IMG/VR virus record: IMGVR_UViG_3300028177_000003
Location: 1-64,000 of that record
Length of the DNA: 64,000 nt
Origin: a virus
Strand: one strand, 5' to 3'
A model generated the notes under the pieces. That model did not search any database, was not told the origin of the DNA, and worked only from the letters and a program-made list of their open reading frames with translations. How positions within the stretch are numbered: position 1 is the stretch's first letter; each line of letters begins with the position of its first letter. Below are positions 1 through 64,000 of this stretch, one piece after another. The position numbers and the translations under genes were made by a program.

Positions 1-3000
1 CCCAACCATGTAGGGGATCTGCACATCCCCGGAGTCGTCAGCGGCCTCACCCTTCAGACAGGGGAGCTTAGTCGGCTTGCGGTCCGTGTTGACGAACTGC
101 ACCTCTCCCTCGATACAGGTAAGGGGTGACGGAGGCATCTGTCCGAACATGTTCTGCAGAGGGAGGATGAAGGCGTCGTCCCGAGTGGGCAAGGAGTTGT
201 CGATGAACTCGCCCGTTCGCTTACCCACCTTGAGGTCAAACTGGATGCGATAGTCAGGAATCCCCGCCGCCGCCGCCGCTGTCTCCTCGATGGTTGGAGC
301 GGCGGTGTCGTCCGGGATTTCTGCCTCGGGGACTACAGGGGGTCCCACGAACACAGTGTCGCCGCGACCAGTGCCGTCAGAAACGAGGTCTTGCAAGAGG
401 ATCGTCTCGTTGACGAAGACCCCCGAGCCCGCCAGGTTTGAACCCGTGTTGTCCTGCAAAGTGAGCACGCAACCCACCAGAGGAGCACCCACGTACACTC
501 CGTTCCCGTCCTTGTCGGACAACTCGTACACGGAGCCGTCCGGTGTCCCGAACTGGATGCGATCGTTCTCCTCGAACCCCGGAGTGGAGAGGTCTGGGTC
601 TCCTGTGAAGACGGACGGGATAGTCCCGTTGGCCGGGAGAGGGTCATAGATGAGTTGCGAGATATCGGGGTAGCCCGTGACCGGATCCACCGGGAACTCC
701 CCCAGTGGCATCGGAGTCGCAATCATCGTCGCGATGCCCGCTGTGGTCACTCCCAGAGCGGTGTCCATAGCAGCGGGGAGACCGTCTGGGTAGTAGCCCC
801 AGATGCGCGCCCGTGCAAGACGGTTTGACGCGAGAACCTCTACGATGTTGCTGATGTCTCCCAGAGCCGGGTTGGCAATCTTGCCGATGGCCGTCTTCCT
901 CGTCTTGATAATCTGGGTGGTGACTTCGCCGGGTTCGGGTCCTGGCGAGGGGATCTTGCGTCCTGAGGAATAGAAGCCTGCGTCGGTGAACCCCGAGGCA
1001 GTAGACACCGCCTGCAAGCCGGGAAGGAGCCTCGAGAAGTGCGTGGACCGCTCCGGGAACAACCGCGAGTAGATGTGGGCCTGCCACATGTCCTTGAACA
1101 GGCCGGGCACGAACAGACTCGGAAACAGAGCAGCGAACCCCCTGAAACGTGCGAAGCCGATCAAAAGCCGATCGTCCATGTCGTTCTTGATGTACTTGCG
1201 CTGCTGATCCGTGAAGAACCGGAGAATGTGCGGATTAGGCACAATGCCGTCAGTCTCCCCCGGCTTGTTGACTGCGTCCTTCTCCACGGCTGTGAGGGGA
1301 TCGTATGCGGGGTCCTCCTCGGTGTAGTACCCAATGCCCAGGTCTGCTTCGGCCCAGGCGTCCACGACGTAGCGCCAGATAAGACGAGGCGAGATGTCCC
1401 CGGTGATCTGATCCTCGTAGCCGGGGCGCACGTACCGCTTGTTCCGGCCGATGAAGAACCGGAACTTGCCGTCTCGGTCTCCGATGATGCGTCCGTCGAT
1501 CGCCTCGAGCACCTGTTCGAACGAGAGGATCACCCCGTTGTACAGCTCGATGAACGACCGTGCCGCTCGGTCCAGGTCCTTTAGGTCACGGACTTCTCCC
1601 CGAAGACCCAGCACGCCCTGCGTGGAGTTGTCTGGAAGCCCTGGGAAGGCAACGGAGGCCCCGCTGGACCGGTTTGAGGATGCGTTCGCAAGCGCGACCC
1701 CCGCCACATCACCCAGGTAGTCCACCAGCGTGAGCGTCTCGTAGTAGAAGCTGTCCGGACTGGCGTAGGTCAGCTTGGCCGTGAGCGTAGAGCCCAGAAT
1801 CCGGTTGCTCGCGGACGGGTAGGTGGCGAACAGGTACTTCGCATAGAACGAGGGCGCCAGGATGGCTGCCTCGTCTACCACCGGCTGGACTGTTCGCAGG
1901 GCGGTGTATGTGGCTACCAGGCTTTCTGTCTTCTTCAGACCCTTCTGGTTGGGGTCGATGAAGTCAACGGCCCCTGTGGACGGGTCCGTCTGATAGTGCA
2001 CTCCCTCCACGAGCTCCCTTCCGGGAAGTTCTGTGCCCGAGGCGTCCAGAGTACCCAGCAAGTAGAGGTCGAATGCCTCGGCCAGCAAGTACGCGCTGAT
2101 GCCTGCAAACGACACTGGGAGAGACCCGTACACTGGGCGGGCGGAGACACGCACTGTGTCTGTGCTGGAGTAGCCCTTGTACAGGGTGGTGGACACCTTG
2201 ATGTGGGTGTAGCGCCCGTCCTCGGAAAGGGACGTGTCTACGATGAAGTACGGGTAGCCCCCGACCTCCAGCAGATGGTCAACCTTGGTGTACGCCGTCA
2301 TGTCCCCGTAGAACACGAACTCGGTCTGCCCCCTGTCGGCATCCAGCATCGGGGTGGAGGACGTGTTCACTGAGAGGAGGAAGCCCTCCGAACCCCCGCC
2401 CGCGACCGGAGCTGCGGGGTCCACAGTGATAGCTACGGGACTTGAGCTCCTTGTGAAGACGGCGTCGTTGCCCGGAGACCTACTACCAGCTTCCTCAAGA
2501 GGTGGAGGCCAGAACGCAGCAGTCGTGATGTCGGTTCCAGCATCGTAGCTGACGGACTTGACGTAGAAGGGGACTGGCCCCAGCGAGACCAACTGGCCTA
2601 CCCCAAGCTCGTCAGTCCTGTCTCCCTCGAAGGTCGAAGAGGTGGCGTCGGCCTCAATGAAGAACGGCTTCCGGTAGACCGGGAGTGTTGAGACCTGGTA
2701 CGCCTGCTCGCCGCCGAAGGCCTCCAGAACACCATAGTTGATTTTGACGGTATCTGTAGCCGCCACTGCCCCTACAAAAGAGAGGACTCCATCGGCGATA
2801 GTGACCTGGGTTGGACCCCCGAAGTTCTGAAGCTCTACTCCCACCCAGACGAAGGAGGTCACGGCGGATGAGAGCGTGCGGCTTGTGGGGTTGTACGTGT
2901 ACGTGTATGCGTCTACCAGGGTCGCCTCTTCCAGCCGCACAATGAGAGGCAGATACTCAGTGATGAGTGTTGTGTTGCCCGCGTCGTCCAGGACTGCGTC

Positions 3001-6000
3001 GCCGTCGGTGTCGGCCTGGTAGTAGGCAGCCTCTACGATCTGGAACTCTCGCAAGGGCTTGCTGAAGTAGATGGCCCCGTTCATCGGGCTAACGGTCACG
3101 TCGAGCCTGCGCTCCGTGACCATCTGCTCCACAAAGTAGGCTGTGAGGTCGACGTGGGTTCCCAGGTCTGTGCTGGAGAGGTTCAACAGGCCATCGGAGG
3201 TGTTGATTTCGCAGGTGCCTGCCGCCAGTGACGTCGGGTCCAGGAAGAGCTGGTCGTAGTAGACAGTCTCCGCCTCAAAGCCCGAGAGCACGTCAGCAGC
3301 GAACCGCACCTCTCCGTCGATGGAACCGGAGCTCCCGTCCTTGCCGACTTCAATCTCCCCGGCTGCGATGGTCCCGGAGAAGGTGTCCACCAGGGTCATA
3401 TTTCCCAAGCTGGTGCTGTACTTTTGAGCACCGACTCGGATCTGGAAGTAGCCCGTAGCCCCCGAGGTAGTGAAGTGGGAGTCCGTAAGATCTACCAGAG
3501 TGATCCCCGTGGCCGCCAGGGTCCCCAGGTCTGTTCCTGCAGTCAGGTAGCTCACTGTAGCGGAAGAGGCTCCTACAGCGAGTCCGAAGCGAATGGCCAC
3601 CGGGCGGTTGCTGGCCACAGCGTCCGCTGCAAAAACGGAGAGAGTGTCCGTCCCGATGACCCCAGCCGACGAGAGCAGCCTAATCTGGAAGGGCTCTTCC
3701 TTGTAGTGGCTGAAGGGAACCCGCTGCACGTCGGCGATGATGGTGGGGTCGTAGACCGAACCCAGCTGCCCCTCCAGCACCCTCCAGGACACTCCGCTTC
3801 CCGCAACTGGGAAGGCTGGGGACACACCGAACTCGGCGACGCTGCTCACGAGCGCCTTCGATGTAACCGTGTACAAGCCCTTTGCGTCTCCGTTGATCAC
3901 CTGGAGACGGTCCCCTACATCGACAGCATCCCGCAAGGCGATCTGCAGAGCATCGTTTTGAGTAGCGTCAGTAGACAGCACGGGGTTGGAGAAGGGCCCG
4001 GTTCCAGCCGCGAAGGATCCACCCCCGCCTGAGGCTACAGTCCCTCCCTCTGGGGAGATCAGGTACGCCTGTCCCGGAGCCCCGTCCGACGGCATCACGA
4101 AGTCCTGGCTCCGAGTCTGCTCGTTGTATGTGATGGTGCCGGCTTCCTTCAGATACAGCCCGTACCCTGTGCCCGTAGGAGCCATCGCATCGGAGGAGAG
4201 AGTCTCTGGAATGACGTTTGTGTTCTCCAGCTGCAGGACAGATGTCGGTGTGAGCACTGACGTGCTTGAGAACTCTCCCTTTTCGGTCCACTGGAACCTG
4301 CCGTTGACCCAGTCGTACTTGACTCCGATGCCCTGGGTGGTCCCATAGTTGGAGAGCCGGATGAGGTTCAGGCCCAGACTGCAACGAAAGTGAACCCCGT
4401 CGTCGTATCCGGGGATGTCTTCCAGTGGCGGGTTGCTGATGGCAATGAAGGGGCCGGCAGGCACGTTGTTAGTAAGCAGCTCGTTGTTGAACAGTCCAAC
4501 TGCCTTGATGTCCGCCTTCTGGTTTGACCTGTCCAGGTTCTCCGGACTCCGGAACAGACCGATGCTGGCCCCGTTGTCGGGCTGCCACCGGAATGCGTCG
4601 CCTCCGACACCGTAGTCCACCCGCCAGCCTGGCAAGAACCCAAGGGCTGCGTGGCCGGACAGGTCGTTCGGGTCCTCGTTCCAGCCGATCTCCACAGAGC
4701 CCGAAGCTGGGGTGTCGGCTTCGATGTACACTCGTCCTCGCACAACGCCTGCGGTTCCCGCGCCTGTCATGAAGGTATTCAAATCATCGGCGATCTGCTG
4801 CGCGGTGAAAGTGCCTGCGTTCAGGTTCGTCGCCGCAAGCCAGATGTACGTGTCGGCGTCCACCTTGAAGCGCAAGACCTCGCTGCCCGTGAGCACATAG
4901 TCCTCGCCGAACCGGGCATAGAGCCGAGCCGTGTCCGAAAAGACGGAAGGTGTGACCTGGGCCGACGCAAAGTAGAGAGCGTCGCCCCGCAACCCTCGCC
5001 GCTTCAACTGCACCCGGGACAGTCCTGCGTGATTGCCTCCCCCGACAGGATCAGGCACTACGTTGACCGTCTCCATCTTCGAGGTCACCGCCTCGGTCTT
5101 CTTCACGCGGATTTTGAGGACGGGGATGTCCGTCTCAAACTCCACCACCTCCAGGTTTGGGATCGCTCTGGAGGTCGCAAAGAGGAAGGTGTCGCCGATC
5201 CCCTGGGGCTTTCGTACCAGCCCGCTGCCGTTGGGGCGAGCATTCGGAGAGTAGGGAGCCGTGGTGAGGTTCGGGGAATCCCCTGTCTCGTCAGGAACGT
5301 AGAGAATCCCCGCGCTGCCTGGAGGGGGCAGAGCTACTGCTCTCTGAATGTAGATGTCTCCGAAGGTCTGGACCCCGAACCCGCTGGGGCCGTCGTCCCC
5401 CTCCAGGGGCTGGCCATCCTCGTCGATGCACGGCAACGGGTTCATCCCGGACACCGGCTGCGTACTCATAGAGACGCCGTCGTAGAAAATGGACGCCTCC
5501 AGATAGGCGATGTCGTATCCGGTCTCTCCCGGCTGAGCCTTCTTGATGTCGGCGTCTGACAGAACGATCTTGCCCGTAGAGCGCGACCAGTGGAACTCTC
5601 CCTCCGTCACCGCCGAGGGGGAAGCAGGCAAAGCCGCGTCGTTGTCCTGCGGCACCGGGGTCAGGTGTCTGCGAAAGCCCAGTCGGACGAAGGGCCTCTC
5701 TGTAGGTCCCGGGATAGGCGCCAGAACGGGGAAGCCCAGGCTCGAGTCCGTTGCCAGATCGGCCAGCTTGCCCAGGTCACCGTCGTTGTTCGGATTGAAC
5801 GACTCCGGGTTGTACCAGAGGGTGATGCCCACGTTGGTGGCAGAGTAGGTCGGGTTGACCAGAACGATGCCGTTGTTCACGCCTACAATGGCTTCGTAGG
5901 TGTTGTAGGGGGAGCCTGTGGGGTAGGTGCTTTCCGTGTCTACGTCCGCCACTACGCCCACCTTCACGGGCACGGACGTGGCATCGGAATACACCCCCGC

Positions 6001-6837
6001 TCGGATAAGAGCGAAGGCGTCTGGGGTTAGGGGGTCTCCGGGAAGGATGTCCCCGATAGAGAACCGAGTCACCGGAGGGGTGAGCGCGTAGGTCTGGTCG
6101 GGGTCTTCAAGGATCGCGCCCAGGTTCTGAGGCTGCGACCCCTTGTACGGGGCCCAGCGGTTCTTGTCCCCGTCCCAGCCGAACCGCAGTGTGTCCGCGT
6201 CGTTTCGCGACCACCAGAAGGTCGGGCCGGAAAGGATGTAGGACACCGTCAGGATCACATCCCTTCGCGCTGTCGAGAAGCCTCCGTCCAGACCTGTAAT
6301 CGGCGCGAGGGTAGCAGCGTCCAGGACTACCTTGCCGATGAGAGGGTCCTGAGGTGACTCAAACGCGCACGTGACGATAGCCCCGGTGTCTCCGCGTCGG
6401 ATGTACATGTCCGTGACGCTATCCAGGTCCCGACCTCCTGAGTCCTTGACGTAGAAGGTCTTGGTTCCGTCGGTGTAGGTTGCTGCAGGAGTAGCCGTCA
6501 CCGTCAAGGTGCCTGCGGCTGCGGTGACATAGCTCACGTCACCGGCGATCTTGAATGCGTCGGACACTACTGTGGAGAACGACCCGGTTGTCGCGGCCCA
6601 GATCATGTACTCGTCGGTGCCCGCCCGGTCGTCGGGTCGTTGCAGCACCGCTGCTCGATACATGTCCGCGTAGGGCTCCACCGGACGCGTGACGGTGATG
6701 GCGTAGCCTGCAGCCAGTAGCTCCGCCTCCGAGACGTGGTCCCGACTCACTCCAGAGGTTGCCTCACCTGTGGACGTGGAGTTGCCAGAGGCACTGCGGG
6801 CTGGTCTTAGTACATATCCGGACAGGTCAAAGCTCAA
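1..6837 (-). CDS. Giant tail/baseplate structural protein (C-terminus outside window)
   Basis: This frame stays open from base 6837 to the left edge, so 2,279 codons are visible and the end is missing. The start is taken as TTG at 6835-6837, which overlaps the TGA of the upstream gene and has AAGGAAG four bases before it. The protein begins LSFDLSGYVLRPA. It is rich in Ser, Thr, Gly and Asp, with long beta-type stretches and no enzyme motif that I recognise. It is the last visible gene of the tail block, downstream of the hub, spike and membrane genes. From position and size I infer a baseplate or peripheral tail component. A fibre or a giant adhesin-like virion protein is also possible. Family unrecognised. 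Confidence 0.75.
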   Translation of the reverse strand, partial: MSFDLSGYVLRPARSASGNSTSTGEATSGVSRDHVSEAELLAAGYAITVTRPVEPYADMYRAAVLQRPDDRAGTDEYMIWAATTGSFSTVVSDAFKIAGDVSYVTAAAGTLTVTATPAATYTDGTKTFYVKDSGGRDLDSVTDMYIRRGDTGAIVTCAFESPQDPLIGKVVLDAATLAPITGLDGGFSTARRDVILTVSYILSGPTFWWSRNDADTLRFGWDGDKNRWAPYKGSQPQNLGAILEDPDQTYALTPPVTRFSIGDILPGDPLTPDAFALIRAGVYSDATSVPVKVGVVADVDTESTYPTGSPYNTYEAIVGVNNGIVLVNPTYSATNVGITLWYNPESFNPNNDGDLGKLADLATDSSLGFPVLAPIPGPTERPFVRLGFRRHLTPVPQDNDAALPASPSAVTEGEFHWSRSTGKIVLSDADIKKAQPGETGYDIAYLEASIFYDGVSMSTQPVSGMNPLPCIDEDGQPLEGDDGPSGFGVQTFGDIYIQRAVALPPPGSAGILYVPDETGDSPNLTTAPYSPNARPNGSGLVRKPQGIGDTFLFATSRAIPNLEVVEFETDIPVLKIRVKKTEAVTSKMETVNVVPDPVGGGNHAGLSRVQLKRRGLRGDALYFASAQVTPSVFSDTARLYARFGEDYVLTGSEVLRFKVDADTYIWLAATNLNAGTFTAQQIADDLNTFMTGAGTAGVVRGRVYIEADTPASGSVEIGWNEDPNDLSGHAALGFLPGWRVDYGVGGDAFRWQPDNGASIGLFRSPENLDRSNQKADIKAVGLFNNELLTNNVPAGPFIAISNPPLEDIPGYDDGVHFRCSLGLNLIRLSNYGTTQGIGVKYDWVNGRFQWTEKGEFSSTSVLTPTSVLQLENTNVIPETLSSDAMAPTGTGYGLYLKEAGTITYNEQTRSQDFVMPSDGAPGQAYLISPEGGTVASGGGGSFAAGTGPFSNPVLSTDATQNDALQIALRDAVDVGDRLQVINGDAKGLYTVTSKALVSSVAEFGVSPAFPVAGSGVSWRVLEGQLGSVYDPTIIADVQRVPFSHYKEEPFQIRLLSSAGVIGTDTLSVFAADAVASNRPVAIRFGLAVGASSATVSYLTAGTDLGTLAATGITLVDLTDSHFTTSGATGYFQIRVGAQKYSTSLGNMTLVDTFSGTIAAGEIEVGKDGSSGSIDGEVRFAADVLSGFEAETVYYDQLFLDPTSLAAGTCEINTSDGLLNLSSTDLGTHVDLTAYFVEQMVTERRLDVTVSPMNGAIYFSKPLREFQIVEAAYYQADTDGDAVLDDAGNTTLITEYLPLIVRLEEATLVDAYTYTYNPTSRTLSSAVTSFVWVGVELQNFGGPTQVTIADGVLSFVGAVAATDTVKINYGVLEAFGGEQAYQVSTLPVYRKPFFIEADATSSTFEGDRTDELGVGQLVSLGPVPFYVKSVSYDAGTDITTAAFWPPPLEEAGSRSPGNDAVFTRSSSPVAITVDPAAPVAGGGSEGFLLSVNTSSTPMLDADRGQTEFVFYGDMTAYTKVDHLLEVGGYPYFIVDTSLSEDGRYTHIKVSTTLYKGYSSTDTVRVSARPVYGSLPVSFAGISAYLLAEAFDLYLLGTLDASGTELPGRELVEGVHYQTDPSTGAVDFIDPNQKGLKKTESLVATYTALRTVQPVVDEAAILAPSFYAKYLFATYPSASNRILGSTLTAKLTYASPDSFYYETLTLVDYLGDVAGVALANASSNRSSGASVAFPGLPDNSTQGVLGLRGEVRDLKDLDRAARSFIELYNGVILSFEQVLEAIDGRIIGDRDGKFRFFIGRNKRYVRPGYEDQITGDISPRLIWRYVVDAWAEADLGIGYYTEEDPAYDPLTAVEKDAVNKPGETDGIVPNPHILRFFTDQQRKYIKNDMDDRLLIGFARFRGFAALFPSLFVPGLFKDMWQAHIYSRLFPERSTHFSRLLPGLQAVSTASGFTDAGFYSSGRKIPSPGPEPGEVTTQIIKTRKTAIGKIANPALGDISNIVEVLASNRLARARIWGYYPDGLPAAMDTALGVTTAGIATMIATPMPLGEFPVDPVTGYPDISQLIYDPLPANGTIPSVFTGDPDLSTPGFEENDRIQFGTPDGSVYELSDKDGNGVYVGAPLVGCVLTLQDNTGSNLAGSGVFVNETILLQDLVSDGTGRGDTVFVGPPVVPEAEIPDDTAAPTIEETAAAAAGIPDYRIQFDLKVGKRTGEFIDNSLPTRDDAFILPLQNMFGQMPPSPLTCIEGEVQFVNTDRKPTKLPCLKGEAADDSGDVQIPYMVG

Positions 6838-7097
6838 GAGACTTCCTTATCCGAAGACGGCGAAGGTTCGGGTGCTGGTTCCGGAACCGAAGGAGGGGCT
6901 ACAACCATGGAACCCTTCTCAAAGTACAGACCAGCGATGAACCCGATGAGCATCGCGAAGGTCTCAGAGATACTCTCCCCGTGGAACTCGCGGTAACAGG
7001 CGATAAACACGACGGCAAGAGCGATAATCGCACGCACCCACTGCAGGAAGATGGTCTGCCCTTCTCGCTCCATGGCTGCTTGAAAGGTCTTGTTCAC
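6834..7097 (-). CDS. Small membrane protein with two transmembrane helices, holin-like
   Basis: 87 residues. Two hydrophobic segments are visible, about residues 19-37 (contains RAIIALAVVFIA) and 46-60 (FAMLIGFIAGLYF). They are followed by a Pro/Glu-rich tail (PSVPEPAPEPSPSS) that would sit outside the membrane. Size and topology fit a class II-type holin, but many phage membrane proteins look alike. The lysin in this window lies far away at 44977 on the other strand, so there is no lysis cassette to support the call. Its stop overlaps the TTG start of the giant gene, so the two are probably translated together. A tail-tip-associated membrane protein is an alternative. Confidence 0.6.
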   Translation of the reverse strand: MNKTFQAAMEREGQTIFLQWVRAIIALAVVFIACYREFHGESISETFAMLIGFIAGLYFEKGSMVVAPPSVPEPAPEPSPSSDKEVS

Positions 7098-7133
7098 CCG
7101 AGTATTCCCAGAGGATGGGCCCTGGGCAGCTGA

Positions 7134-7709
7134 TTAGACCAGGGCGGAGATAGAAGTCCCGGAACTCGGAATAGGTCCGGCACCTCCGGTAGCCGTTCCG
7201 GCACCGTTCCCGTTGTCAAGCATAGCCGCGATACCGTTCCCGCATCCCTTCGCGAAGGAGATGCCCATCGTGCCTGTGATGTTCGCGGCTGCCAGGTTCC
7301 TAATGATGGCTGCGACCAGGGTAGCCGAGTTGGTGAAGCTCACGCTGGACACGTCCGCTCCGATAGCCCCTGCTGCTGTGCCCTTATACTGGGCGGAGGC
7401 GTTGAGAGCGTTGGCAACCCCGACCGCTATAGCCGTGGCCATCTGAGGCGCCAGAGAGCCAGAGAGGCCCGCTGCAGAGAACGCCTGGGTCACCTTCCCC
7501 GGAGCCGCAATGACGGTGAACTTGCCCAGGACCGAACCCCCTCCCACGAAACCGGAGACCGTCCCCTTGACCAGGACGTTCGACTGCTTGGTAGCCCAGG
7601 AAGCTACAGAGGTTCCGACTGCCTTCGCGAGCTCTACCCACAAGGTGCCTGTGAGGGAGGGGCCCGCTGCCAAGATAGCTGAGGTGATTGCTGAGCCGAC
7701 AATGGCCAT
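7134..7709 (-). CDS. Gly/Ala-rich structural protein of unknown function
   Basis: 191 residues starting MAIVGSAITSAI. The frame is open further upstream, but the ATG at 7707-7709 sits just after the stop of the preceding gene (7711) and follows GGGGAG, so it is chosen. The sequence is rich in Gly, Ala, Ser and Thr, without Trp-rich or catalytic motifs, and ends in a Gly-rich stretch (DNGNGAGTATGGAGP). The gene lies between the spike-like gene and the two-helix membrane protein in a tail operon. I infer a virion or spike-associated role. I do not recognise the family. Confidence 0.6.
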   Translation of the reverse strand: MAIVGSAITSAILAAGPSLTGTLWVELAKAVGTSVASWATKQSNVLVKGTVSGFVGGGSVLGKFTVIAAPGKVTQAFSAAGLSGSLAPQMATAIAVGVANALNASAQYKGTAAGAIGADVSSVSFTNSATLVAAIIRNLAAANITGTMGISFAKGCGNGIAAMLDNGNGAGTATGGAGPIPSSGTSISALV

Positions 7710-7710
7710 C

Positions 7711-10131
7711 TTAGCTCCCCACCGTGAAGGTAGAGACCCCCAGAGCTCCTGAGTTCTTGTGGGAACGGCTCGTGATAGGGTTGATGCATCCATCGGTGAT
7801 AACAGCCCCCTGGAACGGAGTTGGGGTGTTGATCTTCACGGAGGCAGCCTTCAACGTGATTTGCGAGGTAGCCTGGACCAGCGCTGTGGTGCTGCCCTTC
7901 AAGGTCGCCGACCCCTTGGTAGCCTTCACTGTCACGCTGCCCGCGTTCGCCACGAGCTCTACGCTCAGTGTGTCCAGATCAAGCCTGTTGTCTGATCCCT
8001 GGACGCCGGTAGCCAGGTGGATGCCCGAACCTTGCCCCACGGTGAACGGGGCAGTGCGCATCGAGAGTACATTGAAGGACCCGGTGTTGAGTACAGTGTC
8101 CTGTCGCCCCACCTTGAACAAGACGTTGCGCCCTCCGAAAGTGTACTCGAAGTCGTCCACCACCCCGCCGTCGCCGCCTGTGGCCGCCGTCGCGTTGAAG
8201 ACCATGGTGCGCGAGGGACCGTTTGACGACTTTGAATCCAGAGGTCCGGCGTAGGTGTACTCGGCCTTCCCGGTGACGGTGGTGCTTAGGGACTTCGCAG
8301 ACACGCTGAGAGTGTCGCTGGAGGAAAGCTGGAGCGCCGTGTTCGAGGTAATGCTGATGGTGTCGGCATCCTCTACCAGGATGTTCTGGCCCGCGATCTT
8401 GGTGGTGCCCACTGACTCCAGCAAGAGGGAAAGTGCACTGCGGACGACTACAGCGTTGCGGGTTGCCGCCGGGGTGAGGTTAGGGTCTGTGCTCGGTGAG
8501 CCGCTGCCCGTAGAAACGCCCCCGCCGCCGAAGATGGTCACTGCCCCGCCCTCGGACCGGAAGTCAAGCCCGACGTTGTCGGACTGGCGCCCCTTTCCCG
8601 TGCCTCGGATGCAGATGGTCCCCTCGGCTTCAAGCAGATAGCTCAAGCCGTCTCGGTCTTGCCCCAGGTTTACTTGCTTCCCTGTCTGGAAGAACTCCTG
8701 GTGCCCCTTAGAGCCCGTGCCTGGGAAGTAGGATCGGAAAGCGCCGCCCTTCGTGATAGCCATGAAGGCGGCAGGAGCCTTCGGATCAGTCGGGTTGCGC
8801 ACCCGGACCAAAAACGCAGCATGGTCGGTGACTGGAGAGGTCGGGGTGGCTGCTCGAACACCCGGTGCGAACTTGCCGTCCTTGTTGAACAGAGACACCA
8901 CCATCGGTCGTCCGTATGAGGAGCGGTCGTTGTGTGGGTCATTTCCGATGGCGGTGCCCAGGACGAACTCGACCATGGCCTCGTTCGGGGAGCGATTGTT
9001 CGGGTTGGCATCGCCCGTGCCGTCGGTTCCAGCGCTGGGCGGACTGGGCAGCAGCCTGTCGATGTCCACCCCGTCTGTCTGCTCCGTTACGGGCAAGCGC
9101 CCGTCCGAGGTGTGGGCCACCTCGATCCGCCACTCAGTGAACACATCTGCGTCGTCGGCCAGCAGTCCGTTGAGGGGCTTGCCGTTCTGAGCTGAGTCTA
9201 CCGAGACCCGGTACATAGGCTTGCCGCCATAGACGGCGTCTGGACGCACCTGGGAGTCGTACATCCGGCCCTGATCGTCCACATACAGTCCTCGCGCCAG
9301 AACATCCTGGGGCGACACGGAACCCATGCGCAGTCCCGCATCGAAGACAGGGTCTGGGGTGAGGAGGCCGTTGTCGGAGCTGCGGGGGAAGCTGGACGGC
9401 GCCAGCGTGTTCCCCTCGCTGTCCAGTTGCTTATTCGCAGCCCAGTCTACAGAGTCTCCGAACATCTGGGTCGGAAGAAGTGTAGAGTCGCGCTGGACCA
9501 TGCCCCCGTACAGGCGGACGCCTGCTCCAGCATGAAAGCGCTGAAGACTGCGGGTGACCAGAGCTTGGTCCTGGTCGCGGAGGATGATCTCGTTCCCACG
9601 CCGGTTTGAGAGAGTGACGCTCTCGTTGAGATGTAGATCGGACCCCTGGGAGGAAGACCCCACCACGTTGCCCGCCTCCATTTGCCGCATCTTGTGTCTA
9701 CGTCGACCGAAGGTTCCTGCGAGCACCTGCCTCATCGCCGGGGTCATGTTGATTTCGTCACTGCCCGTGGCAGATGTCATCAACCAGTCGTAGCCCGCAC
9801 CTGTGCCGGGAACCAGCCACCCCACGATGTAAGGCTGTCGCGAAGACCCAGACTCTGACGGGGAGTACCCCACTACGCAGAGGTCGTTCACATCGGGGAT
9901 AGCCCCCAGAAAGTGGCGAGCTCCTGCGTTGGCAAAGGTCAGGGAGACGTTTTCGTGAGGGTCCCCGTCTCCGGTCAAGCAGTAGATGGACACGGTCATC
10001 CGCTTCGGGTCAACCCGCGTCACCTTCGCAATCCTCAGAGGATACTCAGTGCCGTCGCCTCCGGCCCGACGCTTGCGCATCTTGTTGGGTCGGAGCTTCC
10101 GTCGCATTGACGCTGCAGTTTCGGCAGGCAT
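7711..10131 (-). CDS. Tail spike / baseplate hub protein with gp5-like OB fold
   Basis: 806 residues. After a basic N-terminus (MRRKLRPNKMRKRRAG) comes a segment at about residues 25-115 with the look of the gp5/VgrG OB-fold (RIAKVTRVDPKRMTVSIYC, then DLCVVGYSPSES and QPYIVGWLVPG). The C-terminal third is a string of short Ser/Thr/Val beta repeats (for example SITSNTALQLSSSDTLSVSA), as in trimeric beta-helix spikes. In known phages such proteins cap the tail tube and pierce the cell envelope. The gene follows the hub gene with three bases between them. No lysozyme domain is evident. The name is inferred from fold-like motifs and position. Confidence 0.65.
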   Translation of the reverse strand: MPAETAASMRRKLRPNKMRKRRAGGDGTEYPLRIAKVTRVDPKRMTVSIYCLTGDGDPHENVSLTFANAGARHFLGAIPDVNDLCVVGYSPSESGSSRQPYIVGWLVPGTGAGYDWLMTSATGSDEINMTPAMRQVLAGTFGRRRHKMRQMEAGNVVGSSSQGSDLHLNESVTLSNRRGNEIILRDQDQALVTRSLQRFHAGAGVRLYGGMVQRDSTLLPTQMFGDSVDWAANKQLDSEGNTLAPSSFPRSSDNGLLTPDPVFDAGLRMGSVSPQDVLARGLYVDDQGRMYDSQVRPDAVYGGKPMYRVSVDSAQNGKPLNGLLADDADVFTEWRIEVAHTSDGRLPVTEQTDGVDIDRLLPSPPSAGTDGTGDANPNNRSPNEAMVEFVLGTAIGNDPHNDRSSYGRPMVVSLFNKDGKFAPGVRAATPTSPVTDHAAFLVRVRNPTDPKAPAAFMAITKGGAFRSYFPGTGSKGHQEFFQTGKQVNLGQDRDGLSYLLEAEGTICIRGTGKGRQSDNVGLDFRSEGGAVTIFGGGGVSTGSGSPSTDPNLTPAATRNAVVVRSALSLLLESVGTTKIAGQNILVEDADTISITSNTALQLSSSDTLSVSAKSLSTTVTGKAEYTYAGPLDSKSSNGPSRTMVFNATAATGGDGGVVDDFEYTFGGRNVLFKVGRQDTVLNTGSFNVLSMRTAPFTVGQGSGIHLATGVQGSDNRLDLDTLSVELVANAGSVTVKATKGSATLKGSTTALVQATSQITLKAASVKINTPTPFQGAVITDGCINPITSRSHKNSGALGVSTFTVGS

Positions 10132-10134
10132 GTT

Positions 10135-13100
10135 CTACTCTCCGTCCACGAGGTCATCCAGGGCGGCTTCTCGGCCTTGCAGCGCCTGTTTTGCATCAAC
10201 GAGGGAACTGGAACCCAGAGTCTTCGCCGTGTTGCCCTGGGCTGCGAACTCGTCAAACAAGGACGTGTTGCGAGTGTCCAGAGTAGAACCCGCCAGGGCA
10301 TCCCGCCCCGCCTTCCAGGCGAGACCTTGCTGCGAGGCCAGCTGCTCCTGGTAGGCCTGAAGCGGATCCTCGTACAGGCGGACGTATTCTTCTGAGAACG
10401 CCTGGAGAAGGAAGGACGCCTCCACCCCCTTGCAGACGCACGTAGATGCCCCGATGGTGATGTTCGACAGGTTGGCAGCCGCGACCGCGCCTGTGACACT
10501 CTGCCCCCGGGAGAAAGAAGTCACAGGGTTGTTCCGAACCTTGATGTCCCGAGAGGCAGTGTCGTGGATCAAAGCCTCAACCGTCTCACTGGTGATGTTC
10601 TCCAGGGGGGTGTTAGCAGCAGCCAGGACCGCTGCCTGCTCCGCTGGGGGCAGGTTCGAGATGATTGTCTGGGGGTCCCCTCCATCCAGGTACAGGATGA
10701 AGAACTTCTCGACCGCGTCCAGGCTGGTGGCGTTAGAACCTACCGAACCCACGAAGGTCTGGGAGGACTCCGCCGCCAGGACGGGGTCGTCAGTGTCATC
10801 GCCCGAGGTTGTGCTTTGGAGCAGCTCGGACAACTTCTCGATGTTCACGCCCCGCCCGTAGGGCAGGTTGCCGTACACCTCGTAGCCCCCGGCGTCGGAC
10901 ACTGGGAAGATCGGAGAAAAGTTCTGGGTCGGCTCATAGTTGAGACCGGGGACGTAGACCACGTTGGTCTTTCCCTCTGGGACTGTGAGTGCCCCCTCGG
11001 TGTACTCCTCGATGAACTGGTACCTGGCGGCCATAAGCTCGGTGTAGTCTCCCTGAAACTCAGTGTCCGCCTTGACTACGTCGACCACTGTTCGGACGTA
11101 GTCCCAGAGGCCAGAGGCAAGTACCTGAGCCAGGAAGCTCACCTGCTCCATGTCGCCCTTCATCGGAGCGGTTGAACCTACAGTGTGAAGCTCAGATCCC
11201 TCAGGCCAGAACCCGTACTCCACGAGTGAGGATGCGATTGTCGTCACGAATGACTCAATCAGGGCCACTGCGGGGTCGGCCCTTGCGCCCACCGCGTCAG
11301 CGAAGGTGTTGATAGATGTGAGGAGACGCTGGTACTCAGTGTCGAAGCGATCCTTGATAGACGCCCCTGGGTCAGGCACCACCTTGATCGCCAGCAGTCC
11401 GGCCATAGATGTCATGGTGGTCGGAGGCATATCGAAGTTGGCCCCCTTATTCCACCCGGATGTCTTCACGGAGACCTTGAGCTCCTTGCGAACCGTCTGC
11501 GGACCGAAGGTGACGAACCGAATGTCACTGGTGGCCACAATCTGGCTGGGAAACTCGTGGTTCCCAGGGTGGGTCTTCTGGGAGAACGCCGCAATCTTGA
11601 TGCCTCTCTGGATCGCCCTGGGGGTGGTATCCAGAGCGATACCCATCCCGTTCCCCGCATCGGTAATGGCTCGGATCTGCGAGGTGGCGCCTTCCTCGGG
11701 AGGGTCTGGGAGTAGAACAGCACTGGTCCCTACCTCCTGGTCCACATACAGGTTCCCAGGACCCTGCATGGCCTCTACAGGATGCGAACAGGAATAGTAG
11801 CGATATCGCCCAGTCGCAGCAGTGCCCGGCGCGAAGAGCCCCTTGAGAGATGTCTGCAGGGAGAGGTAGTTGATGAGACCGGAGGAGTCCGGGGTGTCCA
11901 GACGGCTGGCCTTAGTCTGAATCTGGTGAATAACCAGCCCCAGCTCGGTACTCAGGTCCGGCTCGTAGGTTCCCGCCTTGATCGCTTCCGAGGCGCTGGT
12001 CCAGTTTTGCTGCACCTCGGACAGAGAGACCGTGACGGCTTCCGTGTTGGACGTGCGAATCAGGAAGGTGTCAGCCTCCACCCCTCTCTCAATGAACCCC
12101 GAGGCAAGAGCGATCTGGATGTAGCCCTCGGCAGTAATCGCTCCCGAGCCGAGGTCGATGGTGTTCAAGTTGACGTGGTCGGGGTCCAGAGCCATAACCA
12201 CATTCGGGAACCCGTAGGCTCTGGGAGGCCCCGTGTTTGCCTCCGCGTCTCCAGTCATGTACTGGTCGTAGCCGAACATCGGTAGGGGAGGGAACTCACC
12301 GGGGGCATCCAGGCGAACGTGCGAGAGGCTCGGAAGAGTGCCGTCGCCCGGTGTTTCCATGGGGGGCAGCCACTTTGCCCGCTTCGCCACCCCGTTGATA
12401 GTCGACGTGCACTGCCCTCCGTACTGAAACGAGTGGTTGATGCTCTGTGCGTAGAAGAAACAGTCCAGGTGTACCACGTACACAGGATAGCCAGCGCGCA
12501 TCTCCGGACGAAGAGGAATAGTGATGGATGCGCTCTTTACACCCACGTTCGCCAGGTCCAGACGGTTGATGGCCGACACGAACAACGCCTGTTTGTTGTT
12601 CATGTAGTTCGACTCGAAGGTCTCCTCCCGGTAGCCGTACTTCGCTACCAGTCTGTAGTCGATGAAGACGCCGCCGACTCCGAGCCAATTCTCCAGCCCG
12701 ACCCCGGTAATGTTCGCGAAGTGCGACCCCGTGCCCTTGCACATGGTCGCCTCAGGCTCGGTCTCTGTTTCGGAGATAGAGATGAGGTCCCGGTCCTCGA
12801 TGCGATACACCGGGTCGTCCCGAGTGTCCAGGTTGTACATGGGCGGCTTGTAGACCAGGTCCCCGTCCACGTCCTGGTAGAACTCGAAGCCTGTGATGGT
12901 CTTCACCAGTTCGATGATCTCCATCTTCGACATGTACTCGGTCTCGAACATGTTGACGGAGCCGATCTTGCCCACATCCAGAGTGAACGCGGCCATGGAC
13001 AGCACGTCCAGCGTCGCTTTCTTGCCGGACTTGTCGTCGCGGTACGCTCCGGCTGAGGTCATGTAGGGGTCGTACTGAGTCGCCGCCAGCGCGTCCAGGA

Positions 13101-14052
13101 TCTTCCTGTACCTCGTTAGGTCGAAGTCGTTGTTGTCCTTCTGTGCGTTGATGACTGTCTGGGCCAGCTTGAACAACGGCGTCTTCTCGTTGTCCCTATC
13201 CTCTCGGGAATCGTACCAGGACCCCAGGTAGGCTTGCTGGTACGCATTCATGATCGAGCCGTTCATCCCGTACATGCGCAAGGAGCCCGAGTGCTCGGTC
13301 CAGCGCTTCGCCCACCACTCCGCCGCGTGCGCATACAGAGCCTTTCGGTCGTCGTCGTCTACAGCGGCGATGTTAGAGCCCTGACTGATCTGGAACTCTA
13401 CACCGAACGCTGCGCCGAAGCCTACCTTCACCAGTGTGTACACGATTGAGTACGGGTTGGTGTTGGTGAACACATGTCCGATGAGACTGGGGGACACCTG
13501 GGAGTTGTCGGGTCTGTCTCCGATGACCGCGCCGTTCGTGGACAGCTTCTGGTTCTGCCAGAAGTGAAGCAGGTTTGCACACTGGAGTGTGGCTGTGTAG
13601 AAGCCCCCGTTGAAGTCATGCGTGACTGAAGTGACCACGCCTCGGAAGACCTGGTAGTACGGATACACCGGCGTGTCGTCCGCGATGAAGCCGCCCATGT
13701 CCGACGGGTCCTGGCCCATTCCAGCGATGCCGGTCATCGGGAAGTAGCCCCGCATGAAGATGACTACCTCCAGCGAGGGCTGGAGGATGTAGTTCCCGTC
13801 GTAGGAGAACACGTCCGACTCGTGTCGGGGAATGGCCAGGGTGAGGTTTGCGCTGGCGATAGGGTCCGTGGTGGCGTCGCAAGAGACCTGCGTGACGTAC
13901 TTCTGGAAGTTGAGACCCTTGTTGCACGTCGCGCAGGTCGCCATCTCACTGTGGCCGTTGATCAAGACAATGGCGTCTGGCGTATGACGCACCAGCGTCT
14001 TGTTCGCCATCTGCCAGGACCCGATAAACGGGCGCTCGGTGGAAGAGGACAT
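10135..14052 (-). CDS. Large tail hub / baseplate protein
   Basis: 1305 residues. The N-terminal ~400 residues resemble tail-hub (gp27/Tal-type) proteins: beta-rich stretches such as YYQVFRGVVTSVTHDFNGG and TATLQCANLLHFWQN, and a CATCNKG pair of cysteines near residue 40. The C-terminal ~300 residues are helical and include a long Ala/Glu/Gln-rich segment. The neighbours are the gp5-like spike downstream and two distal-tail paralogs upstream, which is the usual tail-tip order. The ATG at 14050-14052 has no strong ribosome site. A second in-frame ATG 14 codons later (MANKTLVRH) is an alternative start. The role is inferred from position and composition. Confidence 0.6.
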   Translation of the reverse strand: MSSSTERPFIGSWQMANKTLVRHTPDAIVLINGHSEMATCATCNKGLNFQKYVTQVSCDATTDPIASANLTLAIPRHESDVFSYDGNYILQPSLEVVIFMRGYFPMTGIAGMGQDPSDMGGFIADDTPVYPYYQVFRGVVTSVTHDFNGGFYTATLQCANLLHFWQNQKLSTNGAVIGDRPDNSQVSPSLIGHVFTNTNPYSIVYTLVKVGFGAAFGVEFQISQGSNIAAVDDDDRKALYAHAAEWWAKRWTEHSGSLRMYGMNGSIMNAYQQAYLGSWYDSREDRDNEKTPLFKLAQTVINAQKDNNDFDLTRYRKILDALAATQYDPYMTSAGAYRDDKSGKKATLDVLSMAAFTLDVGKIGSVNMFETEYMSKMEIIELVKTITGFEFYQDVDGDLVYKPPMYNLDTRDDPVYRIEDRDLISISETETEPEATMCKGTGSHFANITGVGLENWLGVGGVFIDYRLVAKYGYREETFESNYMNNKQALFVSAINRLDLANVGVKSASITIPLRPEMRAGYPVYVVHLDCFFYAQSINHSFQYGGQCTSTINGVAKRAKWLPPMETPGDGTLPSLSHVRLDAPGEFPPLPMFGYDQYMTGDAEANTGPPRAYGFPNVVMALDPDHVNLNTIDLGSGAITAEGYIQIALASGFIERGVEADTFLIRTSNTEAVTVSLSEVQQNWTSASEAIKAGTYEPDLSTELGLVIHQIQTKASRLDTPDSSGLINYLSLQTSLKGLFAPGTAATGRYRYYSCSHPVEAMQGPGNLYVDQEVGTSAVLLPDPPEEGATSQIRAITDAGNGMGIALDTTPRAIQRGIKIAAFSQKTHPGNHEFPSQIVATSDIRFVTFGPQTVRKELKVSVKTSGWNKGANFDMPPTTMTSMAGLLAIKVVPDPGASIKDRFDTEYQRLLTSINTFADAVGARADPAVALIESFVTTIASSLVEYGFWPEGSELHTVGSTAPMKGDMEQVSFLAQVLASGLWDYVRTVVDVVKADTEFQGDYTELMAARYQFIEEYTEGALTVPEGKTNVVYVPGLNYEPTQNFSPIFPVSDAGGYEVYGNLPYGRGVNIEKLSELLQSTTSGDDTDDPVLAAESSQTFVGSVGSNATSLDAVEKFFILYLDGGDPQTIISNLPPAEQAAVLAAANTPLENITSETVEALIHDTASRDIKVRNNPVTSFSRGQSVTGAVAAANLSNITIGASTCVCKGVEASFLLQAFSEEYVRLYEDPLQAYQEQLASQQGLAWKAGRDALAGSTLDTRNTSLFDEFAAQGNTAKTLGSSSLVDAKQALQGREAALDDLVDGE

Positions 14053-14055
14053 ACG

Positions 14056-15159
14056 CTACGGCACCAGGAGTGAGAGTGGTGTCGAGGCTTGCTCAAGCGC
14101 GGACGGACCAGTGGTCTCGAACCACCCACCCCCAAAAGAAGCATCGGGGCGAGCTGTGAAGGCAGGGCCTGGCCGACCAGGGTAGGACGGGTTCGGCTGC
14201 GGAGCGACCATCGGCTGAACCACGACCGGCGTCTCAGCGTTGTCGTACATGATCCCTACGACGAACTCCATGGACCACTCGATTCGATGAGGTGAGGCTT
14301 CCTGGTAGGAGTAGTCGAAGCTCTCGATGTGCCCCACGTAGGTGAACTGGTCGTAGTCGATGGCCACGGCTCCGATCATCAGGTGGGCTTCGGAGCCCCC
14401 GATGGTGTCGTAGAGGTAGCCGTTGTTCCGGTAGAACTGGTACAAGGCAGTAAAGTTCTGGAAGGCCGCGCTGTCCCGCTTGGAGGCAAACTGCACCCCG
14501 CTGGGAGAGTCAGTGCTCGTCGCGCCGGGGATTGCGTTTTGAGGGTTCGCAGCCGCCATGAACACACCGGTTCTTCCGGAGAACGAGAGCGTGACCTGAG
14601 CCTCGCCCCAGCGCTCAAAGAGGTATCCGTTCCGACCTCGGTTTGAGTACTGCTGCACCGCTCCGAACGTCTTGGTCATCTCGGAAGGGTTGACGAACAA
14701 CGTCAGGGTCGGCGCATTCAGGATCCTCTCTACCTGCAGCGCGATGTCAGCTGCCGTGTTCGCATCTGTTAGCACCACGCGCTCAGTAGTGGTTGTAGAC
14801 GAGGAGACTACCTGGCCAGCGGAGACAATCTGCTGGAGCGCGCCTTCCACGCCCCCGTTGGACACCCCGCCCACAGTAGCCGAACCGAAGAGGTCTCGCA
14901 CAGACTTCGCTGCGGTCTCGAACTCCTCGGTCGACTGGTTCGCTCTTCCGAGTAGATTGACGTCCACCCCGGAAGAAACTCCCACGAGCTCGGGCACGAT
15001 GAGACGCATGGCAAATGGAGACAGGTCCCGAAGCAGAGGGTTCCCTGCATCTACCGGAAGCCCCTTCTGGGTCTCGAAGGAGTACACCAGGTCGGGACCC
15101 ACCGCGAGGTTCCCGTACCTGTCTCCAATGAGGTCTTCCCTGATTTCGATTTTAGCCAT
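14056..15159 (-). CDS. Distal tail / baseplate protein, paralog A
   Basis: 367 residues from ATG at 15157-15159, preceded by AGGA. The central part (about residues 150-290) reads LTLFVNPSEMTKTF, FERWGEAQVTLSFSGRTGVF, then FYRNNGYLYDT and TYVGHIESFDYSY. The gene at 15171-15782 shows the same order of motifs, so the two are paralogs side by side. This type of protein is found at the tail tip or baseplate of large phages and may ring the tube end. The N-terminal 140 residues and the Pro-rich C-terminus are specific to this copy. The function is inferred from gene order between the tape measure and the hub. Confidence 0.6.
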   Translation of the reverse strand: MAKIEIREDLIGDRYGNLAVGPDLVYSFETQKGLPVDAGNPLLRDLSPFAMRLIVPELVGVSSGVDVNLLGRANQSTEEFETAAKSVRDLFGSATVGGVSNGGVEGALQQIVSAGQVVSSSTTTTERVVLTDANTAADIALQVERILNAPTLTLFVNPSEMTKTFGAVQQYSNRGRNGYLFERWGEAQVTLSFSGRTGVFMAAANPQNAIPGATSTDSPSGVQFASKRDSAAFQNFTALYQFYRNNGYLYDTIGGSEAHLMIGAVAIDYDQFTYVGHIESFDYSYQEASPHRIEWSMEFVVGIMYDNAETPVVVQPMVAPQPNPSYPGRPGPAFTARPDASFGGGWFETTGPSALEQASTPLSLLVP

Positions 15160-15170
15160 GGTGCGTTTTC

Positions 15171-15782
15171 CTACACAGCCGAGCTGAGGCTGACTACGGT
15201 CCTCCAGACCTGGATTTCCTTGTCCACAGTCAGGGTGGTGGACATCGTGAACATGAAGGGCTTCTCGGCGCTCTCTGTCACGGTGAAGTTTTCGAACCAG
15301 CCCAGGTACACTCCTCCGTCGAAGGTCACCTTGATGATACCTTGCAGAGCGATCTGCCCGTCCGTGCCGTACACTGAGCCGTTGTTGTGGAACAGGGCCA
15401 GGAGGTCCAGGTAGGTGTCATAGGCCAGAGACTCTCGGCGAGTGCCTCCGGTGAGAGCGGGCGAGGTCACGTTTGACAACCCCGTGTACAACCGCATGAA
15501 CCCGCCCGTGGCGGCGTCGAAGTCGATGCTCTGCGTGTCGTCCCCCCAGTGCTGCTCCACGAACCCGCCCTTTGTCTGGATCCGCTCCACCTTCCGAGCG
15601 TACTTGATGGACATCGAGCTCGGGTTGACGTGAAGGACCATCTTGATCCCGTCCGGGAGGATCGAGGTCTCCTTGTCCGGCCCCAGGATGTCGAAGATCA
15701 CAGGACGGACGCCCCTACCTGAGAACTCGTCTTCCTCCCGAGCAGGGAAGGCTCCTGTGAAGAGTGGCTGACCGCCTGCCAT
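15171..15782 (-). CDS. Distal tail / baseplate protein, paralog B
   Basis: 203 residues. The core (VLHVNPSSMSIKYARKVERI, GFVEQHWGDDTQSIDFD, FHNNGSVYG, GVYLGWFENFTVTES) matches the middle of the 367-residue neighbour in motif order. The ATG overlaps the stop of the tape measure gene in a TGATG arrangement, which suggests coupled translation. The place directly after the tape measure is where a Dit-type distal tail protein usually sits. I infer that it forms the first ring below the tube. Sequence alone does not prove the fold. Confidence 0.6.
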   Translation of the reverse strand: MAGGQPLFTGAFPAREEDEFSGRGVRPVIFDILGPDKETSILPDGIKMVLHVNPSSMSIKYARKVERIQTKGGFVEQHWGDDTQSIDFDAATGGFMRLYTGLSNVTSPALTGGTRRESLAYDTYLDLLALFHNNGSVYGTDGQIALQGIIKVTFDGGVYLGWFENFTVTESAEKPFMFTMSTTLTVDKEIQVWRTVVSLSSAV

Positions 15783-18700
15783 CAGTACGACTTCATGTTG
15801 GAGTAGCCGGTGTCCTGGAGGACCTTAGTCACCACCCGTCTGACTTCCTCCAGGTTCCCTCCGTTGATGTTGATGACCGCTGTCTTCGAGCCGCCCATCC
15901 CCTTGTGGATAGCCCCACCCGGCTTCGCTCCGAAGAACTCGTCCATCTTGTTGATGGGAGTGATGCTGCCCCGGACTCCGTCTCCTCGGTAGATGAAGTC
16001 GTCCACCCGGTCTTCGTGCTCCCAGAACTTTGTCGGAACGCCCGCGCTGGCAAGCAGCTGGCGCTCCTCCAGGGTGAGCCCTCCCTTCTTGAGGGCTTCC
16101 ACAACAGAGCCCCACTCCCCCTTATTGATGCCTGCGGTCACGTCGGCAAAGGATGAGGCACCCGCAAGATCTGTCATCGCTGCCTGCTTGTCCTGCTCCA
16201 CCAGGGCTTTCACAACGTCTTCGAACCCTTCCTCGGCTGTTTTCTCCGCCTTCTCTTCAAGGGCGAGCAGGTCCGCGTCGACCTTCTTCATCTCCTCGGT
16301 CTTAGCCACGAGCTCGCTCAGGAACGTGCCGTTGTCCTCGGAGACCTTAGTCCAGTCCATAACGTCCACGGTCTCTGTCTCGGGCTTCATGTGTTCACCG
16401 AACCCGACCATTTTGCCCGTGAACCTGTCTTCGGTCTTTGTGAGGCCATTAGCCTTTGCCAGGGCGAGCATTTCGGGGTTGCTGTTGAGATCCCCGTACA
16501 TCCCCTTCAGAGCCTCTTCCGGGCTCTTCCCTTCTTGCAAGGCTCCTCGGTAGTCCTTCTCTCGCCCAACCATCTGCTTCTTCCCTTCCATCCGGGCCTG
16601 GAGCTGTGCGATGTTCTTCTCAAGCGCCAGCTTCTTCTCGGGGTCCTTCTCTCCCTTCAACTCGGTCTGCAATCCCTTGATCTCGTCCCCATAGCTACCG
16701 ATTGCAGCTCGCAGACCGTCCTCCGTCTTGAGGGACTTGATGCGAGCCTCGTTCGCCCTTTTCCCCTCCTCGGCCATGTCTGGGAAGAAGGTCAGAATCA
16801 GCTCCAGGACCCCGTAGATCTTATCCAGGACGATCGCGATGCCGTTGCTCAAGGTCTGCGAGATCGAGGTGGTCTCCTTGAGAGAATCCCGAGCGGTCTG
16901 CTCCATGAGGGTGTACTGCTTCTCCTGCATGGCCTCGAGCTCTTCGTTGTCAACGAGCTTGCCCGAGGCGAGAGCTTCTGAGAACTCCATCCCGTCGAAG
17001 CCTGCCGCACCGCCCTTCATCTCGTACTTCGCCATGAGACCGGTCTCCAGAGCTGCTCGGCGATCGAACTCCTCTCCGTTGATGCCCAGGATTTCTTCCA
17101 TCATCGCTCGTTGCATCCCGGTCATATCTCGGAGCATCTTGCCGCCGCGCATCGCGGAACCTTCGTTGAGCTGTAGGGCCAGCTCTCCCGTCTTACTGGC
17201 TGAGCCCAGACCGGTCACGCCGCCCGCGTTGAGCTTCTGCATGTCGTCGAGCTTTCGAGCTGCTGCGGGGTCTACAGCGGCGACCTTGGTCCAGGTATCC
17301 CCGAACTCCTTGCCCTGGAGCTTTGACAAGGCCACCAGGTCCAGAGTGCGGTTGTCACCTTCCCCCGTCATCATGTCTCCGAGACCCGCCTTCTCCAGAC
17401 GATCGCCGAAGGTGTTGCCGAAGTCCCTCGCCTGCGCCTTAGCATCGGCGGCCATGATCTTATCCTGCCGACCTCCCCCAGACAAAATACGAGACTTGTA
17501 CTTGTCCTGCATGCTCATGTTTCGGTAGGTGCCCTTGACGCCGATCTCCTCCTTCGCCAGGTCCTCACCGATGATCTTTACCAGGTCTGTGAAGAGACCC
17601 ACCGTGTCTGCTACTCGGAAGTTGTACAGGGCCATTCCCGAGGTCGCGCCGTTGATCGCCGCGAAGAAGTCCTTGGTGTTCATCCCCGCTTTGCCGGCCT
17701 GCTCCCCGATCATCCCGAACGCGCCCTGGACCTTGTCCAGACCAGCACCCAGGTCTCGGTTCATCAGGTTCGCAAACTCGGCGATCTCGGAGATCCCGAC
17801 CCCCAGACCCTTCGAGGCGGTGATAGCCGTGGCCGCCAGCTGCGTGTAGCGCCCCACATCAGAAGAAGCGTTCCGGGCGAACCCGGAGAACTCCTTGATG
17901 GTGATGCCAGCCTCGTGGAAGGCAGTGATAGCCCCCATGGTGTCTTCCTTAGACATTCGGAAGTCCCAGGCGACATCGGTGGCGGCTTCACGCAAGTCTG
18001 ATAGAGAGTGCGCCAGCCCGTCCGAGGAGACCCCCTGCAGGTCCATCGCGCTGATTCCCTCCATCAACGCCTTGTTCATGTCCTTGGCCTGCCCGTAGGC
18101 AGCGGCAAAGAGAGCAACCACAGCGGCGATGCCCGCAGCGGCAGCGGCCAGAGTGCCTGCAGCCACGCTGAGTCCTGCGATGGCTGCTCCTCCTGCCTCG
18201 GTTCCCGCCGCCCCTCCGGCCATCAACTCACCAGCCCCAGCTTCTGCCGCTCCCGAGAGCCCCTTCATCAAGGACTCTGCGAACCCCGAGGCCGAAGTAG
18301 TGTCCAGAGTGAGAGCACCCTCCATCGCGGTCTTGAACTTGTCCGCTCCTGCCTCAACAGACTCAGTAGTGGAGCGGTCGCGCCTTTTCCGAGCGCGCTC
18401 CAGCAAGCTCATGCGATGTTCGGTGGCCTTGTCCGCTCGGTCGATGAGCTTCTCTTGAGCCTTCTGCTCCATCTTGAGACGCATCTGGAGCGCTTCTCGC
18501 TCCATCTTCATCCGCTCGCGGGTCTCCTCGTCCTTCTCCCGCTCAATCTCGCTGGACTTGTCGGCAATTTCGTTCGCGGTCTTGAGCTGCTGCTGGCCCG
18601 CAGCCTTCAGCTCGTCCCGTAGCACATAGGCACCCTTTCGGAAGCCTGTCTCCAGCATATTGCTGAAAGTCTGCGCGACCTTGAGCTGAGTCTGCTTTGT

Positions 18701-18835
18701 CCCTACAATTACGCCCTGCCGCACACCCTTGGCTGTAGCATCACCTGTTAGTTTGGTGATCTCCTTCGAGAAGTCCCGCCCACGGGTCACTGACCCGAGA
18801 GCAAGATCTACAATCGCCTTGATGGATACGGACAC
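15782..18835 (-). CDS. Tail tape measure protein
   Basis: 1017 residues from a GTG at 18833-18835 with GAGG upstream. Residues of about 80-160 form a highly charged coiled coil (ERMKMEREALQMRLKMEQK). Next comes a hydrophobic Ala/Gly stretch near residues 210-250 (AAGTLAAAAAGIAAVVALFA), then long helical segments and another coiled coil (EGKKQMVGREKDYRG). Length, helix content and the hydrophobic patch are typical of tape measure proteins, which set tail length and thread the tube. At roughly 0.15 nm per residue, known for the family, the tail would be about 150 nm. It lies after the two tail-assembly genes and before the distal tail genes, as expected. Confidence 0.85.
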   Translation of the reverse strand: MSVSIKAIVDLALGSVTRGRDFSKEITKLTGDATAKGVRQGVIVGTKQTQLKVAQTFSNMLETGFRKGAYVLRDELKAAGQQQLKTANEIADKSSEIEREKDEETRERMKMEREALQMRLKMEQKAQEKLIDRADKATEHRMSLLERARKRRDRSTTESVEAGADKFKTAMEGALTLDTTSASGFAESLMKGLSGAAEAGAGELMAGGAAGTEAGGAAIAGLSVAAGTLAAAAAGIAAVVALFAAAYGQAKDMNKALMEGISAMDLQGVSSDGLAHSLSDLREAATDVAWDFRMSKEDTMGAITAFHEAGITIKEFSGFARNASSDVGRYTQLAATAITASKGLGVGISEIAEFANLMNRDLGAGLDKVQGAFGMIGEQAGKAGMNTKDFFAAINGATSGMALYNFRVADTVGLFTDLVKIIGEDLAKEEIGVKGTYRNMSMQDKYKSRILSGGGRQDKIMAADAKAQARDFGNTFGDRLEKAGLGDMMTGEGDNRTLDLVALSKLQGKEFGDTWTKVAAVDPAAARKLDDMQKLNAGGVTGLGSASKTGELALQLNEGSAMRGGKMLRDMTGMQRAMMEEILGINGEEFDRRAALETGLMAKYEMKGGAAGFDGMEFSEALASGKLVDNEELEAMQEKQYTLMEQTARDSLKETTSISQTLSNGIAIVLDKIYGVLELILTFFPDMAEEGKRANEARIKSLKTEDGLRAAIGSYGDEIKGLQTELKGEKDPEKKLALEKNIAQLQARMEGKKQMVGREKDYRGALQEGKSPEEALKGMYGDLNSNPEMLALAKANGLTKTEDRFTGKMVGFGEHMKPETETVDVMDWTKVSEDNGTFLSELVAKTEEMKKVDADLLALEEKAEKTAEEGFEDVVKALVEQDKQAAMTDLAGASSFADVTAGINKGEWGSVVEALKKGGLTLEERQLLASAGVPTKFWEHEDRVDDFIYRGDGVRGSITPINKMDEFFGAKPGGAIHKGMGGSKTAVININGGNLEEVRRVVTKVLQDTGYSNMKSY

Positions 18836-18879
18836 TAAACGCCTCGTCTGTGTTTCCCGATAGCCTCACCAGTGGAAGC

Positions 18880-20106
18880 TCAGCCCTCGGAAATCTTAGG
18901 TGACCGCTTCGCGATCTTCTCCTGCAACGAACCCTCGTCCTCTGGGGTCTTTCCGGGCTTCTGGGTCATGTCCTGAACCTTGAGAGATGGGGTGAGCTCC
19001 CCCGCTCGCAGCTGCGGCTTGAAGTATCTGTCGAACATGTAGGAGGTCTGCGCGCTCTCTGGGATGCGAGCCGTAGTGCGGGCCTCCAGCGCTCCGGGAC
19101 TGAGGTCCTCGAGCTGCTCCTTGGTGTACCCCACCAGGGGAGAAGCCCCCCTGTCTTCGGCAGCGTCGGCGCGAGCCCGAGCCTCGTCGACCTTCTGACG
19201 GTACGCCTTGTGCTTCTGTTCTGTCTGGTCCCGAATCCCCTTGTGGTATTGGGCCACCATCGTATCGTGGAAGTCGGTCTCTCCCTCGACCACCTTGCGC
19301 ATCTCCTCTTCCAGATCCGACACCGTGCTGGCTGAGTGGATGCGACCTACCTTCACATCCTGGCCGTTCACCTTTACAGTGATCTCTTCCTTGTCCTCCA
19401 GACCGTAGATGACCCAGTTGACAGCTGCCTCAATGACACGCTGGCGACGAGTCTGCTCTGTCTGTTCGTCGGCCTCCACTGCCTTTGCCAGCTGCTTCCC
19501 ACCCTTGTTCGAAAGGGAGGACACGATAGCACGGGTGTGTGCCCACTGGGTATTCCTCTCCTTCGCCTCGTCCTCTGAAAGGTTGTGTGCGACCCAGATG
19601 CGCTTCACGGGGTTCTGGTCAGCCAGCTTGTGCGGCTTCCGTCCCTCCATGCGCCAGAGACCTCTGGAGTAGGGCTCGTAGCAGAACGCCTCCACCAGCC
19701 GCAACGCCCTACTTGTCCGTCGGCGGAGCCCGTCGATCGTAGAGGCCAGAACCTCTACGTGGTGACGGTGCAAGTCCCGGACCCAGTACCTGTGGATCCA
19801 GTAGGCTGCGTTCTGGGAGGCGTCCAGAGGGATTTCGAACCCGTCGACCATCCAGATGGAGGACGACACGGTCCAGCGCAACACGGGGAGCGCAGCGGGA
19901 GCGTTCATAGTTCGAGCGCTCAGACGATCCAGGTCCCGAGGGTTTAGGGTTCTGAGCACTACCTCGTGCTCTCCCATAGACACACCGTGGTGCAGGAACC
20001 CGGTGGTCACGAGATCCTCTACGTCTCTGTAGAGGAACCTCCGAGCCCCGGATTCCTGTAGGAGAGCATCTTCGGCGGCGTCCCGAAGCATGGTCTCCCG
20101 GTCCAC
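18880..20106 (-). CDS. Tail assembly protein of unknown detail, before the tape measure
   Basis: 408 residues from a GTG at 20104-20106 preceded by GGGAG. An ATG five codons later is possible. The first ~200 residues look globular and Trp/Arg-rich (SSSIWMVDGFEIPLD, YWIHRYWVRDLHRHH). The rest is charged and helical, with a segment AEDRGASPLVGYTKEQ and a C-terminal acidic/basic tail. The gene sits where siphovirus and myovirus genomes carry the second tail-assembly chaperone. I see no overlap or slippery site joining it to the preceding gene: the two reading frames are separated by their own stop and start. Function is inferred from position only. Confidence 0.5.
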   Translation of the reverse strand: MDRETMLRDAAEDALLQESGARRFLYRDVEDLVTTGFLHHGVSMGEHEVVLRTLNPRDLDRLSARTMNAPAALPVLRWTVSSSIWMVDGFEIPLDASQNAAYWIHRYWVRDLHRHHVEVLASTIDGLRRRTSRALRLVEAFCYEPYSRGLWRMEGRKPHKLADQNPVKRIWVAHNLSEDEAKERNTQWAHTRAIVSSLSNKGGKQLAKAVEADEQTEQTRRQRVIEAAVNWVIYGLEDKEEITVKVNGQDVKVGRIHSASTVSDLEEEMRKVVEGETDFHDTMVAQYHKGIRDQTEQKHKAYRQKVDEARARADAAEDRGASPLVGYTKEQLEDLSPGALEARTTARIPESAQTSYMFDRYFKPQLRAGELTPSLKVQDMTQKPGKTPEDEGSLQEKIAKRSPKISEG

Positions 20107-20109
20107 GGG

Positions 20110-21276
20110 TCAGCTCCCAGGAGGCTTGAACTTAGGGTTCCGCGTCCCGCCGCCCGGCTTCGGATCCAGGTTCGCCTCCTTCTCGTCTACCTTCTTCCGC
20201 TTCACCCCTCTCGCAGAGATAGTCTCCGAAGGCAGTCGGAAAGCGTCAAGCTCCTTCCCATCTCCCGTTGTCACGGTGCCCTCGGGGGTGGCAGCTGACA
20301 AACCCCCAGTCTCCAGATCCTTCCGAGCTGATGCGCGAGCAGCGACCTGCGCGGCTACGAGTCTGTCATGCTCGATAGCCTGAGAGTCTACATCCTCCAA
20401 CTCCCCGAAGGAAGAACGAAGCTCCGGGGGAGAGGGCTGCTTGATCGGAGCGGTCGGCGGAGGAGAAGCCTTCGGAACCACGCTCTGGCGTGGAGTCGGC
20501 GTCGGAGCGGGGGTCGGGGGTTCTTCGTGCTCGAGTGGGGGAGAGGCCTGCTCCGGGGGCGCGTCGGGGTCTTCCGGTACGTCGCCCGCCGTGGACAGAG
20601 CGGCGGCCAGAACCCGGTCGGCCTGAGCCTGCTCCAAGGCCGTGTTGAGCTCCTCGTCCAGAGCCTTCCCGGCCTGTACCAATGACTTGATCTGCTGAGA
20701 GGTGACGCTGGGGTCGCCCTTCGCTCGCAAGTCTCGCTCCGAACGAATGCGCTCCAACCGAGCCTCCACGCGCTCGATCTCGGCATCCAGGTCGGCGATC
20801 GAGTCCTTCGCGATCTTGTCTGCCTTCTCCGAGATCACCGTGACCATGTCCCCGTACTTCGCGAAGCAGATGGTGATCATCGCTCGGGACCAGGAGGCGT
20901 TGATGAGGTCCCGCAGGGCTCGCTGCAAGGGGACTCGCACCGGGGTGCCGTCCTCCAGCTTCTTCCCGGTGGCCAGAGCTTTCACGTTTCGAAGATCGTT
21001 CTCTCCGACCTGAACCAGAGCGTAGCTGATGACCTCAGAACGGAACTGGTCAAAGTACCGAAGAGAAGCGGCTCGGGTGAGAGGATCGTCGTCGCCGAGT
21101 TCCTCCTCCTCTTGTGTGTCCTTGAGCACCTGGGAGGAGTACTGCTGGCATGCGATCTCTTCGCGGGGCAACAGAGGGCGAATAGTGACCTTGAGCCCCT
21201 CCACCTCGAAGGTGAACTCGTCCTGGCCGAACTTTGTCAACGGCTCGAGAACTTCTCTTAGAGACTGCAGGTCCAC
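20110..21276 (-). CDS. Tail assembly chaperone-like protein
   Basis: 388 residues from GTG at 21274-21276 with GGAGG seven bases ahead. The N-terminal ~130 residues (FTFEVEGLKVTIRPLLPREE, then RYFDQFRSEVISYALVQVG) resemble a compact tail-assembly chaperone domain. A coiled coil follows (DLDAEIERVEARLERIRSER), then a long Pro/Glu-rich linker (EHEEPPTPAPTPTPRQ) and a short C-terminal part. It is the first gene of the leftward tail operon. In related systems such proteins coat the tape measure during tube growth. The usual -1 frameshift extension is not seen. The call rests on position and domain shape. Confidence 0.5.
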   Translation of the reverse strand: MDLQSLREVLEPLTKFGQDEFTFEVEGLKVTIRPLLPREEIACQQYSSQVLKDTQEEEELGDDDPLTRAASLRYFDQFRSEVISYALVQVGENDLRNVKALATGKKLEDGTPVRVPLQRALRDLINASWSRAMITICFAKYGDMVTVISEKADKIAKDSIADLDAEIERVEARLERIRSERDLRAKGDPSVTSQQIKSLVQAGKALDEELNTALEQAQADRVLAAALSTAGDVPEDPDAPPEQASPPLEHEEPPTPAPTPTPRQSVVPKASPPPTAPIKQPSPPELRSSFGELEDVDSQAIEHDRLVAAQVAARASARKDLETGGLSAATPEGTVTTGDGKELDAFRLPSETISARGVKRKKVDEKEANLDPKPGGGTRNPKFKPPGS

Positions 21277-21424
21277 GAGGGCCTCCGATTGTGGTCTATC
21301 GTACTGAGATACAGTACCCCTGCATCACTCGTGGGTGTAGGAGCAGGCTCAATCTAACTGAGAGCGTTTTGAGCAATAGTGGGACTATACCCTCGAAGGT
21401 CTATATCCTCGGAGGATTAGCACC
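21277..21424. promoter_or_regulatory. Divergent promoter region between tail operon and tail tube gene
   Basis: 148 bases separate the leftward tail operon from the rightward tube gene, so both transcripts must start here or nearby. A perfect inverted repeat, GTACTG-agata-CAGTAC, lies at 21301-21317 and could be an operator. The tube side has A/T-rich steps (TATACC near 21386, TATATC near 21402) and a strong GGAGG ribosome site. The GGGTTCC-N14-GACGTAAY element found before other minus-strand operons is absent here, so the structural genes are probably under another control. Confidence 0.45.
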
Positions 21425-22177
21425 ATGGCATCAAACAGTGACCACAACCCGCAGGGTGGTGTGCAGGGTACCAGCCCACTGTACCGCTTCGGCACCTCGC
21501 CGAACACTCGGTCTGTTGTCTCCCAGAAGGTCCGCATCCTGGCCCCTGCCTACGGCGCCACGGATGTCCTCTACCAGATCGGCGTGCTCGGCCAGTTCAC
21601 CCCTCAGGAAAGCCGTCCTGTGGAAGAGGTTCGCGGCATCGGCTTCGGCGACCAGATCGCTGAGGTCGTGCCCGGCATCACCTCCGCCACGACGCTCTCC
21701 TTCGAACGTCAGCTGCTCTACCTGAGCACTCTCTGGCAGTCCTCCGGCTACGCAGGCGGCGTGTCTGGTCCCATGCGGTCGCTGAAGCACCACCGCTGGC
21801 CCTTCGACATTCGCCAGGAGATCGTCTTCTCGGTCATCGCCGACTACGAGTTCTCCGGCGGCGCCAACATCCAGGCAGGCGGAGACTTCACGGGCGGCGT
21901 CAGCGCGCTGACCTACTCGCAGAACCTCGGAGGATCGAGTGTGGATGCAACCGAGGGCACCCACAACATCCTGGTGACGTTCTACGAGGCTTGCTGGTGG
22001 ACGAGCGGCGGCAACTCCGGCTTCATGAAGGAGTCGGCCCTGGTGTCCGAGAGCGGGGAAGCAACCGCTACTGACATCCACGATGCCTCTACGACCTACG
22101 GAGAATTCATCGCAACGGGGAACGACGGCAGCATCGGCCAATTGGGTTCCGTGGCCTTTGGCAACACTTTCGGGTAG
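21425..22177 (+). CDS. Major tail tube protein (probable)
   Basis: 250 residues, ATG preceded by GGAGG at nine bases. Motifs: VRGIGFGDQIAEVVPGITSA, FERQLLYLSTLWQSSGYAGG and SLKHHRWPFDIRQEIVFSV, which give the beta-barrel look of tail tube subunits. The place next to the assembly genes and tape measure supports this. It is transcribed opposite to the rest of the tail block, which would allow separate, high expression. The last 14 codons plus stop (22133-22177) are repeated at 26564-26608 with the same amino acids but different codons, so the 3' end seems to have been supplied by the inserted island. A major head decoration protein is a less likely alternative. Confidence 0.65.
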   Translation: MASNSDHNPQGGVQGTSPLYRFGTSPNTRSVVSQKVRILAPAYGATDVLYQIGVLGQFTPQESRPVEEVRGIGFGDQIAEVVPGITSATTLSFERQLLYLSTLWQSSGYAGGVSGPMRSLKHHRWPFDIRQEIVFSVIADYEFSGGANIQAGGDFTGGVSALTYSQNLGGSSVDATEGTHNILVTFYEACWWTSGGNSGFMKESALVSESGEATATDIHDASTTYGEFIATGNDGSIGQLGSVAFGNTFG

Positions 22178-22189
22178 GATAGCCCGAGC

Positions 22190-22223
22190 GACCCGTAGAA
22201 GCGCGCCAACGCTCCTACGGGTC
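22190..22223 (+). terminator. Hairpin terminator after the tail tube gene
   Basis: GACCCGTAG pairs perfectly with CTACGGGTC. Inside, after one mismatch, AGCG pairs with CGCT around a six-base loop. The hairpin starts 12 bases after the tube gene stop. No T-run follows, so it may act by a different mechanism or as an mRNA end stabiliser. It lies inside the inserted island and has no equal after the downstream copy of the gene end. Confidence 0.55.
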
Positions 22224-22257
22224 TGACACCCCCAACCCCTCCTACAAGAGGTTGAAC

Positions 22258-23187
22258 ATGCTGCTTCCCTATACCCCACCCCCTGGTGGGGGGCTCTACA
22301 TCATCTGGCTCTCCGACACGCACTACTACGGAGGCCGAACAAAGAGCTTTGCAGATCGATGGGGGCAGCACCTGGCTGAGCTACAGCGGGGCTCGCACGG
22401 TAACCCTCGCATGCAGAACGTCTGGAACAAATACAGACGGTTCGAGCCGCAGGCCCTCAAGACGTGCGCGACCCGCGAAGACCGAGTCGCGTTTGAGCAA
22501 GCGTGGCTGGATAAACACTTCTGCAAGCCCGACTGCGTGAATCTGGCTAACCACGCCCACGGGGGTGCCTTCACAGACTGGACTCCCGAGATGCTTCAAC
22601 GCATGTCCGAGGCCCAGACAGGCAAGGTTCGTTCAAAGGCCTCGATCCGCAAACAGGTCGAGTCCTGGCGCCAGAACCCAGAAAATGCTGAAAAGGCCCG
22701 ACGGCAGATCCGCACGGCTTCGAAGTGCATCACCCCTGAGGGCAGGGCGCGTGCCGGCGAGGCCACCCGCCAGCGCCTTACAGGGGTCAAACAGTCCCCC
22801 GAGACCATCGAAAAGCGCCGAAAGAAGCACATCGGCAGAAAGAACACGCCAGAGACGAAGCGGAAGATGAGCGAGTCGGCGAAGAAGCGAGCAGTAGCCC
22901 AGCCTACTCAGCACGGCTCTGAAACCCGAGCGAAGATCTCAGCCCAGCAGAAGGGGCGCGTCTGGATCAACAACGGCGAGAGGAACCGCCGAGTGTTCCC
23001 CTCCGACATCCCCGCTGAGGGCGGTTGGGTCAGAGGGAAGCTGGGAGCTTGCGGGACAGGCTTGTGGGTCCACCGCTACCAGGGAGAGGAGATCGAGCGC
23101 CTCCGGGTCCCCCACGACATGCTTAGGACCAGGCTCGCCGAGGGTTGGGTCAGAGGGACTGGTCCTCAGGTCAGAAGCCGAGTCTGA
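22258..23187 (+). CDS. GIY-YIG homing endonuclease with NUMOD-type DNA-binding repeats
   Basis: 309 residues from ATG 22258, which has AGAGG upstream; a TTG at 22252 is the longer alternative. Residues 12-45 carry the GIY-YIG core (GLYIIWLS, YYGGRT, RWGQHL). The middle contains Lys/Arg-rich helices of the NUMOD3 kind (MSEAQTGKVRSK, HIGRKNTPETKRKMSESA, ISAQQKGRVWINNG) that wrap along the target site in this family. The last ~70 residues contain two related VRG segments (GGWVRGKLG and EGWVRGTG). The enzyme is expected to cut an intronless tail tube gene near its 3' end. Its 3' end overlaps the convergent gene by 17 bases. Confidence 0.9.
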   Translation: MLLPYTPPPGGGLYIIWLSDTHYYGGRTKSFADRWGQHLAELQRGSHGNPRMQNVWNKYRRFEPQALKTCATREDRVAFEQAWLDKHFCKPDCVNLANHAHGGAFTDWTPEMLQRMSEAQTGKVRSKASIRKQVESWRQNPENAEKARRQIRTASKCITPEGRARAGEATRQRLTGVKQSPETIEKRRKKHIGRKNTPETKRKMSESAKKRAVAQPTQHGSETRAKISAQQKGRVWINNGERNRRVFPSDIPAEGGWVRGKLGACGTGLWVHRYQGEEIERLRVPHDMLRTRLAEGWVRGTGPQVRSRV

Positions 23188-23797
23188 CCGCCAACCAGGC
23201 CATGCCCATGAGACCGGAGTGGTAGCGGTGGAAGTGGCCCGCCTGTAGGTCAATCCCCAAGAGTCGACTGAGTGTCTCTCGGTAGGACTCGAAGTCCTCT
23301 GCGGAGGACCGGCCTGGACAGATGTTGACGACGAGTAGGAAGTCGCCGAGTCGAGCCTGTTGCCGGCGTGCGAATGCCGCCACGGGGCCCAGGAGCGCTT
23401 CCAGGTTCTTCCGGCGCACCACGTACTCACTGTCGAAGACGAGGACTCCTACGTCCCGGAAGAGGTCTTCTTGGAGAAGCAGTGTCTCGAGACGCCCTTG
23501 GCGGAACTCAGTAGGGGCGTCCGCGTACAGGACCTCGCACCCAGCCACGACTTCAGGATCAAGATCGACCCCGTGGAAGATCGGACCGTCTGGGGTGATC
23601 GCTCCTTCTCGGAGAAGGAGGTCGAGCGTCGGAGCGCCCTTGCCAGCCAGTTCGAGCCACCCGAACCTGAGCTTCCCAGTCGTTCGGGAGCAGAGGATGG
23701 GACTCTCTTGGGCGTGCTCGAGAGCCATACGCCGGGTCGATTCCTTGGCGTCGAAACCCTCTGCGGAGAGGCCTGCTCGGGTGAAGTCGGTCTTCAT
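23171..23797 (-). CDS. Rossmann-fold, SAM methyltransferase-like protein
   Basis: 208 residues, overlapping the helicase stop by four bases (ATGA), so the two are translated together. The pattern FGWLELAGKGAPTLDLLL, then FHGVDLDPEVV (acidic strand end, like motif II of class I methyltransferases), then VGVLVFDSEYVV and GDFLLVVNICPG, suggests a Rossmann-like fold. The glycine-rich motif I is not canonical and no DPPY-type catalytic motif is seen, so it may be inactive or have another function. In an island with a nuclease and a helicase, DNA modification is a plausible role, but this is inference. Confidence 0.4.
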   Translation of the reverse strand: MKTDFTRAGLSAEGFDAKESTRRMALEHAQESPILCSRTTGKLRFGWLELAGKGAPTLDLLLREGAITPDGPIFHGVDLDPEVVAGCEVLYADAPTEFRQGRLETLLLQEDLFRDVGVLVFDSEYVVRRKNLEALLGPVAAFARRQQARLGDFLLVVNICPGRSSAEDFESYRETLSRLLGIDLQAGHFHRYHSGLMGMAWLAVRLGF

Positions 23798-26466
23798 AGA
23801 CCCGCCTCGGTGAGCAGCTTGGCAAGGGTAGTTCCTCCCGGAAGACCTCTAAGACCCTTGCCCAATGCACCGTTCGCAGCTTGCCAAGTGATGGGGAAGC
23901 CGAAGTAGGCGGAAGCATCCCCCGACTTTTTGTTGGGTCGCGTGCCTCCGTGATCCGAAGCGTATTCCTTGGCAGCTTCAATAATCCGAAGTTCCGACAA
24001 AGGGGCGGACGTAGATCGGGGCCCTCGTGGAACCCCTGCCTCATCAAGAAGGCGTCCCAAAGAAGTCCCTCCGGGGAGTCCCCGGTGCCCTCTTCTACAA
24101 GAAGAGTCTACGGCAACCCAGGTAATGGGGAAGCCGAAGTAGGCGGAAGCATCCCCAGACGCAGCCGAGGGTCGCGTGCCTCCGTGGTCCGAGGCATAGG
24201 CCCTCGCATGAGCAACGATCTGAGCGTTGTTCAGCTCCCCCCGACCGCCCCGAAGGAACCCTGACAGAGTCTCCCCCCCAGGGCAACCCCTACGCCCCTC
24301 GGATAGACATTGGTTGACTATCTTCCAAGAGACGGGAAAGCCGAAATACTCGGTTGTACCCCCGTCGTAGTAGGTGGGCCACCTTCCGTGCACCGCCCGA
24401 AACTTGTTCGCAGCCTCTGAAATGATTTGAGGCGAAAGTTCGTGCGAGGCATCCCACAGCCTCTTCAACGAAGACCCTCCGGGGAGAGAGCGATACCCAT
24501 TTGAGAGGGCTGAGTCTACGTCGCGCCATGTAATGGGGAAACCGAAGTAGGAGGAAGCGTCTCCCAAACCGACATGAGGCCATCTCCCCCAGTCAGAAGC
24601 ATAGAGATCCATCGCGGTGATGATCACCCCCCTACTGAGTAAATGGCGGCGACCCAGCCTATCCGCCACCTCCTGCGCGTCCGCTCCGGTCATCTCTGTG
24701 TAGAAGGTGTTCAGGACACCGTCGAGGACGGCCACGGTCCGGTCGGAGTAGTCAGCGATGACCGCCCGAAAGATCTCGACGAGGTCCTCGCGCACGGGGT
24801 TCTTGGGCAGCTTCTTGAGCTGAGCTGTGATCCGGTCTTCGAGGGCCTGGTCGCCACCCCCGACACGCTCGAGGAGGATCTGGAGGACGGCTTGCTTCTC
24901 GAGGCTGCTGAGGTTCTTGACCTCGAGCACCTTCACGATCTCGCTGACCGTTGAGGGGATCCCTGACTTCCGAAGCCGAGCCTCGACCAGGGCGATCTCC
25001 TTCAGCATGTGCTGTCGGATGTGGTCTGGGACGACAGCCAGCTGCCGCTCGCGCAAATCCTGAAGGTCATCCTGGTCGGGGTCGTCCAAGGGGACTTTGG
25101 GGCGGCGAGACCACGCACGTTCCCACCGGATCCGGTAGGCAGCCCCGAAGGTCTTGCCCACCTCCCAGTCTGCCAGGAAGCAGGCCAGCAGGAAGGCGTG
25201 GTCGTGGTGCTGGCGCTCGTACTGCTCGAGAAGATCTTGGGTGACCCGAGAGACCAGGAACGTGAGGGTCGCCTGGTCCCGGTACTCTTCGGGATAGTCC
25301 GAGATCCCAGCCTTCGAGCGGAGGGCTCGACCCAGGCGCTGGACGATGAGCCTCATCGAGGCGGGGATGTTGCAGATGTAGACCTGAGAGCAGAGAGGCC
25401 AGTCAACGCCCTCGTCAAACCGGCGACACGCGATGATCACATCGACTTGCGAGTCCTCGTAGCGGGTGACGGCCCGTTCCTGCTCGAGGGCAGCGTTGAG
25501 GGTCTCCTTGATAGAGGGGGTGTCCCCCACGGCGTTCAAGACTCGGACCCCTGGTGACAGCTGTTCCAGGACCTCCTTCAAGGCATCCGCGAACTCAGCG
25601 GACCCCTTGGAGGGGACGTTGATGATCGCCTTTTGCTGTCCGTCGGCAACCCACCGTGTTGCGATCTCAACGAGGGATGAGCCCAGGTCCTTCGGCAACA
25701 CGTTGCCCGACATCTCCTCGGTGGACTCTGCAGTCGATGTCAGTATGTGGGACTCGACGCGAAGGTTGCGGGGAGCCCACCCAGAGTTCATGTGCTCAGC
25801 CAGAGTCCTCGTGTAGACCCTTGCGTAGTTCAGATAGACCTGGGCCCCATCCGTGCGGTACGGGGTCGCCGTCAAGAGGATAGCTGTGCCCATCCTGTCC
25901 ATCCAGGCCTTCAAGAAGACCGACAGCTCGTTCAGGGGTCGCCCTTCCTTATCAAACATGAGGTGGTGCGCCTCGTCAATGACCAGGATCCGCTCACAAA
26001 GATCTTCCGGAAGGGCTTCAATGTCCCACGACGTCAGCTGGGAGTGCGTTGTGGGGAGGAAGGGGCGGGAGGAGGAGCCGGACAGGGCAGTATCGAAATG
26101 CCCTCGTTTATCCCCGGTCTCGCGGAGGTCTTCCATGAACCAGGTGGGGTCGATGACGCAGCAAGAGTCCGAGGCGACCCCCGGCTCCATTGGGCGGAAC
26201 ACGTTCATCAGGTGGGTCGGGCGGAAGCCCTCCTCGATTGCGATGAACGGGGTGGCGATGACGGCACCAGGGAAGTGGTGTCGCAGCTTTGCCAGGGTGT
26301 ACTGAGTGGTGAGCGTTTTTCCCGAGCCCGTGGGCATGGCCAGAACCACGAGATCTTGCCCGTCCATGATCTCGGAGATGCAGAACTTCGCTGCATCATC
26401 CTGGTAGTCTCGGAGAACCCGTGTCTCTACGTTCTCTACGTGTGGGCGAGGCTGAAGACTGACCAT
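23794..26466 (-). CDS. Superfamily 2 DEAH helicase with four C-terminal repeats
   Basis: 890 residues. Motifs: LRDYQDDA (Q-like, residue ~18), Walker A MPTGSGKT (44-51), DEAH (164-167), TATPYR (199-204), and QRLGRALRSK (motif VI). This is the engine type found in restriction, repair and defence helicases. The last 284 residues are four repeats of about 66-81 residues with a shared core like GDASAYFGFPITW...G.RGLPGG.SL. They probably bind DNA. The start ATG has GGAGG upstream, and a copy of the phage promoter element lies at 26488-26515. The island's methyltransferase-like gene is next in the operon. The target and task are unknown. Confidence 0.8.
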   Translation of the reverse strand: MVSLQPRPHVENVETRVLRDYQDDAAKFCISEIMDGQDLVVLAMPTGSGKTLTTQYTLAKLRHHFPGAVIATPFIAIEEGFRPTHLMNVFRPMEPGVASDSCCVIDPTWFMEDLRETGDKRGHFDTALSGSSSRPFLPTTHSQLTSWDIEALPEDLCERILVIDEAHHLMFDKEGRPLNELSVFLKAWMDRMGTAILLTATPYRTDGAQVYLNYARVYTRTLAEHMNSGWAPRNLRVESHILTSTAESTEEMSGNVLPKDLGSSLVEIATRWVADGQQKAIINVPSKGSAEFADALKEVLEQLSPGVRVLNAVGDTPSIKETLNAALEQERAVTRYEDSQVDVIIACRRFDEGVDWPLCSQVYICNIPASMRLIVQRLGRALRSKAGISDYPEEYRDQATLTFLVSRVTQDLLEQYERQHHDHAFLLACFLADWEVGKTFGAAYRIRWERAWSRRPKVPLDDPDQDDLQDLRERQLAVVPDHIRQHMLKEIALVEARLRKSGIPSTVSEIVKVLEVKNLSSLEKQAVLQILLERVGGGDQALEDRITAQLKKLPKNPVREDLVEIFRAVIADYSDRTVAVLDGVLNTFYTEMTGADAQEVADRLGRRHLLSRGVIITAMDLYASDWGRWPHVGLGDASSYFGFPITWRDVDSALSNGYRSLPGGSSLKRLWDASHELSPQIISEAANKFRAVHGRWPTYYDGGTTEYFGFPVSWKIVNQCLSEGRRGCPGGETLSGFLRGGRGELNNAQIVAHARAYASDHGGTRPSAASGDASAYFGFPITWVAVDSSCRRGHRGLPGGTSLGRLLDEAGVPRGPRSTSAPLSELRIIEAAKEYASDHGGTRPNKKSGDASAYFGFPITWQAANGALGKGLRGLPGGTTLAKLLTEAGL
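23797..24648 (-). repeat. Four tandem protein repeats in the helicase C-terminus
   Basis: Repeat units lie at about helicase residues 607-674, 675-743, 744-824 and 825-890. The shared core is a YASDHG.TRP-like helix, then GDASAYFGFPITW, a variable helix, and RGLPGG.SL. Repeats 3 and 4 are the most alike (both YASDHGGTRP and GDASAYFGFPITW); repeat 2 has diverged most (TTEYFGFPVSW, RRGCPGGETL). The variable positions between constant cores suggest a modular binding surface. Confidence 0.75.
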
Positions 26467-26487
26467 ATACGAGTCCCTCCACCCACA

Positions 26488-26515
26488 TTACGCCTCGGGC
26501 TGTGGCGGGGAACCC
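26488..26515 (-). promoter_or_regulatory. Phage promoter element before the island helicase
   Basis: On the minus strand this reads GGGTTCC, 14 bases, GGCGTAAT. It differs from the common form by one base in the right half (GGCGTAA for GACGTAA). It starts 22 bases before the helicase ATG, the same distance as in other operons. The presence inside the mobile island shows that the helicase is tuned to this phage's regulation. Confidence 0.55.
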
Positions 26516-26563
26516 TCCTGGTCGCAGAAGAGCGCGTGCTCACCCCCGGCAGGGGCTCGGGTC

Positions 26564-26608
26564 ATCGGCCAGCTTGGCAGTGTAGCCTTCGGCAACACCT
26601 TCGGCTGA
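26564..26608 (+). pseudogene. Displaced 3' end of the tail tube gene
   Basis: Reads in frame as IGQLGSVAFGNTFG followed by TGA, the same 14 residues as the end of the tail tube protein at 22133-22177. Of 45 bases, 13 differ; the 11 changes in codons are all synonymous, and the stop is TGA instead of TAG. No upstream coding part or start codon is present, so it cannot be expressed alone. It lies 14 bases before the convergent gene at 26623. I read it as the original gene end left behind by the island insertion. Confidence 0.8.
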
Positions 26609-26622
26609 TCCGAGGGTAGGGT

Positions 26623-27000
26623 CTAACCGAGCGGCTCGCCGGACTGCTGGGGCCCGTCGAGGGTCTCGAGGAAAGCCATCGCCTCCGCGATTACGTCGTC
26701 TGCCTCGGTGCCTTCTTCCGTGGTCTGCGCATAGGCCAGCTGGTAGAGTTCTCGGTTCCCTGCGTGGCGGATACTGATCACGTGCCGCCCCCGCTTGTCT
26801 GACAAAACAAGCGGCATCGCACCCGGACCTTCGGAAATAGAGACCCGTCCTTCCCCGAGAGTAGTCCACAGCAAGGGGGGCAGGCGAGGCCGGAATTGTA
26901 TGTTCCACCTCAGGTGGCCTTTTCGAGTAGCCTCCAGCACGGCGACGGCCAGGGCATCCTGCTTCTCCAGAAGGGCGCGGGCTTGTGCGAGTGAACTCAT
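26623..27000 (-). CDS. Hypothetical protein
   Basis: 125 residues starting MSSLAQARALLEK. An N-terminal helix rich in Ala and Leu is followed by a mixed segment (LRWNIQFRPRLPPLLWTTLG, VSISEGPGAMPLVLSDKRG) and an acidic C-terminal helix (EEGTEADDVIAEAMAFLE). It overlaps the upstream membrane gene by four bases (ATGA). No known family is recognised. It is the last gene of a leftward operon and meets the displaced tube gene end. Confidence 0.6.
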   Translation of the reverse strand: MSSLAQARALLEKQDALAVAVLEATRKGHLRWNIQFRPRLPPLLWTTLGEGRVSISEGPGAMPLVLSDKRGRHVISIRHAGNRELYQLAYAQTTEEGTEADDVIAEAMAFLETLDGPQQSGEPLG

Positions 27001-27257
27001 TTCGGCTCCTGATCGGGGTAGACCTTCCGAACCACCCTGGACTCAGGTTCTGGCGGCGGGAGTGCGGGTGGCCTCTTGATCTTCCCCGCCTCGTAGAGGG
27101 CCTGCTCGCCCAGCACGTAGACCCCGAAGACGGGAACCAGGCCCAGCATCATGAGACCCATCTGGGTAATGGCACTGCGGTCCTTCTTCAGGACCTGGGC
27201 GTAGAGGGCGGTGTGCATGACCACATACACAACCAAGAAGAGCCACATGCTGCTCAT
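26997..27257 (-). CDS. Small membrane protein, two helices
   Basis: 86 residues. The first hydrophobic helix begins almost at the start (MWLFLVVYVVMHTALYAQVL) and a second follows at about 31-52 (MGLMMLGLVPVFGVYVLG). The rest is a Pro-rich, charged tail (RPPALPPPEPES). No signal peptidase site is convincing, so it is probably an inner membrane protein with a cytoplasmic tail. It lies in an operon of small genes. The function is unknown; host takeover or exclusion of other phages are possibilities only. Confidence 0.55.
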   Translation of the reverse strand: MSSMWLFLVVYVVMHTALYAQVLKKDRSAITQMGLMMLGLVPVFGVYVLGEQALYEAGKIKRPPALPPPEPESRVVRKVYPDQEPK

Positions 27258-27266
27258 TTCGGCTCC

Positions 27267-27644
27267 TTAGAAGAATGCTTTCCAGCCCTGGTTGTTCGCC
27301 TTGAGGCCGAGCGGCTTGAGGGCCCTGGCGATCTCGGCGTAGAGCGCGTGCTCGTCGGGGCTGGCGTTCACCATACCGTGGCGGTCGTAGCAGACGAACA
27401 CGTAGTCGACGACCGCGTCGTTCCACTCGGACTTGGAGATCTCCTCGTGGCGCATCCCGCAGAGGGAGATGTTGCTCGTCTTCCGCGACCAGTGGTCCTC
27501 GGGGTCGTAGTCCGGGTTGTCCCGCTTGACCGTGACCTCGATGGTGTCGTGGTCCCCGCCAGGATACTCGCCGACCAGAAGCACGTGTCGCTCGTCGAGG
27601 GTTGCACGCAGGACCTCGACCACCTTGTTAGTTTCCCAGCGCAT
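27267..27644 (-). CDS. Hypothetical protein
   Basis: 125 residues from ATG 27642-27644, which overlaps the upstream stop in a TGATG and follows GGAGG; a GTG one codon earlier is possible. It contains acidic and aromatic stretches (DNPDYDPEDHWSRKTSNI, DAVVDYVFVCYDRHG) and ends NNQGWKAFF. No motif of a known enzyme family is seen. It is part of a leftward operon that begins at 28353. Confidence 0.6.
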   Translation of the reverse strand: MRWETNKVVEVLRATLDERHVLLVGEYPGGDHDTIEVTVKRDNPDYDPEDHWSRKTSNISLCGMRHEEISKSEWNDAVVDYVFVCYDRHGMVNASPDEHALYAEIARALKPLGLKANNQGWKAFF

Positions 27645-28027
27645 CACTCATCCTCCGCGTGGGTCAGAACCTTGACGGCCTGCTCGCAGGTCTCGCGGGC
27701 ACGCACCTTCTTCCGAGCGAGGGACTCCGCCATCTCGGGAGCACCCTCGGGAAGGTTCTCCCAGGCACCCTGGATGATATGCAGAGCAATCACCATCTTG
27801 GTGAGGTCGTGGAAGGTCAGGCCTGCTCGAAGCCGAGGACCCAAGACCGTTCCGGCCGAACCCAGGAAGGCGTCCTTCATCTGGCGGGACCAGGTCGAAC
27901 CCATCTGGGCCGACATCCAGTCCTTCACGCAGGCAGGGGGGTCGTCGATGATGTGGCCCAGCTCGAACGCCGAAGCAACCAGCTCAGCCTCATGGGCGAT
28001 CAGGGTGTAGCGGGTGATAGCGATCAT
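27644..28027 (-). CDS. Hypothetical helical protein
   Basis: 127 residues, mostly helical by composition: ITRYTLIAHEAELVASAFEL, then MKDAFLGSAGTVLGPRL and RARETCEQAVKVLTHAEDE. It overlaps both neighbours by a few bases. No enzyme motif or DNA-binding motif is recognised. Translation is probably coupled to the gene upstream (28024-28353). Confidence 0.6.
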   Translation of the reverse strand: MIAITRYTLIAHEAELVASAFELGHIIDDPPACVKDWMSAQMGSTWSRQMKDAFLGSAGTVLGPRLRAGLTFHDLTKMVIALHIIQGAWENLPEGAPEMAESLARKKVRARETCEQAVKVLTHAEDE

Positions 28028-28353
28028 CCGCTTTCCAAGGACGACTTCATCTCGTCCAGCAGGGGGATGGCGCGAGTCATGGCCGCCAGGACTTCCCGGG
28101 GGTCGGTGACCTCAGTGGAGTGGCCCGTGAACCGTTCGCTGCGCTTGAACACGCCCACCCGAGGCGATCGCATGGTCCCGTGCGGGGACACTTCCTTGCT
28201 GAAGCAGACCACGGTGTCGTTTCCGACCTCGAGGTTGTAGGGGAACTCCAGCGCCCCCTTGCGGGCCATGGAGTAGACGCGGGTGACGAGCACCGGCTCG
28301 GCAACCTCGGGGACCTCGACGGCTTCCACGGGGAGGGCAGGATCGGCAGACAT
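28024..28353 (-). CDS. Hypothetical protein, first gene of an operon
   Basis: 109 residues from ATG 28351-28353, chosen because AAGGAG lies seven bases upstream and a promoter element lies 21 bases upstream; the longer open frame would cover the promoter. The first 35 residues are acidic and Val/Pro-rich (EAVEVPEVAEPVLVTRVYS), followed by a mixed region (EFPYNLEVGNDTVVCFSKEV). No family is recognised. Confidence 0.6.
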   Translation of the reverse strand: MSADPALPVEAVEVPEVAEPVLVTRVYSMARKGALEFPYNLEVGNDTVVCFSKEVSPHGTMRSPRVGVFKRSERFTGHSTEVTDPREVLAAMTRAIPLLDEMKSSLESG

Positions 28354-28373
28354 GGTAGACTCCTTCGCTTCTC

Positions 28374-28401
28374 TTACGTCGGGAAGCCAGCCAGGGAAGC
28401 T
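28374..28401 (-). promoter_or_regulatory. Phage promoter element (28353 operon)
   Basis: On the minus strand: AGCTTCC, 14 bases, GACGTAAG. The right half is perfect; the left half is the AGCTTCC variant also seen at 46453. It ends 21 bases before the ATG. The element lies partly in the end of the Thg1-like gene, so it may add an internal promoter. Confidence 0.6.
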
Positions 28402-29200
28402 ACTGGGCCACCTGGGGCTCTGCGCCTTCAAAGACCACGTCAGCTCGGTTCACCACCTGCATGAACGGGGGCATCGGGCAGACCTCGATGCTGGAACGAG
28501 TCACCACCAGGTCGGGGTTCCGACGTGCATCGTGTCTCTCGGGAAGTCCCTCAAGTTCAGCCGGGGTCAGTGTCCGCTCAACCACGACCCTTCGCAAGAA
28601 CGAACCACGCTTGAAGAAGGCAGGATAGTCGTTCCAGTTGACGCCGACTGCGTGCAGCATGTCCTGCATCTCGGAGCCAGTCTTCTTGTGCATCTGCTTG
28701 TGCGAGTAGTAGTGGCGGGTCGCCATAGAGATGGAGTTCTTGGTGGCGTCCAGCTCTCTCCATAGCAATGCGTTGACAGCCTCTTCACGGCTGGGCACTA
28801 CCCAGGCCCGACTGTCGAAAACAGCCAGCTTGCCCGCCTTCTCCGGGATCGCCTGGAGGACGGCAGCGTTGAAGAACGCAGTCGCCTGGGAGGCAGTGAT
28901 ACTGACCAGCTTCTGCAGCTTCCCTCCGAGCCACGGTTCGGAGTTTGGGCCGTGCGGCGCCAGGACCAGAGTGATCTCATCGCTCTGGGTGTACCCGATG
29001 CACGCGCCAGTCTCCTTGACCAGGTGGCGTGTGGTCTCAACCATCAGGTCCGAGAGACGGGAATCGTAGGGACGCTCCAGCCCTCGCGTCCACTTGCTGA
29101 AGGTCTTGCCGTCCAGTCGGATGACAACAGGCAGTCCTGGCAAGGCGGTGCGCCCTGCTTCGGCCCTCTCGTACATCTTCATCCGGTCGCCGAGTTTCAT
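28400..29200 (-). CDS. Thg1-like 3'-5' nucleotidyltransferase
   Basis: 266 residues. The N-terminal signature VIRLDGKTFSKWTRG (Asp30) and the YTQSDEITLVL motif (Asp74, Glu75) are the metal-binding residues of the tRNA-His guanylyltransferase family, which adds nucleotides in the 3'-5' direction. Length is right for the family. Bacterial and phage members (TLPs) usually repair truncated 5' ends of tRNAs rather than add G-1. The ATG has GGAGG upstream. With the CCA-adding enzyme and tmRNA in the same genome, a role in tRNA or tmRNA end repair during infection is a fair inference. Confidence 0.88.
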   Translation of the reverse strand: MKLGDRMKMYERAEAGRTALPGLPVVIRLDGKTFSKWTRGLERPYDSRLSDLMVETTRHLVKETGACIGYTQSDEITLVLAPHGPNSEPWLGGKLQKLVSITASQATAFFNAAVLQAIPEKAGKLAVFDSRAWVVPSREEAVNALLWRELDATKNSISMATRHYYSHKQMHKKTGSEMQDMLHAVGVNWNDYPAFFKRGSFLRRVVVERTLTPAELEGLPERHDARRNPDLVVTRSSIEVCPMPPFMQVVNRADVVFEGAEPQVAQ

Positions 29201-29239
29201 GCGGTTCCTCCAGTTTCAGAGTTACCGCTGCTCGGACTC

Positions 29240-29482
29240 CTACGACCTCTTGAAGATCGCCCCCAGGCTCCTCGGAGTCCTCATCGGCTTCGGAGTGACC
29301 GGACCCATGACGAGCATTTCGTTCATCGGCTCGCGGCGTCCGGTGATAGTCCCGGCGACCCGCACCTCGTAGCGAGGGTTCGTTTTCTTGTCCGTGTGGG
29401 CGCAGGTCCCAGCCTCCTCATTGCAGGTGGGGCAACGGAACGCCTCAGGGGGCAGCTTGGTCCGATTGATGAATTGACTCAT
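29240..29482 (-). CDS. Small zinc-finger-like protein
   Basis: 80 residues. Near residues 17-29 it has CPTCNEEAGTCAH, a CxxC...CxH pattern that could bind zinc. The rest is basic and Met-rich (RREPMNEMLVMGPVTPKPMR). It follows the P-loop gene by one base and precedes the Thg1-like gene. No named family is recognised. Confidence 0.55.
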   Translation of the reverse strand: MSQFINRTKLPPEAFRCPTCNEEAGTCAHTDKKTNPRYEVRVAGTITGRREPMNEMLVMGPVTPKPMRTPRSLGAIFKRS

Positions 29483-29483
29483 T

Positions 29484-29921
29484 CTACAGGGCCTCGATCT
29501 CGGCCTCGGTGATCTCGCCTCGCGCTGCCTTCAACAGGAGGGCGCGCACCTCCTTTCGGGCCTGCTTGGTGGTGATCATATCGACCCAGCCGTCGCGGGA
29601 CTGGAGCACGTGAGTGAACCCCACCAGGATGCCGCTCACCACGGAGTACAGGGTCCCGTTCGGGTCCCTGGTCCGGGATGCAGGGTCATCCAGAGGTTCC
29701 AGGCTTTCGATACGACGAGGCTGTTGCCGTGTTCGAACGACGACCTCGCCGCAGTCCTGCGCTACTCCAGCGACCTTTTCGGCGGAGAGGAGCGCCGCGT
29801 TCAGATCCTCTCCAGTGGTGCCGATCTTAGCGTCGAACCCGGCATCCAGAAGAGCCTTGGCGACCAGAACCGCCACAGTGGTCTTACCCCCGCCCGCTTC
29901 CCCTTCTACAGTCACTCGCAC
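29484..29921 (-). CDS. Small P-loop protein
   Basis: 145 residues from GTG 29919-29921, chosen because GGAGG lies six bases before it; the open frame extends further but without a ribosome site. The Walker A motif VEGEAGGGKTTVAVL is at residues 5-19, at the very N-terminus, which is typical of small nucleotide-binding phage proteins. No clear Walker B is visible, and the chain is short for a kinase or AAA enzyme. The C-terminus is helical (KQARKEVRALLLKAARGE). A GTAAC step lies 20 bases upstream, as in other operons. Confidence 0.6.
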   Translation of the reverse strand: MRVTVEGEAGGGKTTVAVLVAKALLDAGFDAKIGTTGEDLNAALLSAEKVAGVAQDCGEVVVRTRQQPRRIESLEPLDDPASRTRDPNGTLYSVVSGILVGFTHVLQSRDGWVDMITTKQARKEVRALLLKAARGEITEAEIEAL

Positions 29922-30049
29922 AGAGCACCTCCGGGTTCTGTTACCCTTTAGTGAAACTCCTGGCCCTCGTGCGGGGGCGGCTCGTCGGGCCGCTGTGAAC
30001 AACCCGACGAGCCTAAAGTAACCACCCTCTCGTGACTGAGGAGGAACCT

Positions 30050-30178
30050 ATGCACCCCTATACCCGCCGCACAATCCGCGAAGCCGGAAATCCGCTGTCC
30101 TACTCGGTGAGCGTACCTCGGAAGATCTTCCGGAAGAGCGTCTTCTCCTTCTGGTTGAATTCCCAGTCGTTGGCATAG
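30050..30178 (+). CDS. Possible 42-residue plus-strand peptide
   Basis: ATG at 30050 follows an excellent ribosome site (GAGGAGGAACCT). The frame codes for a basic, aromatic 42-residue peptide beginning MHPYTRRTIREAGNP and ends at TAG 30176. Its last third is antisense to the end of the gene at 30100-30345. It could be a real small gene or a chance match. No promoter is evident. Confidence 0.3.
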   Translation: MHPYTRRTIREAGNPLSYSVSVPRKIFRKSVFSFWLNSQSLA

Positions 30179-30345
30179 TACACCGCTTCAACCGCCACCA
30201 GGTAGAAGTCCATCGTCCCCCAGTGGGTTCGCAGAGTGGTGTACGTCTGCTCGTCGGCGCGACCCGCTCGGACATCGTAGACTGCCAGCCCGATGTGGCT
30301 GGGGCATTCGGTAGACGGGGCGGGAACAAAACCGGGACGGGACAT
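30100..30345 (-). CDS. Hypothetical protein
   Basis: 81 residues, ATG preceded by AGAGG. Composition is balanced and protein-like (HIGLAVYDVRAGRADEQTYT, MDFYLVAVEAVYYANDWEF). The C-terminus is basic (KTLFRKIFRGTLTE). No family is recognised. It stands alone between the gene ending at 30387 and the 178-base gap before the P-loop gene. Confidence 0.55.
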   Translation of the reverse strand: MSRPGFVPAPSTECPSHIGLAVYDVRAGRADEQTYTTLRTHWGTMDFYLVAVEAVYYANDWEFNQKEKTLFRKIFRGTLTE

Positions 30346-30386
30346 AGAGACCTCTGGTGAAGGCTACCGTACCCGACAAGCTGACC

Positions 30387-30875
30387 CTACCTCATCATCC
30401 GCACCACGCCGTTCCCGGGAGGGTGCATCTCAGTCCAGGCAGCGAATGCTTCGGCGTCCTCCCCTTCCAGGGCGATACCGAAGTACACCGTGCAGTCCTC
30501 GTTGTCCCGGGTGGTCTCTACGACCCGACCGTCGGCCTGGGCCCAGGTGTGCTGGAACCAGCCCTGCCGCCACGGGTGGTATGCGTAGCCGATCACAATC
30601 GCTGACACACTGCCCTCTCTGAAGAGACGCGAGACATTCCAGTGGCACGCGCCGTCATTCCCCCAGAGGAACCTCAGACCGTCCGTGTGGAAGCACCGAC
30701 CCGTCTCCAGGATCTCCCCCAGGTCTGGGTCGTTGTCGAACTGACCCCAGGGGTCGGTGACCCCCATCCCCGACTCAAGGTCCAGCAGACGGACCTTGAG
30801 GGTCCCCACCTGCGCGGGGCTGGGTCGGGACATCTTTCCCCGCCAGTTGCTCCCCTCTCTATCTGCGGATGCCAT
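30387..30875 (-). CDS. Hypothetical protein
   Basis: 162 residues from ATG 30873-30875, preceded by GGGAGG and, 17 bases upstream, by a promoter element. Trp- and His-rich in the middle (WGNDGACHWNVSRLF, AYHPWRQGWFQHTWAQADG), then an acidic part (LEGEDAEAFAAWTEMH). The pattern could be a compact enzyme fold, but no family is recognised. Confidence 0.6.
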   Translation of the reverse strand: MASADREGSNWRGKMSRPSPAQVGTLKVRLLDLESGMGVTDPWGQFDNDPDLGEILETGRCFHTDGLRFLWGNDGACHWNVSRLFREGSVSAIVIGYAYHPWRQGWFQHTWAQADGRVVETTRDNEDCTVYFGIALEGEDAEAFAAWTEMHPPGNGVVRMMR

Positions 30876-30891
30876 TCTGCCTCCCACTGAG

Positions 30892-30919
30892 TTACGTCGG
30901 GGGAGGCGCCAGGGAAACC
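30892..30919 (-). promoter_or_regulatory. Phage promoter element (30875 gene)
   Basis: On the minus strand: AGGTTTCC, 14 bases, GACGTAAC, ending 17 bases before the ATG. The right half is perfect and the left half has the GTTTCC form. The element fills the gap after the MazG-like gene. Confidence 0.6.
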
Positions 30920-30993
30920 TTAGAACACCTCAGGGTCCAGGGACGCGGTAGCACTCTTCCGGCCCAGTCTTCGCCGAACTGCATAGACCCGTC

Positions 30994-31482
30994 TCAGGCC
31001 TCTGGGACACCTCCGGTCTCCCGGTTTGCGGTGAAATCCAGGCTCTCCATCCTCTGGATTCGAGACTCGACCACACTGGAGATGCTGGTGAAGCCGTAGA
31101 TGGCGATGAGGTTCTCTGCAGAGCCCAGGATGCTCGAGAGCGCTTCGGGCAGCGTGCCTCGGGACTCGGACCGAATCCCCTCGTGGGACTTGCCCACGCA
31201 GCGAGAGAGGCATCCAGCAGCCACGAACAGAGCACCCAGCGTCCGCTGGGACATGTCGGGGGCGGACTGGACCTTGATCCCTTCGGCCTCGGCGAACCCG
31301 CAGACCGCCAGGATGACGTCAGCCAACTCCTCGGCCATCTCGACTCGGTTGCCCTCGATAACGGCGAGTTGGACCTCGCTGCACTCCTCGACGACCTGGT
31401 GGGCGTTGCGCATGGGGGTCTGGCGGCCGAAGTTCTTCTGGCGCCAGGCGTGCACCCGCTTGCCGATCGCGTCGTAGTTCAT
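30994..31482 (-). CDS. MazG-like nucleotide pyrophosphohydrolase
   Basis: 162 residues from ATG 31480-31482 (GGAGG nine bases upstream); an ATG at 31491 is possible but too close to the ribosome site. Residues ~30-65 carry the all-alpha NTP pyrophosphatase signature (HQVVEECSEVQLAV, then MAEELADVILAV) with the EExxE...ExxD pattern that binds magnesium. Phage MazG-like enzymes remove nucleotide triphosphates or lower ppGpp. The second half (about 80 residues) is less conserved and may be a repeat of the helical fold. Neighbour: a short gene at 31488-31745 overlapping its ribosome site. Confidence 0.75.
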   Translation of the reverse strand: MNYDAIGKRVHAWRQKNFGRQTPMRNAHQVVEECSEVQLAVIEGNRVEMAEELADVILAVCGFAEAEGIKVQSAPDMSQRTLGALFVAAGCLSRCVGKSHEGIRSESRGTLPEALSSILGSAENLIAIYGFTSISSVVESRIQRMESLDFTANRETGGVPEA

Positions 31483-31487
31483 CTCAG

Positions 31488-31745
31488 TCATCCTCCGGGC
31501 CTGAGATGATACCCCCGACCCCTGTCGTGACCGACTCGCCCTTCTCGGGGCAACCCTCCTTCTGGCACCTCCCCCTCCTTGTCGTGCATCCCATAGGCGA
31601 TGAAGACTCCTTCGGGGTGGGGCTCGCCGAGGGTCGGTGATGCGCAGATGACTACAAACTCTGGAAGGAGCTTCTTCCCAGGGTAGGACCCCAGCCACAT
31701 TCCGGGCCAGATCTGATGTGCGTCCAGATTACTCGGGTGCTTCAC
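31488..31745 (-). CDS. Short protein, possible truncated phosphatase-like
   Basis: 85 residues from GTG 31743-31745, with AGGAG six bases upstream and a 17-base overlap with the previous gene. The first half (IWPGMWLGSYPGKK, FVVICASPTLGE, VFIAYGMHDKEGEVPE) recalls the start of dual-specificity phosphatases, but the HCxxGxxR active-site loop is missing, so if related it is truncated. The second half is Gly/Arg-rich and looks unstructured. The likeness is weak. Confidence 0.4.
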   Translation of the reverse strand: MKHPSNLDAHQIWPGMWLGSYPGKKLLPEFVVICASPTLGEPHPEGVFIAYGMHDKEGEVPEGGLPREGRVGHDRGRGYHLRPGG

Positions 31746-32529
31746 TGAAGTCTCCTGACTTGACTGCCTTGAGGAACCGGTTCTGGCGTCGCTCCCGTTC
31801 CAGGACCTTCTCCATACGCTCGATTCGGGAATCGGAGTCTGCGATAATCTCGTTGAGCGTCTCGGTCGGAGGGAGCTTCAGGGGCGGCGGGGGAGGCTTG
31901 GCAACCGGCTCAGGCAGGGGAGCACCGTGCAGCCACAGGTCCCAGGCTTCCTTGCTCGACAGGTAGTGCCAGGTTCGGCAGCGAGACCCGGGAATCCGAA
32001 TCTTGTCTCCCACGGACTCACCTCGGTAAACCCGTGGGAGCTTCTCCAGCATCAACCCGGAGAGGGTGGTGGAGACCTGGTTGTGGGCTTCGCCCAGGGC
32101 TTCGGCCAGCCAGCGGGCGTCCCGAGGCTCAGTGAGGGCGGCGATCTTCGCCGCTACTCGGTTCCGAAGGTCGGCGGGGGTCGTCCGAGTCGGAGCAGCG
32201 AACATTGCCTCCACGGGGGAGGACTTCCTCTGGAAGGGGTCGTTCTCGGCGATGGCCACTACCCAGCGTCCGCCTCGGTGGTTCTGAGGGAGGTCGGCGG
32301 GAAAGTTCGGTGGCGGGTCCACTTCCCGATACCAGGCGGGGGTCTGGGTAGTCCCCTTCCCGATTGCGGAGTTTACAGATTCCCGGTTGATGCCTGTTCT
32401 CAATGCGGCCAGGCGCACATTGACAGGCCCGTTCTCCTTGATCCACTTCCAGAGCTTGGCTCTCTGTGAGTTGGGGTCTGGGTTCGAAGGAGCCTGTCGT
32501 CCAGGGCCTGTACGGATTCTGCTGGTCAT
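31729..32529 (-). CDS. Winged-helix-like regulator with C-terminal coiled coil
   Basis: 266 residues from ATG 32527-32529 with AGGAGG upstream. Two helix-turn-helix-like regions are visible: LWKWIKENGPVNVRLAALR (residues ~24-42) followed by INRESVNSAIG, and ARWLAEALGEAHNQVSTTLS (~130-150). A Pro-rich linker (PEPVAKPPPPPLKLPP) joins a charged helix (RIERMEKVLERERRQNRFL). This looks like a DNA-binding protein with two winged-helix units and an oligomerisation helix. No named family is recognised. It could control a phage operon. Confidence 0.5.
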   Translation of the reverse strand: MTSRIRTGPGRQAPSNPDPNSQRAKLWKWIKENGPVNVRLAALRTGINRESVNSAIGKGTTQTPAWYREVDPPPNFPADLPQNHRGGRWVVAIAENDPFQRKSSPVEAMFAAPTRTTPADLRNRVAAKIAALTEPRDARWLAEALGEAHNQVSTTLSGLMLEKLPRVYRGESVGDKIRIPGSRCRTWHYLSSKEAWDLWLHGAPLPEPVAKPPPPPLKLPPTETLNEIIADSDSRIERMEKVLERERRQNRFLKAVKSGDFSEAPE

Positions 32530-32579
32530 GCGGAGACCTCCTGGCGAGGGCTTACCTATCTCATACTCACCTCGGCCCT

Positions 32580-33152
32580 CTACCGAAGCCGCTGCCCTCG
32601 GCGGAGCCACACGTCCAGCATCACCTCTTGGTAAGAGATGCCCTTTTCCGGCATGTCTTCAATGCCGGTGCGGGACCCCTCGCGAGTGCCGGCGATATTG
32701 CGGACCCACTGGGTATCTGTAGATGCCTCGCAGCCCACCAGCAACCATGCCTTCCCGTGGTTCCAGGGCTGTTCCCACAGAGGGGTCCCGGACCAGCAGT
32801 GAAAGCAGCCTCCCCACAAGGTGCCCTTGCCCTCGCAGAAGAGGCAGGTCGGGTTCGCCTTGTTGGTGACCTTCCCGACCGAAAACTTCACCCCACCGTT
32901 GTGCTCGGGTGCTCGGTAGCGTCCGGCTACCTTGACAAAGAGAGGCTGACCTACAGGCTCATAGTCCGCGAAGGTCTGCAGCTCTCGGTGCTTGGACCCC
33001 CGGCAGATCACCAGAATGTCTGTGCCTTCTACCGTCTCCCGACCCACAGTGATCCGAGACCCCAGGCCCGACTGCCGGGAGTACACTGGGTCCGCTGCCC
33101 TGGAGAAGGGCAGGTCGGGCCAGTATCGAAATCCGGTCGGAGGGAGTAGCAT
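32580..33152 (-). CDS. Hypothetical protein with a zinc-binding cysteine cluster
   Basis: 190 residues, ATG with GAAGG upstream. At about residues 104-120 it has CLFCEGKGTLWGGCFHC, two CxxC pairs as in DnaJ-like or zinc-ribbon folds. The rest mixes basic and aromatic residues (FRYWPDLPFSRAAD, WNHGKAWLLVGCEAS). No enzyme motif is seen. It heads the small operon that continues to the regulator-like gene at 32529. Confidence 0.55.
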   Translation of the reverse strand: MLLPPTGFRYWPDLPFSRAADPVYSRQSGLGSRITVGRETVEGTDILVICRGSKHRELQTFADYEPVGQPLFVKVAGRYRAPEHNGGVKFSVGKVTNKANPTCLFCEGKGTLWGGCFHCWSGTPLWEQPWNHGKAWLLVGCEASTDTQWVRNIAGTREGSRTGIEDMPEKGISYQEVMLDVWLRRGQRLR

Positions 33153-33223
33153 ACAACCTTCTACCCGTAGTGCTCAGGCGGTGGTTTCACTATCGTTGCA
33201 CACACGCGTGGGAAGCGGTCCAG

Positions 33224-33613
33224 CTAATCGGACACTTTCCGGGCGTCGTTCGCTTGCTTGACCCTCGGGTCCTCAGGACCCAGCCCTCGGCACCACTTTG
33301 AGTCGGAAGGAGCCCAGGCTACACGGGCGGTGCTGCGCTTCCCCTTCTTGAGGGCGCGCTCAGCCTTTAGACACTCGCTCTGATTCGCATACGGGCCGAA
33401 GACGGCGCGCATCAGCCACGGGCGATGCGTCGAGGTGTAGCGTCCCCCACCCTTGATCTCCCCATTGTGCTGTCTCAGGCGGCGGAGAGGGTCCGTGGTC
33501 GCACCGACGTAGTGGAACCCCGGTAGGGGGTTCCCCCGCTTCCCGGTTCGGACTTCGAGGCTCTGGATGACGTAGACCCACCACTCATTCTTGGTCGGGC
33601 TCTCAGTCGTCAA
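33224..33613 (-). CDS. GIY-YIG domain protein (SLX1/UPF0213 type)
   Basis: 129 residues from TTG 33611-33613 (GGGAG six bases upstream); a TTG at 33646 is possible. The core reads WWVYVIQS, then FHYVGATTDPLRRLRQHNG, the compact GIY-YIG fold of the structure-specific nuclease SLX1 family. After it come YTSTHRPWLMRAVFGPY and a basic helix (KAERALKKGKRSTARV). It has no NUMOD repeats, unlike the homing enzyme at 22258, and is likely a small DNA repair or recombination nuclease. It overlaps the next gene upstream by 11 bases. Confidence 0.75.
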   Translation of the reverse strand: MTTESPTKNEWWVYVIQSLEVRTGKRGNPLPGFHYVGATTDPLRRLRQHNGEIKGGGRYTSTHRPWLMRAVFGPYANQSECLKAERALKKGKRSTARVAWAPSDSKWCRGLGPEDPRVKQANDARKVSD

Positions 33614-33986
33614 CGAGCACTCCCGATACTCGTGCTGAGATGTCAAAGCTCGTAGAGGATGACCACACGCTCGCCTTGACTATAGCCAGCGCCGGGATCT
33701 TGACGGGAGGACTGAAGGCGATGGGCAACGCACTGGACATCAACACCATCGAGTCGACGAAGTTGTAGGCCCCGGCGAAGAGTGTTCCCCCGACCGTCTC
33801 TACCTCGTAGATCCCGTTTTCGGAGGCTGGTGTCTGGGCCTTGACCAAGACGCGGTTGCCCGCTGCCAGGCTGATGCCGTCTACTGTGGAGGGGGCTCCG
33901 CCTGCAAGCGTGGCAACGTCTGCCAGGGTGGCAACCCGACACGGGTTCTTGTAGGCAAGACTGAGCTGCTCCCCACTGACGGGCAT
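33603..33986 (-). CDS. Tail-fibre-type beta domain protein
   Basis: 127 residues. The sequence CRVATLADVATLAGGAPST, VDGISLAAGNRVLVKAQTPA and SENGIYEVETVGG is the repeat seen in many phage tail fibre and tail spike proteins, where it forms beta-rich adhesive units. Here it stands alone, away from the tail block. It could be a small virion decoration or a leftover of a fibre gene. It is the gene directly downstream of the sigma factor-like gene. Confidence 0.65.
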   Translation of the reverse strand: MPVSGEQLSLAYKNPCRVATLADVATLAGGAPSTVDGISLAAGNRVLVKAQTPASENGIYEVETVGGTLFAGAYNFVDSMVLMSSALPIAFSPPVKIPALAIVKASVWSSSTSFDISARVSGVLVDD

Positions 33987-34030
33987 CTGAACTCCAAAAC
34001 CTGCGAGGAGTGTTCAGCTGTATAGGGTGT

Positions 34031-34942
34031 TCAGCTGCCCTCGGTGTCTGCCCAGTCGGCGGCCACCCTTCGGATTACCCTCGCGATGCTTGACACTGCG
34101 GAAACAGAACACCCAGCCAAGGCTGCCGTCTCCTTGAAGTTGTGTCCCTCGGAGATGTATCCCACACAGGCCTCCACATCCGTCGGGTTGTGGCCCTCAG
34201 ACTGGGCCTCCCGGATAATGCGGGGGATCAGAGTCCTCTGGGCCGCTCTGAGCTCTGCTGCTCCTTCTTGCCGAGGCTCGCAGGTCACCAGGTCCGCTTC
34301 GGCTACGTCCAGGATTTCCCCGTCGTGAGTGCGTACACCGAAGCTCTCGTTCCGAGAGAGTCTGGAGTAGCGGCGACGGTAGTTGGAGAGGATGCAGCCC
34401 GCGACCATGTGGATGTAGTGTCCGAAGGAACTCTTGCGGGGGTCGAAGGGACACTTCCCACTGTTGCGGATCAGGAGCCCCTTGCAAAGCTCCTGGAACA
34501 CGTCCTCGGGATCGTACCCCATTCGAAAGACCCGAGCGCAGAAGCCTGCGAAGAAGATCTTCCGAACCTCCATGTACCTCCGATCGAGATCAATGCCCAG
34601 GGGCACATGGACAGTGAGAACGTCTGGGATCACCGGGGGTGCAGCCCGCTTGGTGATGGTCACTTGATTCTTCGGGTCGGACCGGAAGAGGGTCAGTGTG
34701 TCCAGAGCTGGGTATTGCACCCGACGATAGCGTCCCTGGCGGAAGTACCGGTCGAACGTGAGATGGGGGTCGTAAGCAGTAGGCAGTGCGTCTGGGTCCC
34801 TATTCACCAGAGCGATGATCGCCCGCTTCGCATTGGGGTACTTCCGAGTCCCCTGCGGCCAGTCTACCAGAACCCCCGCAGGGACCCTGGTGACACGGTG
34901 GCCGCCGTGTTCTGTTCGCGCGAAAAGGGTTGCCTGCTGCAT
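34031..34942 (-). CDS. Sigma factor-like protein
   Basis: 303 residues. Residues ~128-198 have the look of sigma region 2: VRKIFFAGFCARVFRMGYD, PEDVFQELCKG, FDPRKSSFGHYIHMVAGC, LSNYRRRYSRLSR. The C-terminus has a helix-turn-helix of region 4 type (FKETAALAGCSVSAVSSIARV). An N-terminal ~120-residue part is not from sigma. The layout fits a divergent, ECF-type factor. It likely directs RNA polymerase to phage promoters; the repeated element before other operons is the natural target, but this is not shown. A hairpin terminator (34988-35007) separates it from the SLOG gene. Confidence 0.65.
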   Translation of the reverse strand: MQQATLFARTEHGGHRVTRVPAGVLVDWPQGTRKYPNAKRAIIALVNRDPDALPTAYDPHLTFDRYFRQGRYRRVQYPALDTLTLFRSDPKNQVTITKRAAPPVIPDVLTVHVPLGIDLDRRYMEVRKIFFAGFCARVFRMGYDPEDVFQELCKGLLIRNSGKCPFDPRKSSFGHYIHMVAGCILSNYRRRYSRLSRNESFGVRTHDGEILDVAEADLVTCEPRQEGAAELRAAQRTLIPRIIREAQSEGHNPTDVEACVGYISEGHNFKETAALAGCSVSAVSSIARVIRRVAADWADTEGS

Positions 34943-34987
34943 CCTAAAGACCCCTTGATTTGGTACTTGAGGGAAAAGTAACTTGCA

Positions 34988-35007
34988 AGAGGGCGTGCGC
35001 GCCCTCT
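34988..35007 (-). terminator. Hairpin terminator between SLOG gene and sigma-like gene
   Basis: AGAGGGCG and CGCCCTCT pair perfectly over eight bases around a TGCG loop. On the minus strand a T-rich stretch (TTGCAAGTTACTTTT) follows. It lies 11 bases after the stop of the gene at 35018, so it probably ends that transcript and leaves the sigma-like gene with its own promoter. Confidence 0.7.
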
Positions 35008-35017
35008 AAACTTGGTT

Positions 35018-35509
35018 TTACCGCGTAGGTTGGAGCTCAAGGTAGCGATTTCGTACCTCGGAGTCGGAAAGACCCACGCCGAAGATGTCCTTGCTCTCGA
35101 GTTTTTGGGCCCGCCGTGCAATGTTCATTGTCATGTAGGTGCCAGACCGCTCCTGGCCTGTCCAGAAAGACGCCATGGTGTCGGAAAGTTCAACCATGCG
35201 TGTATTGCGGGCACGGTAGCTGGACCCAGCGGGCATGCGCTGCACCTCATGTGCTGTATCGGCGACGCTGGGGTCCGTAGCCTTCAGGTTTCCCGGAAAC
35301 ACCACCGTGCGGCGTACTTCCGGGAAATGATCCGCGAACCAGTGGTGCACATACGCATCCACGCCGACGCAAGCGCCCGTGACTATGCCTGTAGGCTTGT
35401 GTCGCTCTACCAGGGTCGCCAGATCTCCGTCGATGCGGTCGCGGCTGGTCGCCGGCAAAGCTCGACTGGTTCCGGTGAACCCCAGTACTGCCACTGCACT
35501 CTCCGTCAT
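35018..35509 (-). CDS. SLOG-superfamily nucleotide-binding protein
   Basis: 163 residues. The Rossmann-type pattern VLGFTGTSRALP, then PTGIVTGACVGVDAYVHHWF, RRTVVFPGNL and YRARNTRMVELSDTMASFW is that of SLOG proteins (DprA, LOG, YspA relatives), which bind nucleotides or ssDNA. The acidic and arginine residues of LOG phosphoribohydrolases are only partly present (RARNTRM fits). It is next to a Cys-rich gene and the RecA-like ATPase. A role in nucleotide sensing or in DNA loading is possible. Confidence 0.65.
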   Translation of the reverse strand: MTESAVAVLGFTGTSRALPATSRDRIDGDLATLVERHKPTGIVTGACVGVDAYVHHWFADHFPEVRRTVVFPGNLKATDPSVADTAHEVQRMPAGSSYRARNTRMVELSDTMASFWTGQERSGTYMTMNIARRAQKLESKDIFGVGLSDSEVRNRYLELQPTR

Positions 35510-35573
35510 GGCTTACGTCTGGAGAATGCTCCCCGAACCCCCTTGGACCAAACTTTTCTGCGAGCCCCGGTTC

Positions 35574-35846
35574 TCAGCCTTGAGAATGGGGGGCGTCGGC
35601 GCGGATCTTCTCGGCCAGGTCGGCGAATCCTGCGGCCTCCCAGTGCTCCGCGCAGTAGCAGCCCAGGGTAGCCCCGAGCTTCATCTGGACACCGGCCAGT
35701 CCTACCGGACGAGCGATGAGACGTTCGACCCCAGGCTGGGTGCACCGGGCATCTGGGTCGCGGGGATCTCTCCCGGCGTGACACTGGTGGACACCTTCCC
35801 CGGTGTAGCCGCAGCGGCAGGGAGAATGAGGGGAGCAAAGGCTCAC
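35574..35846 (-). CDS. Cys/His-rich small protein
   Basis: 90 residues with CSPHSPCRCGYTGEG, HQCHAGRDPRD and ARCTQPG, and a second cluster CYCAEHWEAAGF. The many Cys and His residues point to one or two zinc sites. It overlaps the start of its operon partner (the RecA-like gene ends at 35843). Family unknown. Confidence 0.55.
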   Translation of the reverse strand: MSLCSPHSPCRCGYTGEGVHQCHAGRDPRDPDARCTQPGVERLIARPVGLAGVQMKLGATLGCYCAEHWEAAGFADLAEKIRADAPHSQG

Positions 35847-36412
35847 AGTGAAACCCCCGGAATGGTGAAGTCGCCGGAGAGACCGCTCAGGCCGGTCTGG
35901 TCCTTCGTGAAACGGTATCCGAAGCCCTCACGCTCTCGAGTGAGTCTGATCACCCGATCGGCCAAGTAGTCAAAGACACGTTGACCCCTACCCAGGGCGA
36001 CGATAGAAACGGAGGACATCGAGGCCCGAAGAGTGTTCAGGGTTCTCTCCCAGTCAGCACCAATGTGCTCTTCATGGGTGGTGCAGCGATGTATGTCGTC
36101 CAGAATCAGCAGCCCGAAGGGGTGTCGGTTCAAGAAGGAGAGCGCAACATCTCGGATCTGGTGTAACTGTGCTGACTGCACCAGAGCGAAGTTGCCGCCC
36201 GGTTTGATGCCCATGTGCCCCATTAGGTATGCAGAGGCCACCCTTTCGGGGTCCACGTAGCACACTGGGAGGCCCGCCGACAAGGCGAGGCTGGCTGCCC
36301 GCAGGGCGAAGGAGGTCTTGCCCGAACCAGGGCTGCCCGTCACGTGTGTCAGGTGGCCGAACTGCAGGGTGCTTTGAACAAGTTCTTCCAGGGTGAGGGG
36401 AGGGATTGTCAC
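35843..36412 (-). CDS. RecA-like ATPase (Sak4-type candidate)
   Basis: 189 residues. Walker A GSPGSGKT (26-33) and Walker B LLILDDIH (101-108) are clear, in the single-domain RecA core layout without the extra N- and C-terminal RecA parts. VCYVDPERV fits the strand after Walker A. Phage proteins of this size and layout include Sak4-type recombinases and RadB-like cofactors. It sits between a SLOG gene, the DNA ligase operon and a small zinc gene, which suits a role in DNA recombination. Confidence 0.65.
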   Translation of the reverse strand: MTIPPLTLEELVQSTLQFGHLTHVTGSPGSGKTSFALRAASLALSAGLPVCYVDPERVASAYLMGHMGIKPGGNFALVQSAQLHQIRDVALSFLNRHPFGLLILDDIHRCTTHEEHIGADWERTLNTLRASMSSVSIVALGRGQRVFDYLADRVIRLTREREGFGYRFTKDQTGLSGLSGDFTIPGVSL

Positions 36413-36987
36413 GCACTCTCCCAGCGGGACCGCTCGAGCATCTTGCGGTTGTCGGTCCAGTCATCCAGGTATGAGTAGCACCACCCGTGCTCGCCCATCC
36501 GGTCAAGGGCATCTACAGCCTCGGGAATCTCCACGCCCATGTAGGCGACGCTGTCTGCCATCTGGCCGAAGGCAGCACAGTCAGCCCATTGCTGGGGAAC
36601 CTTGCGGTCAGCCAGCGGTCCGTCCTCCTTCATGAGACGCCAGGTCAAGTCGACCACCTTCCCAGAGGGGGTCACGACCCAGGCATGGTGCACGGGAATG
36701 ATGCGAGTTGCGAAACCCTCGAAGTAGCGAAGCTCGCCCCCGGAGATGGCCGCCAGTCGCTGGGCGTTGTAGAAGCACTCCTTCATCTCGAACTGGAGGC
36801 CCGACCCGACCCGGTCGACCGTTTCACATTCCGCTTCGGAAAGAGACTCACCCGGCGCGGGGAACAGGGTCCCGTGCTCAAGCACCAGCTCATGCATGTT
36901 GAGCATGTCCGGGTGGCTTCCCATCCCGCTGATCATCCCCGAGACCTGCTCCAGGTAGCTCTTCAGGCCAGCTGCGGCGTCGCTCAT
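36409..36987 (-). CDS. Hypothetical protein
   Basis: 192 residues from ATG 36985-36987 (GGGAGG upstream), 21 bases after a GACGTAAC step; the longer frame is not used because it would run through the promoter. It contains FATRIIPVHHAWVVTPSGK and MKECFYNAQRLA, plus acidic helices. The pattern of a His-His pair with aromatic residues is reminiscent of metal sites, but no family is recognised. It precedes the RecA-like gene by a four-base overlap. Confidence 0.55.
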   Translation of the reverse strand: MSDAAAGLKSYLEQVSGMISGMGSHPDMLNMHELVLEHGTLFPAPGESLSEAECETVDRVGSGLQFEMKECFYNAQRLAAISGGELRYFEGFATRIIPVHHAWVVTPSGKVVDLTWRLMKEDGPLADRKVPQQWADCAAFGQMADSVAYMGVEIPEAVDALDRMGEHGWCYSYLDDWTDNRKMLERSRWESA

Positions 36988-37007
36988 GATGTGGGTCCTC
37001 CCTTTGG

Positions 37008-37035
37008 TTACGTCTTGTTCAGGCGGAAGAGCTTC
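37008..37035 (-). promoter_or_regulatory. Phage promoter element, degenerate left half (36987 gene)
   Basis: The right half GACGTAAC is perfect and lies 21 bases before the ATG. The left half 14 bases upstream does not match well (CGAAGCTC). It could be a weaker member of the same group. Confidence 0.35.
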
Positions 37036-37126
37036 GAGAACTTGTGGTTCCGGCGCTCCTCGTGGAGGGGGAACGTCCAGTCCTCGAGGAGGCAAAGCGG
37101 GTGACCCAGGGCAGGGATGAGTAGTC

Positions 37127-39067
37127 TCACGAGCGACCTCCCAGCCGGGTCCACATCTCGTCAACGGTGAGGATCTCAACGCCGAGGTCCAGCGCGTTCT
37201 TCACCTTGCCCGTCGTCTTGGCGGGCTTGCCGTTCACCAGGAGGGTGGTGTTCCGGCTGACACCGGAGGCGATGCGTCCGCCCTCGGCCACGATCTTCGC
37301 GGCCATGTCCGCGTCGCGGAAGTTGGTCATGCAGACCGCCTGGCCGGTCATCGAGGAGCCAGTCGCGGCTACCTTGACGGGCTTGATGATCTGGACGCCC
37401 GAGGCCAGGATGTGGAGCATCAGGGGCTTGCGCTCCTCGAACCCGGCGCGGAAGGCAGCCGCCCGCCCGGCACCGAAGCCCGGCACCGAAGCCATCTCCG
37501 CCTCGGTGACCGAGGCCAGCTTGTTGAGGTCGTCGTAGCCCGCGTCCACCAGGAGGCTGACCATCTTGCGTCCGACCAGGTTGATGCCCAGCGAGCCGAC
37601 GAAGAGGTCAACCGGCATGGTGCGGGAGTTGTTCAGCGAGGCGATGACGCGCTTGGCGTTGCCCCCGAACCGACGCCCGTCGATTTCGAAGTTCGCCAGC
37701 TCAGTCTCGTCGAGTCCGTACAGCCCCGCGATGTCCGAGATCACACCCGCTTCCACCAGGGCGCGGACCAGGGCCTCTCCGAGGTGGAGGATGTTCACCT
37801 TCTCGACCCAGCGGAGGATCATCCCGATGACGCGAGCCCCGCAGTCGGGACCGTAGCACATCAAGTACTCACCCTCAGCCCCGGTGAGGCCCTTGCACAT
37901 CTCCAGGGTGTAGCCGCAAGTGGGGCAGCTGGTCGGGGTGGTGAACGGGGTTCCGCCCGCCGAGGACAGCACGCTGGCCACGCGGGGGATCACGTCGTTC
38001 TGTCGCGCTGCCTCGATGAGGTCGCCGGGGTAGAGGTGGGGCACCCCGGCGTCCTGGGCCAGGCCCTCAACGTAGGCCACGTTGTAGAGGGAGGCGCGGG
38101 ACACCATGGCTCCGGCCAGCTCAACCGGGTCGAACTCAGCCACGGGGGTGATGCGCCCGGAGTTGCCGACCTGCCACACGATGTTGCGCAGGGTGCTGGC
38201 CTTGGACTCGTGAGGGAACTTCACCGCGACAGCGGCGCGAGGGCGCAAGCTGTGCGTCCCGTAGGACTCACGCTTGTCCGTGTCGTTGATCTCGACCACC
38301 CAGCCGTCGATGTCGTAGTCCAGCGCGGCACGGTCGCCCTTGATGTAGGCTTCGCGGAGCGCGATAAGGGACTGCGCCGTGACCAGACGAGAGTTGGGGA
38401 CTCGGAAGCCCTGGCTCACGAGGTCAGCCAGCTCACCCGCCCGGTCGCCGCAGGGGTGCTTCTCCAGGGTGAGGTTGTAGGCGATGACCGTGAGGTGCTT
38501 CGCCTTCTGCCAGTTGGACTGACGCTTCGCCGTGCCGCTGGCCGTGTTGCGGGTGTTCGACTCGCCGGGGAAGTGGGCCGCGAAGTCCGACTTGAGACAC
38601 ATGATCTCGGCGCGGACGTAGGCCATGCCGACCCAGGCGGTGCGCTGGGGCACTCCCTGCATCACCCGGACGTTGCGAGTGATGTCCTCGCCGACTTCGC
38701 CGTCGCCGCGAGTCTCAGCGCGCTCCAGGAGTCCGTCGTTGTAGGTGAGCAGCACCGAGATGCCGTCGAGCTTCTCGGTGGCGAGGAGCTGAACGATCCC
38801 GTAGGTGGCTGCCCACTTCAGAAAGGCGGCGTCGTCCTGCGCCTTGTCCAGCGATCCCATGGGGATGGGGTGCGCGACCTTTGCCCAGCCGGAATCAGCG
38901 GGAGCCCCGACCTTGGTCAGCGCGGGGTGAACCGGGTCCAGAGAACGGAGCTGGTCCTCAAGGGCGTCGTACTGGGCGTCCGACAGAATCGGCGCTCCGC
39001 CCCCGTAGTATGAGGCGCTGGCAGCGATGAGGCGCACGCCAAGCGCGTCGGCAGTCTGATTACTCAT
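37127..39067 (-). CDS. ligA: NAD+-dependent DNA ligase
   Basis: 646 residues, close to the bacterial LigA length. The adenylation motif KLDG is at residues 99-102 (ATEKLDGISVLL). Zinc finger: CPTCGYTLEMCKG and MCYGPDCGARV. Helix-hairpin-helix parts lie around 450-560 (ASVPGFGAGRAAAF) and a BRCT domain ends the protein (TLLVNGKPAKTTGKV). The enzyme seals nicks with NAD+, likely during phage replication and recombination. It is the first gene after the promoter at 39091. All key residues are present, so it should be active. Confidence 0.95.
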   Translation of the reverse strand: MSNQTADALGVRLIAASASYYGGGAPILSDAQYDALEDQLRSLDPVHPALTKVGAPADSGWAKVAHPIPMGSLDKAQDDAAFLKWAATYGIVQLLATEKLDGISVLLTYNDGLLERAETRGDGEVGEDITRNVRVMQGVPQRTAWVGMAYVRAEIMCLKSDFAAHFPGESNTRNTASGTAKRQSNWQKAKHLTVIAYNLTLEKHPCGDRAGELADLVSQGFRVPNSRLVTAQSLIALREAYIKGDRAALDYDIDGWVVEINDTDKRESYGTHSLRPRAAVAVKFPHESKASTLRNIVWQVGNSGRITPVAEFDPVELAGAMVSRASLYNVAYVEGLAQDAGVPHLYPGDLIEAARQNDVIPRVASVLSSAGGTPFTTPTSCPTCGYTLEMCKGLTGAEGEYLMCYGPDCGARVIGMILRWVEKVNILHLGEALVRALVEAGVISDIAGLYGLDETELANFEIDGRRFGGNAKRVIASLNNSRTMPVDLFVGSLGINLVGRKMVSLLVDAGYDDLNKLASVTEAEMASVPGFGAGRAAAFRAGFEERKPLMLHILASGVQIIKPVKVAATGSSMTGQAVCMTNFRDADMAAKIVAEGGRIASGVSRNTTLLVNGKPAKTTGKVKNALDLGVEILTVDEMWTRLGGRS

Positions 39068-39090
39068 GGGGTATCTCTCCTACACTTCGA

Positions 39091-39118
39091 TTACGTCGGC
39101 TGGGGCGCGGGGGAACCC
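39091..39118 (-). promoter_or_regulatory. Phage promoter element (DNA ligase)
   Basis: On the minus strand: GGGTTCC, 14 bases, GACGTAAT, 24 bases before the ligase ATG. Both halves match the consensus. Confidence 0.65.
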
Positions 39119-39161
39119 TCCAAAATCCGTATTCAAGGGCGCTCGGGTCCGTCCTCGGGGT

Positions 39162-39308
39162 TCAGTACTCCCACTCGTCATCGCTCTCGCCGCCGAGCCG
39201 CTGGGAATCCAGGAGGTCATCCCCCACATCCGCCCGGTGAGCGGAGAGCTTGCGCAGGCGCTCCTGGAGGGGCTCCATATCCGCCAGGATTTCAGCTTCG
39301 GTCCTCAT
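39162..39308 (-). CDS. Small acidic protein (48 residues)
   Basis: ATG 39306-39308 has GAGGAGAGG upstream. The peptide begins MRTEAEILADMEPLQERLRK and ends GGESDDEWEY. It is a helix with an acidic tail. It overlaps the 3' end of the upstream gene by 17 bases. No family is known. Confidence 0.5.
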   Translation of the reverse strand: MRTEAEILADMEPLQERLRKLSAHRADVGDDLLDSQRLGGESDDEWEY

Positions 39309-39516
39309 AATCCTCTCCTCGCAAAAGACGCTCGGCCTGGTTCTGGGTTAGGGTCTCCCGGAAAAGCTCCAGAAAGCGCTGGGAGTTCTCCCCCCAGATC
39401 TTCAATCCCAAGAAGAAGACAGACCCGTCCTTCTCGGCTTCCACGAGATACTGCTCCCCGGCCTTGAGTTGACCTATACGTTCTTCTGCAGTGGTGTTCC
39501 AGGCGAAAACCTTCAC
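39292..39516 (-). CDS. Hypothetical protein
   Basis: 74 residues with a beta-then-helix composition: KVFAWNTTAEERIGQLKAGE, then DGSVFFLGLKIWGENSQR and a helix (RFLELFRETLTQNQAERLL). Overlaps the CCA enzyme stop by four bases. No family recognised. Confidence 0.6.
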   Translation of the reverse strand: MKVFAWNTTAEERIGQLKAGEQYLVEAEKDGSVFFLGLKIWGENSQRFLELFRETLTQNQAERLLRGEDYEDRS

Positions 39517-41000
39517 GCTTCCCCCACGGGAAGGACCTGGGCCAGGATCTGGTCCGCGTCCAGGGTATCGTCACTGAACTGAAGCTCAAGGGCTTCGGCC
39601 AGGATCTTCCCGAACAGGGGACCCGGCTTCAGGCCAGCCTTGATCAGGTCTCGGCCCTGGACCTTCGGCTGGACCGCCGAGTTGTCCGCGTCGAACTTCT
39701 CGGCCCAGTCGAAGATCCGGCTGGAGGACTCGTGCTCCCAGTTGGGCGAACCCGAGGCCAGCGACCGGGAACCGTCGGGCACCGAAGCACACGAGTCACA
39801 CTGGCACATCCGGCCGATGAGGCGAAGGTCGCCCCCGGCCAGCTCCATGCCTCGAGCCAGGCGGGCGTATCCGCCCTTGCCTGCGTTTCCGGCACGCAGC
39901 GACCAGGGTCGCATGTGCATACCGACGATGCCTCGCACCAGGTTGATCAGCTTGGTGTTGTTCGTGAGTCGACGTAGGAACGTCTCCGACGGGTCCATGC
40001 CCGCCACGTCGTGCCCGTATGCCGTCCAGAGCATGTCCTCCGGCTGCTTGCCGTTCTCTTCCGCCAGCTTCTTGACCCGAGGGTCCTGCGCGGCGATCAT
40101 CTCGGGCGTGATCGTCTTCTCCGGCTTGCCCATGTCGTGCAGAAACACGCCGAACGCGAAGGCCGTGCGCTGGTGTTCCGGGATCTCATCTCGGATTTCG
40201 GCCATGGCGTCGGCGGCCAGGCAGGCGTGCGTCCAGACGTTTCCCTCGGGGTGCCACTCGGGGTGCTGGTCCGTCTCCCGCAGAGCGTTCAGCTCGGGGA
40301 ACATCTCGATGAGACCGGAGTCAACCAGGAAGTGCAGTCCCACCGAGGGACGCTCTGCCTTGAGGAGGAGCTTCTCAAACTCGGGGAGCAGACGCTCATG
40401 AGGCTCGAACGTCAGGGCCTCCCGCAGTCCCCGGATGAGGGTCATCGTCGCGGGGTCCACCGTCTTCGCCTTGCGAGCCAGCAGCTGCATTGCACGGAGA
40501 GCCCGCACAGGGTCCTGGGTGAACAGCTCAGCGTCCGTCGCACGGAGGATGCCCGCAGCGAGGTCAGCTTCACCGCCGAAGGGATCCTCCAGGGCTCCGG
40601 TGTCCAGGTTCACGGCCATTGCGTTGAGGGTGAAGTCCCGACGCCGTGCGGCTTCGGCCACGGTCATCGTGGGGTCCATCGCCGTCTGGAACTCGGGGTG
40701 GCTCGCACCGACATGGTTCGACGTACAGGGGACGTTGACGTCAACGTCGAACCCGTCGACCGTGATCTTGATGATCCCGAAGGACTTCCCGACCGTCTTG
40801 GGGTTGAGGTCCGCGAACAGCGTCTCCAGACGAGAGTAGCCCAGACCGAAGACCTCGAGGTCCCAGTCCTTCGGCTCCCGACCCTGAATGAGGTCGATGA
40901 CCGCGCCTCCGACCAGCATGGCCGTTCCGCCTGCGCCCTTGACGCGGCGAACGAGCTGGCGGACGGGTCCGGGGATGCGATGGATCTCGATGCTGGTCAT
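39513..41000 (-). CDS. cca: CCA-adding tRNA nucleotidyltransferase
   Basis: 495 residues. Nucleotidyltransferase motifs: GGAVIDLIQG (31-40) and the catalytic DWD (45-47), then RRRDFTLNAMA and DPVRALRAMQLLARK, as in class II CCA-adding enzymes. The second half has an HD-type segment (HLHDMG-like FGVFLHDMGKP). It adds or repairs the 3' CCA of tRNAs. This phage tmRNA lacks an encoded CCA, so the enzyme could complete it. It heads a leftward operon after a strong promoter element at 41020-41047. Confidence 0.9.
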   Translation of the reverse strand: MTSIEIHRIPGPVRQLVRRVKGAGGTAMLVGGAVIDLIQGREPKDWDLEVFGLGYSRLETLFADLNPKTVGKSFGIIKITVDGFDVDVNVPCTSNHVGASHPEFQTAMDPTMTVAEAARRRDFTLNAMAVNLDTGALEDPFGGEADLAAGILRATDAELFTQDPVRALRAMQLLARKAKTVDPATMTLIRGLREALTFEPHERLLPEFEKLLLKAERPSVGLHFLVDSGLIEMFPELNALRETDQHPEWHPEGNVWTHACLAADAMAEIRDEIPEHQRTAFAFGVFLHDMGKPEKTITPEMIAAQDPRVKKLAEENGKQPEDMLWTAYGHDVAGMDPSETFLRRLTNNTKLINLVRGIVGMHMRPWSLRAGNAGKGGYARLARGMELAGGDLRLIGRMCQCDSCASVPDGSRSLASGSPNWEHESSSRIFDWAEKFDADNSAVQPKVQGRDLIKAGLKPGPLFGKILAEALELQFSDDTLDADQILAQVLPVGEA

Positions 41001-41019
41001 GCTTTCCTCTCGGAGGGTC

Positions 41020-41047
41020 TTACGTCGCGGGCTGCGTGAGGGAACCC
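41020..41047 (-). promoter_or_regulatory. Phage promoter element (CCA enzyme)
   Basis: On the minus strand: GGGTTCC, 14 bases, GACGTAAG, 20 bases before the ATG. Both halves match. Confidence 0.65.
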
Positions 41048-41050
41048 GGT

Positions 41051-41131
41051 TCAGTCAAGGGGGATGACTTCGTCGCCGTGCCACGGACACCTCAAAGGCA
41101 AGGGCTCCCAGAACTTACGTCCCGTCTTCAC
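41051..41131 (-). CDS. Possible 26-residue peptide
   Basis: GTG at 41129-41131 opens a frame that ends at 41051 and codes for a compact peptide with CPWHGDEVIPLD. It overlaps the 3' end of the 59-residue gene upstream. Too short for a confident call; the Cys-Trp-His pattern looks non-random. Confidence 0.25.
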   Translation of the reverse strand: MKTGRKFWEPLPLRCPWHGDEVIPLD

Positions 41132-41294
41132 CAGGGGAAGCCTCGGTCTTGAACACCAGGCGCACAGTCTGCTTCCGCCCCTTGTTGTTCACACGAACGA
41201 CCATCTCGGCGTCCTCGGGAATCTTCATGCCGTCCAGGAGAAGACTCCGGCGGAGATGCTTCTCGATCTCCGCCCACTCAAGTACCACTTGCAT
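41115..41294 (-). CDS. Small helical protein (59 residues)
   Basis: ATG 41292-41294, sequence MQVVLEWAEIEKHLRRSLLL, then MVVRVNNKGRKQTVRLVF. A helix followed by a beta hairpin, as in small nucleic-acid-binding or inhibitor proteins. It overlaps the stop of the upstream gene. Length is just below usual gene-finder limits, but codon use and ribosome spacing support it. Confidence 0.55.
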   Translation of the reverse strand: MQVVLEWAEIEKHLRRSLLLDGMKIPEDAEMVVRVNNKGRKQTVRLVFKTEASPGEDGT

Positions 41295-41532
41295 CCCCTA
41301 CCTCCAGCTTCAGCATCTGGGCGACCTCTCGGGCCAGGAGTTCACCTTCGTCGTAGTCCTGTTCCGGGAACAGGAAGTCTCGTCGAGTGGCCTGGGTTCC
41401 GTCCGGGTAGAACCGTCCGTGCTCGTCTATGTTGGTCGGTTGCTCAACTCCCGGAGCGCCCCCGTGGGAGAGTCTCTGAACCTCCACGCATGCTGCAAGT
41501 AGCAACTGTCGTGCGATTCTGCTACTCGGCAT
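41278..41532 (-). CDS. Hypothetical protein
   Basis: 84 residues. Ala/Leu/Gln-rich helix at the start (IARQLLLAACVEVQRL), then a polar middle and an acidic end. Overlaps both neighbours. No family recognised. Confidence 0.5.
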   Translation of the reverse strand: MPSSRIARQLLLAACVEVQRLSHGGAPGVEQPTNIDEHGRFYPDGTQATRRDFLFPEQDYDEGELLAREVAQMLKLEVGDASGT

Positions 41533-41998
41533 ACGGGTTCTCTTCGTCGAAGACCTTCAGCCACTCCTCCCACGCAGCCAGGACTTGTTCAGCAGACCAG
41601 GGTTCCACTGCCACGAGTTCCCAATCAACTTCGTAGTCGTACTCGTCCCCGTAGCAGGTCGACATAAAGGTCATGTCAATCAGGAAGGGCTGTCCGGGAG
41701 CGATGCCCATCTGAAGGAACTCGGCTACCAGAGCCTCGGTGTCGTGCGAAGCCTTCCCGGTGAACATGTAGTTGAGCAGATCCTCGTTCACCCACTCCCA
41801 CCACGGAGGGACAGGCCCGTCGCAGTCCAGGTGCAGGTGCAGCGAGTCCTCGAAGGCCTCAGGCACCATCCAGAAGCGTCCCGTGCCTCGTGTCCAGATA
41901 GCTCGCCCATCAGGGGAGGCCACTGGGTGAGAAGGCCACGGAGGGCTTTCGGGCCGAACAGGCTCCTCCATCTGGAAGATACCGCGCAGTGTGCTCAT
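41522..41998 (-). CDS. Hypothetical acidic/aromatic protein
   Basis: 158 residues from ATG 41996-41998 (GGAGG seven bases upstream). Trp-, Asp- and Glu-rich: WWEWVNEDLLNYMFTG, YGDEYDYEVDWELVAVEPW. Net charge strongly negative, as in DNA-mimic or anti-host proteins, but this is composition only. No family recognised. Confidence 0.55.
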   Translation of the reverse strand: MSTLRGIFQMEEPVRPESPPWPSHPVASPDGRAIWTRGTGRFWMVPEAFEDSLHLHLDCDGPVPPWWEWVNEDLLNYMFTGKASHDTEALVAEFLQMGIAPGQPFLIDMTFMSTCYGDEYDYEVDWELVAVEPWSAEQVLAAWEEWLKVFDEENPYAE

Positions 41999-41999
41999 G

Positions 42000-42245
42000 T
42001 CATTGCCTCCGAAGTTGCAGGGGGACGACCCCTTGTCCGTAGTGACCCTTGTTCGGGGGCTCTCCGGCCAGGACCGCGTAGACCACGAGCATGTCGTCAT
42101 GGCGGCGCTTGTACCACATCCCTCGGGTGACGCGCTCCTCGTGGCGCCCACTCATCCCGGTGATCTCGGCTGCACCCGAGTTGAGAAGCTCACCGGTGCG
42201 CATGTCGTAGTAGGCGAGCCAACGCCGATCTTCGGGCTCAGCCAT
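42000..42245 (-). CDS. Hypothetical protein
   Basis: 81 residues, MAEPEDRRWLAYYDMRTGEL and MWYKRRHDDMLVVYAVLAGE. A small mixed alpha/beta chain without a recognised family. It overlaps the gene at 42238 by eight bases. Confidence 0.55.
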   Translation of the reverse strand: MAEPEDRRWLAYYDMRTGELLNSGAAEITGMSGRHEERVTRGMWYKRRHDDMLVVYAVLAGEPPNKGHYGQGVVPLQLRRQ

Positions 42246-42603
42246 GGTCCTTACCCTCGTGCAGTGCCAGGACAGCCTCGGTCCGGGCGTAGACCTCGTC
42301 GGGGTCCATCTCCCGGAGAAGCTCCTTCATTCCGAACCGCATCGCCAGGTTCCGAATGAGCTGTGTCTTGGACGCACAGCTGACAGCGGGGTCGGGCAGA
42401 AGCGGGTGCTCGTAGTTGAGGACCTCCTCCCCGCCCTCGGATCGGCGGATCGCTCCCCGCAGTTCTCCTGGCGACAGAATGAACGGTCTTCCTCTCTCCG
42501 GGGTCGTGAGGATGAAGCTCAGGAGACGGGTCAGGGCGTTCTGCTTGTCCCCGGTGAGTCCGTCGCCCAGGACGATCTCGAGGTCGATAATGGGGTTGCT
42601 CAT
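42238..42603 (-). CDS. Hypothetical protein
   Basis: 121 residues. Helical start (NALTRLLSFILTTPERG), a middle with SCASKTQLIRNLAMRFG and an acidic end (REMDPDEVYARTEAVL). No family recognised; part of the 42819 operon. Confidence 0.55.
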   Translation of the reverse strand: MSNPIIDLEIVLGDGLTGDKQNALTRLLSFILTTPERGRPFILSPGELRGAIRRSEGGEEVLNYEHPLLPDPAVSCASKTQLIRNLAMRFGMKELLREMDPDEVYARTEAVLALHEGKDHG

Positions 42604-42606
42604 GAC

Positions 42607-42819
42607 CTACTCCAGCTTAATGAGGTTGATGAGGCCGAGCTGCCCAGGCCCTCCCTGGCGGAATGACACCTCGTACTCGCGACACAGGGTCGTGAGGTAG
42701 CTGGCCAGAGCCTCCACGCTGCAGACCCACTCCCCGTCTTTCTGCAGGCAGCCTGGAAAGGGTTGGGACTCGGGCTTCTGGCCGACGCGGTTTCGAATCT
42801 TGAAGAGGACAGGTGTCAT
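42607..42819 (-). CDS. Hypothetical protein, first gene of an operon
   Basis: 70 residues, VLFKIRNRVGQKPE, then GCLQKDGEWVCSVEALASYL. Two cysteines around a short loop suggest a disulfide or metal site. It follows a promoter element by 27 bases. No family recognised. Confidence 0.55.
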   Translation of the reverse strand: MTPVLFKIRNRVGQKPESQPFPGCLQKDGEWVCSVEALASYLTTLCREYEVSFRQGGPGQLGLINLIKLE

Positions 42820-42845
42820 GAGGTTCCCTGCGGGAGTCGCTTGTG

Positions 42846-42873
42846 TTACGTCCGGGATGGGTCGGGGAAACCC
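42846..42873 (-). promoter_or_regulatory. Phage promoter element (42819 operon)
   Basis: On the minus strand: GGGTTTCC, 13 bases, GACGTAAC, 27 bases before the ATG. The spacer is one base shorter than in other members. Confidence 0.6.
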
Positions 42874-42879
42874 TGTGTG

Positions 42880-43437
42880 TCAGCGAGGCTCGTCATCGTC
42901 GTAGCACGACCCTTCATCGGAGTAGATGGTTGCCCCGTCCCGGGAGTAGTGCATGCCGAAGGTCCGGCCCCACATCCGGTCCACCGAGGAAGGACCGCGC
43001 CAGCCGCCAGGCCGCACGTTCGGGGCCCGCCCCCCACTGTAGACCTCGGTGTCGCCGTTCGGGTCTCGGGCGAACACGGCGTAGTTGTACACAGGGTAGC
43101 CGTTGGAGCGGTTCACGGAGCCGAGGATGCGCCAGCCCGTCCACGTGACTCCCGGCTCTACCTTGAGAAGCTCCACGAGCCAGGCAAGCACGTGCTCGTG
43201 CGAGGACGTGCGGAGGTATTCCTCCAGACCCATGCGTTCGGGCAGGTGCTTCTTGTTGACAGCGCTGGAGTGCTCGTGGTCCCAGGACCAGACACGATCT
43301 GAGTCAGCCGAGTGCAGCTTCTCCTCGTCGGTGTACTCCAGGGGGAAGTTGCTCTGGGCGATGTACATGTAGTTGGCCTTGCCGAACGACCCCATGTTCC
43401 CGGGGCGGTAGGGCTCGGCGATCATCACGATGGGCAT
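42880..43437 (-). CDS. Hypothetical protein
   Basis: 185 residues. Aromatic, His- and Gly-rich: GNMGSFGKANYMYIAQSNF, RVWSWDHEHSS, YSGGRAPNVRPGGWRGP, ending in CYDDDEPR. The mix of Tyr, Trp, Gly and Ser suggests a beta-rich protein, perhaps with a sugar-binding surface. No family recognised. Confidence 0.55.
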   Translation of the reverse strand: MPIVMIAEPYRPGNMGSFGKANYMYIAQSNFPLEYTDEEKLHSADSDRVWSWDHEHSSAVNKKHLPERMGLEEYLRTSSHEHVLAWLVELLKVEPGVTWTGWRILGSVNRSNGYPVYNYAVFARDPNGDTEVYSGGRAPNVRPGGWRGPSSVDRMWGRTFGMHYSRDGATIYSDEGSCYDDDEPR

Positions 43438-43440
43438 GAG

Positions 43441-43911
43441 CTACTCCTCCTCTTCGTTTACAAGGGCGGGCAGGGTGTCCTTGACCATGCGCCAGAAACT
43501 GGGGCACTCCTTGGCAACCCACCCTCGGAAGTACGCCGAGGTCACCAGGCCCTGCCAGAACAGGTCGTAGACCATACGCTCGGCGGTGCTTCCGACGACC
43601 TCGTGCTTGCACAGAGCCCCGCACATGACGATGCTGAAGTACTCAGGGAAGTCGGTGCCCTTCCCGTACTTGAAGTTCACGGTGGGGCTTCGCGGCCCGT
43701 CGACTCGGACCCGAATGAAGTTCTCGTCCAGGAGGATCAGAGTGTCCTCGGCTCGCAGGTAGAAGCTGCCCCAGGTCAGGTGGGGGTCCGTGTTAGGGAC
43801 AAGCTTCCACCGACGCTTCTCGAGGATGGACCCTGAAATCGAGCCCGGAGTGTCAGGCTCCGTCTTGACCTCAAGATTCGTCAGCCAGTGCTCGCGGTGT
43901 ATGTCGCTCAT
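43441..43911 (-). CDS. Hypothetical protein
   Basis: 156 residues from ATG 43909-43911 (GGAG nine bases upstream) and 22 bases after a promoter element. Beta-rich first half (LTWGSFYLRAEDTLILLDEN, FIRVRVDG), then KYGKGTDFPEYFSIVMCGA and a C-terminal acidic end. No family recognised. Confidence 0.55.
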   Translation of the reverse strand: MSDIHREHWLTNLEVKTEPDTPGSISGSILEKRRWKLVPNTDPHLTWGSFYLRAEDTLILLDENFIRVRVDGPRSPTVNFKYGKGTDFPEYFSIVMCGALCKHEVVGSTAERMVYDLFWQGLVTSAYFRGWVAKECPSFWRMVKDTLPALVNEEEE

Positions 43912-43932
43912 GGGGATTCTCCTACAGAACAC

Positions 43933-43960
43933 TTACGTCGGTCCGGAGCCGAGGGAACCC
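43933..43960 (-). promoter_or_regulatory. Phage promoter element (43911 gene)
   Basis: On the minus strand: GGGTTCC, 14 bases, GACGTAAG, 22 bases before the ATG. Both halves match. Confidence 0.65.
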
Positions 43961-43967
43961 CCAGGGC

Positions 43968-44390
43968 TTAGTCCCTCTCCAGAAGAACGTCGACGGCCTC
44001 GCTGAGTCCGGGAAACAGGGGCTCGGGGAGGTCGCTCAAAGGGAACCACTCCCACTTCTCACACTTGTGGGGTTCCATGACCTTCGGAACACCCGCCCAC
44101 TGGTAGTCGTGGGACACGTGGTAAAGGGTGACACCACGGGCTTCGATCTCGGGATGGTCCTCGGTCGTCCAGTGGAACTGCTGCGCCTTGTGGACTGTGA
44201 GGCCTGCTTCCTCGAGAGCCTCGCGCTGGCATGTCACCAGAGTGGACTGGTCAGGACGATCTATCCATCCGCCGGGGAAGGACCAGTGGCCCGCTCGGTG
44301 AGCCCCCTTCCGCTTCCCCAGGAGGATCTCGCGCTTCTCGTTCAGCACGATGAGGGCTACACCCACACCAACGTCGTTCGGTCTCGGCAT
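43968..44390 (-). CDS. Nudix hydrolase, NUDT15/MTH2-like
   Basis: 140 residues. The start VGVGVALIVLNEKREILLGK and KGAHRAGHWSFPGG match the NUDT15-like branch. The Nudix box reads GGWIDRPDQSTLVTCQREAL followed by EEAGL: the REALEEAGL helix is intact, but the loop before it is one residue longer and its first acid is Asp instead of Glu. Such enzymes hydrolyse nucleoside diphosphates linked to other groups; here cleaning the nucleotide pool or decapping are options. A TTAC step lies 21 bases upstream. Confidence 0.8.
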   Translation of the reverse strand: MPRPNDVGVGVALIVLNEKREILLGKRKGAHRAGHWSFPGGWIDRPDQSTLVTCQREALEEAGLTVHKAQQFHWTTEDHPEIEARGVTLYHVSHDYQWAGVPKVMEPHKCEKWEWFPLSDLPEPLFPGLSEAVDVLLERD

Positions 44391-44469
44391 GGCAGCCTCC
44401 TGCAGGGATGTTACCTTCCTGCGGGTCTCCGAGCCTCTTCGGTAGGTTCCCTATGCCCGGGATCGAGTC

Positions 44470-44937
44470 ATGGGAAAACTCGTAAGTGCCTACTTCTCGC
44501 CGGATCGGGGTTGCGACGATGTCGTAATCGGGTTCATTGACCACTGCGATACTTTTCTGGACGTGGCGATCTATTCGCTGACGCACGACCCGATTGCGGA
44601 CGCTTTCATCCGGGCGCACCAGCGCGGGTGCAAGGTTCGTGTCCTGATGGACAAGTCCCAGGCGGGGAACAGGTACGCTGACGACGAGAAGCTCGAGGCT
44701 GCCGGGATTGAAGTGCGCCGGGACCACCAGAAGGGGGTCATGCACAACAAGTTCCTCATCGGGCCCGCACGGAAGCGAGGCAAGGCAGTCCTCACGGGCT
44801 CGTACAACTTCACCAAGAACGCAACGTACAGCAACACCGAGAACTTCGTGGTCCTCCGGTTGCAGTACATCGCGAATGAGTACCAGACTGAGTTCGACCG
44901 TCTCTGGGTGGCCGACGCCCCCCTGGAGACCGACTGA
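44470..44937 (+). CDS. PLD-superfamily nuclease-like protein
   Basis: 155 residues. A single catalytic half: GFIDHCDTFLDVAIYSLT, IADAFIRAHQRGCKVRVLMD, then VMHNKFLIG and LTGSYNFTKNA with the following TENFV. This is the layout of the bacterial endonuclease Nuc, which acts as a dimer. The HxK part is intact (HNK), but the Asp expected seven residues after the His is replaced by Pro, and a six-residue Arg/Lys insertion follows. Activity may thus be altered. The start ATG has only a weak ribosome site. It is followed by the endolysin. Confidence 0.75.
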   Translation: MGKLVSAYFSPDRGCDDVVIGFIDHCDTFLDVAIYSLTHDPIADAFIRAHQRGCKVRVLMDKSQAGNRYADDEKLEAAGIEVRRDHQKGVMHNKFLIGPARKRGKAVLTGSYNFTKNATYSNTENFVVLRLQYIANEYQTEFDRLWVADAPLETD

Positions 44938-44976
44938 ACACGGTGCTGCTAACATCCCATCCGACAGGTGACTAAC

Positions 44977-45810
44977 ATGGCACGACCCACCATTCGCAAG
45001 GGCAGTAAGGGACAAGACGTCACCGACTGCCAGAACCTCCTTCTCAAGCACGGCCACGCCCTGGGCAAGTACGGGGCTGACGGCGACTTCGGCAGCAGCA
45101 CGCACAATGCTGTCATGCAGTTCCAGGCCTCCCGGAACCTCAGTGCGGACGGCATCGTCGGCAAGAACACCTGGAAGCAACTCGAAGGCTCGTCCAACTC
45201 GAAGGCTCAGGACATCGGCGACGACGCTGGGGTCTCTTCTGCGAAGGAGAAGCTCGCAGCCAAGATCCCTGCAGGGATCGGCGAGCAGCGCACCAAGGCT
45301 CTGAAGCACGCAGTCTCCTTCCTGGGCGCGGACGAGATCCCGGACGGCTCCAACTGGGGTGCTGAGATTCAGCCCGTGGTCGAGGGCTACAACGAGTTCT
45401 GGGGTGTGAGCACCGCGCAGTACGGACGCATGGCCTGGTGTGCGATGTTCTGCTCCACCTGCATCGCCGTGGGGAGCGGCGGGGGCACTCTGTCCAAGGA
45501 CATGGACTGGACCAAGGCTCCTATGAAGAAGTTCTTCGGAGGCGCCAGCCAGTACGAAGACTGGGGCAAGAAGAACGGCATGTGGGTGGAAGAGACCCAG
45601 GCTGCTCCCGCAGGCTCCGTCTTCAGCATGGCTCGCGGCGGGTCAAACTCCGACCCCGCGCAGACCGCGAAGGCCGGTCACGTCGGGATGGTCGTCTGCG
45701 ACAACGGCAACGGGACGGTCACGACCATCGAGGGGAACGTCAGCAACGGCTGCCGCTCCTACACCCGCAAGAAGGCGGACCTCCACGGCTTCATCCAGTG
45801 GTGGAAGTAA
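44977..45810 (+). CDS. Endolysin: peptidoglycan-binding domain plus CHAP-like amidase
   Basis: 277 residues from ATG 44977 (AGGTGA seven bases upstream); a GTG at 44968 is the longer alternative. Residues 5-70 are a PG_binding_1 repeat (YGADGDFGSSTHNAVMQFQ, DGIVGKNTWKQLEG). The second half has the cysteine peptidase layout: WCAMFCSTCIAV (nucleophile Cys), AGHVGMVVCDNG (His) and TIEGNVSNG. Together they cut the cell wall peptide at lysis. No signal peptide is seen, so release needs a holin; the nearest candidates are the two-helix proteins. The gene is on the plus strand with the PLD gene. Confidence 0.85.
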   Translation: MARPTIRKGSKGQDVTDCQNLLLKHGHALGKYGADGDFGSSTHNAVMQFQASRNLSADGIVGKNTWKQLEGSSNSKAQDIGDDAGVSSAKEKLAAKIPAGIGEQRTKALKHAVSFLGADEIPDGSNWGAEIQPVVEGYNEFWGVSTAQYGRMAWCAMFCSTCIAVGSGGGTLSKDMDWTKAPMKKFFGGASQYEDWGKKNGMWVEETQAAPAGSVFSMARGGSNSDPAQTAKAGHVGMVVCDNGNGTVTTIEGNVSNGCRSYTRKKADLHGFIQWWK

Positions 45811-45858
45811 ATAGTCCTGCTATCCCACGGTAGAGCTACCTTCTACGGAGTCTCCCCG

Positions 45859-46245
45859 ATGCCCAAGTCTCTCACTGCTTCAGATCGTTCCTCTCTCATC
45901 AAGCTGGCCCACTCCCTGGAGAAGGGGAGCGAGGAGAGGAAGGCGATCCTGGCTGGGCTCAAGAAGCTCGGAGGGGCCGGATCCTACCCTGAGTGGAATA
46001 GCGATCGGGAACGGTGGGACAAACGTGGGTGGAAGCTGGTCTGGGAATCGGAAGACCTTGCGTGGATGCAACGCGGGGTTTTGATCATCTACAACCAGAT
46101 GGGTTGGAGTCCCCGAGTATGGGAATACCACCAGCCGGTGTCTGGGAATGCCCAGGCTGTTAAGATTGTAGAGGACGCTCTTGAAAAGGCCCGGTGGAAT
46201 ACTGAAAAGTTGGATCCCTCGGAGTGGGAACAAGTTCTGTTCTGA
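45859..46245 (+). CDS. Protein with shared N-terminal module, copy 1
   Basis: 128 residues. The first 36 residues (KSLTASDRSSLIKLAHSLEK then GSEERKAILAGLKK) match the start of the gene at 46518 almost exactly, including the ribosome site and leader before the ATG. The rest is different: WDKRGWKLVWESEDLAWMQR, GVLIIYNQMGWS. So the module is attached to two different bodies. Function unknown; it could be a targeting or packaging tag. Confidence 0.6.
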   Translation: MPKSLTASDRSSLIKLAHSLEKGSEERKAILAGLKKLGGAGSYPEWNSDRERWDKRGWKLVWESEDLAWMQRGVLIIYNQMGWSPRVWEYHQPVSGNAQAVKIVEDALEKARWNTEKLDPSEWEQVLF

Positions 46246-46247
46246 GC

Positions 46248-46436
46248 TTACGGCTCCAACGAGCCCTCGGCAGCCGGGGGCTCCCAAGCGCCCCTGTAGG
46301 CTCCCTCGTCCAGGACGGCAGGCTTCGTCTTGCCGCACTTGTAGCAAGAGCTGGTGTAGTAGTTCCCCTGCACCTTCGTCTTGAGCTTCTTCTTGCCTCC
46401 GCAAGAGTAGCAGTCAGATTTGAAGATGTAGGTCAC
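46248..46436 (-). CDS. Zinc-ribbon protein
   Basis: 62 residues with CYSCGGKKKLKTKVQG and CYKCGKTKPAVL: two CxxC pairs about 20 residues apart, the zinc-ribbon pattern. It lies 17 bases after a promoter element, so it is expressed on its own. Small zinc ribbons in phages often bind RNA polymerase or nucleic acid; that is family knowledge, not shown here. It is antisense to the space between the two module genes. Confidence 0.6.
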   Translation of the reverse strand: MTYIFKSDCYSCGGKKKLKTKVQGNYYTSSCYKCGKTKPAVLDEGAYRGAWEPPAAEGSLEP

Positions 46437-46452
46437 GCCTCCTCCGTAGGTG

Positions 46453-46480
46453 TTACGTCCGAAGGTGGCGCGAGGAAGCT
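46453..46480 (-). promoter_or_regulatory. Phage promoter element (zinc-ribbon gene)
   Basis: On the minus strand: AGCTTCC, 14 bases, GACGTAAC, 17 bases before the ATG. It shares the AGCTTCC left half with the element at 28374. Confidence 0.6.
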
Positions 46481-46517
46481 ACCTCCCCGGTAGGTCTGCC
46501 TTCTACGGAGTCTCCTC

Positions 46518-46910
46518 ATGTCCAAGTCTCTCACTGCCTCAGATCGCTCTGCCCTCATCAAGCTGGCCCACTCCTTGGAGAAGGGCTCGGACGAGAGGAA
46601 GGCGATCCTGGCTGGCTTGAAGAAGGCTTCGTTTGCAGCCACCCGACCCCCTACTTCCGAGGAGATGGAGGACCTTGGACCCAAGGCTCGCCGCGCTCTG
46701 GAAAGCTATCTGGGACGCAACTTCCGGATCACGAACGATCCGCGAAACGCCGATCAGGTTGACTTCGTTGAGGACAACCCCAGGGCTCCCGGCTCCTTCA
46801 AGGAAGATGGGGTGGTGTGGACCTTCGGCAGCGACATGGATTCAGGTAAGAGCGCAGTCCAGGCTGAGTCCAAGGTCGGATACGGCACCTGGTACTTCCT
46901 GGAGCGGTAG
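46518..46910 (+). CDS. Protein with shared N-terminal module, copy 2
   Basis: 130 residues. The N-terminus (KSLTASDRSALIKLAHSLEK, GSDERKAILAGLKK) is the same module as in the gene at 45859. The body differs: ARRALESYLGRNFRITNDP, VDFVEDNPRAPGSFKED. It ends one base before the convergent release factor gene. The DNA of the module and its leader (CCTTCTACGGAGTCTCC) is also nearly identical, so the duplication is recent. Confidence 0.6.
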   Translation: MSKSLTASDRSALIKLAHSLEKGSDERKAILAGLKKASFAATRPPTSEEMEDLGPKARRALESYLGRNFRITNDPRNADQVDFVEDNPRAPGSFKEDGVVWTFGSDMDSGKSAVQAESKVGYGTWYFLER

Positions 46911-46911
46911 T

Positions 46912-47599
46912 CTACGCCCACAAAGCGTCTACACCGCCTCGCAGGTAGCTCTTCGCTGAGGTCTTCTTCCCGGTGACGTGGTCTACGACCTGACCCGCTT
47001 GTAGACGGATTGTGCGACGCTTGTCTGCACGCTGTCCGCTACCCACCTGGCCCTTTCGCTTCTTGTTGTGGGCCTTGCTCCGTTTCTGAGCCTCGGCCTC
47101 CTGCAAACGGATGCGAAGTAGCGTAAGAGCCGACTCCCGGTTCTGGTTCTGGGAGCGCTCCGACTCGACGCGGATCATGATGCCGCTCGGTTTGTGTGTT
47201 AGCTGCACTGCCGAGTCGGTTGTGTTCCGGTGTTGCCCTCCCGCACCCGAGCCCCGACAGGTCTTCACCTCGAGGTCCTTCGAGTGAATACGCACCTCAG
47301 ACTCCGCAGGCTCCTGCAACACAGCCACCGTGATAGTGGAGGTGTGAACACGACCGCGTTTCTCGGTAGGAGGCACCCGTTGCCAGCGGTGCCCTCCGGC
47401 TTCATGTCGAAATGCCCGCGCAGCGTCCTTGCCTGTAACCTTGAAGGCGAGGTAGCCGGGGCGGTCGTCTAAGACCTGGAGAGAGAAGTCAAAGGGACCC
47501 CCGAGCCTCGAACTTGCGGTACACGTTGAACTGCTCGTAGACGAGCTGCTTTGCGTCCTGACCGCCTTCGGCGGCTCGGATTTCGACAATAGTGGTCAT
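46912..47599 (-). CDS. Release factor (RF1-type motifs) expressed by +1 frameshift
   Basis: Two reading frames join to one 228-residue protein. Frame one starts at ATG 47599 (AGGTG upstream), codes for 36 residues (EIRAAEGGQDA is the RF core start) and stops at TGA 47489-47491. Frame two continues as DFSLQVLDDRPGY to 46912. At the joint is CGG GGG TCC CTT TGA C, base for base the layout of the bacterial RF2 site. The body has QRVPPTEKRGRVHTS (PxT motif, RF1-like, residues 76-78) and the catalytic GAGGQ (GGQ at 120-122). The N-terminal domain 1 of RF1/RF2 is missing. Known GGQ proteins release peptides from ribosomes. Confidence 0.85.
47488..47503 (-). promoter_or_regulatory. RF2-type programmed +1 frameshift site
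   Basis: Minus-strand bases CGGGGG (47503-47498), TCC, CTT, TGA, C. In E. coli prfB the site is AGGGGG UAU CUU UGA C. The Shine-Dalgarno-like GGGGG, the three-base spacer, the CUU slip codon and the UGA C context are all kept; only one base of the SD-like hexamer and the spacer codon differ. Ribosomes slipping from CUU to UUU continue with GAC. Confidence 0.85.
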
Positions 47600-47657
47600 T
47601 AGAGCACCTGTTGCTCGAGTTGCCGGGGCGAAGACTAAGGAGGGTGGCTGGACCCCT

Positions 47658-47840
47658 TTAGTTGTTTTCCTCTGAGTTCGGACCCCCAAGACGCAAAGCC
47701 CTGAAGAGAAGTTCCCAGAGCTCGGCTGGGATAGGTTCCCCTCGGGCAACGCGGCCCAGGACGTAGATCAGAGTCTCTCTACCAGCAGGGAGGTTGAGAT
47801 TCCTCTTCTCAACCCAGTCTGCCACAGAAGAAGCCTGCAT
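47658..47840 (-). CDS. Small hypothetical protein
   Basis: 60 residues from ATG 47838-47840 with GGAGG upstream. Helical: SVADWVEKRNLNLPAGRETL, IPAELWELLFRALRL. No family recognised. It precedes the release factor by 58 bases and probably shares its transcript. Confidence 0.5.
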   Translation of the reverse strand: MQASSVADWVEKRNLNLPAGRETLIYVLGRVARGEPIPAELWELLFRALRLGGPNSEENN

Positions 47841-47933
47841 GCGGCACCTCCGCCCCTATGATAAGGCGGAAACCCTACAGAGTAAACTCTTCCCCGACTT
47901 TTATTTCGGGCGGGCTTTTCCGACCGCGACTAT

Positions 47934-47950
47934 CGGGAGTATTACTCCCG
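47934..47950. promoter_or_regulatory. 17-base perfect palindrome
   Basis: CGGGAGTATTACTCCCG reads the same on both strands around a central T. It covers the TAA stop of the gene at 47942-48142. It can fold as a six-base stem with a five-base loop (terminator-like) or serve as an operator for a dimeric protein. A second, weaker dyad (AGAGTAAACTCT) is at 47879-47890, close to the start of the 47840 gene. Confidence 0.4.
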
Positions 47951-48142
47951 GTCAGCTTCAGCAGCCTTCCGCTCAGTGATGACCTGGGCGCGAAGTGTCT
48001 TCAACGCCTCCTGCGCAGCGGTTGCCGCCTTCCGAACACGGGTGCCCGGAGCCCCAACCTTGCCCTTGTCGCACTTCTCTGCGTCGGCGCGAGCCTCGGT
48101 GAGCTGGGCGATGATGGAGTCCAGGGATTCTGAGATTGACAT
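47942..48142 (-). CDS. Small basic helical protein
   Basis: 66 residues: SESLDSIIAQLTEARADAEK, then GKVGAPGTRVRKAATAAQEA. The TRVRKAATAAQEAL segment is of the kind found in short phage and bacterial histone-like or nucleoid-linked helices, with Lys/Arg on one face. DNA binding is a guess from composition. It ends in the palindrome at 47934-47950. Confidence 0.5.
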   Translation of the reverse strand: MSISESLDSIIAQLTEARADAEKCDKGKVGAPGTRVRKAATAAQEALKTLRAQVITERKAAEADRE

Positions 48143-48149
48143 GGGTTCC

Positions 48150-48440
48150 TCATGATTCGCCCGCTGAATCGCGGGCCGCGATGTGTTTGATGGCTTCGGC
48201 TATCTGGTCTTGGGTTTCAAGAAGCTCCCGAAGCCCCATAGAACGAATACCCGAGAAGACCCTTTCGCTAAACACCAGGACGAAAGTTTTGCTGTCCCCG
48301 GTGAACTCGCCGAGAGAGTTCACTACTGCCCGAATGTCGCTATCGCGGGCCGAGTCCTTGACAGTGATAACCATCAGGTCTCCCTGAACCAGCCGCTGCT
48401 TGAGAGTGTCTACTATGATAGACGGATTCCGGTCTGGCAT
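48150..48440 (-). CDS. Hypothetical protein
   Basis: 96 residues, alpha/beta: PSIIVDTLKQRLVQGDLMVI, TFVLVFSERVFSGIRSMGL, LLETQDQIAEAIKHIAARD. The strand-helix pattern could be a small Rossmann-like or ferredoxin-like fold. No family recognised. Overlaps the Tat-signal gene by 28 bases. Confidence 0.5.
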   Translation of the reverse strand: MPDRNPSIIVDTLKQRLVQGDLMVITVKDSARDSDIRAVVNSLGEFTGDSKTFVLVFSERVFSGIRSMGLRELLETQDQIAEAIKHIAARDSAGES

Positions 48441-49189
48441 GAACGGGCCTTCTTGAATGCGTGACGCAGCGCCTTCCGGTCTCGGTAGTCCGAGATCATG
48501 CCTGCGGCCAGAAGTTCCTCCTGCATGAGCATGAGGTACTTGAACGAGACGCCGTCTGGGGCTTCAACTGGGATGTCACCCCTGGCCGACACCGCTGTGT
48601 CGCGATTGGTGATGTCGTCGGGCGCTGCCGCGAACTGGGTGATCTGGGTCTCCAGGTAGAAGCCCTTCTCGGGATGCGGAAAGGCCATCACTGGGCAGTC
48701 CACGTGTGTAACCATAGCCAGCGACTGCTGGGAGAGATGCCTGGAGAACTCAGCCAGGTCTGCGTTGATGGTGTCCTGGAGTTCCCCTGCAGCCATGTAG
48801 AAGGCGATGTGCGGATCCTCTCCTGGGGCTACCGGGCAGTTCACCTGGTAGGTGTATGCCTGTCCTGTAGGGCACCAGGTGTCGTCGGGAGGGGGAGCAC
48901 TCACCACTACCTCGTCCCGTCTAAGGTAGGGGGCTGGACGCCGACCCCTTCGAGGGTTGCGCAAGTGAAGGACAGAGACCGTGTCCCCACTAACCCTTGA
49001 TGCCTCCACCTTGCTTAGAAAGCTGGCGCGACCCTGACTCGCCAGTCGAGCCCCCGTGCCCGGAGCGAACACGTAGTGCTCGGGGCCGAAGAGACTCACG
49101 TCTGAAGTGAACAACCCGGAAGGGTTCACCGCAGCGACCGCTCCCCCGATGCCCAGTAGCTGAAGAAAGCCTCTTCGGGTGGTGTCCAT
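48413..49189 (-). CDS. Protein with Tat export signal
   Basis: 258 residues from ATG 49187-49189, with GGAG upstream. The N-terminus MDTTRRGFLQLLGIGGAVAA has the twin-arginine signature (RRGFL) and a moderately hydrophobic core, ending near NPSGLFTSD. Tat-exported proteins fold in the cytoplasm, often with a cofactor. The mature part has CPTGQAYTYQVNCPVAPGED, HIAFYMAAGELQDTINADL and a C-terminal basic end. No cofactor motif is seen. The partner and role are unknown. Confidence 0.65.
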   Translation of the reverse strand: MDTTRRGFLQLLGIGGAVAAVNPSGLFTSDVSLFGPEHYVFAPGTGARLASQGRASFLSKVEASRVSGDTVSVLHLRNPRRGRRPAPYLRRDEVVVSAPPPDDTWCPTGQAYTYQVNCPVAPGEDPHIAFYMAAGELQDTINADLAEFSRHLSQQSLAMVTHVDCPVMAFPHPEKGFYLETQITQFAAAPDDITNRDTAVSARGDIPVEAPDGVSFKYLMLMQEELLAAGMISDYRDRKALRHAFKKARSCQTGIRLS

Positions 49190-49213
49190 TTTCTCTCCTT
49201 CCACCACTCTACC

Positions 49214-49429
49214 CTACCGGGCGGGGTTCGGGTCCTTCCGGATGTCTGCGGCGTAGCGGAGACACGCCTTTCCGAGCTTCTCCAGCTCGGCGGCGGTCAT
49301 GCAGTTGTCCTTCCCTCGGACGGTCAACAGTGCAGTGCGGGGATACTCGTCGCTCTGGGAACGGGAACACAATGTCAGCATGAGACTGCCTTCCCCCTCC
49401 GCGAAGTCAATCGACAGGTTCTTCGCCAT
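49214..49429 (-). CDS. Hypothetical protein
   Basis: 71 residues from ATG 49427-49429 with GGGGAG upstream. Beta strand-rich start (LSIDFAEGEGSLMLTLCSRS), then TAAELEKLGKACLRYAADI. Overlaps the next gene upstream. No family recognised. Confidence 0.5.
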   Translation of the reverse strand: MAKNLSIDFAEGEGSLMLTLCSRSQSDEYPRTALLTVRGKDNCMTAAELEKLGKACLRYAADIRKDPNPAR

Positions 49430-50270
49430 CGGCCTTCTCCCCGTGGTTGTGCAGGTCGTCCTCGACACGCACCAGGTTGTCCATGTGGGCCAGCCGTGCC
49501 AGGTCGTTGGCCAGGGCGCGCACGTGCAAGATCATGTGCTGCATCTCATGGTAGGTCTCGGGAGGTCGCAAGGACTTGTTGTCCTCGCCGCGACGCATCT
49601 TCTCCAGATCGCGTACAGCCAGGTTGAAGGCGAAGGTCTCCTTCCCCCAGAGAGCCTCCATGTACGCAACCTGCTCATCCTGGAACTCTTCCTCCGTCCG
49701 AATGCGGTGGGCGTCCAGGGACACGATCTTGTTGCTTGCGTCGGGCAACGGGGCGTCCGGTACGCCCCCCTTGTGCATCTTCTCGTAGAGATCGGGGAGA
49801 AGGATGGACACTGCAGTGAGAAGCGAGGACTGAGCTTCAGCCAGTCTTCCCAGGTCCACGGCCACGGGGGCCCCGAAGGGCTCGCTGCCTTCGGTGTCCG
49901 GGATGTCGTCGGACGGGGTGTCGTAGCGTCGGCTCCACATCTCAGTGAGGGCGCAAAACGCTCGGGTCAGGTTCTCCCGCAGTCGGGTGTTGCTGTCCGC
50001 ATCCCGGGCTGTATGTAGAGCGGAGGCCAGAGCACATCCTTGCCGATGTCCTACATCATCCTTGGTGTCCTCGTGCACATTGAGTTCAAGGTATCCCGAG
50101 AACTTGTCCCCTACCGCCACGGTCTCAGGACATTCCTTGAGCCCCTTGCATCGGGGGCAGGCAGGAAGGTGAGCCCCTGGGTCGGTGTCCGTGTCTTCCA
50201 GGTAGACCTCGGCGGACCCGCTCCACTCCAGACCTTCCAGCAGTTCAACAATAGAGGTAGCGTCCATCAT
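49407..50270 (-). CDS. Hypothetical protein with N-terminal zinc-like CxxC
   Basis: 287 residues. CPRCKGLKECPETVAVG at about 38-54 suggests a small zinc site. The rest is helical and acidic (LTRAFCALTEMWSRRYDTPS, RRGEDNKSLRPPETYHEMQH, LANDLARLAHMDNLVRVEDD). No enzyme motif recognised. First in a compact operon with the two genes downstream. Confidence 0.5.
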   Translation of the reverse strand: MMDATSIVELLEGLEWSGSAEVYLEDTDTDPGAHLPACPRCKGLKECPETVAVGDKFSGYLELNVHEDTKDDVGHRQGCALASALHTARDADSNTRLRENLTRAFCALTEMWSRRYDTPSDDIPDTEGSEPFGAPVAVDLGRLAEAQSSLLTAVSILLPDLYEKMHKGGVPDAPLPDASNKIVSLDAHRIRTEEEFQDEQVAYMEALWGKETFAFNLAVRDLEKMRRGEDNKSLRPPETYHEMQHMILHVRALANDLARLAHMDNLVRVEDDLHNHGEKADGEEPVD

Positions 50271-50578
50271 AGGTTTCCTCGGAAGTCGTCCGGCAAAGGT
50301 GCTCGGGACAAGATGTCTCCGTCGCTGTTCGTAATCACGGCAACGTTGACCTTCGCCGCGTAAGCTCGGGAAGCGAACACATTCACTCCGTCCAGGATGG
50401 TCTCCCGAACGAAGATCAACTCAGGCAAGCCCGAGTATTCGCGGAGAGCCTCTTCAGTTGCGTCCAGCCCGTAGTGCTTCCTGCCCATGGAGTGAACCCC
50501 CTTGGTGGTGCGGTACAGCCAGAGACTACCGTGCAGGCTCTGGTCAACGCCCTCTCCGAAGAAGTCGAGTGTGCTCAC
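50267..50578 (-). CDS. Hypothetical protein
   Basis: 103 residues: SLWLYRTTKGVHSMGRKHYG, then VRETILDGVNVFASRAYAAK and VNVAVITNSDGDILSR. The last part looks like a beta-hairpin segment. No family recognised. Overlaps both neighbours by four bases. Confidence 0.5.
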   Translation of the reverse strand: MSTLDFFGEGVDQSLHGSLWLYRTTKGVHSMGRKHYGLDATEEALREYSGLPELIFVRETILDGVNVFASRAYAAKVNVAVITNSDGDILSRAPLPDDFRGNL

Positions 50579-50880
50579 TTCTTGCTGAAGACGAAGTACG
50601 CCTTGTAGGATTCGTTGTACCCAGGCTTGTCGTACTGGACCTTCCAGCCCAGCTCGCGGTAGAAGTCCTCCACGTCCATATAGTGAAGGGAGTAGACCGC
50701 CTCGCGAGAGATTCCCAGGGCAGCGGCGACGCGGGAAACCGCTTCGTTCTGCACAACCCGGGAACTGGAACCGCTCCAGTTCTCCGCAATCATTGCGTTG
50801 AAGACCCCTATGACCTCATCAGGGAGGTTGAGAACCTTCTCGCGGACTACCGTGTAGGGGGTGATGCCTTTGACTGACAT
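50575..50880 (-). CDS. Conserved phage-type hypothetical protein
   Basis: 101 residues: LNLPDEVIGVFNAMIAENW, SSRVVQNEAVSRVAAALGIS, DVEDFYRELGWKVQYDKPGY, YKAYFVFSKK. The pattern of an AENW helix followed by a YDKPGY strand is one I associate with a small protein found in many tailed phages, function unknown. Not verified here. First gene of its operon. Confidence 0.55.
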   Translation of the reverse strand: MSVKGITPYTVVREKVLNLPDEVIGVFNAMIAENWSGSSSRVVQNEAVSRVAAALGISREAVYSLHYMDVEDFYRELGWKVQYDKPGYNESYKAYFVFSKK

Positions 50881-50924
50881 GGGAGCCTCCGAGAGGCTCT
50901 ACCGCGACAGGCCTTCGCTGCCCC

Positions 50925-51506
50925 CTACTCCCCGTTGTTCTTGGTAGCCCTGGCTGCCTTCTGCGCTGTGTCCCGACGAGCGATCGCCTCCCCGGTTCGA
51001 ACGATGCGCAGAGCCTCCTTGTCGTCGCTCTTCATCTTGGTGTTGCCCAGGTGTGTGAAGTCCCCTGTGTCCCGGTCAATCCATCTGGATGTGAGACCAA
51101 TGGCCCCAGGCTTGAGCTCCTTCACCAGCTTCGGATCCATGGCTCGGATTGCGATGTGCCAGACCATGGAGAGGGATGTGCCTGCTCCTACAGCGAGAGG
51201 CTTCTGGTCGTACTCCGTAGACTGACGCTCCTTAAACAGGAGAATACCGGAGCCAGTCCGAAGTTCCAGATCGAAGTAGTGAACCGGCACCGGGATCGCA
51301 GGCCGATTGAATGTGATTTGAAGGGGGATCGTGACGCGCAGGTCTCCGAAGGTGGCAAGGGGCTCGCGAATCACTCCCCAGCCAATGATGTGCACGTCCA
51401 GATCGCGGGCGGCGACCAGTCTCGACACTACCTCCTGCTCGTCCTCTGACATCGGGGTGTAGCCCCCGCGAGGGTTGCCGCCGCCGAAACGATTCTTGTC
51501 TTTCAC
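50925..51506 (-). CDS. Hypothetical protein
   Basis: 193 residues from GTG 51504-51506 (GGAG six bases upstream), overlapping the stop of the cold-shock-like gene by four bases. Beta-rich: LDVHIIGWGVIREPLATFGD, PVPVHYFDLELRTGSGILLF, SLSMVWHIAIRAMDPK. The end is basic (ATKNNGE). No family recognised. Confidence 0.55.
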   Translation of the reverse strand: MKDKNRFGGGNPRGGYTPMSEDEQEVVSRLVAARDLDVHIIGWGVIREPLATFGDLRVTIPLQITFNRPAIPVPVHYFDLELRTGSGILLFKERQSTEYDQKPLAVGAGTSLSMVWHIAIRAMDPKLVKELKPGAIGLTSRWIDRDTGDFTHLGNTKMKSDDKEALRIVRTGEAIARRDTAQKAARATKNNGE

Positions 51507-51937
51507 AGCCGACTCCGAAGAGGTCTGACCCAGCACGCTCGGGCGCGGTTGCGGCCAGGTTTGTGTCCCGAATAGAACTTGATCTGCGCTCCCACGGAGG
51601 GCACCCAGGGTTCCAGAAGATCGCTTGCGTGGAAGAACAAGATCTGCTCTGATTCTGCCAGGTTGGCGAAGCCCCACCCCTTGTCTGGGTCAAAGGACTG
51701 CACCCTGCCTAATAGGAGGGAGGGACAGACAGTCCGAGATACCCTTCGCGCTTGAGGAAGGTTCCCGCCGGACCTGGTGCCCAGACCCTCTACCTCTACC
51801 TCCTCCCCCAGAATGGGAGGAGGGCCCCCAGGGGTGAGGCGACAGAAGTCCCCCGCCTGGAAGTAGACCGATCTCCCCGAATGCACAGCAAACCCGTAGT
51901 GCTTCGCCTGCACATAGAGAGAGATTTCCCCCTTCAC
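51503..51937 (-). CDS. Two cold-shock-like domains
   Basis: 144 residues. The second half ([31 protein letters not shown], then [17 protein letters not shown]) is a clear cold-shock domain with the aromatic KGWGF and FFH RNA/ssDNA-binding motifs. The first half repeats the plan less well ([27 protein letters not shown]). Such proteins bind single-stranded nucleic acid. A tandem with one degenerate unit is unusual for phages. It overlaps the PEP-repeat gene by four bases. Confidence 0.7.
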
Positions 51938-52392
51938 TGCAAAAGGGCGATGCGGTCCGAGATCGCGTTCTTGGCGCCCTTGCGGTCCTTTCCGCTCGTG
52001 GAGCCTTCAGCGTACAGAAGCTCCTTGAGAAAGTTGTCGTACTCACCTGTGGCCAGGGCTGCGACCAGTTCGGCGTTCGTACCGTCCAAGACCTCCACGG
52101 GGATCGTCTTGGCCTTCTCCGCAACCTCAGGCTCCGGCTCAGGCTCGGGAGTGGGCTCCGGCTCAGGCTCGGGAGTGGGCTCCGGCTCGGGCTCGGGAGT
52201 GGGCTCGGGCTCCGGCTCGGGGGTGGGCTCAGGCTCAGGTTCGGGCTCGGGAGTGGGCTCGGGCTCCGCCAGTGCTGCGCGCAAGGCTGCGCGAGCTTCG
52301 ATTTCAGCCAGTGCGGCAGCCTCCGCCTTGAGGCGGTCTCGCTTCTGGTGGAGGGCTGGACTGATGCGAACTACGCGCTTGCGGCTGGCCAT
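51934..52392 (-). CDS. Protein with Pro-Glu repeat linker
   Basis: 152 residues. A basic N-terminal helix ([19 protein letters not shown]) is joined by about 45 residues of [12 protein letters not shown] repeats to a C-terminal helical domain ([20 protein letters not shown]). The DNA of the linker is a tandem repeat (52135-52260) and may vary in length. The stiff acidic linker keeps two domains apart. Function unknown. Confidence 0.6.
52135..52260. repeat. Tandem repeat coding for the Pro-Glu linker
   Basis: Plus-strand units of the kind GGCTCGGGAGTGGGCTCC repeat about seven times with small changes, coding for PEPEPTPEP on the minus strand. Such repeats can gain or lose units by slippage. 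Confidence 0.7.
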
Positions 52393-52419
52393 ATTGATTC
52401 TCCAGGTCTGTCGCCGGGA

Positions 52420-52749
52420 TTACACTCCCGAAGTGATGCTCTTGTTTTGGACGGCGTCAAAGAAAGCAGTGTCGTCGGAGACGAGCCTCGAAGCTCGGGG
52501 GTTCCGGGCCAGAAGGGTGTCCAGACGCTCCTGGCTGTCCGCGTCCAGGTCTGGGTACAACTTGTTGTAGTCGTATCGTGCCTGGCGGGAGTGACTCAAC
52601 GCTTCCAGGATGAACTTGTCCTGCAAGATGGCAGGGTTGTCCGGATCCTTCTGAGTGACTACTCGGCCGTCAGCCATCGTGACCGTAGTGTTCGCAACGC
52701 CCTTCAAGCCGTTATTTGACCCGAACTGCCAGTACCCGAACTCAGCCAC
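52420..52749 (-). CDS. Hypothetical protein
   Basis: 109 residues, starts MAEFGYWQFGSNNG. Polar and helical: LEALSHSRQARYDYNKLYPD, QERLDTLLARNPRASRLV. The start is GTG. No family recognised. Confidence 0.5.
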   Translation of the reverse strand: MAEFGYWQFGSNNGLKGVANTTVTMADGRVVTQKDPDNPAILQDKFILEALSHSRQARYDYNKLYPDLDADSQERLDTLLARNPRASRLVSDDTAFFDAVQNKSITSGV

Positions 52750-52791
52750 AGAAGTATCCTCTGGTAGAGTCTACCCGGCTTCATAGCGGAG

Positions 52792-53226
52792 CTACCGGAG
52801 AGTGACCCCGAGACGCTCCATAATCCGGAGCTTCTGCCGCCCCAGGTCGGAGATGTCCACCCCCTGAGCCTGGGCAGTTTCACGCAGAGTGTCCAGGCTG
52901 GGAAGCCGCTTGGTAGGCTGCGTCGGGGTTGCGTCTGTGGGAGGGGTCTCACCGTAGCCGATGAGCAAACTCACGGTGCCGTCCAGACGGACAGTAACAC
53001 AGGGAGTGCCCCTTCGGTTCTGCCCTCTCATGAGGTGGTCGGCCGTGAGCTGGATCAGTGCGTTCGAACGCACTGCCTCGTTCGCCAGACGCAGAGCTTC
53101 CTGGGCCTGGGAAACCAGCAGGCCGACTGTGGTCAAACCCTCCCCTCCCTGCACAGGGAGGGACAAAACCGCCTGCTGAACCTCATCCGCGAGTTCTATC
53201 TCAACGGACTTCAGTTTTCTTGTCAC
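52792..53226 (-). CDS. Hypothetical protein
   Basis: 144 residues from GTG 53224-53226 with GGAGG upstream. First part: EVQQAVLSLPVQGGEGLTTV and QEALRLANEAVRSNALIQLT. Near the end LPSLDTLRETAQAQGVDISD, LGRQKLRIMERLG forms two helices like a small DNA-binding tail. No family recognised. Confidence 0.5.
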   Translation of the reverse strand: MTRKLKSVEIELADEVQQAVLSLPVQGGEGLTTVGLLVSQAQEALRLANEAVRSNALIQLTADHLMRGQNRRGTPCVTVRLDGTVSLLIGYGETPPTDATPTQPTKRLPSLDTLRETAQAQGVDISDLGRQKLRIMERLGVTLR

Positions 53227-53320
53227 GGGAACCTCCAGGAGTAGAAGTACCCGCGACTGATTTAGGGGGACCCCCTTCAGAGCAAACTACCTGGCGTTTA
53301 GTGGTTCGCGAGGGGCGACT

Positions 53321-54391
53321 TTACGAATACGAATAGTACAGGTTTACAACAGCCTGCCACTCGTAGGACCCTTCATCGTCCCACCGCACCAGGGCAACCA
53401 CCTCTCCCATGCCCCCCGGCCAGTGACTGTCCCGGTACTTTCGCGAGAGGGCTTCCCCCTCAGCTTCGGCGCGGTTCTTGGACGCGTTCGGCGAGGTGAG
53501 ACGAATGTCTGGGTTCCTGTGCCCCGGGAAGGGCAAATGGACCTGCCGATTGATTCCCTTCAGGACATCCCAGGAGGGCTTCGGGTACTGCTCCAGAGCC
53601 TGGAAGTTGGAGTTCAAATCCACCTTGATGATCGGGAGCGAGCTCGCCTTCTTGTCCTCTTCCTCGGGGTCGCCTGGCAGGACCGAGCCGCCGTCGACGG
53701 GGAGGGTCGCTCGTGAAGCATCCGAAGACAGGTTGTCGTCCTTGATCTCCCCCGGCGTCCAGACGGCCCTCTTCTCGGGAGTCGTGTGGCGCAAGCGATC
53801 CCGGTTCAACTGACGGGCCTTGAGCTTCAACTCCTGCTCTGTGTCGGCCAGGATCGGCGCTCCCTGAGCATCGACCCCCACGAAGAAGAAGATGTTCCCC
53901 CTCTTGTCCTGCAGGGTGTCTCCCTGGTCCGCGATCGGCCGAGTGCGGGGACGAGCCTCGCCGAAGAAGACATCCACCAGCTGGTAGCCTTGCTGGCTGA
54001 GCATACGGGTAGAGCCCAGTTCTCTGGGCGCCCCCAGGCCCCCCTCCAGGTAGCGGACCGAAACACGCTCAGCAGCCTCTGCAGCCCAGCGGCCATACCC
54101 GCCACCCCAGCTGGTCTGCCTGGAGGGGTTTACGACCTTGTCGCCGTTCGGGGACCTCTTGGGAGGAGGCCGAGTTCCCTCGTCGTCCGTGCTGTATCCC
54201 CCCGGATTGGAGTGGGAGCGCGACACATACTTGTCTGCGGCATTCTCCGAAGGGAACGGACCGTAGGTGGTGGCTTCGTCCCATTCCCCGTATTCGTCGG
54301 AGGCCAGGTCCACATACCACTTGCCGTTGCTGGCCTTCCAGTACTCACAGTATCTGGACCGGCTGGCAGACTTGTTCGTATCAAATGGCAT
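53321..54391 (-). CDS. Hypothetical protein
   Basis: 356 residues. Aromatic start (YCEYWKASNGKWYVDLASDE), then Gly/Arg-rich and low-complexity parts (TDDEGTRPPPKRSPNGDKV) and a C-terminal Trp/Gly strand (EVVALVRWDDEGSYEWQAVV). The mix suggests a multi-domain, partly disordered protein. No family recognised. Confidence 0.5.
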   Translation of the reverse strand: MPFDTNKSASRSRYCEYWKASNGKWYVDLASDEYGEWDEATTYGPFPSENAADKYVSRSHSNPGGYSTDDEGTRPPPKRSPNGDKVVNPSRQTSWGGGYGRWAAEAAERVSVRYLEGGLGAPRELGSTRMLSQQGYQLVDVFFGEARPRTRPIADQGDTLQDKRGNIFFFVGVDAQGAPILADTEQELKLKARQLNRDRLRHTTPEKRAVWTPGEIKDDNLSSDASRATLPVDGGSVLPGDPEEEDKKASSLPIIKVDLNSNFQALEQYPKPSWDVLKGINRQVHLPFPGHRNPDIRLTSPNASKNRAEAEGEALSRKYRDSHWPGGMGEVVALVRWDDEGSYEWQAVVNLYYSYS

Positions 54392-54411
54392 CTGGTAGTC
54401 CTCGTTATCCC

Positions 54412-55002
54412 TCAGAAGGGGATAGCCAGACCATTGCAGTGGTCCTCCAGCGCGCAGAAGTTACAGAGCCAGAGAAGGTTGCCTCCACTCCAGATTACCT
54501 CCTGGCCTCGCATGAAGCCTTGGCCGCACAGAGTACAGCGATCCCAGGGGGCGTGGTGGAGGTTCGGTAGGATCAAGCCCGGAGGAGGGTCGAATAGGGG
54601 AGACGGAGGCAGCAAATCCTGGTCGGAGCCTACCCGCCGCCGAGTGCCTATGCGAGGGTCCATTTCGTAGAGGAAGGGGGCGGCGTAGCGGGGAATCTCG
54701 TACTCGAGATCTTTCATCAGCGAGGTCAGCACTACCTTCAGATCTGACCGGTAGAGCTCCAGGCAGTTCACTCTCCTCTGCACTGCGAACGTGTGTCCCT
54801 CATGTCGCTGTTCCTCTCGGCGGTGTTCCTCGAGATAGCCGCACACGTAGAACTCTACTGCGTCCGCGTGGGGCAGTCGGGAAACACTCATGCTGAACCT
54901 GAGTGGGATGCACCCCTCAGGTAGACTGCCCCACCAGCTTCTCTGGAGAGCCTTCAACATCTTGCCAGTGAACTCCGGCTTGGTCAAACCCTCCAGGTTC
55001 AT
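54412..55002 (-). CDS. Hypothetical zinc-binding protein
   Basis: 196 residues. The C-terminus has CTLCGQGFMRGQEV and LWLCNFCALEDHC, a two-pair CxxC zinc site. The front part is mixed (ALQRSWWGSLPEGCIPLRFS). It overlaps the DEDDh exonuclease start by four bases, so they are translated together and may act together. No family recognised. Confidence 0.55.
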   Translation of the reverse strand: MNLEGLTKPEFTGKMLKALQRSWWGSLPEGCIPLRFSMSVSRLPHADAVEFYVCGYLEEHRREEQRHEGHTFAVQRRVNCLELYRSDLKVVLTSLMKDLEYEIPRYAAPFLYEMDPRIGTRRRVGSDQDLLPPSPLFDPPPGLILPNLHHAPWDRCTLCGQGFMRGQEVIWSGGNLLWLCNFCALEDHCNGLAIPF

Positions 55003-55574
55003 CTACGAACCCTGAATGCACCCAGGTAGATCTTGAACCGGGTGAGCGCACTCGCCTGGTTCAACAGGTAGTACAGACGCATGGCGTCTTCGACGTCCCG
55101 CATCGCCGTGTGGCCTCCTTCGAGGGACCATCCCAGATACTCTCTCACCGAGTCCAGCCCTACGCTGTCCAGACCCATAGGGTACAGGTGCTCATAGCAG
55201 AGGGTGATGGTGTCTATCTTGCGGTGGGGGATGCTGAGGGGGACACCTGCCCTCTTGAAGACTCCCTTGAGCATAGCCTCGTCGTACGAGACGTTGTGCC
55301 CTACCAGAATGCAACCCGCCAGGAACATCGCCAAGTCGCTGGCGATGTCTTTCAACAACGGTGCGTCGTCCCAGAGGGAAGGGTTGGCAGCGTAGCCGTT
55401 GACCTCAAGGGCTACGTCCTCTGCAACCTCCAGGTGTTCCGGCTTGATGCGAGTATGGTAGCGGTCCACCCCTCCGCCTGGGCGAACGCGGATGACAGCG
55501 ATCTCGATGACTTCGTGGACAACGGGGTCCAGACCTGTCGTCTCAGTGTCAATAAAAGCCAGCGACTTACGCAA
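54999..55574 (-). CDS. DnaQ-like DEDDh 3'-5' exonuclease
   Basis: 191 residues. Exo I FIDTETTGLDPV (Asp9, Glu11), Exo II LVGHNVSYDEAML, Exo III HTAMRDVEDAMRL: all DEDDh catalytic residues are present. Such enzymes trim DNA or RNA 3' ends; in phages they act in proofreading, repair or RNA turnover. It lies in a leftward operon with the zinc-binding gene. Confidence 0.9.
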   Translation of the reverse strand: MRKSLAFIDTETTGLDPVVHEVIEIAVIRVRPGGGVDRYHTRIKPEHLEVAEDVALEVNGYAANPSLWDDAPLLKDIASDLAMFLAGCILVGHNVSYDEAMLKGVFKRAGVPLSIPHRKIDTITLCYEHLYPMGLDSVGLDSVREYLGWSLEGGHTAMRDVEDAMRLYYLLNQASALTRFKIYLGAFRVRR

Positions 55575-55596
55575 GGGGTTCTCCGGAGGGAAGCCC

Positions 55597-56379
55597 CTAC
55601 CCCGAACGCATCCTCAAGCTGGGGTTGTAACTGCTGTCTATGTCCACGTGGCCTCGGTTTGCATCCACTCGCACCCGACACCCGGGAGGATAGAGGGACA
55701 GAGCGTCCTCCACCAGGAGCAACAGGATCCCTTGCTCTTGCCCCACCACGGAGAGGTGAGAGAGGGCTCCTCCTCGAGCGGTGACTACGGCACGAGCTGA
55801 AGACGCAGGAATGTAGTAGTCTGCGCTGGCGTAGGGTATCACCGCAAGCTGGTCCAGTCGTAGTTCTTCGTCGGGCTCGGGGTGCACTACGGTCAGGTAG
55901 GGAGTGGCACCGCTCCCAGACAAGACCAGGGCTTCGAACTCGCACATCTTTTGCTGGACTCTGAACTTCATCCGATTAGCGGCGTGCGCCACTGCCTCGT
56001 CCAGGTAGTCTCTGCGCGGGTTCATCCCAGCCCCGAGCATCCAGTCGGTGTGGAACGGGTTGTCGCGGGAGACTTTCACCCCGGACTTGCTCAAGGGAAC
56101 CCAGGCGGGGGCCAGATGGAGTGCATGTGTCTTAGCCAGACACCAGTGGATGAACGGCGCTGAGGGCACCCTGAAGCGATCCCGCTTCTTCCGCCCGCGT
56201 ATGGGGTGGCGAGAGCAAGTCTCCGTCGTTTGCTTCAGGGAGAACCTGTGAGACCCGCAGTGGTCACCGCAGACACGGGGGACCCCCAGGTCGAACCACG
56301 CCCCGTCGAGCGGCGAAACTCTACTACGACCGTCGTCCGGGGCAATGAGAAGGAACTCCTCCCTGCGCGGTCCAGGCAT
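55597..56379 (-). CDS. Phosphohistidine-swivel-domain protein
   Basis: 260 residues. The last ~90 residues contain YIPASSARAVVTARGGALSH, LSVVGQEQGILLLLV and YPPGCRVRVDANRGHVDI, the mobile (swivelling) domain of PEP-utilising enzymes, with the GGxxSH active-site His. No nucleotide-binding or PEP-binding partner domain is present; the first ~150 residues are Arg/Cys-rich and do not match. In host enzymes the domain carries a phosphoryl group between two sites. A stand-alone form in a phage could act on a host phosphotransfer protein. That is inference. Confidence 0.7.
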   Translation of the reverse strand: MPGPRREEFLLIAPDDGRSRVSPLDGAWFDLGVPRVCGDHCGSHRFSLKQTTETCSRHPIRGRKKRDRFRVPSAPFIHWCLAKTHALHLAPAWVPLSKSGVKVSRDNPFHTDWMLGAGMNPRRDYLDEAVAHAANRMKFRVQQKMCEFEALVLSGSGATPYLTVVHPEPDEELRLDQLAVIPYASADYYIPASSARAVVTARGGALSHLSVVGQEQGILLLLVEDALSLYPPGCRVRVDANRGHVDIDSSYNPSLRMRSG

Positions 56380-56415
56380 GTCTCTCCGGGTAGCTTCTCG
56401 AAGCTTAGAGGGTAA

Positions 56416-57459
56416 TCACCGAGGTCTTAGCGAGCCCAGATTGAGACCGACCAGGCCCGCCTTGATCTTGCGTGCGCTGGCTCCCAGGAAGCGTAGGTGG
56501 GTCTCACGGGTCAGGCGGAAGGGTCCGTCGGGAGCCTCGACCCAGTTGAGGTTCCGCTTGTTCCAGGAACCTGAATCCCCCACGTGGGTGACCATCCCCT
56601 CGGAGTTGAAGCGATACCACTGAGTCTCGCGGCGGCTCTGCGTCTGGGTGAGCCCGGTGCGGTTGTTCTTCAGGCCGTCCTTGTCCGTGGGCTTGGTCAC
56701 CTTGAAGTACTCATAGCGAGAGTCCAGGCCCAGCTCCAGGGGACCTTCCGCGCCCGAGCAGTGGTAGAGGGACGCCATCGCTGCCAGGAGAGCCCAGGAG
56801 CCGGTCAGGGTCTCCGGCTCAGGGTTGACCCACTCGCCGTCGCAGACATTCGCCTCCGGATCTCCGCCCCACATGTTCCCAGCGGGGCCCTCGATCTTGA
56901 CCGAGTAGACCCGGACCGTCTCCGCCTTGGGCCACCAGAAGTACCGGGTGTTCTCGAACACCTTCCCCGAAGTCCCCATGTCCTCCCGTTCCCAGGTCCG
57001 TCCTGTGTCAATGCGGGGGAGACCCTCGTAGGTCATGCCGTTGTCACGCCAGCAGGAGTCGTGGCAGCCATCAGCGACCACGAAGCCAGGGGCATCCGTG
57101 CGGACTGCCTTCCCGCTACTCCGGCGCGTGTCCGGGATGTCCTTGTTGGTCAGGGACGCCGTCGGAACCCAGGGGGCACGAGGCTTGTTCCAGGAAGAGG
57201 AGTCGTCCAGCTTCGTGTGCGGCTCGGTTCCGGGAAGCACGATGCGCCAGCTGACGTAGTTGGAGGATGCACTGTACTGGGCCCAGTACCGGAAGGTATC
57301 CGGACACTCCTGGTCCTCGTCGTCCAGGGGGTCGCGGACGGCCTCCATGTCAAAGGTCAGCCAACGAGTGGCGGAACACGTCCCTCGGGGCATGACCTGC
57401 TTGACGGTCTCATCGACGAGACCCTGTACGAGGTGGAGGACGAAGTCGGTGCGGGCCAT
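56416..57459 (-). CDS. Hypothetical protein
   Basis: 347 residues from ATG 57457-57459 (AGGAG upstream). Trp/Ser/Gly-rich, with RYWAQYSASSNYVSWRIVL, WNKPRAPWVPTASLTNKDIP, WWPKAETVRVYSVKIEGP and ETQWYRFNSEGMVTHVGDSG. The many Trp and strand-type segments suggest a beta-rich protein. No family recognised. Confidence 0.5.
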   Translation of the reverse strand: MARTDFVLHLVQGLVDETVKQVMPRGTCSATRWLTFDMEAVRDPLDDEDQECPDTFRYWAQYSASSNYVSWRIVLPGTEPHTKLDDSSSWNKPRAPWVPTASLTNKDIPDTRRSSGKAVRTDAPGFVVADGCHDSCWRDNGMTYEGLPRIDTGRTWEREDMGTSGKVFENTRYFWWPKAETVRVYSVKIEGPAGNMWGGDPEANVCDGEWVNPEPETLTGSWALLAAMASLYHCSGAEGPLELGLDSRYEYFKVTKPTDKDGLKNNRTGLTQTQSRRETQWYRFNSEGMVTHVGDSGSWNKRNLNWVEAPDGPFRLTRETHLRFLGASARKIKAGLVGLNLGSLRPR

Positions 57460-57713
57460 CAGAGAGTCTCCTGAACGGGGGTCTGGCTGTACTTCTCGGC
57501 CAAGTAGGCTTGAAAGCCGCCCTCTGCTACGGTGACTCCGTGGCGCTCGGCGATCGCAACCGCGTCGGCGTGGGACAGCTTGTTCCAGTCGGCGAACGCT
57601 GTCGTGACCTGCTCCTTGGTCAACCCAGTCCACATTTGCAGCTTGTCGTAGAACCACTCCCCCTCAAAGAGCTGGGCGTCCTTCCAGACACGGATGAGGT
57701 GCTCTGCAGTCAT
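57459..57713 (-). CDS. Small hypothetical protein
   Basis: 84 residues from ATG 57711-57713. Helical: EHLIRVWKDAQLFEGEWFYD, LTKEQVTTAFADWNKLSHAD. Overlaps the next gene by one base. No family recognised. Confidence 0.5.
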   Translation of the reverse strand: MTAEHLIRVWKDAQLFEGEWFYDKLQMWTGLTKEQVTTAFADWNKLSHADAVAIAERHGVTVAEGGFQAYLAEKYSQTPVQETL

Positions 57714-57715
57714 GA

Positions 57716-58069
57716 TCAGGCTCCGTACTGGTAGACGATGGTGTCGGACCCGCACAGGGGGCACAGGGTCTCGTCGTGGTCGTCCGGGATGTGCACGTGG
57801 TGCATCCGGTCGTCCCACCCACAGCGGTCGTCCGGGCCCTGGTTGTCCGAGATGTCCGCCCGGTAGCAGGCCGCAGCGTGCTTGCAGGTGCCCGTCTTCT
57901 TCCAGGGCCAGCACGTGCAGGTGTAGTGGTACTCCATGACGCGGTCGGGGCTGTAGTTCCGCTCCCAGGTCACCGTGTAGGAGGACTTTCCGTCCGAGGA
58001 GGGGAACTCCCGGCTCCACTCTCGGGTCTGGGAACAGGCGCGGGCGGTGTGGATGGTCAGGTCAGGCAT
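57716..58069 (-). CDS. SWIM-like zinc-finger protein
   Basis: 117 residues. YTCTCWPWKKTGTCKHAAAC matches the SWIM pattern CxCxnCxH, a zinc fold found in DNA- and protein-binding proteins. A second CPLCG lies near the C-terminus (LCPLCGSDTIVYQYG). A basic/Ser-rich segment precedes it. The membrane protein gene upstream overlaps by eight bases. SWIM domains in bacteria are linked to helicases and recombination; here it stands alone. Confidence 0.6.
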   Translation of the reverse strand: MPDLTIHTARACSQTREWSREFPSSDGKSSYTVTWERNYSPDRVMEYHYTCTCWPWKKTGTCKHAAACYRADISDNQGPDDRCGWDDRMHHVHIPDDHDETLCPLCGSDTIVYQYGA

Positions 58070-58208
58070 CAGTTCCACCCCAGGAGGGCTCGGTTGCCAT
58101 TGCGACAACGAAACCCAGAGAGAGGATCACGGTCATCGCCAGGAGCCAACCCGCACCGGCGGACCAGTCCACGGGGGCACTCATGAGGGTCTCGAGGTTC
58201 TGCAGCAT
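58062..58208 (-). CDS. Small single-pass membrane protein (48 residues)
   Basis: ATG 58206-58208 follows GGAGG and lies 21 bases after a promoter element. A hydrophobic helix (GWLLAMTVILSLGFVVAMA) covers residues ~21-40; the N-terminus is acidic (MLQNLETLMSAP). It could be a holin-like or regulatory membrane peptide. It overlaps the next gene by eight bases. Confidence 0.55.
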   Translation of the reverse strand: MLQNLETLMSAPVDWSAGAGWLLAMTVILSLGFVVAMATEPSWGGTDA

Positions 58209-58228
58209 GTGGGCCTCCTACAGCTCAG

Positions 58229-58256
58229 TTACGTCCCTAAGAACATGAGGGAACCC
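58229..58256 (-). promoter_or_regulatory. Phage promoter element (58208 gene)
   Basis: On the minus strand: GGGTTCC, 14 bases, GACGTAAC, 21 bases before the ATG. Both halves match. It points away from the tmRNA that starts 60 bases to the right. Confidence 0.65.
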
Positions 58257-58316
58257 TCTACGGGGGTAGAAAGCCTATCGCCGAGGTACTCTTGTGTAGT
58301 TGGTCTTTCACATTAC

Positions 58317-58682
58317 GGGGTCGAAACGGTTTCGACAGGGCAGATAAGGTTTAGCAGGCGTGGCAAGGGATGGACCACCTTACGGTTCGGCAAACACAAA
58401 CGCCAACAACAACAACGCTTTCCGGGCTGCGGCCTGAGAAAGCCCTGGGACTTCGTGAGCCCAGGTGACTGTTAGCAAGAGAGTGACTCACTCAGCTTCC
58501 AGTTGTATTTGACGAGTTCGGCAAGCTCTCGGGGTAGCACCTGACCGGGAGACGGAGCACACCAGGAGACGCTGCTCCAGGGGAAAGATCCTGGGACACG
58601 ATGGTTCTGTGAATGGACCAAGGCTACGAAAGCTGCGACACTACGTTTGTTCTGGACGCGGGTTCGACTCCCGCCGACTCCA
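58317..58682 (+). ncRNA. ssrA: Transfer-messenger RNA
   Basis: 366 bases. The 5' end GGGGTCGAAACGGTTTCGACAG and the 3' end GTTCGACTCCCGCCGACTCCA are the tmRNA acceptor and T-arm signatures; GGGGTCG pairs with CGACTCC in a seven-base acceptor stem with one G-T. The tag frame begins at GCA 58390 and reads ANTNANNNNAFRAAA, then TGA. The run of Asn codons is unusual. The discriminator A at 58682 is followed by TCT, so the CCA end is not encoded and must be added; this genome has a CCA-adding enzyme. tmRNA frees stalled ribosomes and tags their products for breakdown. Confidence 0.95.
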
Positions 58683-58691
58683 ATCTCATTA

Positions 58692-58733
58692 GCGAAGACA
58701 GCCCCCACGGCTACCCCCGTGGGGGCTGTTCGC
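58692..58733 (+). terminator. Terminator after the tmRNA
   Basis: CAGCCCCCACGG and CCGTGGGGGCTG pair over 12 bases around a six-base loop (58699-58728), extended outside by GCGAA/TTCGC with a two-base bulge. It lies ten bases after the tmRNA end. No long T-run follows, as is common in GC-rich genomes. Confidence 0.75.
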
Positions 58734-58757
58734 GTTCCGGAACGGTATCGTAGTGGG

Positions 58758-58943
58758 ATGCTTCTCTTCCTTCTCCTTACAGCCTTCGGCCCTCCTCCCG
58801 TTCCACAGTGTGTCCTGCTCTCCTGCGAGGAAGACACCTGCGTCATCGACACGCCAGAGGGCTACGCGCCGACGTGGCGGAGGCAGGGGTGGAAGGCAGG
58901 AGACCGCGTGCACTGCGTGGACGTAGGGATCGAGCCCACCTGA
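58758..58943 (+). CDS. Small secreted Cys-rich protein
   Basis: 61 residues. A hydrophobic start (MLLFLLLTAFGPPPVP) fits a short signal peptide. The mature part has QCVLLSCEEDTCVIDTPEG and ends with VHCVDVGIEPT; four cysteines could form two disulfides. It ends exactly where the convergent gene at 58944 ends. It may act outside the cytoplasm, for example on the host envelope. The ribosome site is weak. Confidence 0.45.
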   Translation: MLLFLLLTAFGPPPVPQCVLLSCEEDTCVIDTPEGYAPTWRRQGWKAGDRVHCVDVGIEPT

Positions 58944-59130
58944 TCAGAGGTGGAAGGGCCTCTTGCCGAAGACCTTCTTGATCTCCTTGGGGCCCAGCGG
59001 ACCCTTCTCCGTCGGGAGTGCGGGCAATCCAGGAGTTGTTGTTTCTCTTGACTTCGCCGAGGACCCCGGCGTCCCAGGTGACCTGCTTCCAGCCGTCCGC
59101 CCCAGCTGTTCGTGATACCTTGGTGTCCAT
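58944..59130 (-). CDS. Small protein with a frame break
   Basis: ATG 59128-59130 starts a coding frame (GADGWKQVTWDAGVLGEVKR, NNNSWIARTP) that loses its protein-like look near 59011-59020, while the neighbouring frame continues with EKGPLGPKEIKKVFGKRPFH and stops at 58944, exactly next to the convergent gene. A one-base change there would join them into one ~62-residue protein. Either a sequencing error, a recent mutation or a frameshift. If not joined, the first frame runs on to 58843. Confidence 0.4.
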
Positions 59131-59133
59131 CGT

Positions 59134-60129
59134 TCAATCCTCGTATTCCTGCATCGCTTGGATGAGGAGTCCTCTGGCCACAGTATTGAGAGGTTCCGCC
59201 GCCTGGCGAATCTCAGATACAGAAATGGGGAACCGCTTCCGCTTCCGCTCGAAGGTGTGCTCGAAAAAGGGGAGGAAGTTCTGAGCCAAGCTCGTGCCTC
59301 CAGCCACCACGAGGGGGATAGCCCGAGGGAGAGCGAACCGGTCCTTGATGAGAGCGAACTCACGGGCGGTCTGGTCGATGCAGTACTCGATCAGGCTCTT
59401 GTAGTACAGCACCAGAGCCTCCTGCTCTCGACCTTCCGGGTTCAAGAGGTCCAGACCCTGCTCCTTGAGAGAGCACATCCGAGAAGCAGTGGAACCCACG
59501 GCCTTCGCGGCACCCTGGTCAATCCAGTCGCCTCCGCGCCCCACGGAGAAGACCAGACCCTCGATTGCGTTCACGGCGAGGGCCACGTTGCACATTCCAG
59601 AGCCGAAGCTGACGGCCAGACCGGAGAACTGCTCGGCAGCGGTCTCCGCGTAGATGATGGCCATGGCCTCGTTCGCCGGGGTCGCTGTGTACCCGCACTC
59701 CGTCACGATGCGCTCAAAGACTCCACGATGGTACACCGTGTCCCGTTCGGAGTCCACGGGTGCTGCCGGGATGGAGAAGTAGCAGTGCTCTCCCTTGACG
59801 GCGGGCTTCCCCAACAGGTTCTGTACCATGACACCGAGGATCTCCAGAGCGTCCATCTCGCCTGCGGCGATCAAACCCCCGCTCAGAGGACGCCGAGCTT
59901 CCCGCCCGAAGACGTTCGCCATCTCGAGAGCTGCGTCGCCGACGACAATGATGCCCTCCTCCCCGCGATCAATGAAGTTGACCCCAGAGAGCTTGAGCAT
60001 CCGACGAGCTCCTGCGTCCAGGTCCAGGAAGGCGTCCCGAACCCGAGCCGTCTCCACCTGCCCGTCCCCCACTCGCTGAGCGCAGACGATGTTCATCGTC
60101 CCGATGTCGAGGCCTTTTCCCTTGTTCAT
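59134..60129 (-). CDS. Actin-like ATPase (ParM/MreB/Hsp70 fold)
   Basis: 331 residues. Phosphate-1 motif GLDIGTMNIVCAQ (Asp8), phosphate-2 motif AVSFGSGMCNVALA, and adenosine motif LVVAGGTSLAQNF: the layout of actin-type ATPases. FSVGRGGDWIDQGAAKAVGS is the connecting segment also seen in ParM-like proteins. Such proteins form filaments that move or position DNA and are known from plasmids and a few phages. It overlaps the gene upstream by four bases. The partner that would link filament and DNA is not recognised; the upstream gene is one candidate. Confidence 0.8.
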   Translation of the reverse strand: MNKGKGLDIGTMNIVCAQRVGDGQVETARVRDAFLDLDAGARRMLKLSGVNFIDRGEEGIIVVGDAALEMANVFGREARRPLSGGLIAAGEMDALEILGVMVQNLLGKPAVKGEHCYFSIPAAPVDSERDTVYHRGVFERIVTECGYTATPANEAMAIIYAETAAEQFSGLAVSFGSGMCNVALAVNAIEGLVFSVGRGGDWIDQGAAKAVGSTASRMCSLKEQGLDLLNPEGREQEALVLYYKSLIEYCIDQTAREFALIKDRFALPRAIPLVVAGGTSLAQNFLPFFEHTFERKRKRFPISVSEIRQAAEPLNTVARGLLIQAMQEYED

Positions 60130-60779
60130 GACTTACCCTTCTTTTGGGCTTTGCGGAGTGCTGCCGAAGCGGCTGCCAAGCCGCCGTCTGAAGTAGACTC
60201 CGACTCCACCTTGATCTGAGGACTCTCCCCGTCGGCTTTGACAATACCCTCAGGGATGAAAACAGGCTCCTCCGGTCCGTCAATCCCAGAACGTGTCGGA
60301 ACAAGCTCCCCTGAAGAGGCAGATGCAGCTCGGTGCACCAGCTGCTCAAGCCGTTGCTCAAGACGTTGTTCAAGTCCGGAGAGCAGGTCGGGCTCAGTTC
60401 GGGCCGGCACCTGGAACCCCTCCAGCATGAGAGCCGCTGTCTCCCGGGCCACCTGGCGGGCCAGAGCACTTGCATCCTTCGGGCTCATCCCCTGCTGTAC
60501 GATCGGCCGAGGGACGGGGAGAGTAGGCATCGCCTGGGGCGGGGCAGTACGAGGGGCTGGGGCGGGCTTGCGAGCCTTCTTCGGGGCCCGAACCCGGCTT
60601 CTTTCCACCCGACTACGCTCCTTTTCGACCACCCGGACCATCCCCATACGCTGCAGCTGCTTGACGCAGCTGGAACCCTGGAACTGGTCTGAGGTAATCC
60701 ACACGGGCGAGTCCCGACCGACCGTGATGCCCAGGTCGTCGATGCGCACTGTAGTGTGTGGGGTTTCTACCAGGTACAC
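60126..60779 (-). CDS. Protein with basic linker, partner candidate of the actin-like ATPase
   Basis: 217 residues. N-terminal ~50 residues (VRIDDLGITVGRDSPVWITS, CVKQLQRMGMVRVV) then a basic, Pro/Ala-rich linker (APKKARKPAPAPRTAPPQAM) and a C-terminal helix pair (GLEQRLEQRLEQLVHRAASA). Overlaps the ATPase by four bases. The N-terminal beta pattern is one I have seen near structural genes. It might be a virion protein or an adaptor. No ribbon-helix-helix like ParR is seen. Confidence 0.45.
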   Translation of the reverse strand: MYLVETPHTTVRIDDLGITVGRDSPVWITSDQFQGSSCVKQLQRMGMVRVVEKERSRVERSRVRAPKKARKPAPAPRTAPPQAMPTLPVPRPIVQQGMSPKDASALARQVARETAALMLEGFQVPARTEPDLLSGLEQRLEQRLEQLVHRAASASSGELVPTRSGIDGPEEPVFIPEGIVKADGESPQIKVESESTSDGGLAAASAALRKAQKKGKS

Positions 60780-60780
60780 T

Positions 60781-61371
60781 CTACTCTCCGAAGATGTCGT
60801 ATTCGGAGAGCATACCTTCTATGACCTCCTGCGCGATGGACTCGATTGCCTTGTCCCGCCCCTTGCGGATCCCTCTCTCCAGGAACGTGTACTTCCTGAA
60901 ACCTGGGTGGCGCCAGAGCTTGTGTCCCTGACTGGGGTCCGGGGTCATACGCACGATGACCTCCCCATTTGAGCGTACAATCCGCGCATAGGGAACCTTG
61001 TCTCGGGTCAGCCAGGTCATTTGGAAGGACCGGGGCCTCTGCGGGGAGGAGTTGTCTACGAAGCCGGGAGTCTTAGGGTTGGTGACATGAGCCTCAGCTG
61101 AGGGCCAGTCAGAGAAGATCTCCAGGGTAGACTTCCCCCGGATCCGAACCTGGAAAGACTCGGCGAACCTCCGAGTGTTGGGAATAGGGATCGGCTCTCC
61201 GGGAGCCCGCAGCCCCGACGCCTTCGCCGTGTCCGTTCTGATCTCCTCCCGAATGGAATCTACGATGATGTTCCCGACTTTCAGGAGCTGTTCGGACGTC
61301 AGGACAACACGAACATTGGCAGCCTTCGACAGAGGCTTGCCGTAGACTCCGCGAAGGCGGTCTTTAGCCAC
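60781..61371 (-). CDS. Neck / tail-completion-like protein
   Basis: 196 residues: EEIRTDTAKASGLRAPGEP, IPNTRRFAESFQVRIRGKS, SFQMTWLTRDKVPYARIVRS and KGRDKAIESIAQEVIEGML. This plan (two strands, basic loop, long C-terminal helix) resembles gp10-type neck proteins, which join head and tail. It is next to other structural genes. The family is not certain. Confidence 0.5.
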   Translation of the reverse strand: MAKDRLRGVYGKPLSKAANVRVVLTSEQLLKVGNIIVDSIREEIRTDTAKASGLRAPGEPIPIPNTRRFAESFQVRIRGKSTLEIFSDWPSAEAHVTNPKTPGFVDNSSPQRPRSFQMTWLTRDKVPYARIVRSNGEVIVRMTPDPSQGHKLWRHPGFRKYTFLERGIRKGRDKAIESIAQEVIEGMLSEYDIFGE

Positions 61372-61635
61372 CTACTTGAACACTGCCGAACCCACCATGG
61401 ATGACAGGAACTCGTCGCGGTACGACGAGGCGTCCTTCTCGTATTCCCAGGAAACGACCCGTCCGGTTTTGTAGAGGATGCCGCTCGTGCCTGCGCCTCC
61501 CCCGCGCAAGCGAACTTCCTTCCAGGGGGTCCCGTCGAACCAGACCCCCTCGGCCACTACCTGTACAGAAAGGCTGATGCTCCCGGCCTGCTTGGACAAG
61601 CCTTCTTCCGTCAGGATTGCCTTGAGATTCTTCAT
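61372..61635 (-). CDS. Small structural-region protein
   Basis: 87 residues: NLKAILTEEGLSKQAGSISL, VWFDGTPWKEVRLRGGGAGT, SGILYKTGRVVSWEYEKD. Probably beta-rich. Located between a neck-type gene and a long virion gene. No family recognised. Confidence 0.5.
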   Translation of the reverse strand: MKNLKAILTEEGLSKQAGSISLSVQVVAEGVWFDGTPWKEVRLRGGGAGTSGILYKTGRVVSWEYEKDASSYRDEFLSSMVGSAVFK

Positions 61636-61638
61636 GTT

Positions 61639-63753
61639 CTACCTCCCACCTTTTCCACCGTATGTGGCGTTCTGGAACACGGGGGTGCGTCCCCGCTTCT
61701 CTCGAGCATCGGGGATGCCCTTCTTCTCGGACATCATGGGTCCAGCCTGGGGGTCCGTCCCGATGGGGTACGGAGCACTGTCCTCGCAAGGTGCGAGCTG
61801 GGGGCTCGTGTAACGAGTCTGCGGCCAGGGCAAACGCTCAAGGGCGGACATAGGCACACTGTACCGAATGTCGCCTGTGTCCAGATATCCGATCTGGAAG
61901 GTCTGCTGTAGGGTCCGTCCCCGGACCTGAGTTCGACGTACCGGACCGATTGAGTATCGCTCGCCGTTCTGCTTGACAATGAAGTCTCGCTGCGATGTCA
62001 TCGGCGAGGGGCCGATCCAGACCTCGTATGCGTGCTCCAGTCGTCGCCCGTTCGGGGTCTGGGTGACTCTACGGTCGGTGTCGTCAGGGCCCACGATGAG
62101 ATTGTAGGGTCCCTCGTAGCCGCCGATCCAGCCTGTGCCGTAGCACATCAAACAGTTGTTCAAGGGCTGCTTGGAGTACGCCTCCAGCCGGGGGTCCCAC
62201 ACGCAATCGCACTTGTTGCCTGTCACCCTGCGAATAAACAGCTTGACCCGCTCCCCGCCCTGGTCCAGAATCCACTGGTTCCTCTTGATGGCCTCCCGCC
62301 ACATGTAGTCGAGCTGCTCCGAGTCCATAGGAGACACAGGAGGACAGTATTCCAGCGGGGTCTCGGATAGCCCTGTGGGACTGGTGCCCGTGGTGTCTAC
62401 AGCTACCGAGGCCACTCGGTAGAACACCTTGTGCCGGTTGTCGAGGGTGTTGTGTAGCTTCGCAGTGCGCTGGTAGAAGTAGCGGACCAGAACCTCGCTG
62501 GTCGCAGAGGGCGTGGGCGGGAGCTCAAAGGCTTCGGTGGCTGGGTTCCAGACCTGTTCCGTAGAGATGTCAATCTCCCCGGTCGGGCCGAACACTCCGG
62601 TCACCACTGCCCTCTCGCCCCCGATGTAGACCTCCACATCAAAAGGTGAGTCGGCAGGGACCGCGTTCCCCTCTCTCTTCACAACAGTGGCGTGCTGCGT
62701 CTTGATGCGCCAGCCCTTGTTGTTCGGGGAGTCACTCTTGAAGACCCAGCCGGTGGACCAGGACACTACCTCAGCCGGGACCTCAACGATGTCAGTGCGA
62801 TCCCTGTAGAACTGTGTTCCCACCGGGACCCGGTTCACTCGGAAGTAGGGTCCCCTGTCCCCCGTGTCAGACCGGTAGATGTTGACCCCGAGAATGGTCC
62901 AGCGAGAGTTGTCTTGCCCGAGGGGACAGGGAGTGCCTGAGCCCCCCTGGGTCGCGGTGCGTGCGGGGAACAAGGTCGCCGAAGTGCTGGAGACTGTAAT
63001 CCCGTTGCCTGTCGTTCCGGAGACAGCTGCCGAGATAAGGACGCATGTCCCTCCCCAGCTGGCAGTCACGTAGGAGAAGGGGTTGTCTGGATCGTTGATA
63101 GCCTCCGCCAGGGACACCCCCGCGTCGTTGATGTCGAAGTCTGATCCTCCGGGAGTGCGCCCCCCGTCAACCGCTGTCAGAGTGTACTGGCCGATGGTCA
63201 GGATCGTGAGGTCGGCTCCCCCAGAGAAGGTAGCCGCTGAGGCGATGATGACAGAAGAGGTAGACACCAGCGCGAAGCTGTTGCCCGCCACTCCAGCTTC
63301 ATCGGCCAGTAGGGTAATGGATGTGCCCGCCGAGGTAGCTGAGGCGATCCCCCAGGCTCCCACGCTGCCGTTGTTGACGGCAGCGGCCAGCTTGGTCGCG
63401 ACTACTGCGGGATCGGTGCTGGAACCGTCAAACTCGTCAGGGTCCGCAGTCTCTGAATCCACAGCTGTGAGAACAACGTCGTCGACTGTAATGGTCGAAC
63501 CGACAGCCACGGGCGCGGACACGACGGTGAGAGTTGCAGTGGCTGCGGCGGCGATGGTCGGAGTGCCGTTGACAACTACTTCCACGACAGCCGTGGTCGA
63601 CGTATCGACTACGGTGTAGTCGGGACCGGTATTGAGATCAGCCGGGTTGTCCCACCGAATGTCCGTGTCGGACAGGTGGAACGCGGACATCGCCGTGGCG
63701 TTTGCAGGGGGCCACGGGAACTGCCCTACCAGAGTCTCGCAGTCAGTTGCCAA
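61639..63753 (-). CDS. Virion structural protein
   Basis: 704 residues from TTG 63751-63753, directly after the upstream stop and with GGAGG before it. The first ~300 residues are beta-rich and Thr/Ala/Val-rich (TTAVVEVVVNGTPTIAAAAT, TVVSAPVAVGSTITVDDVVL) with Ig-like repeats. Near residue 500 a CDCVWDPRLEAYSKQPLNNC then LMCYGTGWIGG holds four cysteines, a zinc-like site. The C-terminus is basic. I infer a head-tail connector or tail-side protein from position. Confidence 0.55.
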   Translation of the reverse strand: MATDCETLVGQFPWPPANATAMSAFHLSDTDIRWDNPADLNTGPDYTVVDTSTTAVVEVVVNGTPTIAAAATATLTVVSAPVAVGSTITVDDVVLTAVDSETADPDEFDGSSTDPAVVATKLAAAVNNGSVGAWGIASATSAGTSITLLADEAGVAGNSFALVSTSSVIIASAATFSGGADLTILTIGQYTLTAVDGGRTPGGSDFDINDAGVSLAEAINDPDNPFSYVTASWGGTCVLISAAVSGTTGNGITVSSTSATLFPARTATQGGSGTPCPLGQDNSRWTILGVNIYRSDTGDRGPYFRVNRVPVGTQFYRDRTDIVEVPAEVVSWSTGWVFKSDSPNNKGWRIKTQHATVVKREGNAVPADSPFDVEVYIGGERAVVTGVFGPTGEIDISTEQVWNPATEAFELPPTPSATSEVLVRYFYQRTAKLHNTLDNRHKVFYRVASVAVDTTGTSPTGLSETPLEYCPPVSPMDSEQLDYMWREAIKRNQWILDQGGERVKLFIRRVTGNKCDCVWDPRLEAYSKQPLNNCLMCYGTGWIGGYEGPYNLIVGPDDTDRRVTQTPNGRRLEHAYEVWIGPSPMTSQRDFIVKQNGERYSIGPVRRTQVRGRTLQQTFQIGYLDTGDIRYSVPMSALERLPWPQTRYTSPQLAPCEDSAPYPIGTDPQAGPMMSEKKGIPDAREKRGRTPVFQNATYGGKGGR

Positions 63754-63999
63754 TCATCCTCCGGGTGCGGGACCCAGCGCCACCCCTTCGGGGGTGAGCT
63801 CCCACGGCGTCCCTTCCGGAATGCCCAGGACCTGGGACTCGCTGTTGAGAAGGGCTCTCGTCTGCCCCTCCATCTGCGCGATAGAACGCACCAACTGACT
63901 CTTCCGCACCTCGATCCGCCCGATCTCATAGAGAGCCTGGTGGGTGCTTCCTCGCATGTCGTTGATCTGCTGGTTGACCTCGGGAGAGATCTGTCCGTA
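63754..63999 (-). CDS. Structural-region protein, N-terminus outside window
   Basis: At least 81 codons are open; the frame runs past the right edge and ends at TGA 63754. The visible part: YGQISPEVNQQINDMRGSTH, IGRIEVRKSQLVRSIAQMEG, TRALLNSESQVLGIPEGT. Helical, with polar and charged residues. No family recognised. Confidence 0.5.
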   Translation of the reverse strand, partial: YGQISPEVNQQINDMRGSTHQALYEIGRIEVRKSQLVRSIAQMEGQTRALLNSESQVLGIPEGTPWELTPEGVALGPAPGG

Positions 64000-64000
64000 G

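Follow-up and report, generated by a model that had tools for sequence, protein, structure and literature searches.

The locus considered here raises the question of why a release factor resembling RF1 should be encoded behind a frameshift signal of the RF2 type, and of what such a gate would sense. The window, that is, the whole stretch of DNA analysed, comprises positions 1 to 64,000 of IMG/VR record IMGVR_UViG_3300028177_000003, a virus record of 89,529 bases in full. The gene lies on the minus strand, where an ATG (47599-47597) opens MTTIVEIRAAEGGQDAKQLVYEQFNVYRKFEARGSL, followed by a TGA (47491-47489), and the joint reads CGG GGG TCC CTT TGA C. A one-base advance after CTT leads to GAC and to a frame open as far as the TAG at 46914-46912, giving a fused product of 228 residues. 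The E. coli prfB signal is AGG GGG UAU CUU UGA C, where a +1 shift takes place when RF2 is low; by likeness to it, ribosomes are presumed to slip in the window gene family as well. The first-pass annotation had recognized an RF2-type +1 signal here, and this reading holds: there is a CTT-T-stop with a Shine-Dalgarno (SD)-like run three bases ahead of it, and the upstream and downstream open reading frames fit. It had also considered the shift to be required for 192 of the 228 residues, including GGQ, as is indeed the case, with PPT and GGQ both past the joint. The features of the locus, together with a tmRNA gene of the same record, are as follows.

47489..47599, minus strand: leader in frame 0, ATG through CTT (36 codons) and then TGA, encoding the first part of domain 2 (RAAEGGxDAK); homologous to RF1, with third-position substitution bias
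47498..47502, minus strand: SD-like GGGGG, three bases ahead of CTT; from the sequence and the pairing energies of the family
47491..47494, minus strand: slippery CTT-T, formed by the P-site CTT (47494-47492) and the T of TGA; CTT conserved in the family
47489..47491, minus strand: premature stop TGA, followed by C (47488); from the sequence
46912..47490, minus strand: +1-frame body with the remainder of domain 2, domain 3 with GGQ, and domain 4; from the RF1 alignment and domain matches
47365..47373, minus strand: PPT, at the place of the RF1 PxT motif; RF1 QRVPVTE aligned with QRVPPTE
47233..47241, minus strand: GGQ, the peptidyl-tRNA hydrolysis motif; from the sequence, past the joint
58317..58682, plus strand: tmRNA gene (ribosome rescue); from the sequence

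The first issue is which release factor the fused protein represents. It aligns across the joint with solved RF1 structures (residues 3-210, best E 4.9e-47) and contains the Pfam domains PCRF and RF-1. The two prfA models give the highest profile scores (216.7 and 212.7 bits), above prfB (141.4) and prfH (80.3), all of them below the respective cut-offs: 212.7 bits against 423.25 for TIGR00019 (prfA), 141.4 against 370 for TIGR00020 (prfB) and 80.3 against 166.65 for TIGR03072 (PrfH). The match to TIGR00019 begins at profile position 114 and, as had been proposed from the letters alone, domain 1 is missing, since the prfA and prfB matches both begin past it. The claim of an RF1-type recognition motif is likewise borne out by PPT lying opposite RF1 PVT. 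Both RF1 motifs, PxT and GGQ, are present (as PPT and GGQ), and SPF, the recognition motif of RF2, is not; PxT is the stop-codon recognition motif of RF1. Among the members whose loops were compared, most have an RF1-like PxT loop. In four of them (L009, L016, L031 and L158) the loop is shortened and lacks PxT; three of these keep the frameshift and L016 has an in-frame UGA.

In a tree built by a quick method with prfB as outgroup, the 107 rows of the window family form one branch separate from prfA (SH-aLRT 98) and are nearer to prfA than to prfB, with support of only 49 for prfA as a single group and an unsure placement for the prfH row, which is a very long branch. The tree covers the family without L005, L095, L176, L206 and 16 distinct near relatives of the L052 clade, and without most of 45 prfA-like genes. 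The window family thus branches apart from both prfA and prfB.

A first close-relative scan of IMG/VR returned five loci, all of them shifted and one with TAG replacing TGA. The set was then widened by a profile scan (best 80 of 171), a scan for the pattern CTTTRR and two scans with the post-stop parts of unshifted members (one of them covering the best 80 of 206 relatives). Clusters were defined at 90% nucleotide identity, and the records are mostly metagenomic. Of the 412 loci classed, 48 are without a profile match and four have a partial one (L365, L406, L407 and L496), and L152 is unclassable. The matches listed comprise 145 viral clusters including that of the window, of which 76 are shifted, 62 carry an in-frame UGA, six are open and one is unclassed. 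Homologs in one open frame, named in the first-pass annotation as evidence that would speak against the signal, therefore amount to only six of these clusters among the matches listed, a premature stop being present in the other 138 classed. The search that it had proposed, for the slip site among viral GGQ genes, yields the 76 shifted clusters, with TGA at the CTT-T-stop in 56, TAG in 17 and TAA in three (again among the matches listed). The pattern scan demanded CTTTRR and so favours shifted genes; the profile scan alone (best 80 of 171) gives 72 distinct genes, 43 of them shifted, 25 with an in-frame UGA and four open. The six open viral clusters, together with one myxobacterial MAG with open genes, indicate that gating is not essential.

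The tblastn matches in phage records were used only for LR745206 and LR745208; many of the others look like bacterial contigs filed as phage, e.g., an Acinetobacter record with annotated prfA and prfB. Two further observations concern single records. Locus L005 (3001-3635) has, in addition to the conserved shift, another frame break some 150 codons into the gene, reflecting error or decay. In the virus record that holds the UGA-gated release factor L045, two tRNA-like genes, both with a CTA (amber) anticodon, lie side by side (L299, 5852-6052, minus strand).

The frameshift itself was examined in 88 shifted genes, a set without L206 (altered frame) and L095 (same phage as L009); 15 of the 88 come from the CTTTRR scan, and 73, the window's included, from sources without that requirement. 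Among the matches listed, the P-site codon is CTT in all 88, and the gate stop is TGA in 65, TAG in 20 and TAA in three. In all 47 rows where the distance was measured, the CTT lies 29 codons past an RAAEGG-like motif. The 12 bases preceding CTT pair with the anti-SD sequence at a mean of -7.7 kcal/mol across these 88 genes among the matches listed, against -4.39 kcal/mol (sd 0.27) in 200 sets of synonymous controls; at 13 of the 88 sites (among the matches listed) the SD-like pairing is weak or absent. Comparison within 14 pairs of relatives gives 64, 42 and 184 mismatches at codon positions 1, 2 and 3 in frame 0 before the site, and 512, 381 and 1214 in frame +1 after it. This excess at third positions, in frame 0 before and in +1 after, shows that the reading frame switches at the site.

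It could be argued that there is no full-length product at all, the interruption being a sequencing error, the mark of a decayed gene or the sign of a separate internal start. The gene is formally interrupted, L005 has its second frame break, and in the window a +1-frame TTG (47589) lies upstream of the slip site. Such an account is scarcely tenable given coding constraint on both sides of the site and 88 identical slip sites out of 88 among the matches listed, drawn from many assemblies and from isolates. The same slip site is found in the named isolate genomes of Minicystis rosea, Nannocystis and Archangium, and the conservation of site and spacing in relatives, isolates included, excludes chance and sequencing error. 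As for an internal start, only 24 of 101 shifted clusters among the matches listed have an upstream ATG in the open +1 frame; in that same set the upstream +1 frame is open for at least 90 bases in 48, and any +1-frame start (ATG, GTG or TTG) is present upstream in 60.

The unshifted relatives carry the other form of premature stop. Each of the 62 unshifted viral clusters (among the matches listed) has one or two in-frame premature stops, all of them UGA. In L011 and L016 the UGA falls at the very site of the shift, as CTA TGA and CTC TGA within a single frame; in the main unshifted group it falls at the Trp column of RF1 (KLG-UGA-TT beside KGWKV), where the prfA of Spiroplasma also has a UGA. 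In Spiroplasma, UGA encodes Trp. A first reading of the viral group, that UGA had been recoded as Trp there, was rejected, as UGA behaves as an ordinary stop. Across 20 stretches (20 kb each) of eight readthrough-type records, treating UGA as a stop or not alters the coverage by long ORFs by no more than 0.08, up or down, in a comparison made without a known recoded phage as positive control; TGA ends 125 of the 355 long ORFs in these eight records. UGA usage was also sampled in 33 shift-bearing records (the 64-kb window and 32 stretches of 20 kb). Coverage gains of 0.10 and 0.15 without the TGA stop were seen for L287 and L301, where most called genes still end in TGA. UGA being an ordinary stop in the sampled records, the in-frame UGA is better read as a second form of the gate, opened by predicted readthrough, than as an altered code, a reading that draws on eight sampled records. 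No U at position +4 was found after the premature in-frame UGA (0/66 in viral clusters among the matches listed), a base that PMC5289835 associates with reduced readthrough, chiefly for UAA.

Instead of leaky near-cognate reading, the UGA of this group might be decoded as selenocysteine or by a suppressor tRNA of the phage. The uniform use of UGA as premature stop in the 62 viral readthrough clusters (62/62 among the matches listed) would fit this, but in the main group the codon stands at the Trp column of RF1, and the DNA examined, which represents parts of genomes only, yielded no tRNA with a UCA anticodon. Specialized decoding of this kind is thus very improbable, and readthrough of an ordinary stop remains the preferred reading of this group.

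Regarding the carrier of the window gene, PHROGs matches were obtained for four of ten long window proteins scanned (a DNA helicase, an NAD-dependent ligase, a tRNA nucleotidyltransferase and one unknown), while the other six had none. No virion protein was identified among the ten, and the designation of the window record as phage therefore rests on its filing in IMG/VR. No DNA-level relatives were found in named phage records, and a check for anti-phage defence families gave no PADLOC match. Several neighbouring genes deserve mention on their own account. Immediately upstream of the release factor gene, a minus-strand ORF of 60 residues (47658-47840) has a similar counterpart in the same position in L002. 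Two plus-strand ORFs, at 45859-46245 and 46518-46910, begin with ~36 near-identical residues (MPKSLTASDRSSLIKLAHSLEKGSEERKAILAGLKK and MSKSLTASDRSALIKLAHSLEKGSDERKAILAGLKK), after which their sequences part; the second directly adjoins the release factor gene on the opposite strand. Pfam searches gave no match for any of these three ORFs. Further away, a 331-residue protein (59134-60129, minus strand) matches Pfam Volactin (E 1.8e-74) and is presumably actin-like.

The gene had been taken as one of phages, and the virus record of 89,529 bases agrees with this; it is not restricted to phages, since chromosomes of Myxococcota carry it too. A single scan of a GTDB-based genome collection (best 80 of 217 relatives) yielded 28 shifted genes with CTT-T-stop, mostly in Myxococcota (22 with TGA and six with TAG), along with three with an in-frame UGA (L191, L197 and L219), three open copies, all in one myxobacterial MAG, and 45 prfA-like genes, uninterrupted save for a UGA in three from Spiroplasma. 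The shifted chromosomal homologs make up 25 clusters among the matches listed, and their complete or isolate carriers include Minicystis rosea, Nannocystis and Archangium lansinium. The myxobacterial copies look chromosomal, judged from their neighbouring genes: the Minicystis copy has among its neighbours a sigma factor and a GDSL lipase, and the Archangium copy has one with an AHH nuclease domain, four of the seven neighbours tested being without a Pfam match. The six myxobacterial genomes examined also encode an ordinary prfA and an ordinary prfB, the latter above its cut-off and bearing its own CTTTGAC near the start. Two irregular copies were noted in this collection. L206 (Nannocystis pusilla) reads CACCTTGACC at the site, with one T fewer and a further frame break, as a result of gate loss or sequencing error, and L273, beside L267 in a Sandaracinaceae MAG, is a second, partial copy of the third factor ~3 kb from the intact one.

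The absence of domain 1, a trait of PrfH according to PMC1586002, invites the idea of a PrfH-like rescue factor, in which the gate would open on ribosome stalling and the product would release peptides without a normal stop codon. The shortened recognition loops of L009, L016, L031 and L158 point the same way. A tmRNA match above the Rfam cut-off is present in 12 of 44 shift-bearing virus records (two of the matches span <120 bases and may be tRNAs), and in G022, the record of the TAA-gated L030, an RtcB gene (169037-170176) lies ~4 kb from the release factor gene on the same strand. RtcB is found, however, in only five of these 44 records, and in the four other than G022 it is >30 kb away; in the window's record no RtcB was found, and hence no rtcB operon like that of PrfH. 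Moreover, Minicystis and Nannocystis encode further, separate release factors next to RtcB (termed PrfH-like on account of this position rather than of a PrfH-model score), so that the third factor is not the RtcB-linked one of these genomes. Most members compared keep the PxT loop, and the prfH score of the window protein is below its cut-off. On the grounds of that score, the distribution of RtcB and the separate RtcB-linked genes, a PrfH/RtcB operon was rejected; the window family is not the RtcB-linked PrfH, and a rescue role of this kind is decidedly unlikely. The tmRNA of the window possibly has a related function, separate from the gate.

The most probable reading, in our judgement, is that of a third bacterial-type class-I release factor, RF1-like and made of domains 2-4, whose synthesis is gated by non-termination at a premature stop, usually UGA. 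In this model, fast release at the UGA ~36 codons in would yield a 36-residue peptide. Under slow release, GGGGG would pair with the anti-SD sequence, the P-site tRNA-Leu would slip from CUU to UUU, and the resulting +1 shift would allow the GGQ factor to be made. The factor would then ease the shortage of termination, closing a negative loop that would be direct where the gate codon is readable by the factor and indirect otherwise. Both the sensing of release activity and the feedback by the gated factor are thus conjectural parts of the model. Its PPT, at the place of PxT, marks the factor as RF1-type, for which UAA and UAG are the expected stops. Reading of these two would make a UAG gate a means of self-regulation and a UGA gate a report on RF2, and the common UGA gate would give a factor restricted to UAA and UAG no direct feedback on itself. 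The earlier proposal that the window gene reports on the host's RF2 can accordingly hold for the UGA-gated members only, relatives having UAG or UAA gates at the same site; in those members, an RF1-type factor would be expected to report RF2 activity.

The usage of stop codons is supportive only of this gate logic. In the following tests the genes come from viral and cell clusters taken together, the background is from phages only, and relatedness is ignored throughout. TAA, a stop that both host factors read, is rare at the gate, with 3/88 among the matches listed against 190/757 phage gene stops (Fisher p 3e-7), a scarcity expected if a single release factor should read the gate. UGA is the gene end in 3/65 readthrough-type clusters (among the matches listed) against 125/355 ORFs (p 5e-8), and in 26/75 UGA-shift clusters (among the matches listed) against 297/495 (p 5e-5). 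UGA-gated genes tend toward UAA ends instead, which would be useful for a product made during poor UGA termination. No clear avoidance of TAG is seen at the ends of TAG-gated genes (2/23 among the matches listed against 47/218, p 0.18).

The quick tree requires a minimum of 18 changes in the gate codon, 13 in the virus/cell character and eight in the shift label, three of the latter being forced by starred branches. With that many changes of gate codon, a generic brake fits as well as a specific sensor. The premature stop would in that case sense nothing and simply keep the output of a release factor that may be toxic constantly low; each of the three stops occurs as gate, shift and in-frame UGA are both present in the family, and overproduction of RF2 is toxic in B. 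subtilis, as stated in PMC12421855. A brake of constant strength is nevertheless unlikely, as it accounts neither for the rarity of TAA at the gate nor for the tendency of UGA-gated genes not to end in UGA, and poor initiation of translation would achieve the same more simply than the SD-like stimulator that has been kept.

Within the model of a gate that senses termination, it is possible, if doubtful, that the factor is omnipotent, reading UAA, UAG and UGA despite its RF1-like PxT, so that all gate forms would be direct self-regulation. The gate codons of prfB mirror the reading of RF2, and a gate that ranges over UGA, UAG and UAA would by the same logic argue for a factor that reads all three. 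When loops were compared by eye, no link was seen between PxT loop and gate codon: loops with TGA gates include PPN, PPG, PPS and short ones, and those with TAG gates include PPN, SPL and PRN. An omnipotent factor would represent a self-limiting backup terminator that works without domain 1, that large phages have in common with myxobacteria and whose gate takes either of two forms, +1 slippage or UGA readthrough, one replaceable by the other. Under the favoured reading of an RF1-like third factor, the stop gate looks like a built-in gauge of the cell's translation termination, which suggests that some large phages monitor and supplement the termination of their host.

In the open-access literature, no recognizable description was found of a release factor, phage-encoded or RF1-type, that is gated in this way, in agreement with the first-pass annotation, which knew of none; subscription papers and preprints were outside the scope of the search. 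Release factors of Lak phages and others are tied to recoded genetic codes. The window gene shares with these the encoding of a class-I release factor by a phage, and differs from them in that the records sampled here use standard stops. Like PrfH/RFH, the protein begins at domain 2, without domain 1; unlike PrfH, for which PMC1586002 gives an SXY motif, it has PxT, and its record has no RtcB. The likeness to prfA lies in the best profile match, in PxT and GGQ and in the closer position on the tree, whereas the lack of domain 1 and the gate set the family apart. Indeed, none of the 35 non-Spiroplasma prfA-like clusters among the matches listed is interrupted, and bacterial prfA has no programmed shift according to PMC12421855. 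With prfB, whose frameshift mechanism is treated in the same work (PMC12421855), the family shares the SD-like run, the three-base spacer, the CTT-T-stop, often a C at +4, and a +1 shift required for the GGQ protein. Unlike prfB, the protein is RF1-like, and the site is in domain 2, not near the start of the gene ahead of domain 1. Prince and colleagues found, across the 8,164 bacterial genomes with the prfB motif, TGA in 98.6%, TAA in 1.4% and no TAG (PMC12421855), while in the present family the gate is TAG in 20/88 and TAA in 3/88 (among the matches listed), and many relatives have an in-frame UGA. The programmed frameshift of a release factor gene has for decades been the story of prfB, with RF1 as the exception. 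An RF1-like factor with the same signal at a different position in the protein implies that the device arose or moved separately, and a gate codon that ranges over all three stops, unlike that of prfB, makes the logic of the feedback, self-reading versus reporting on another factor, open to test.
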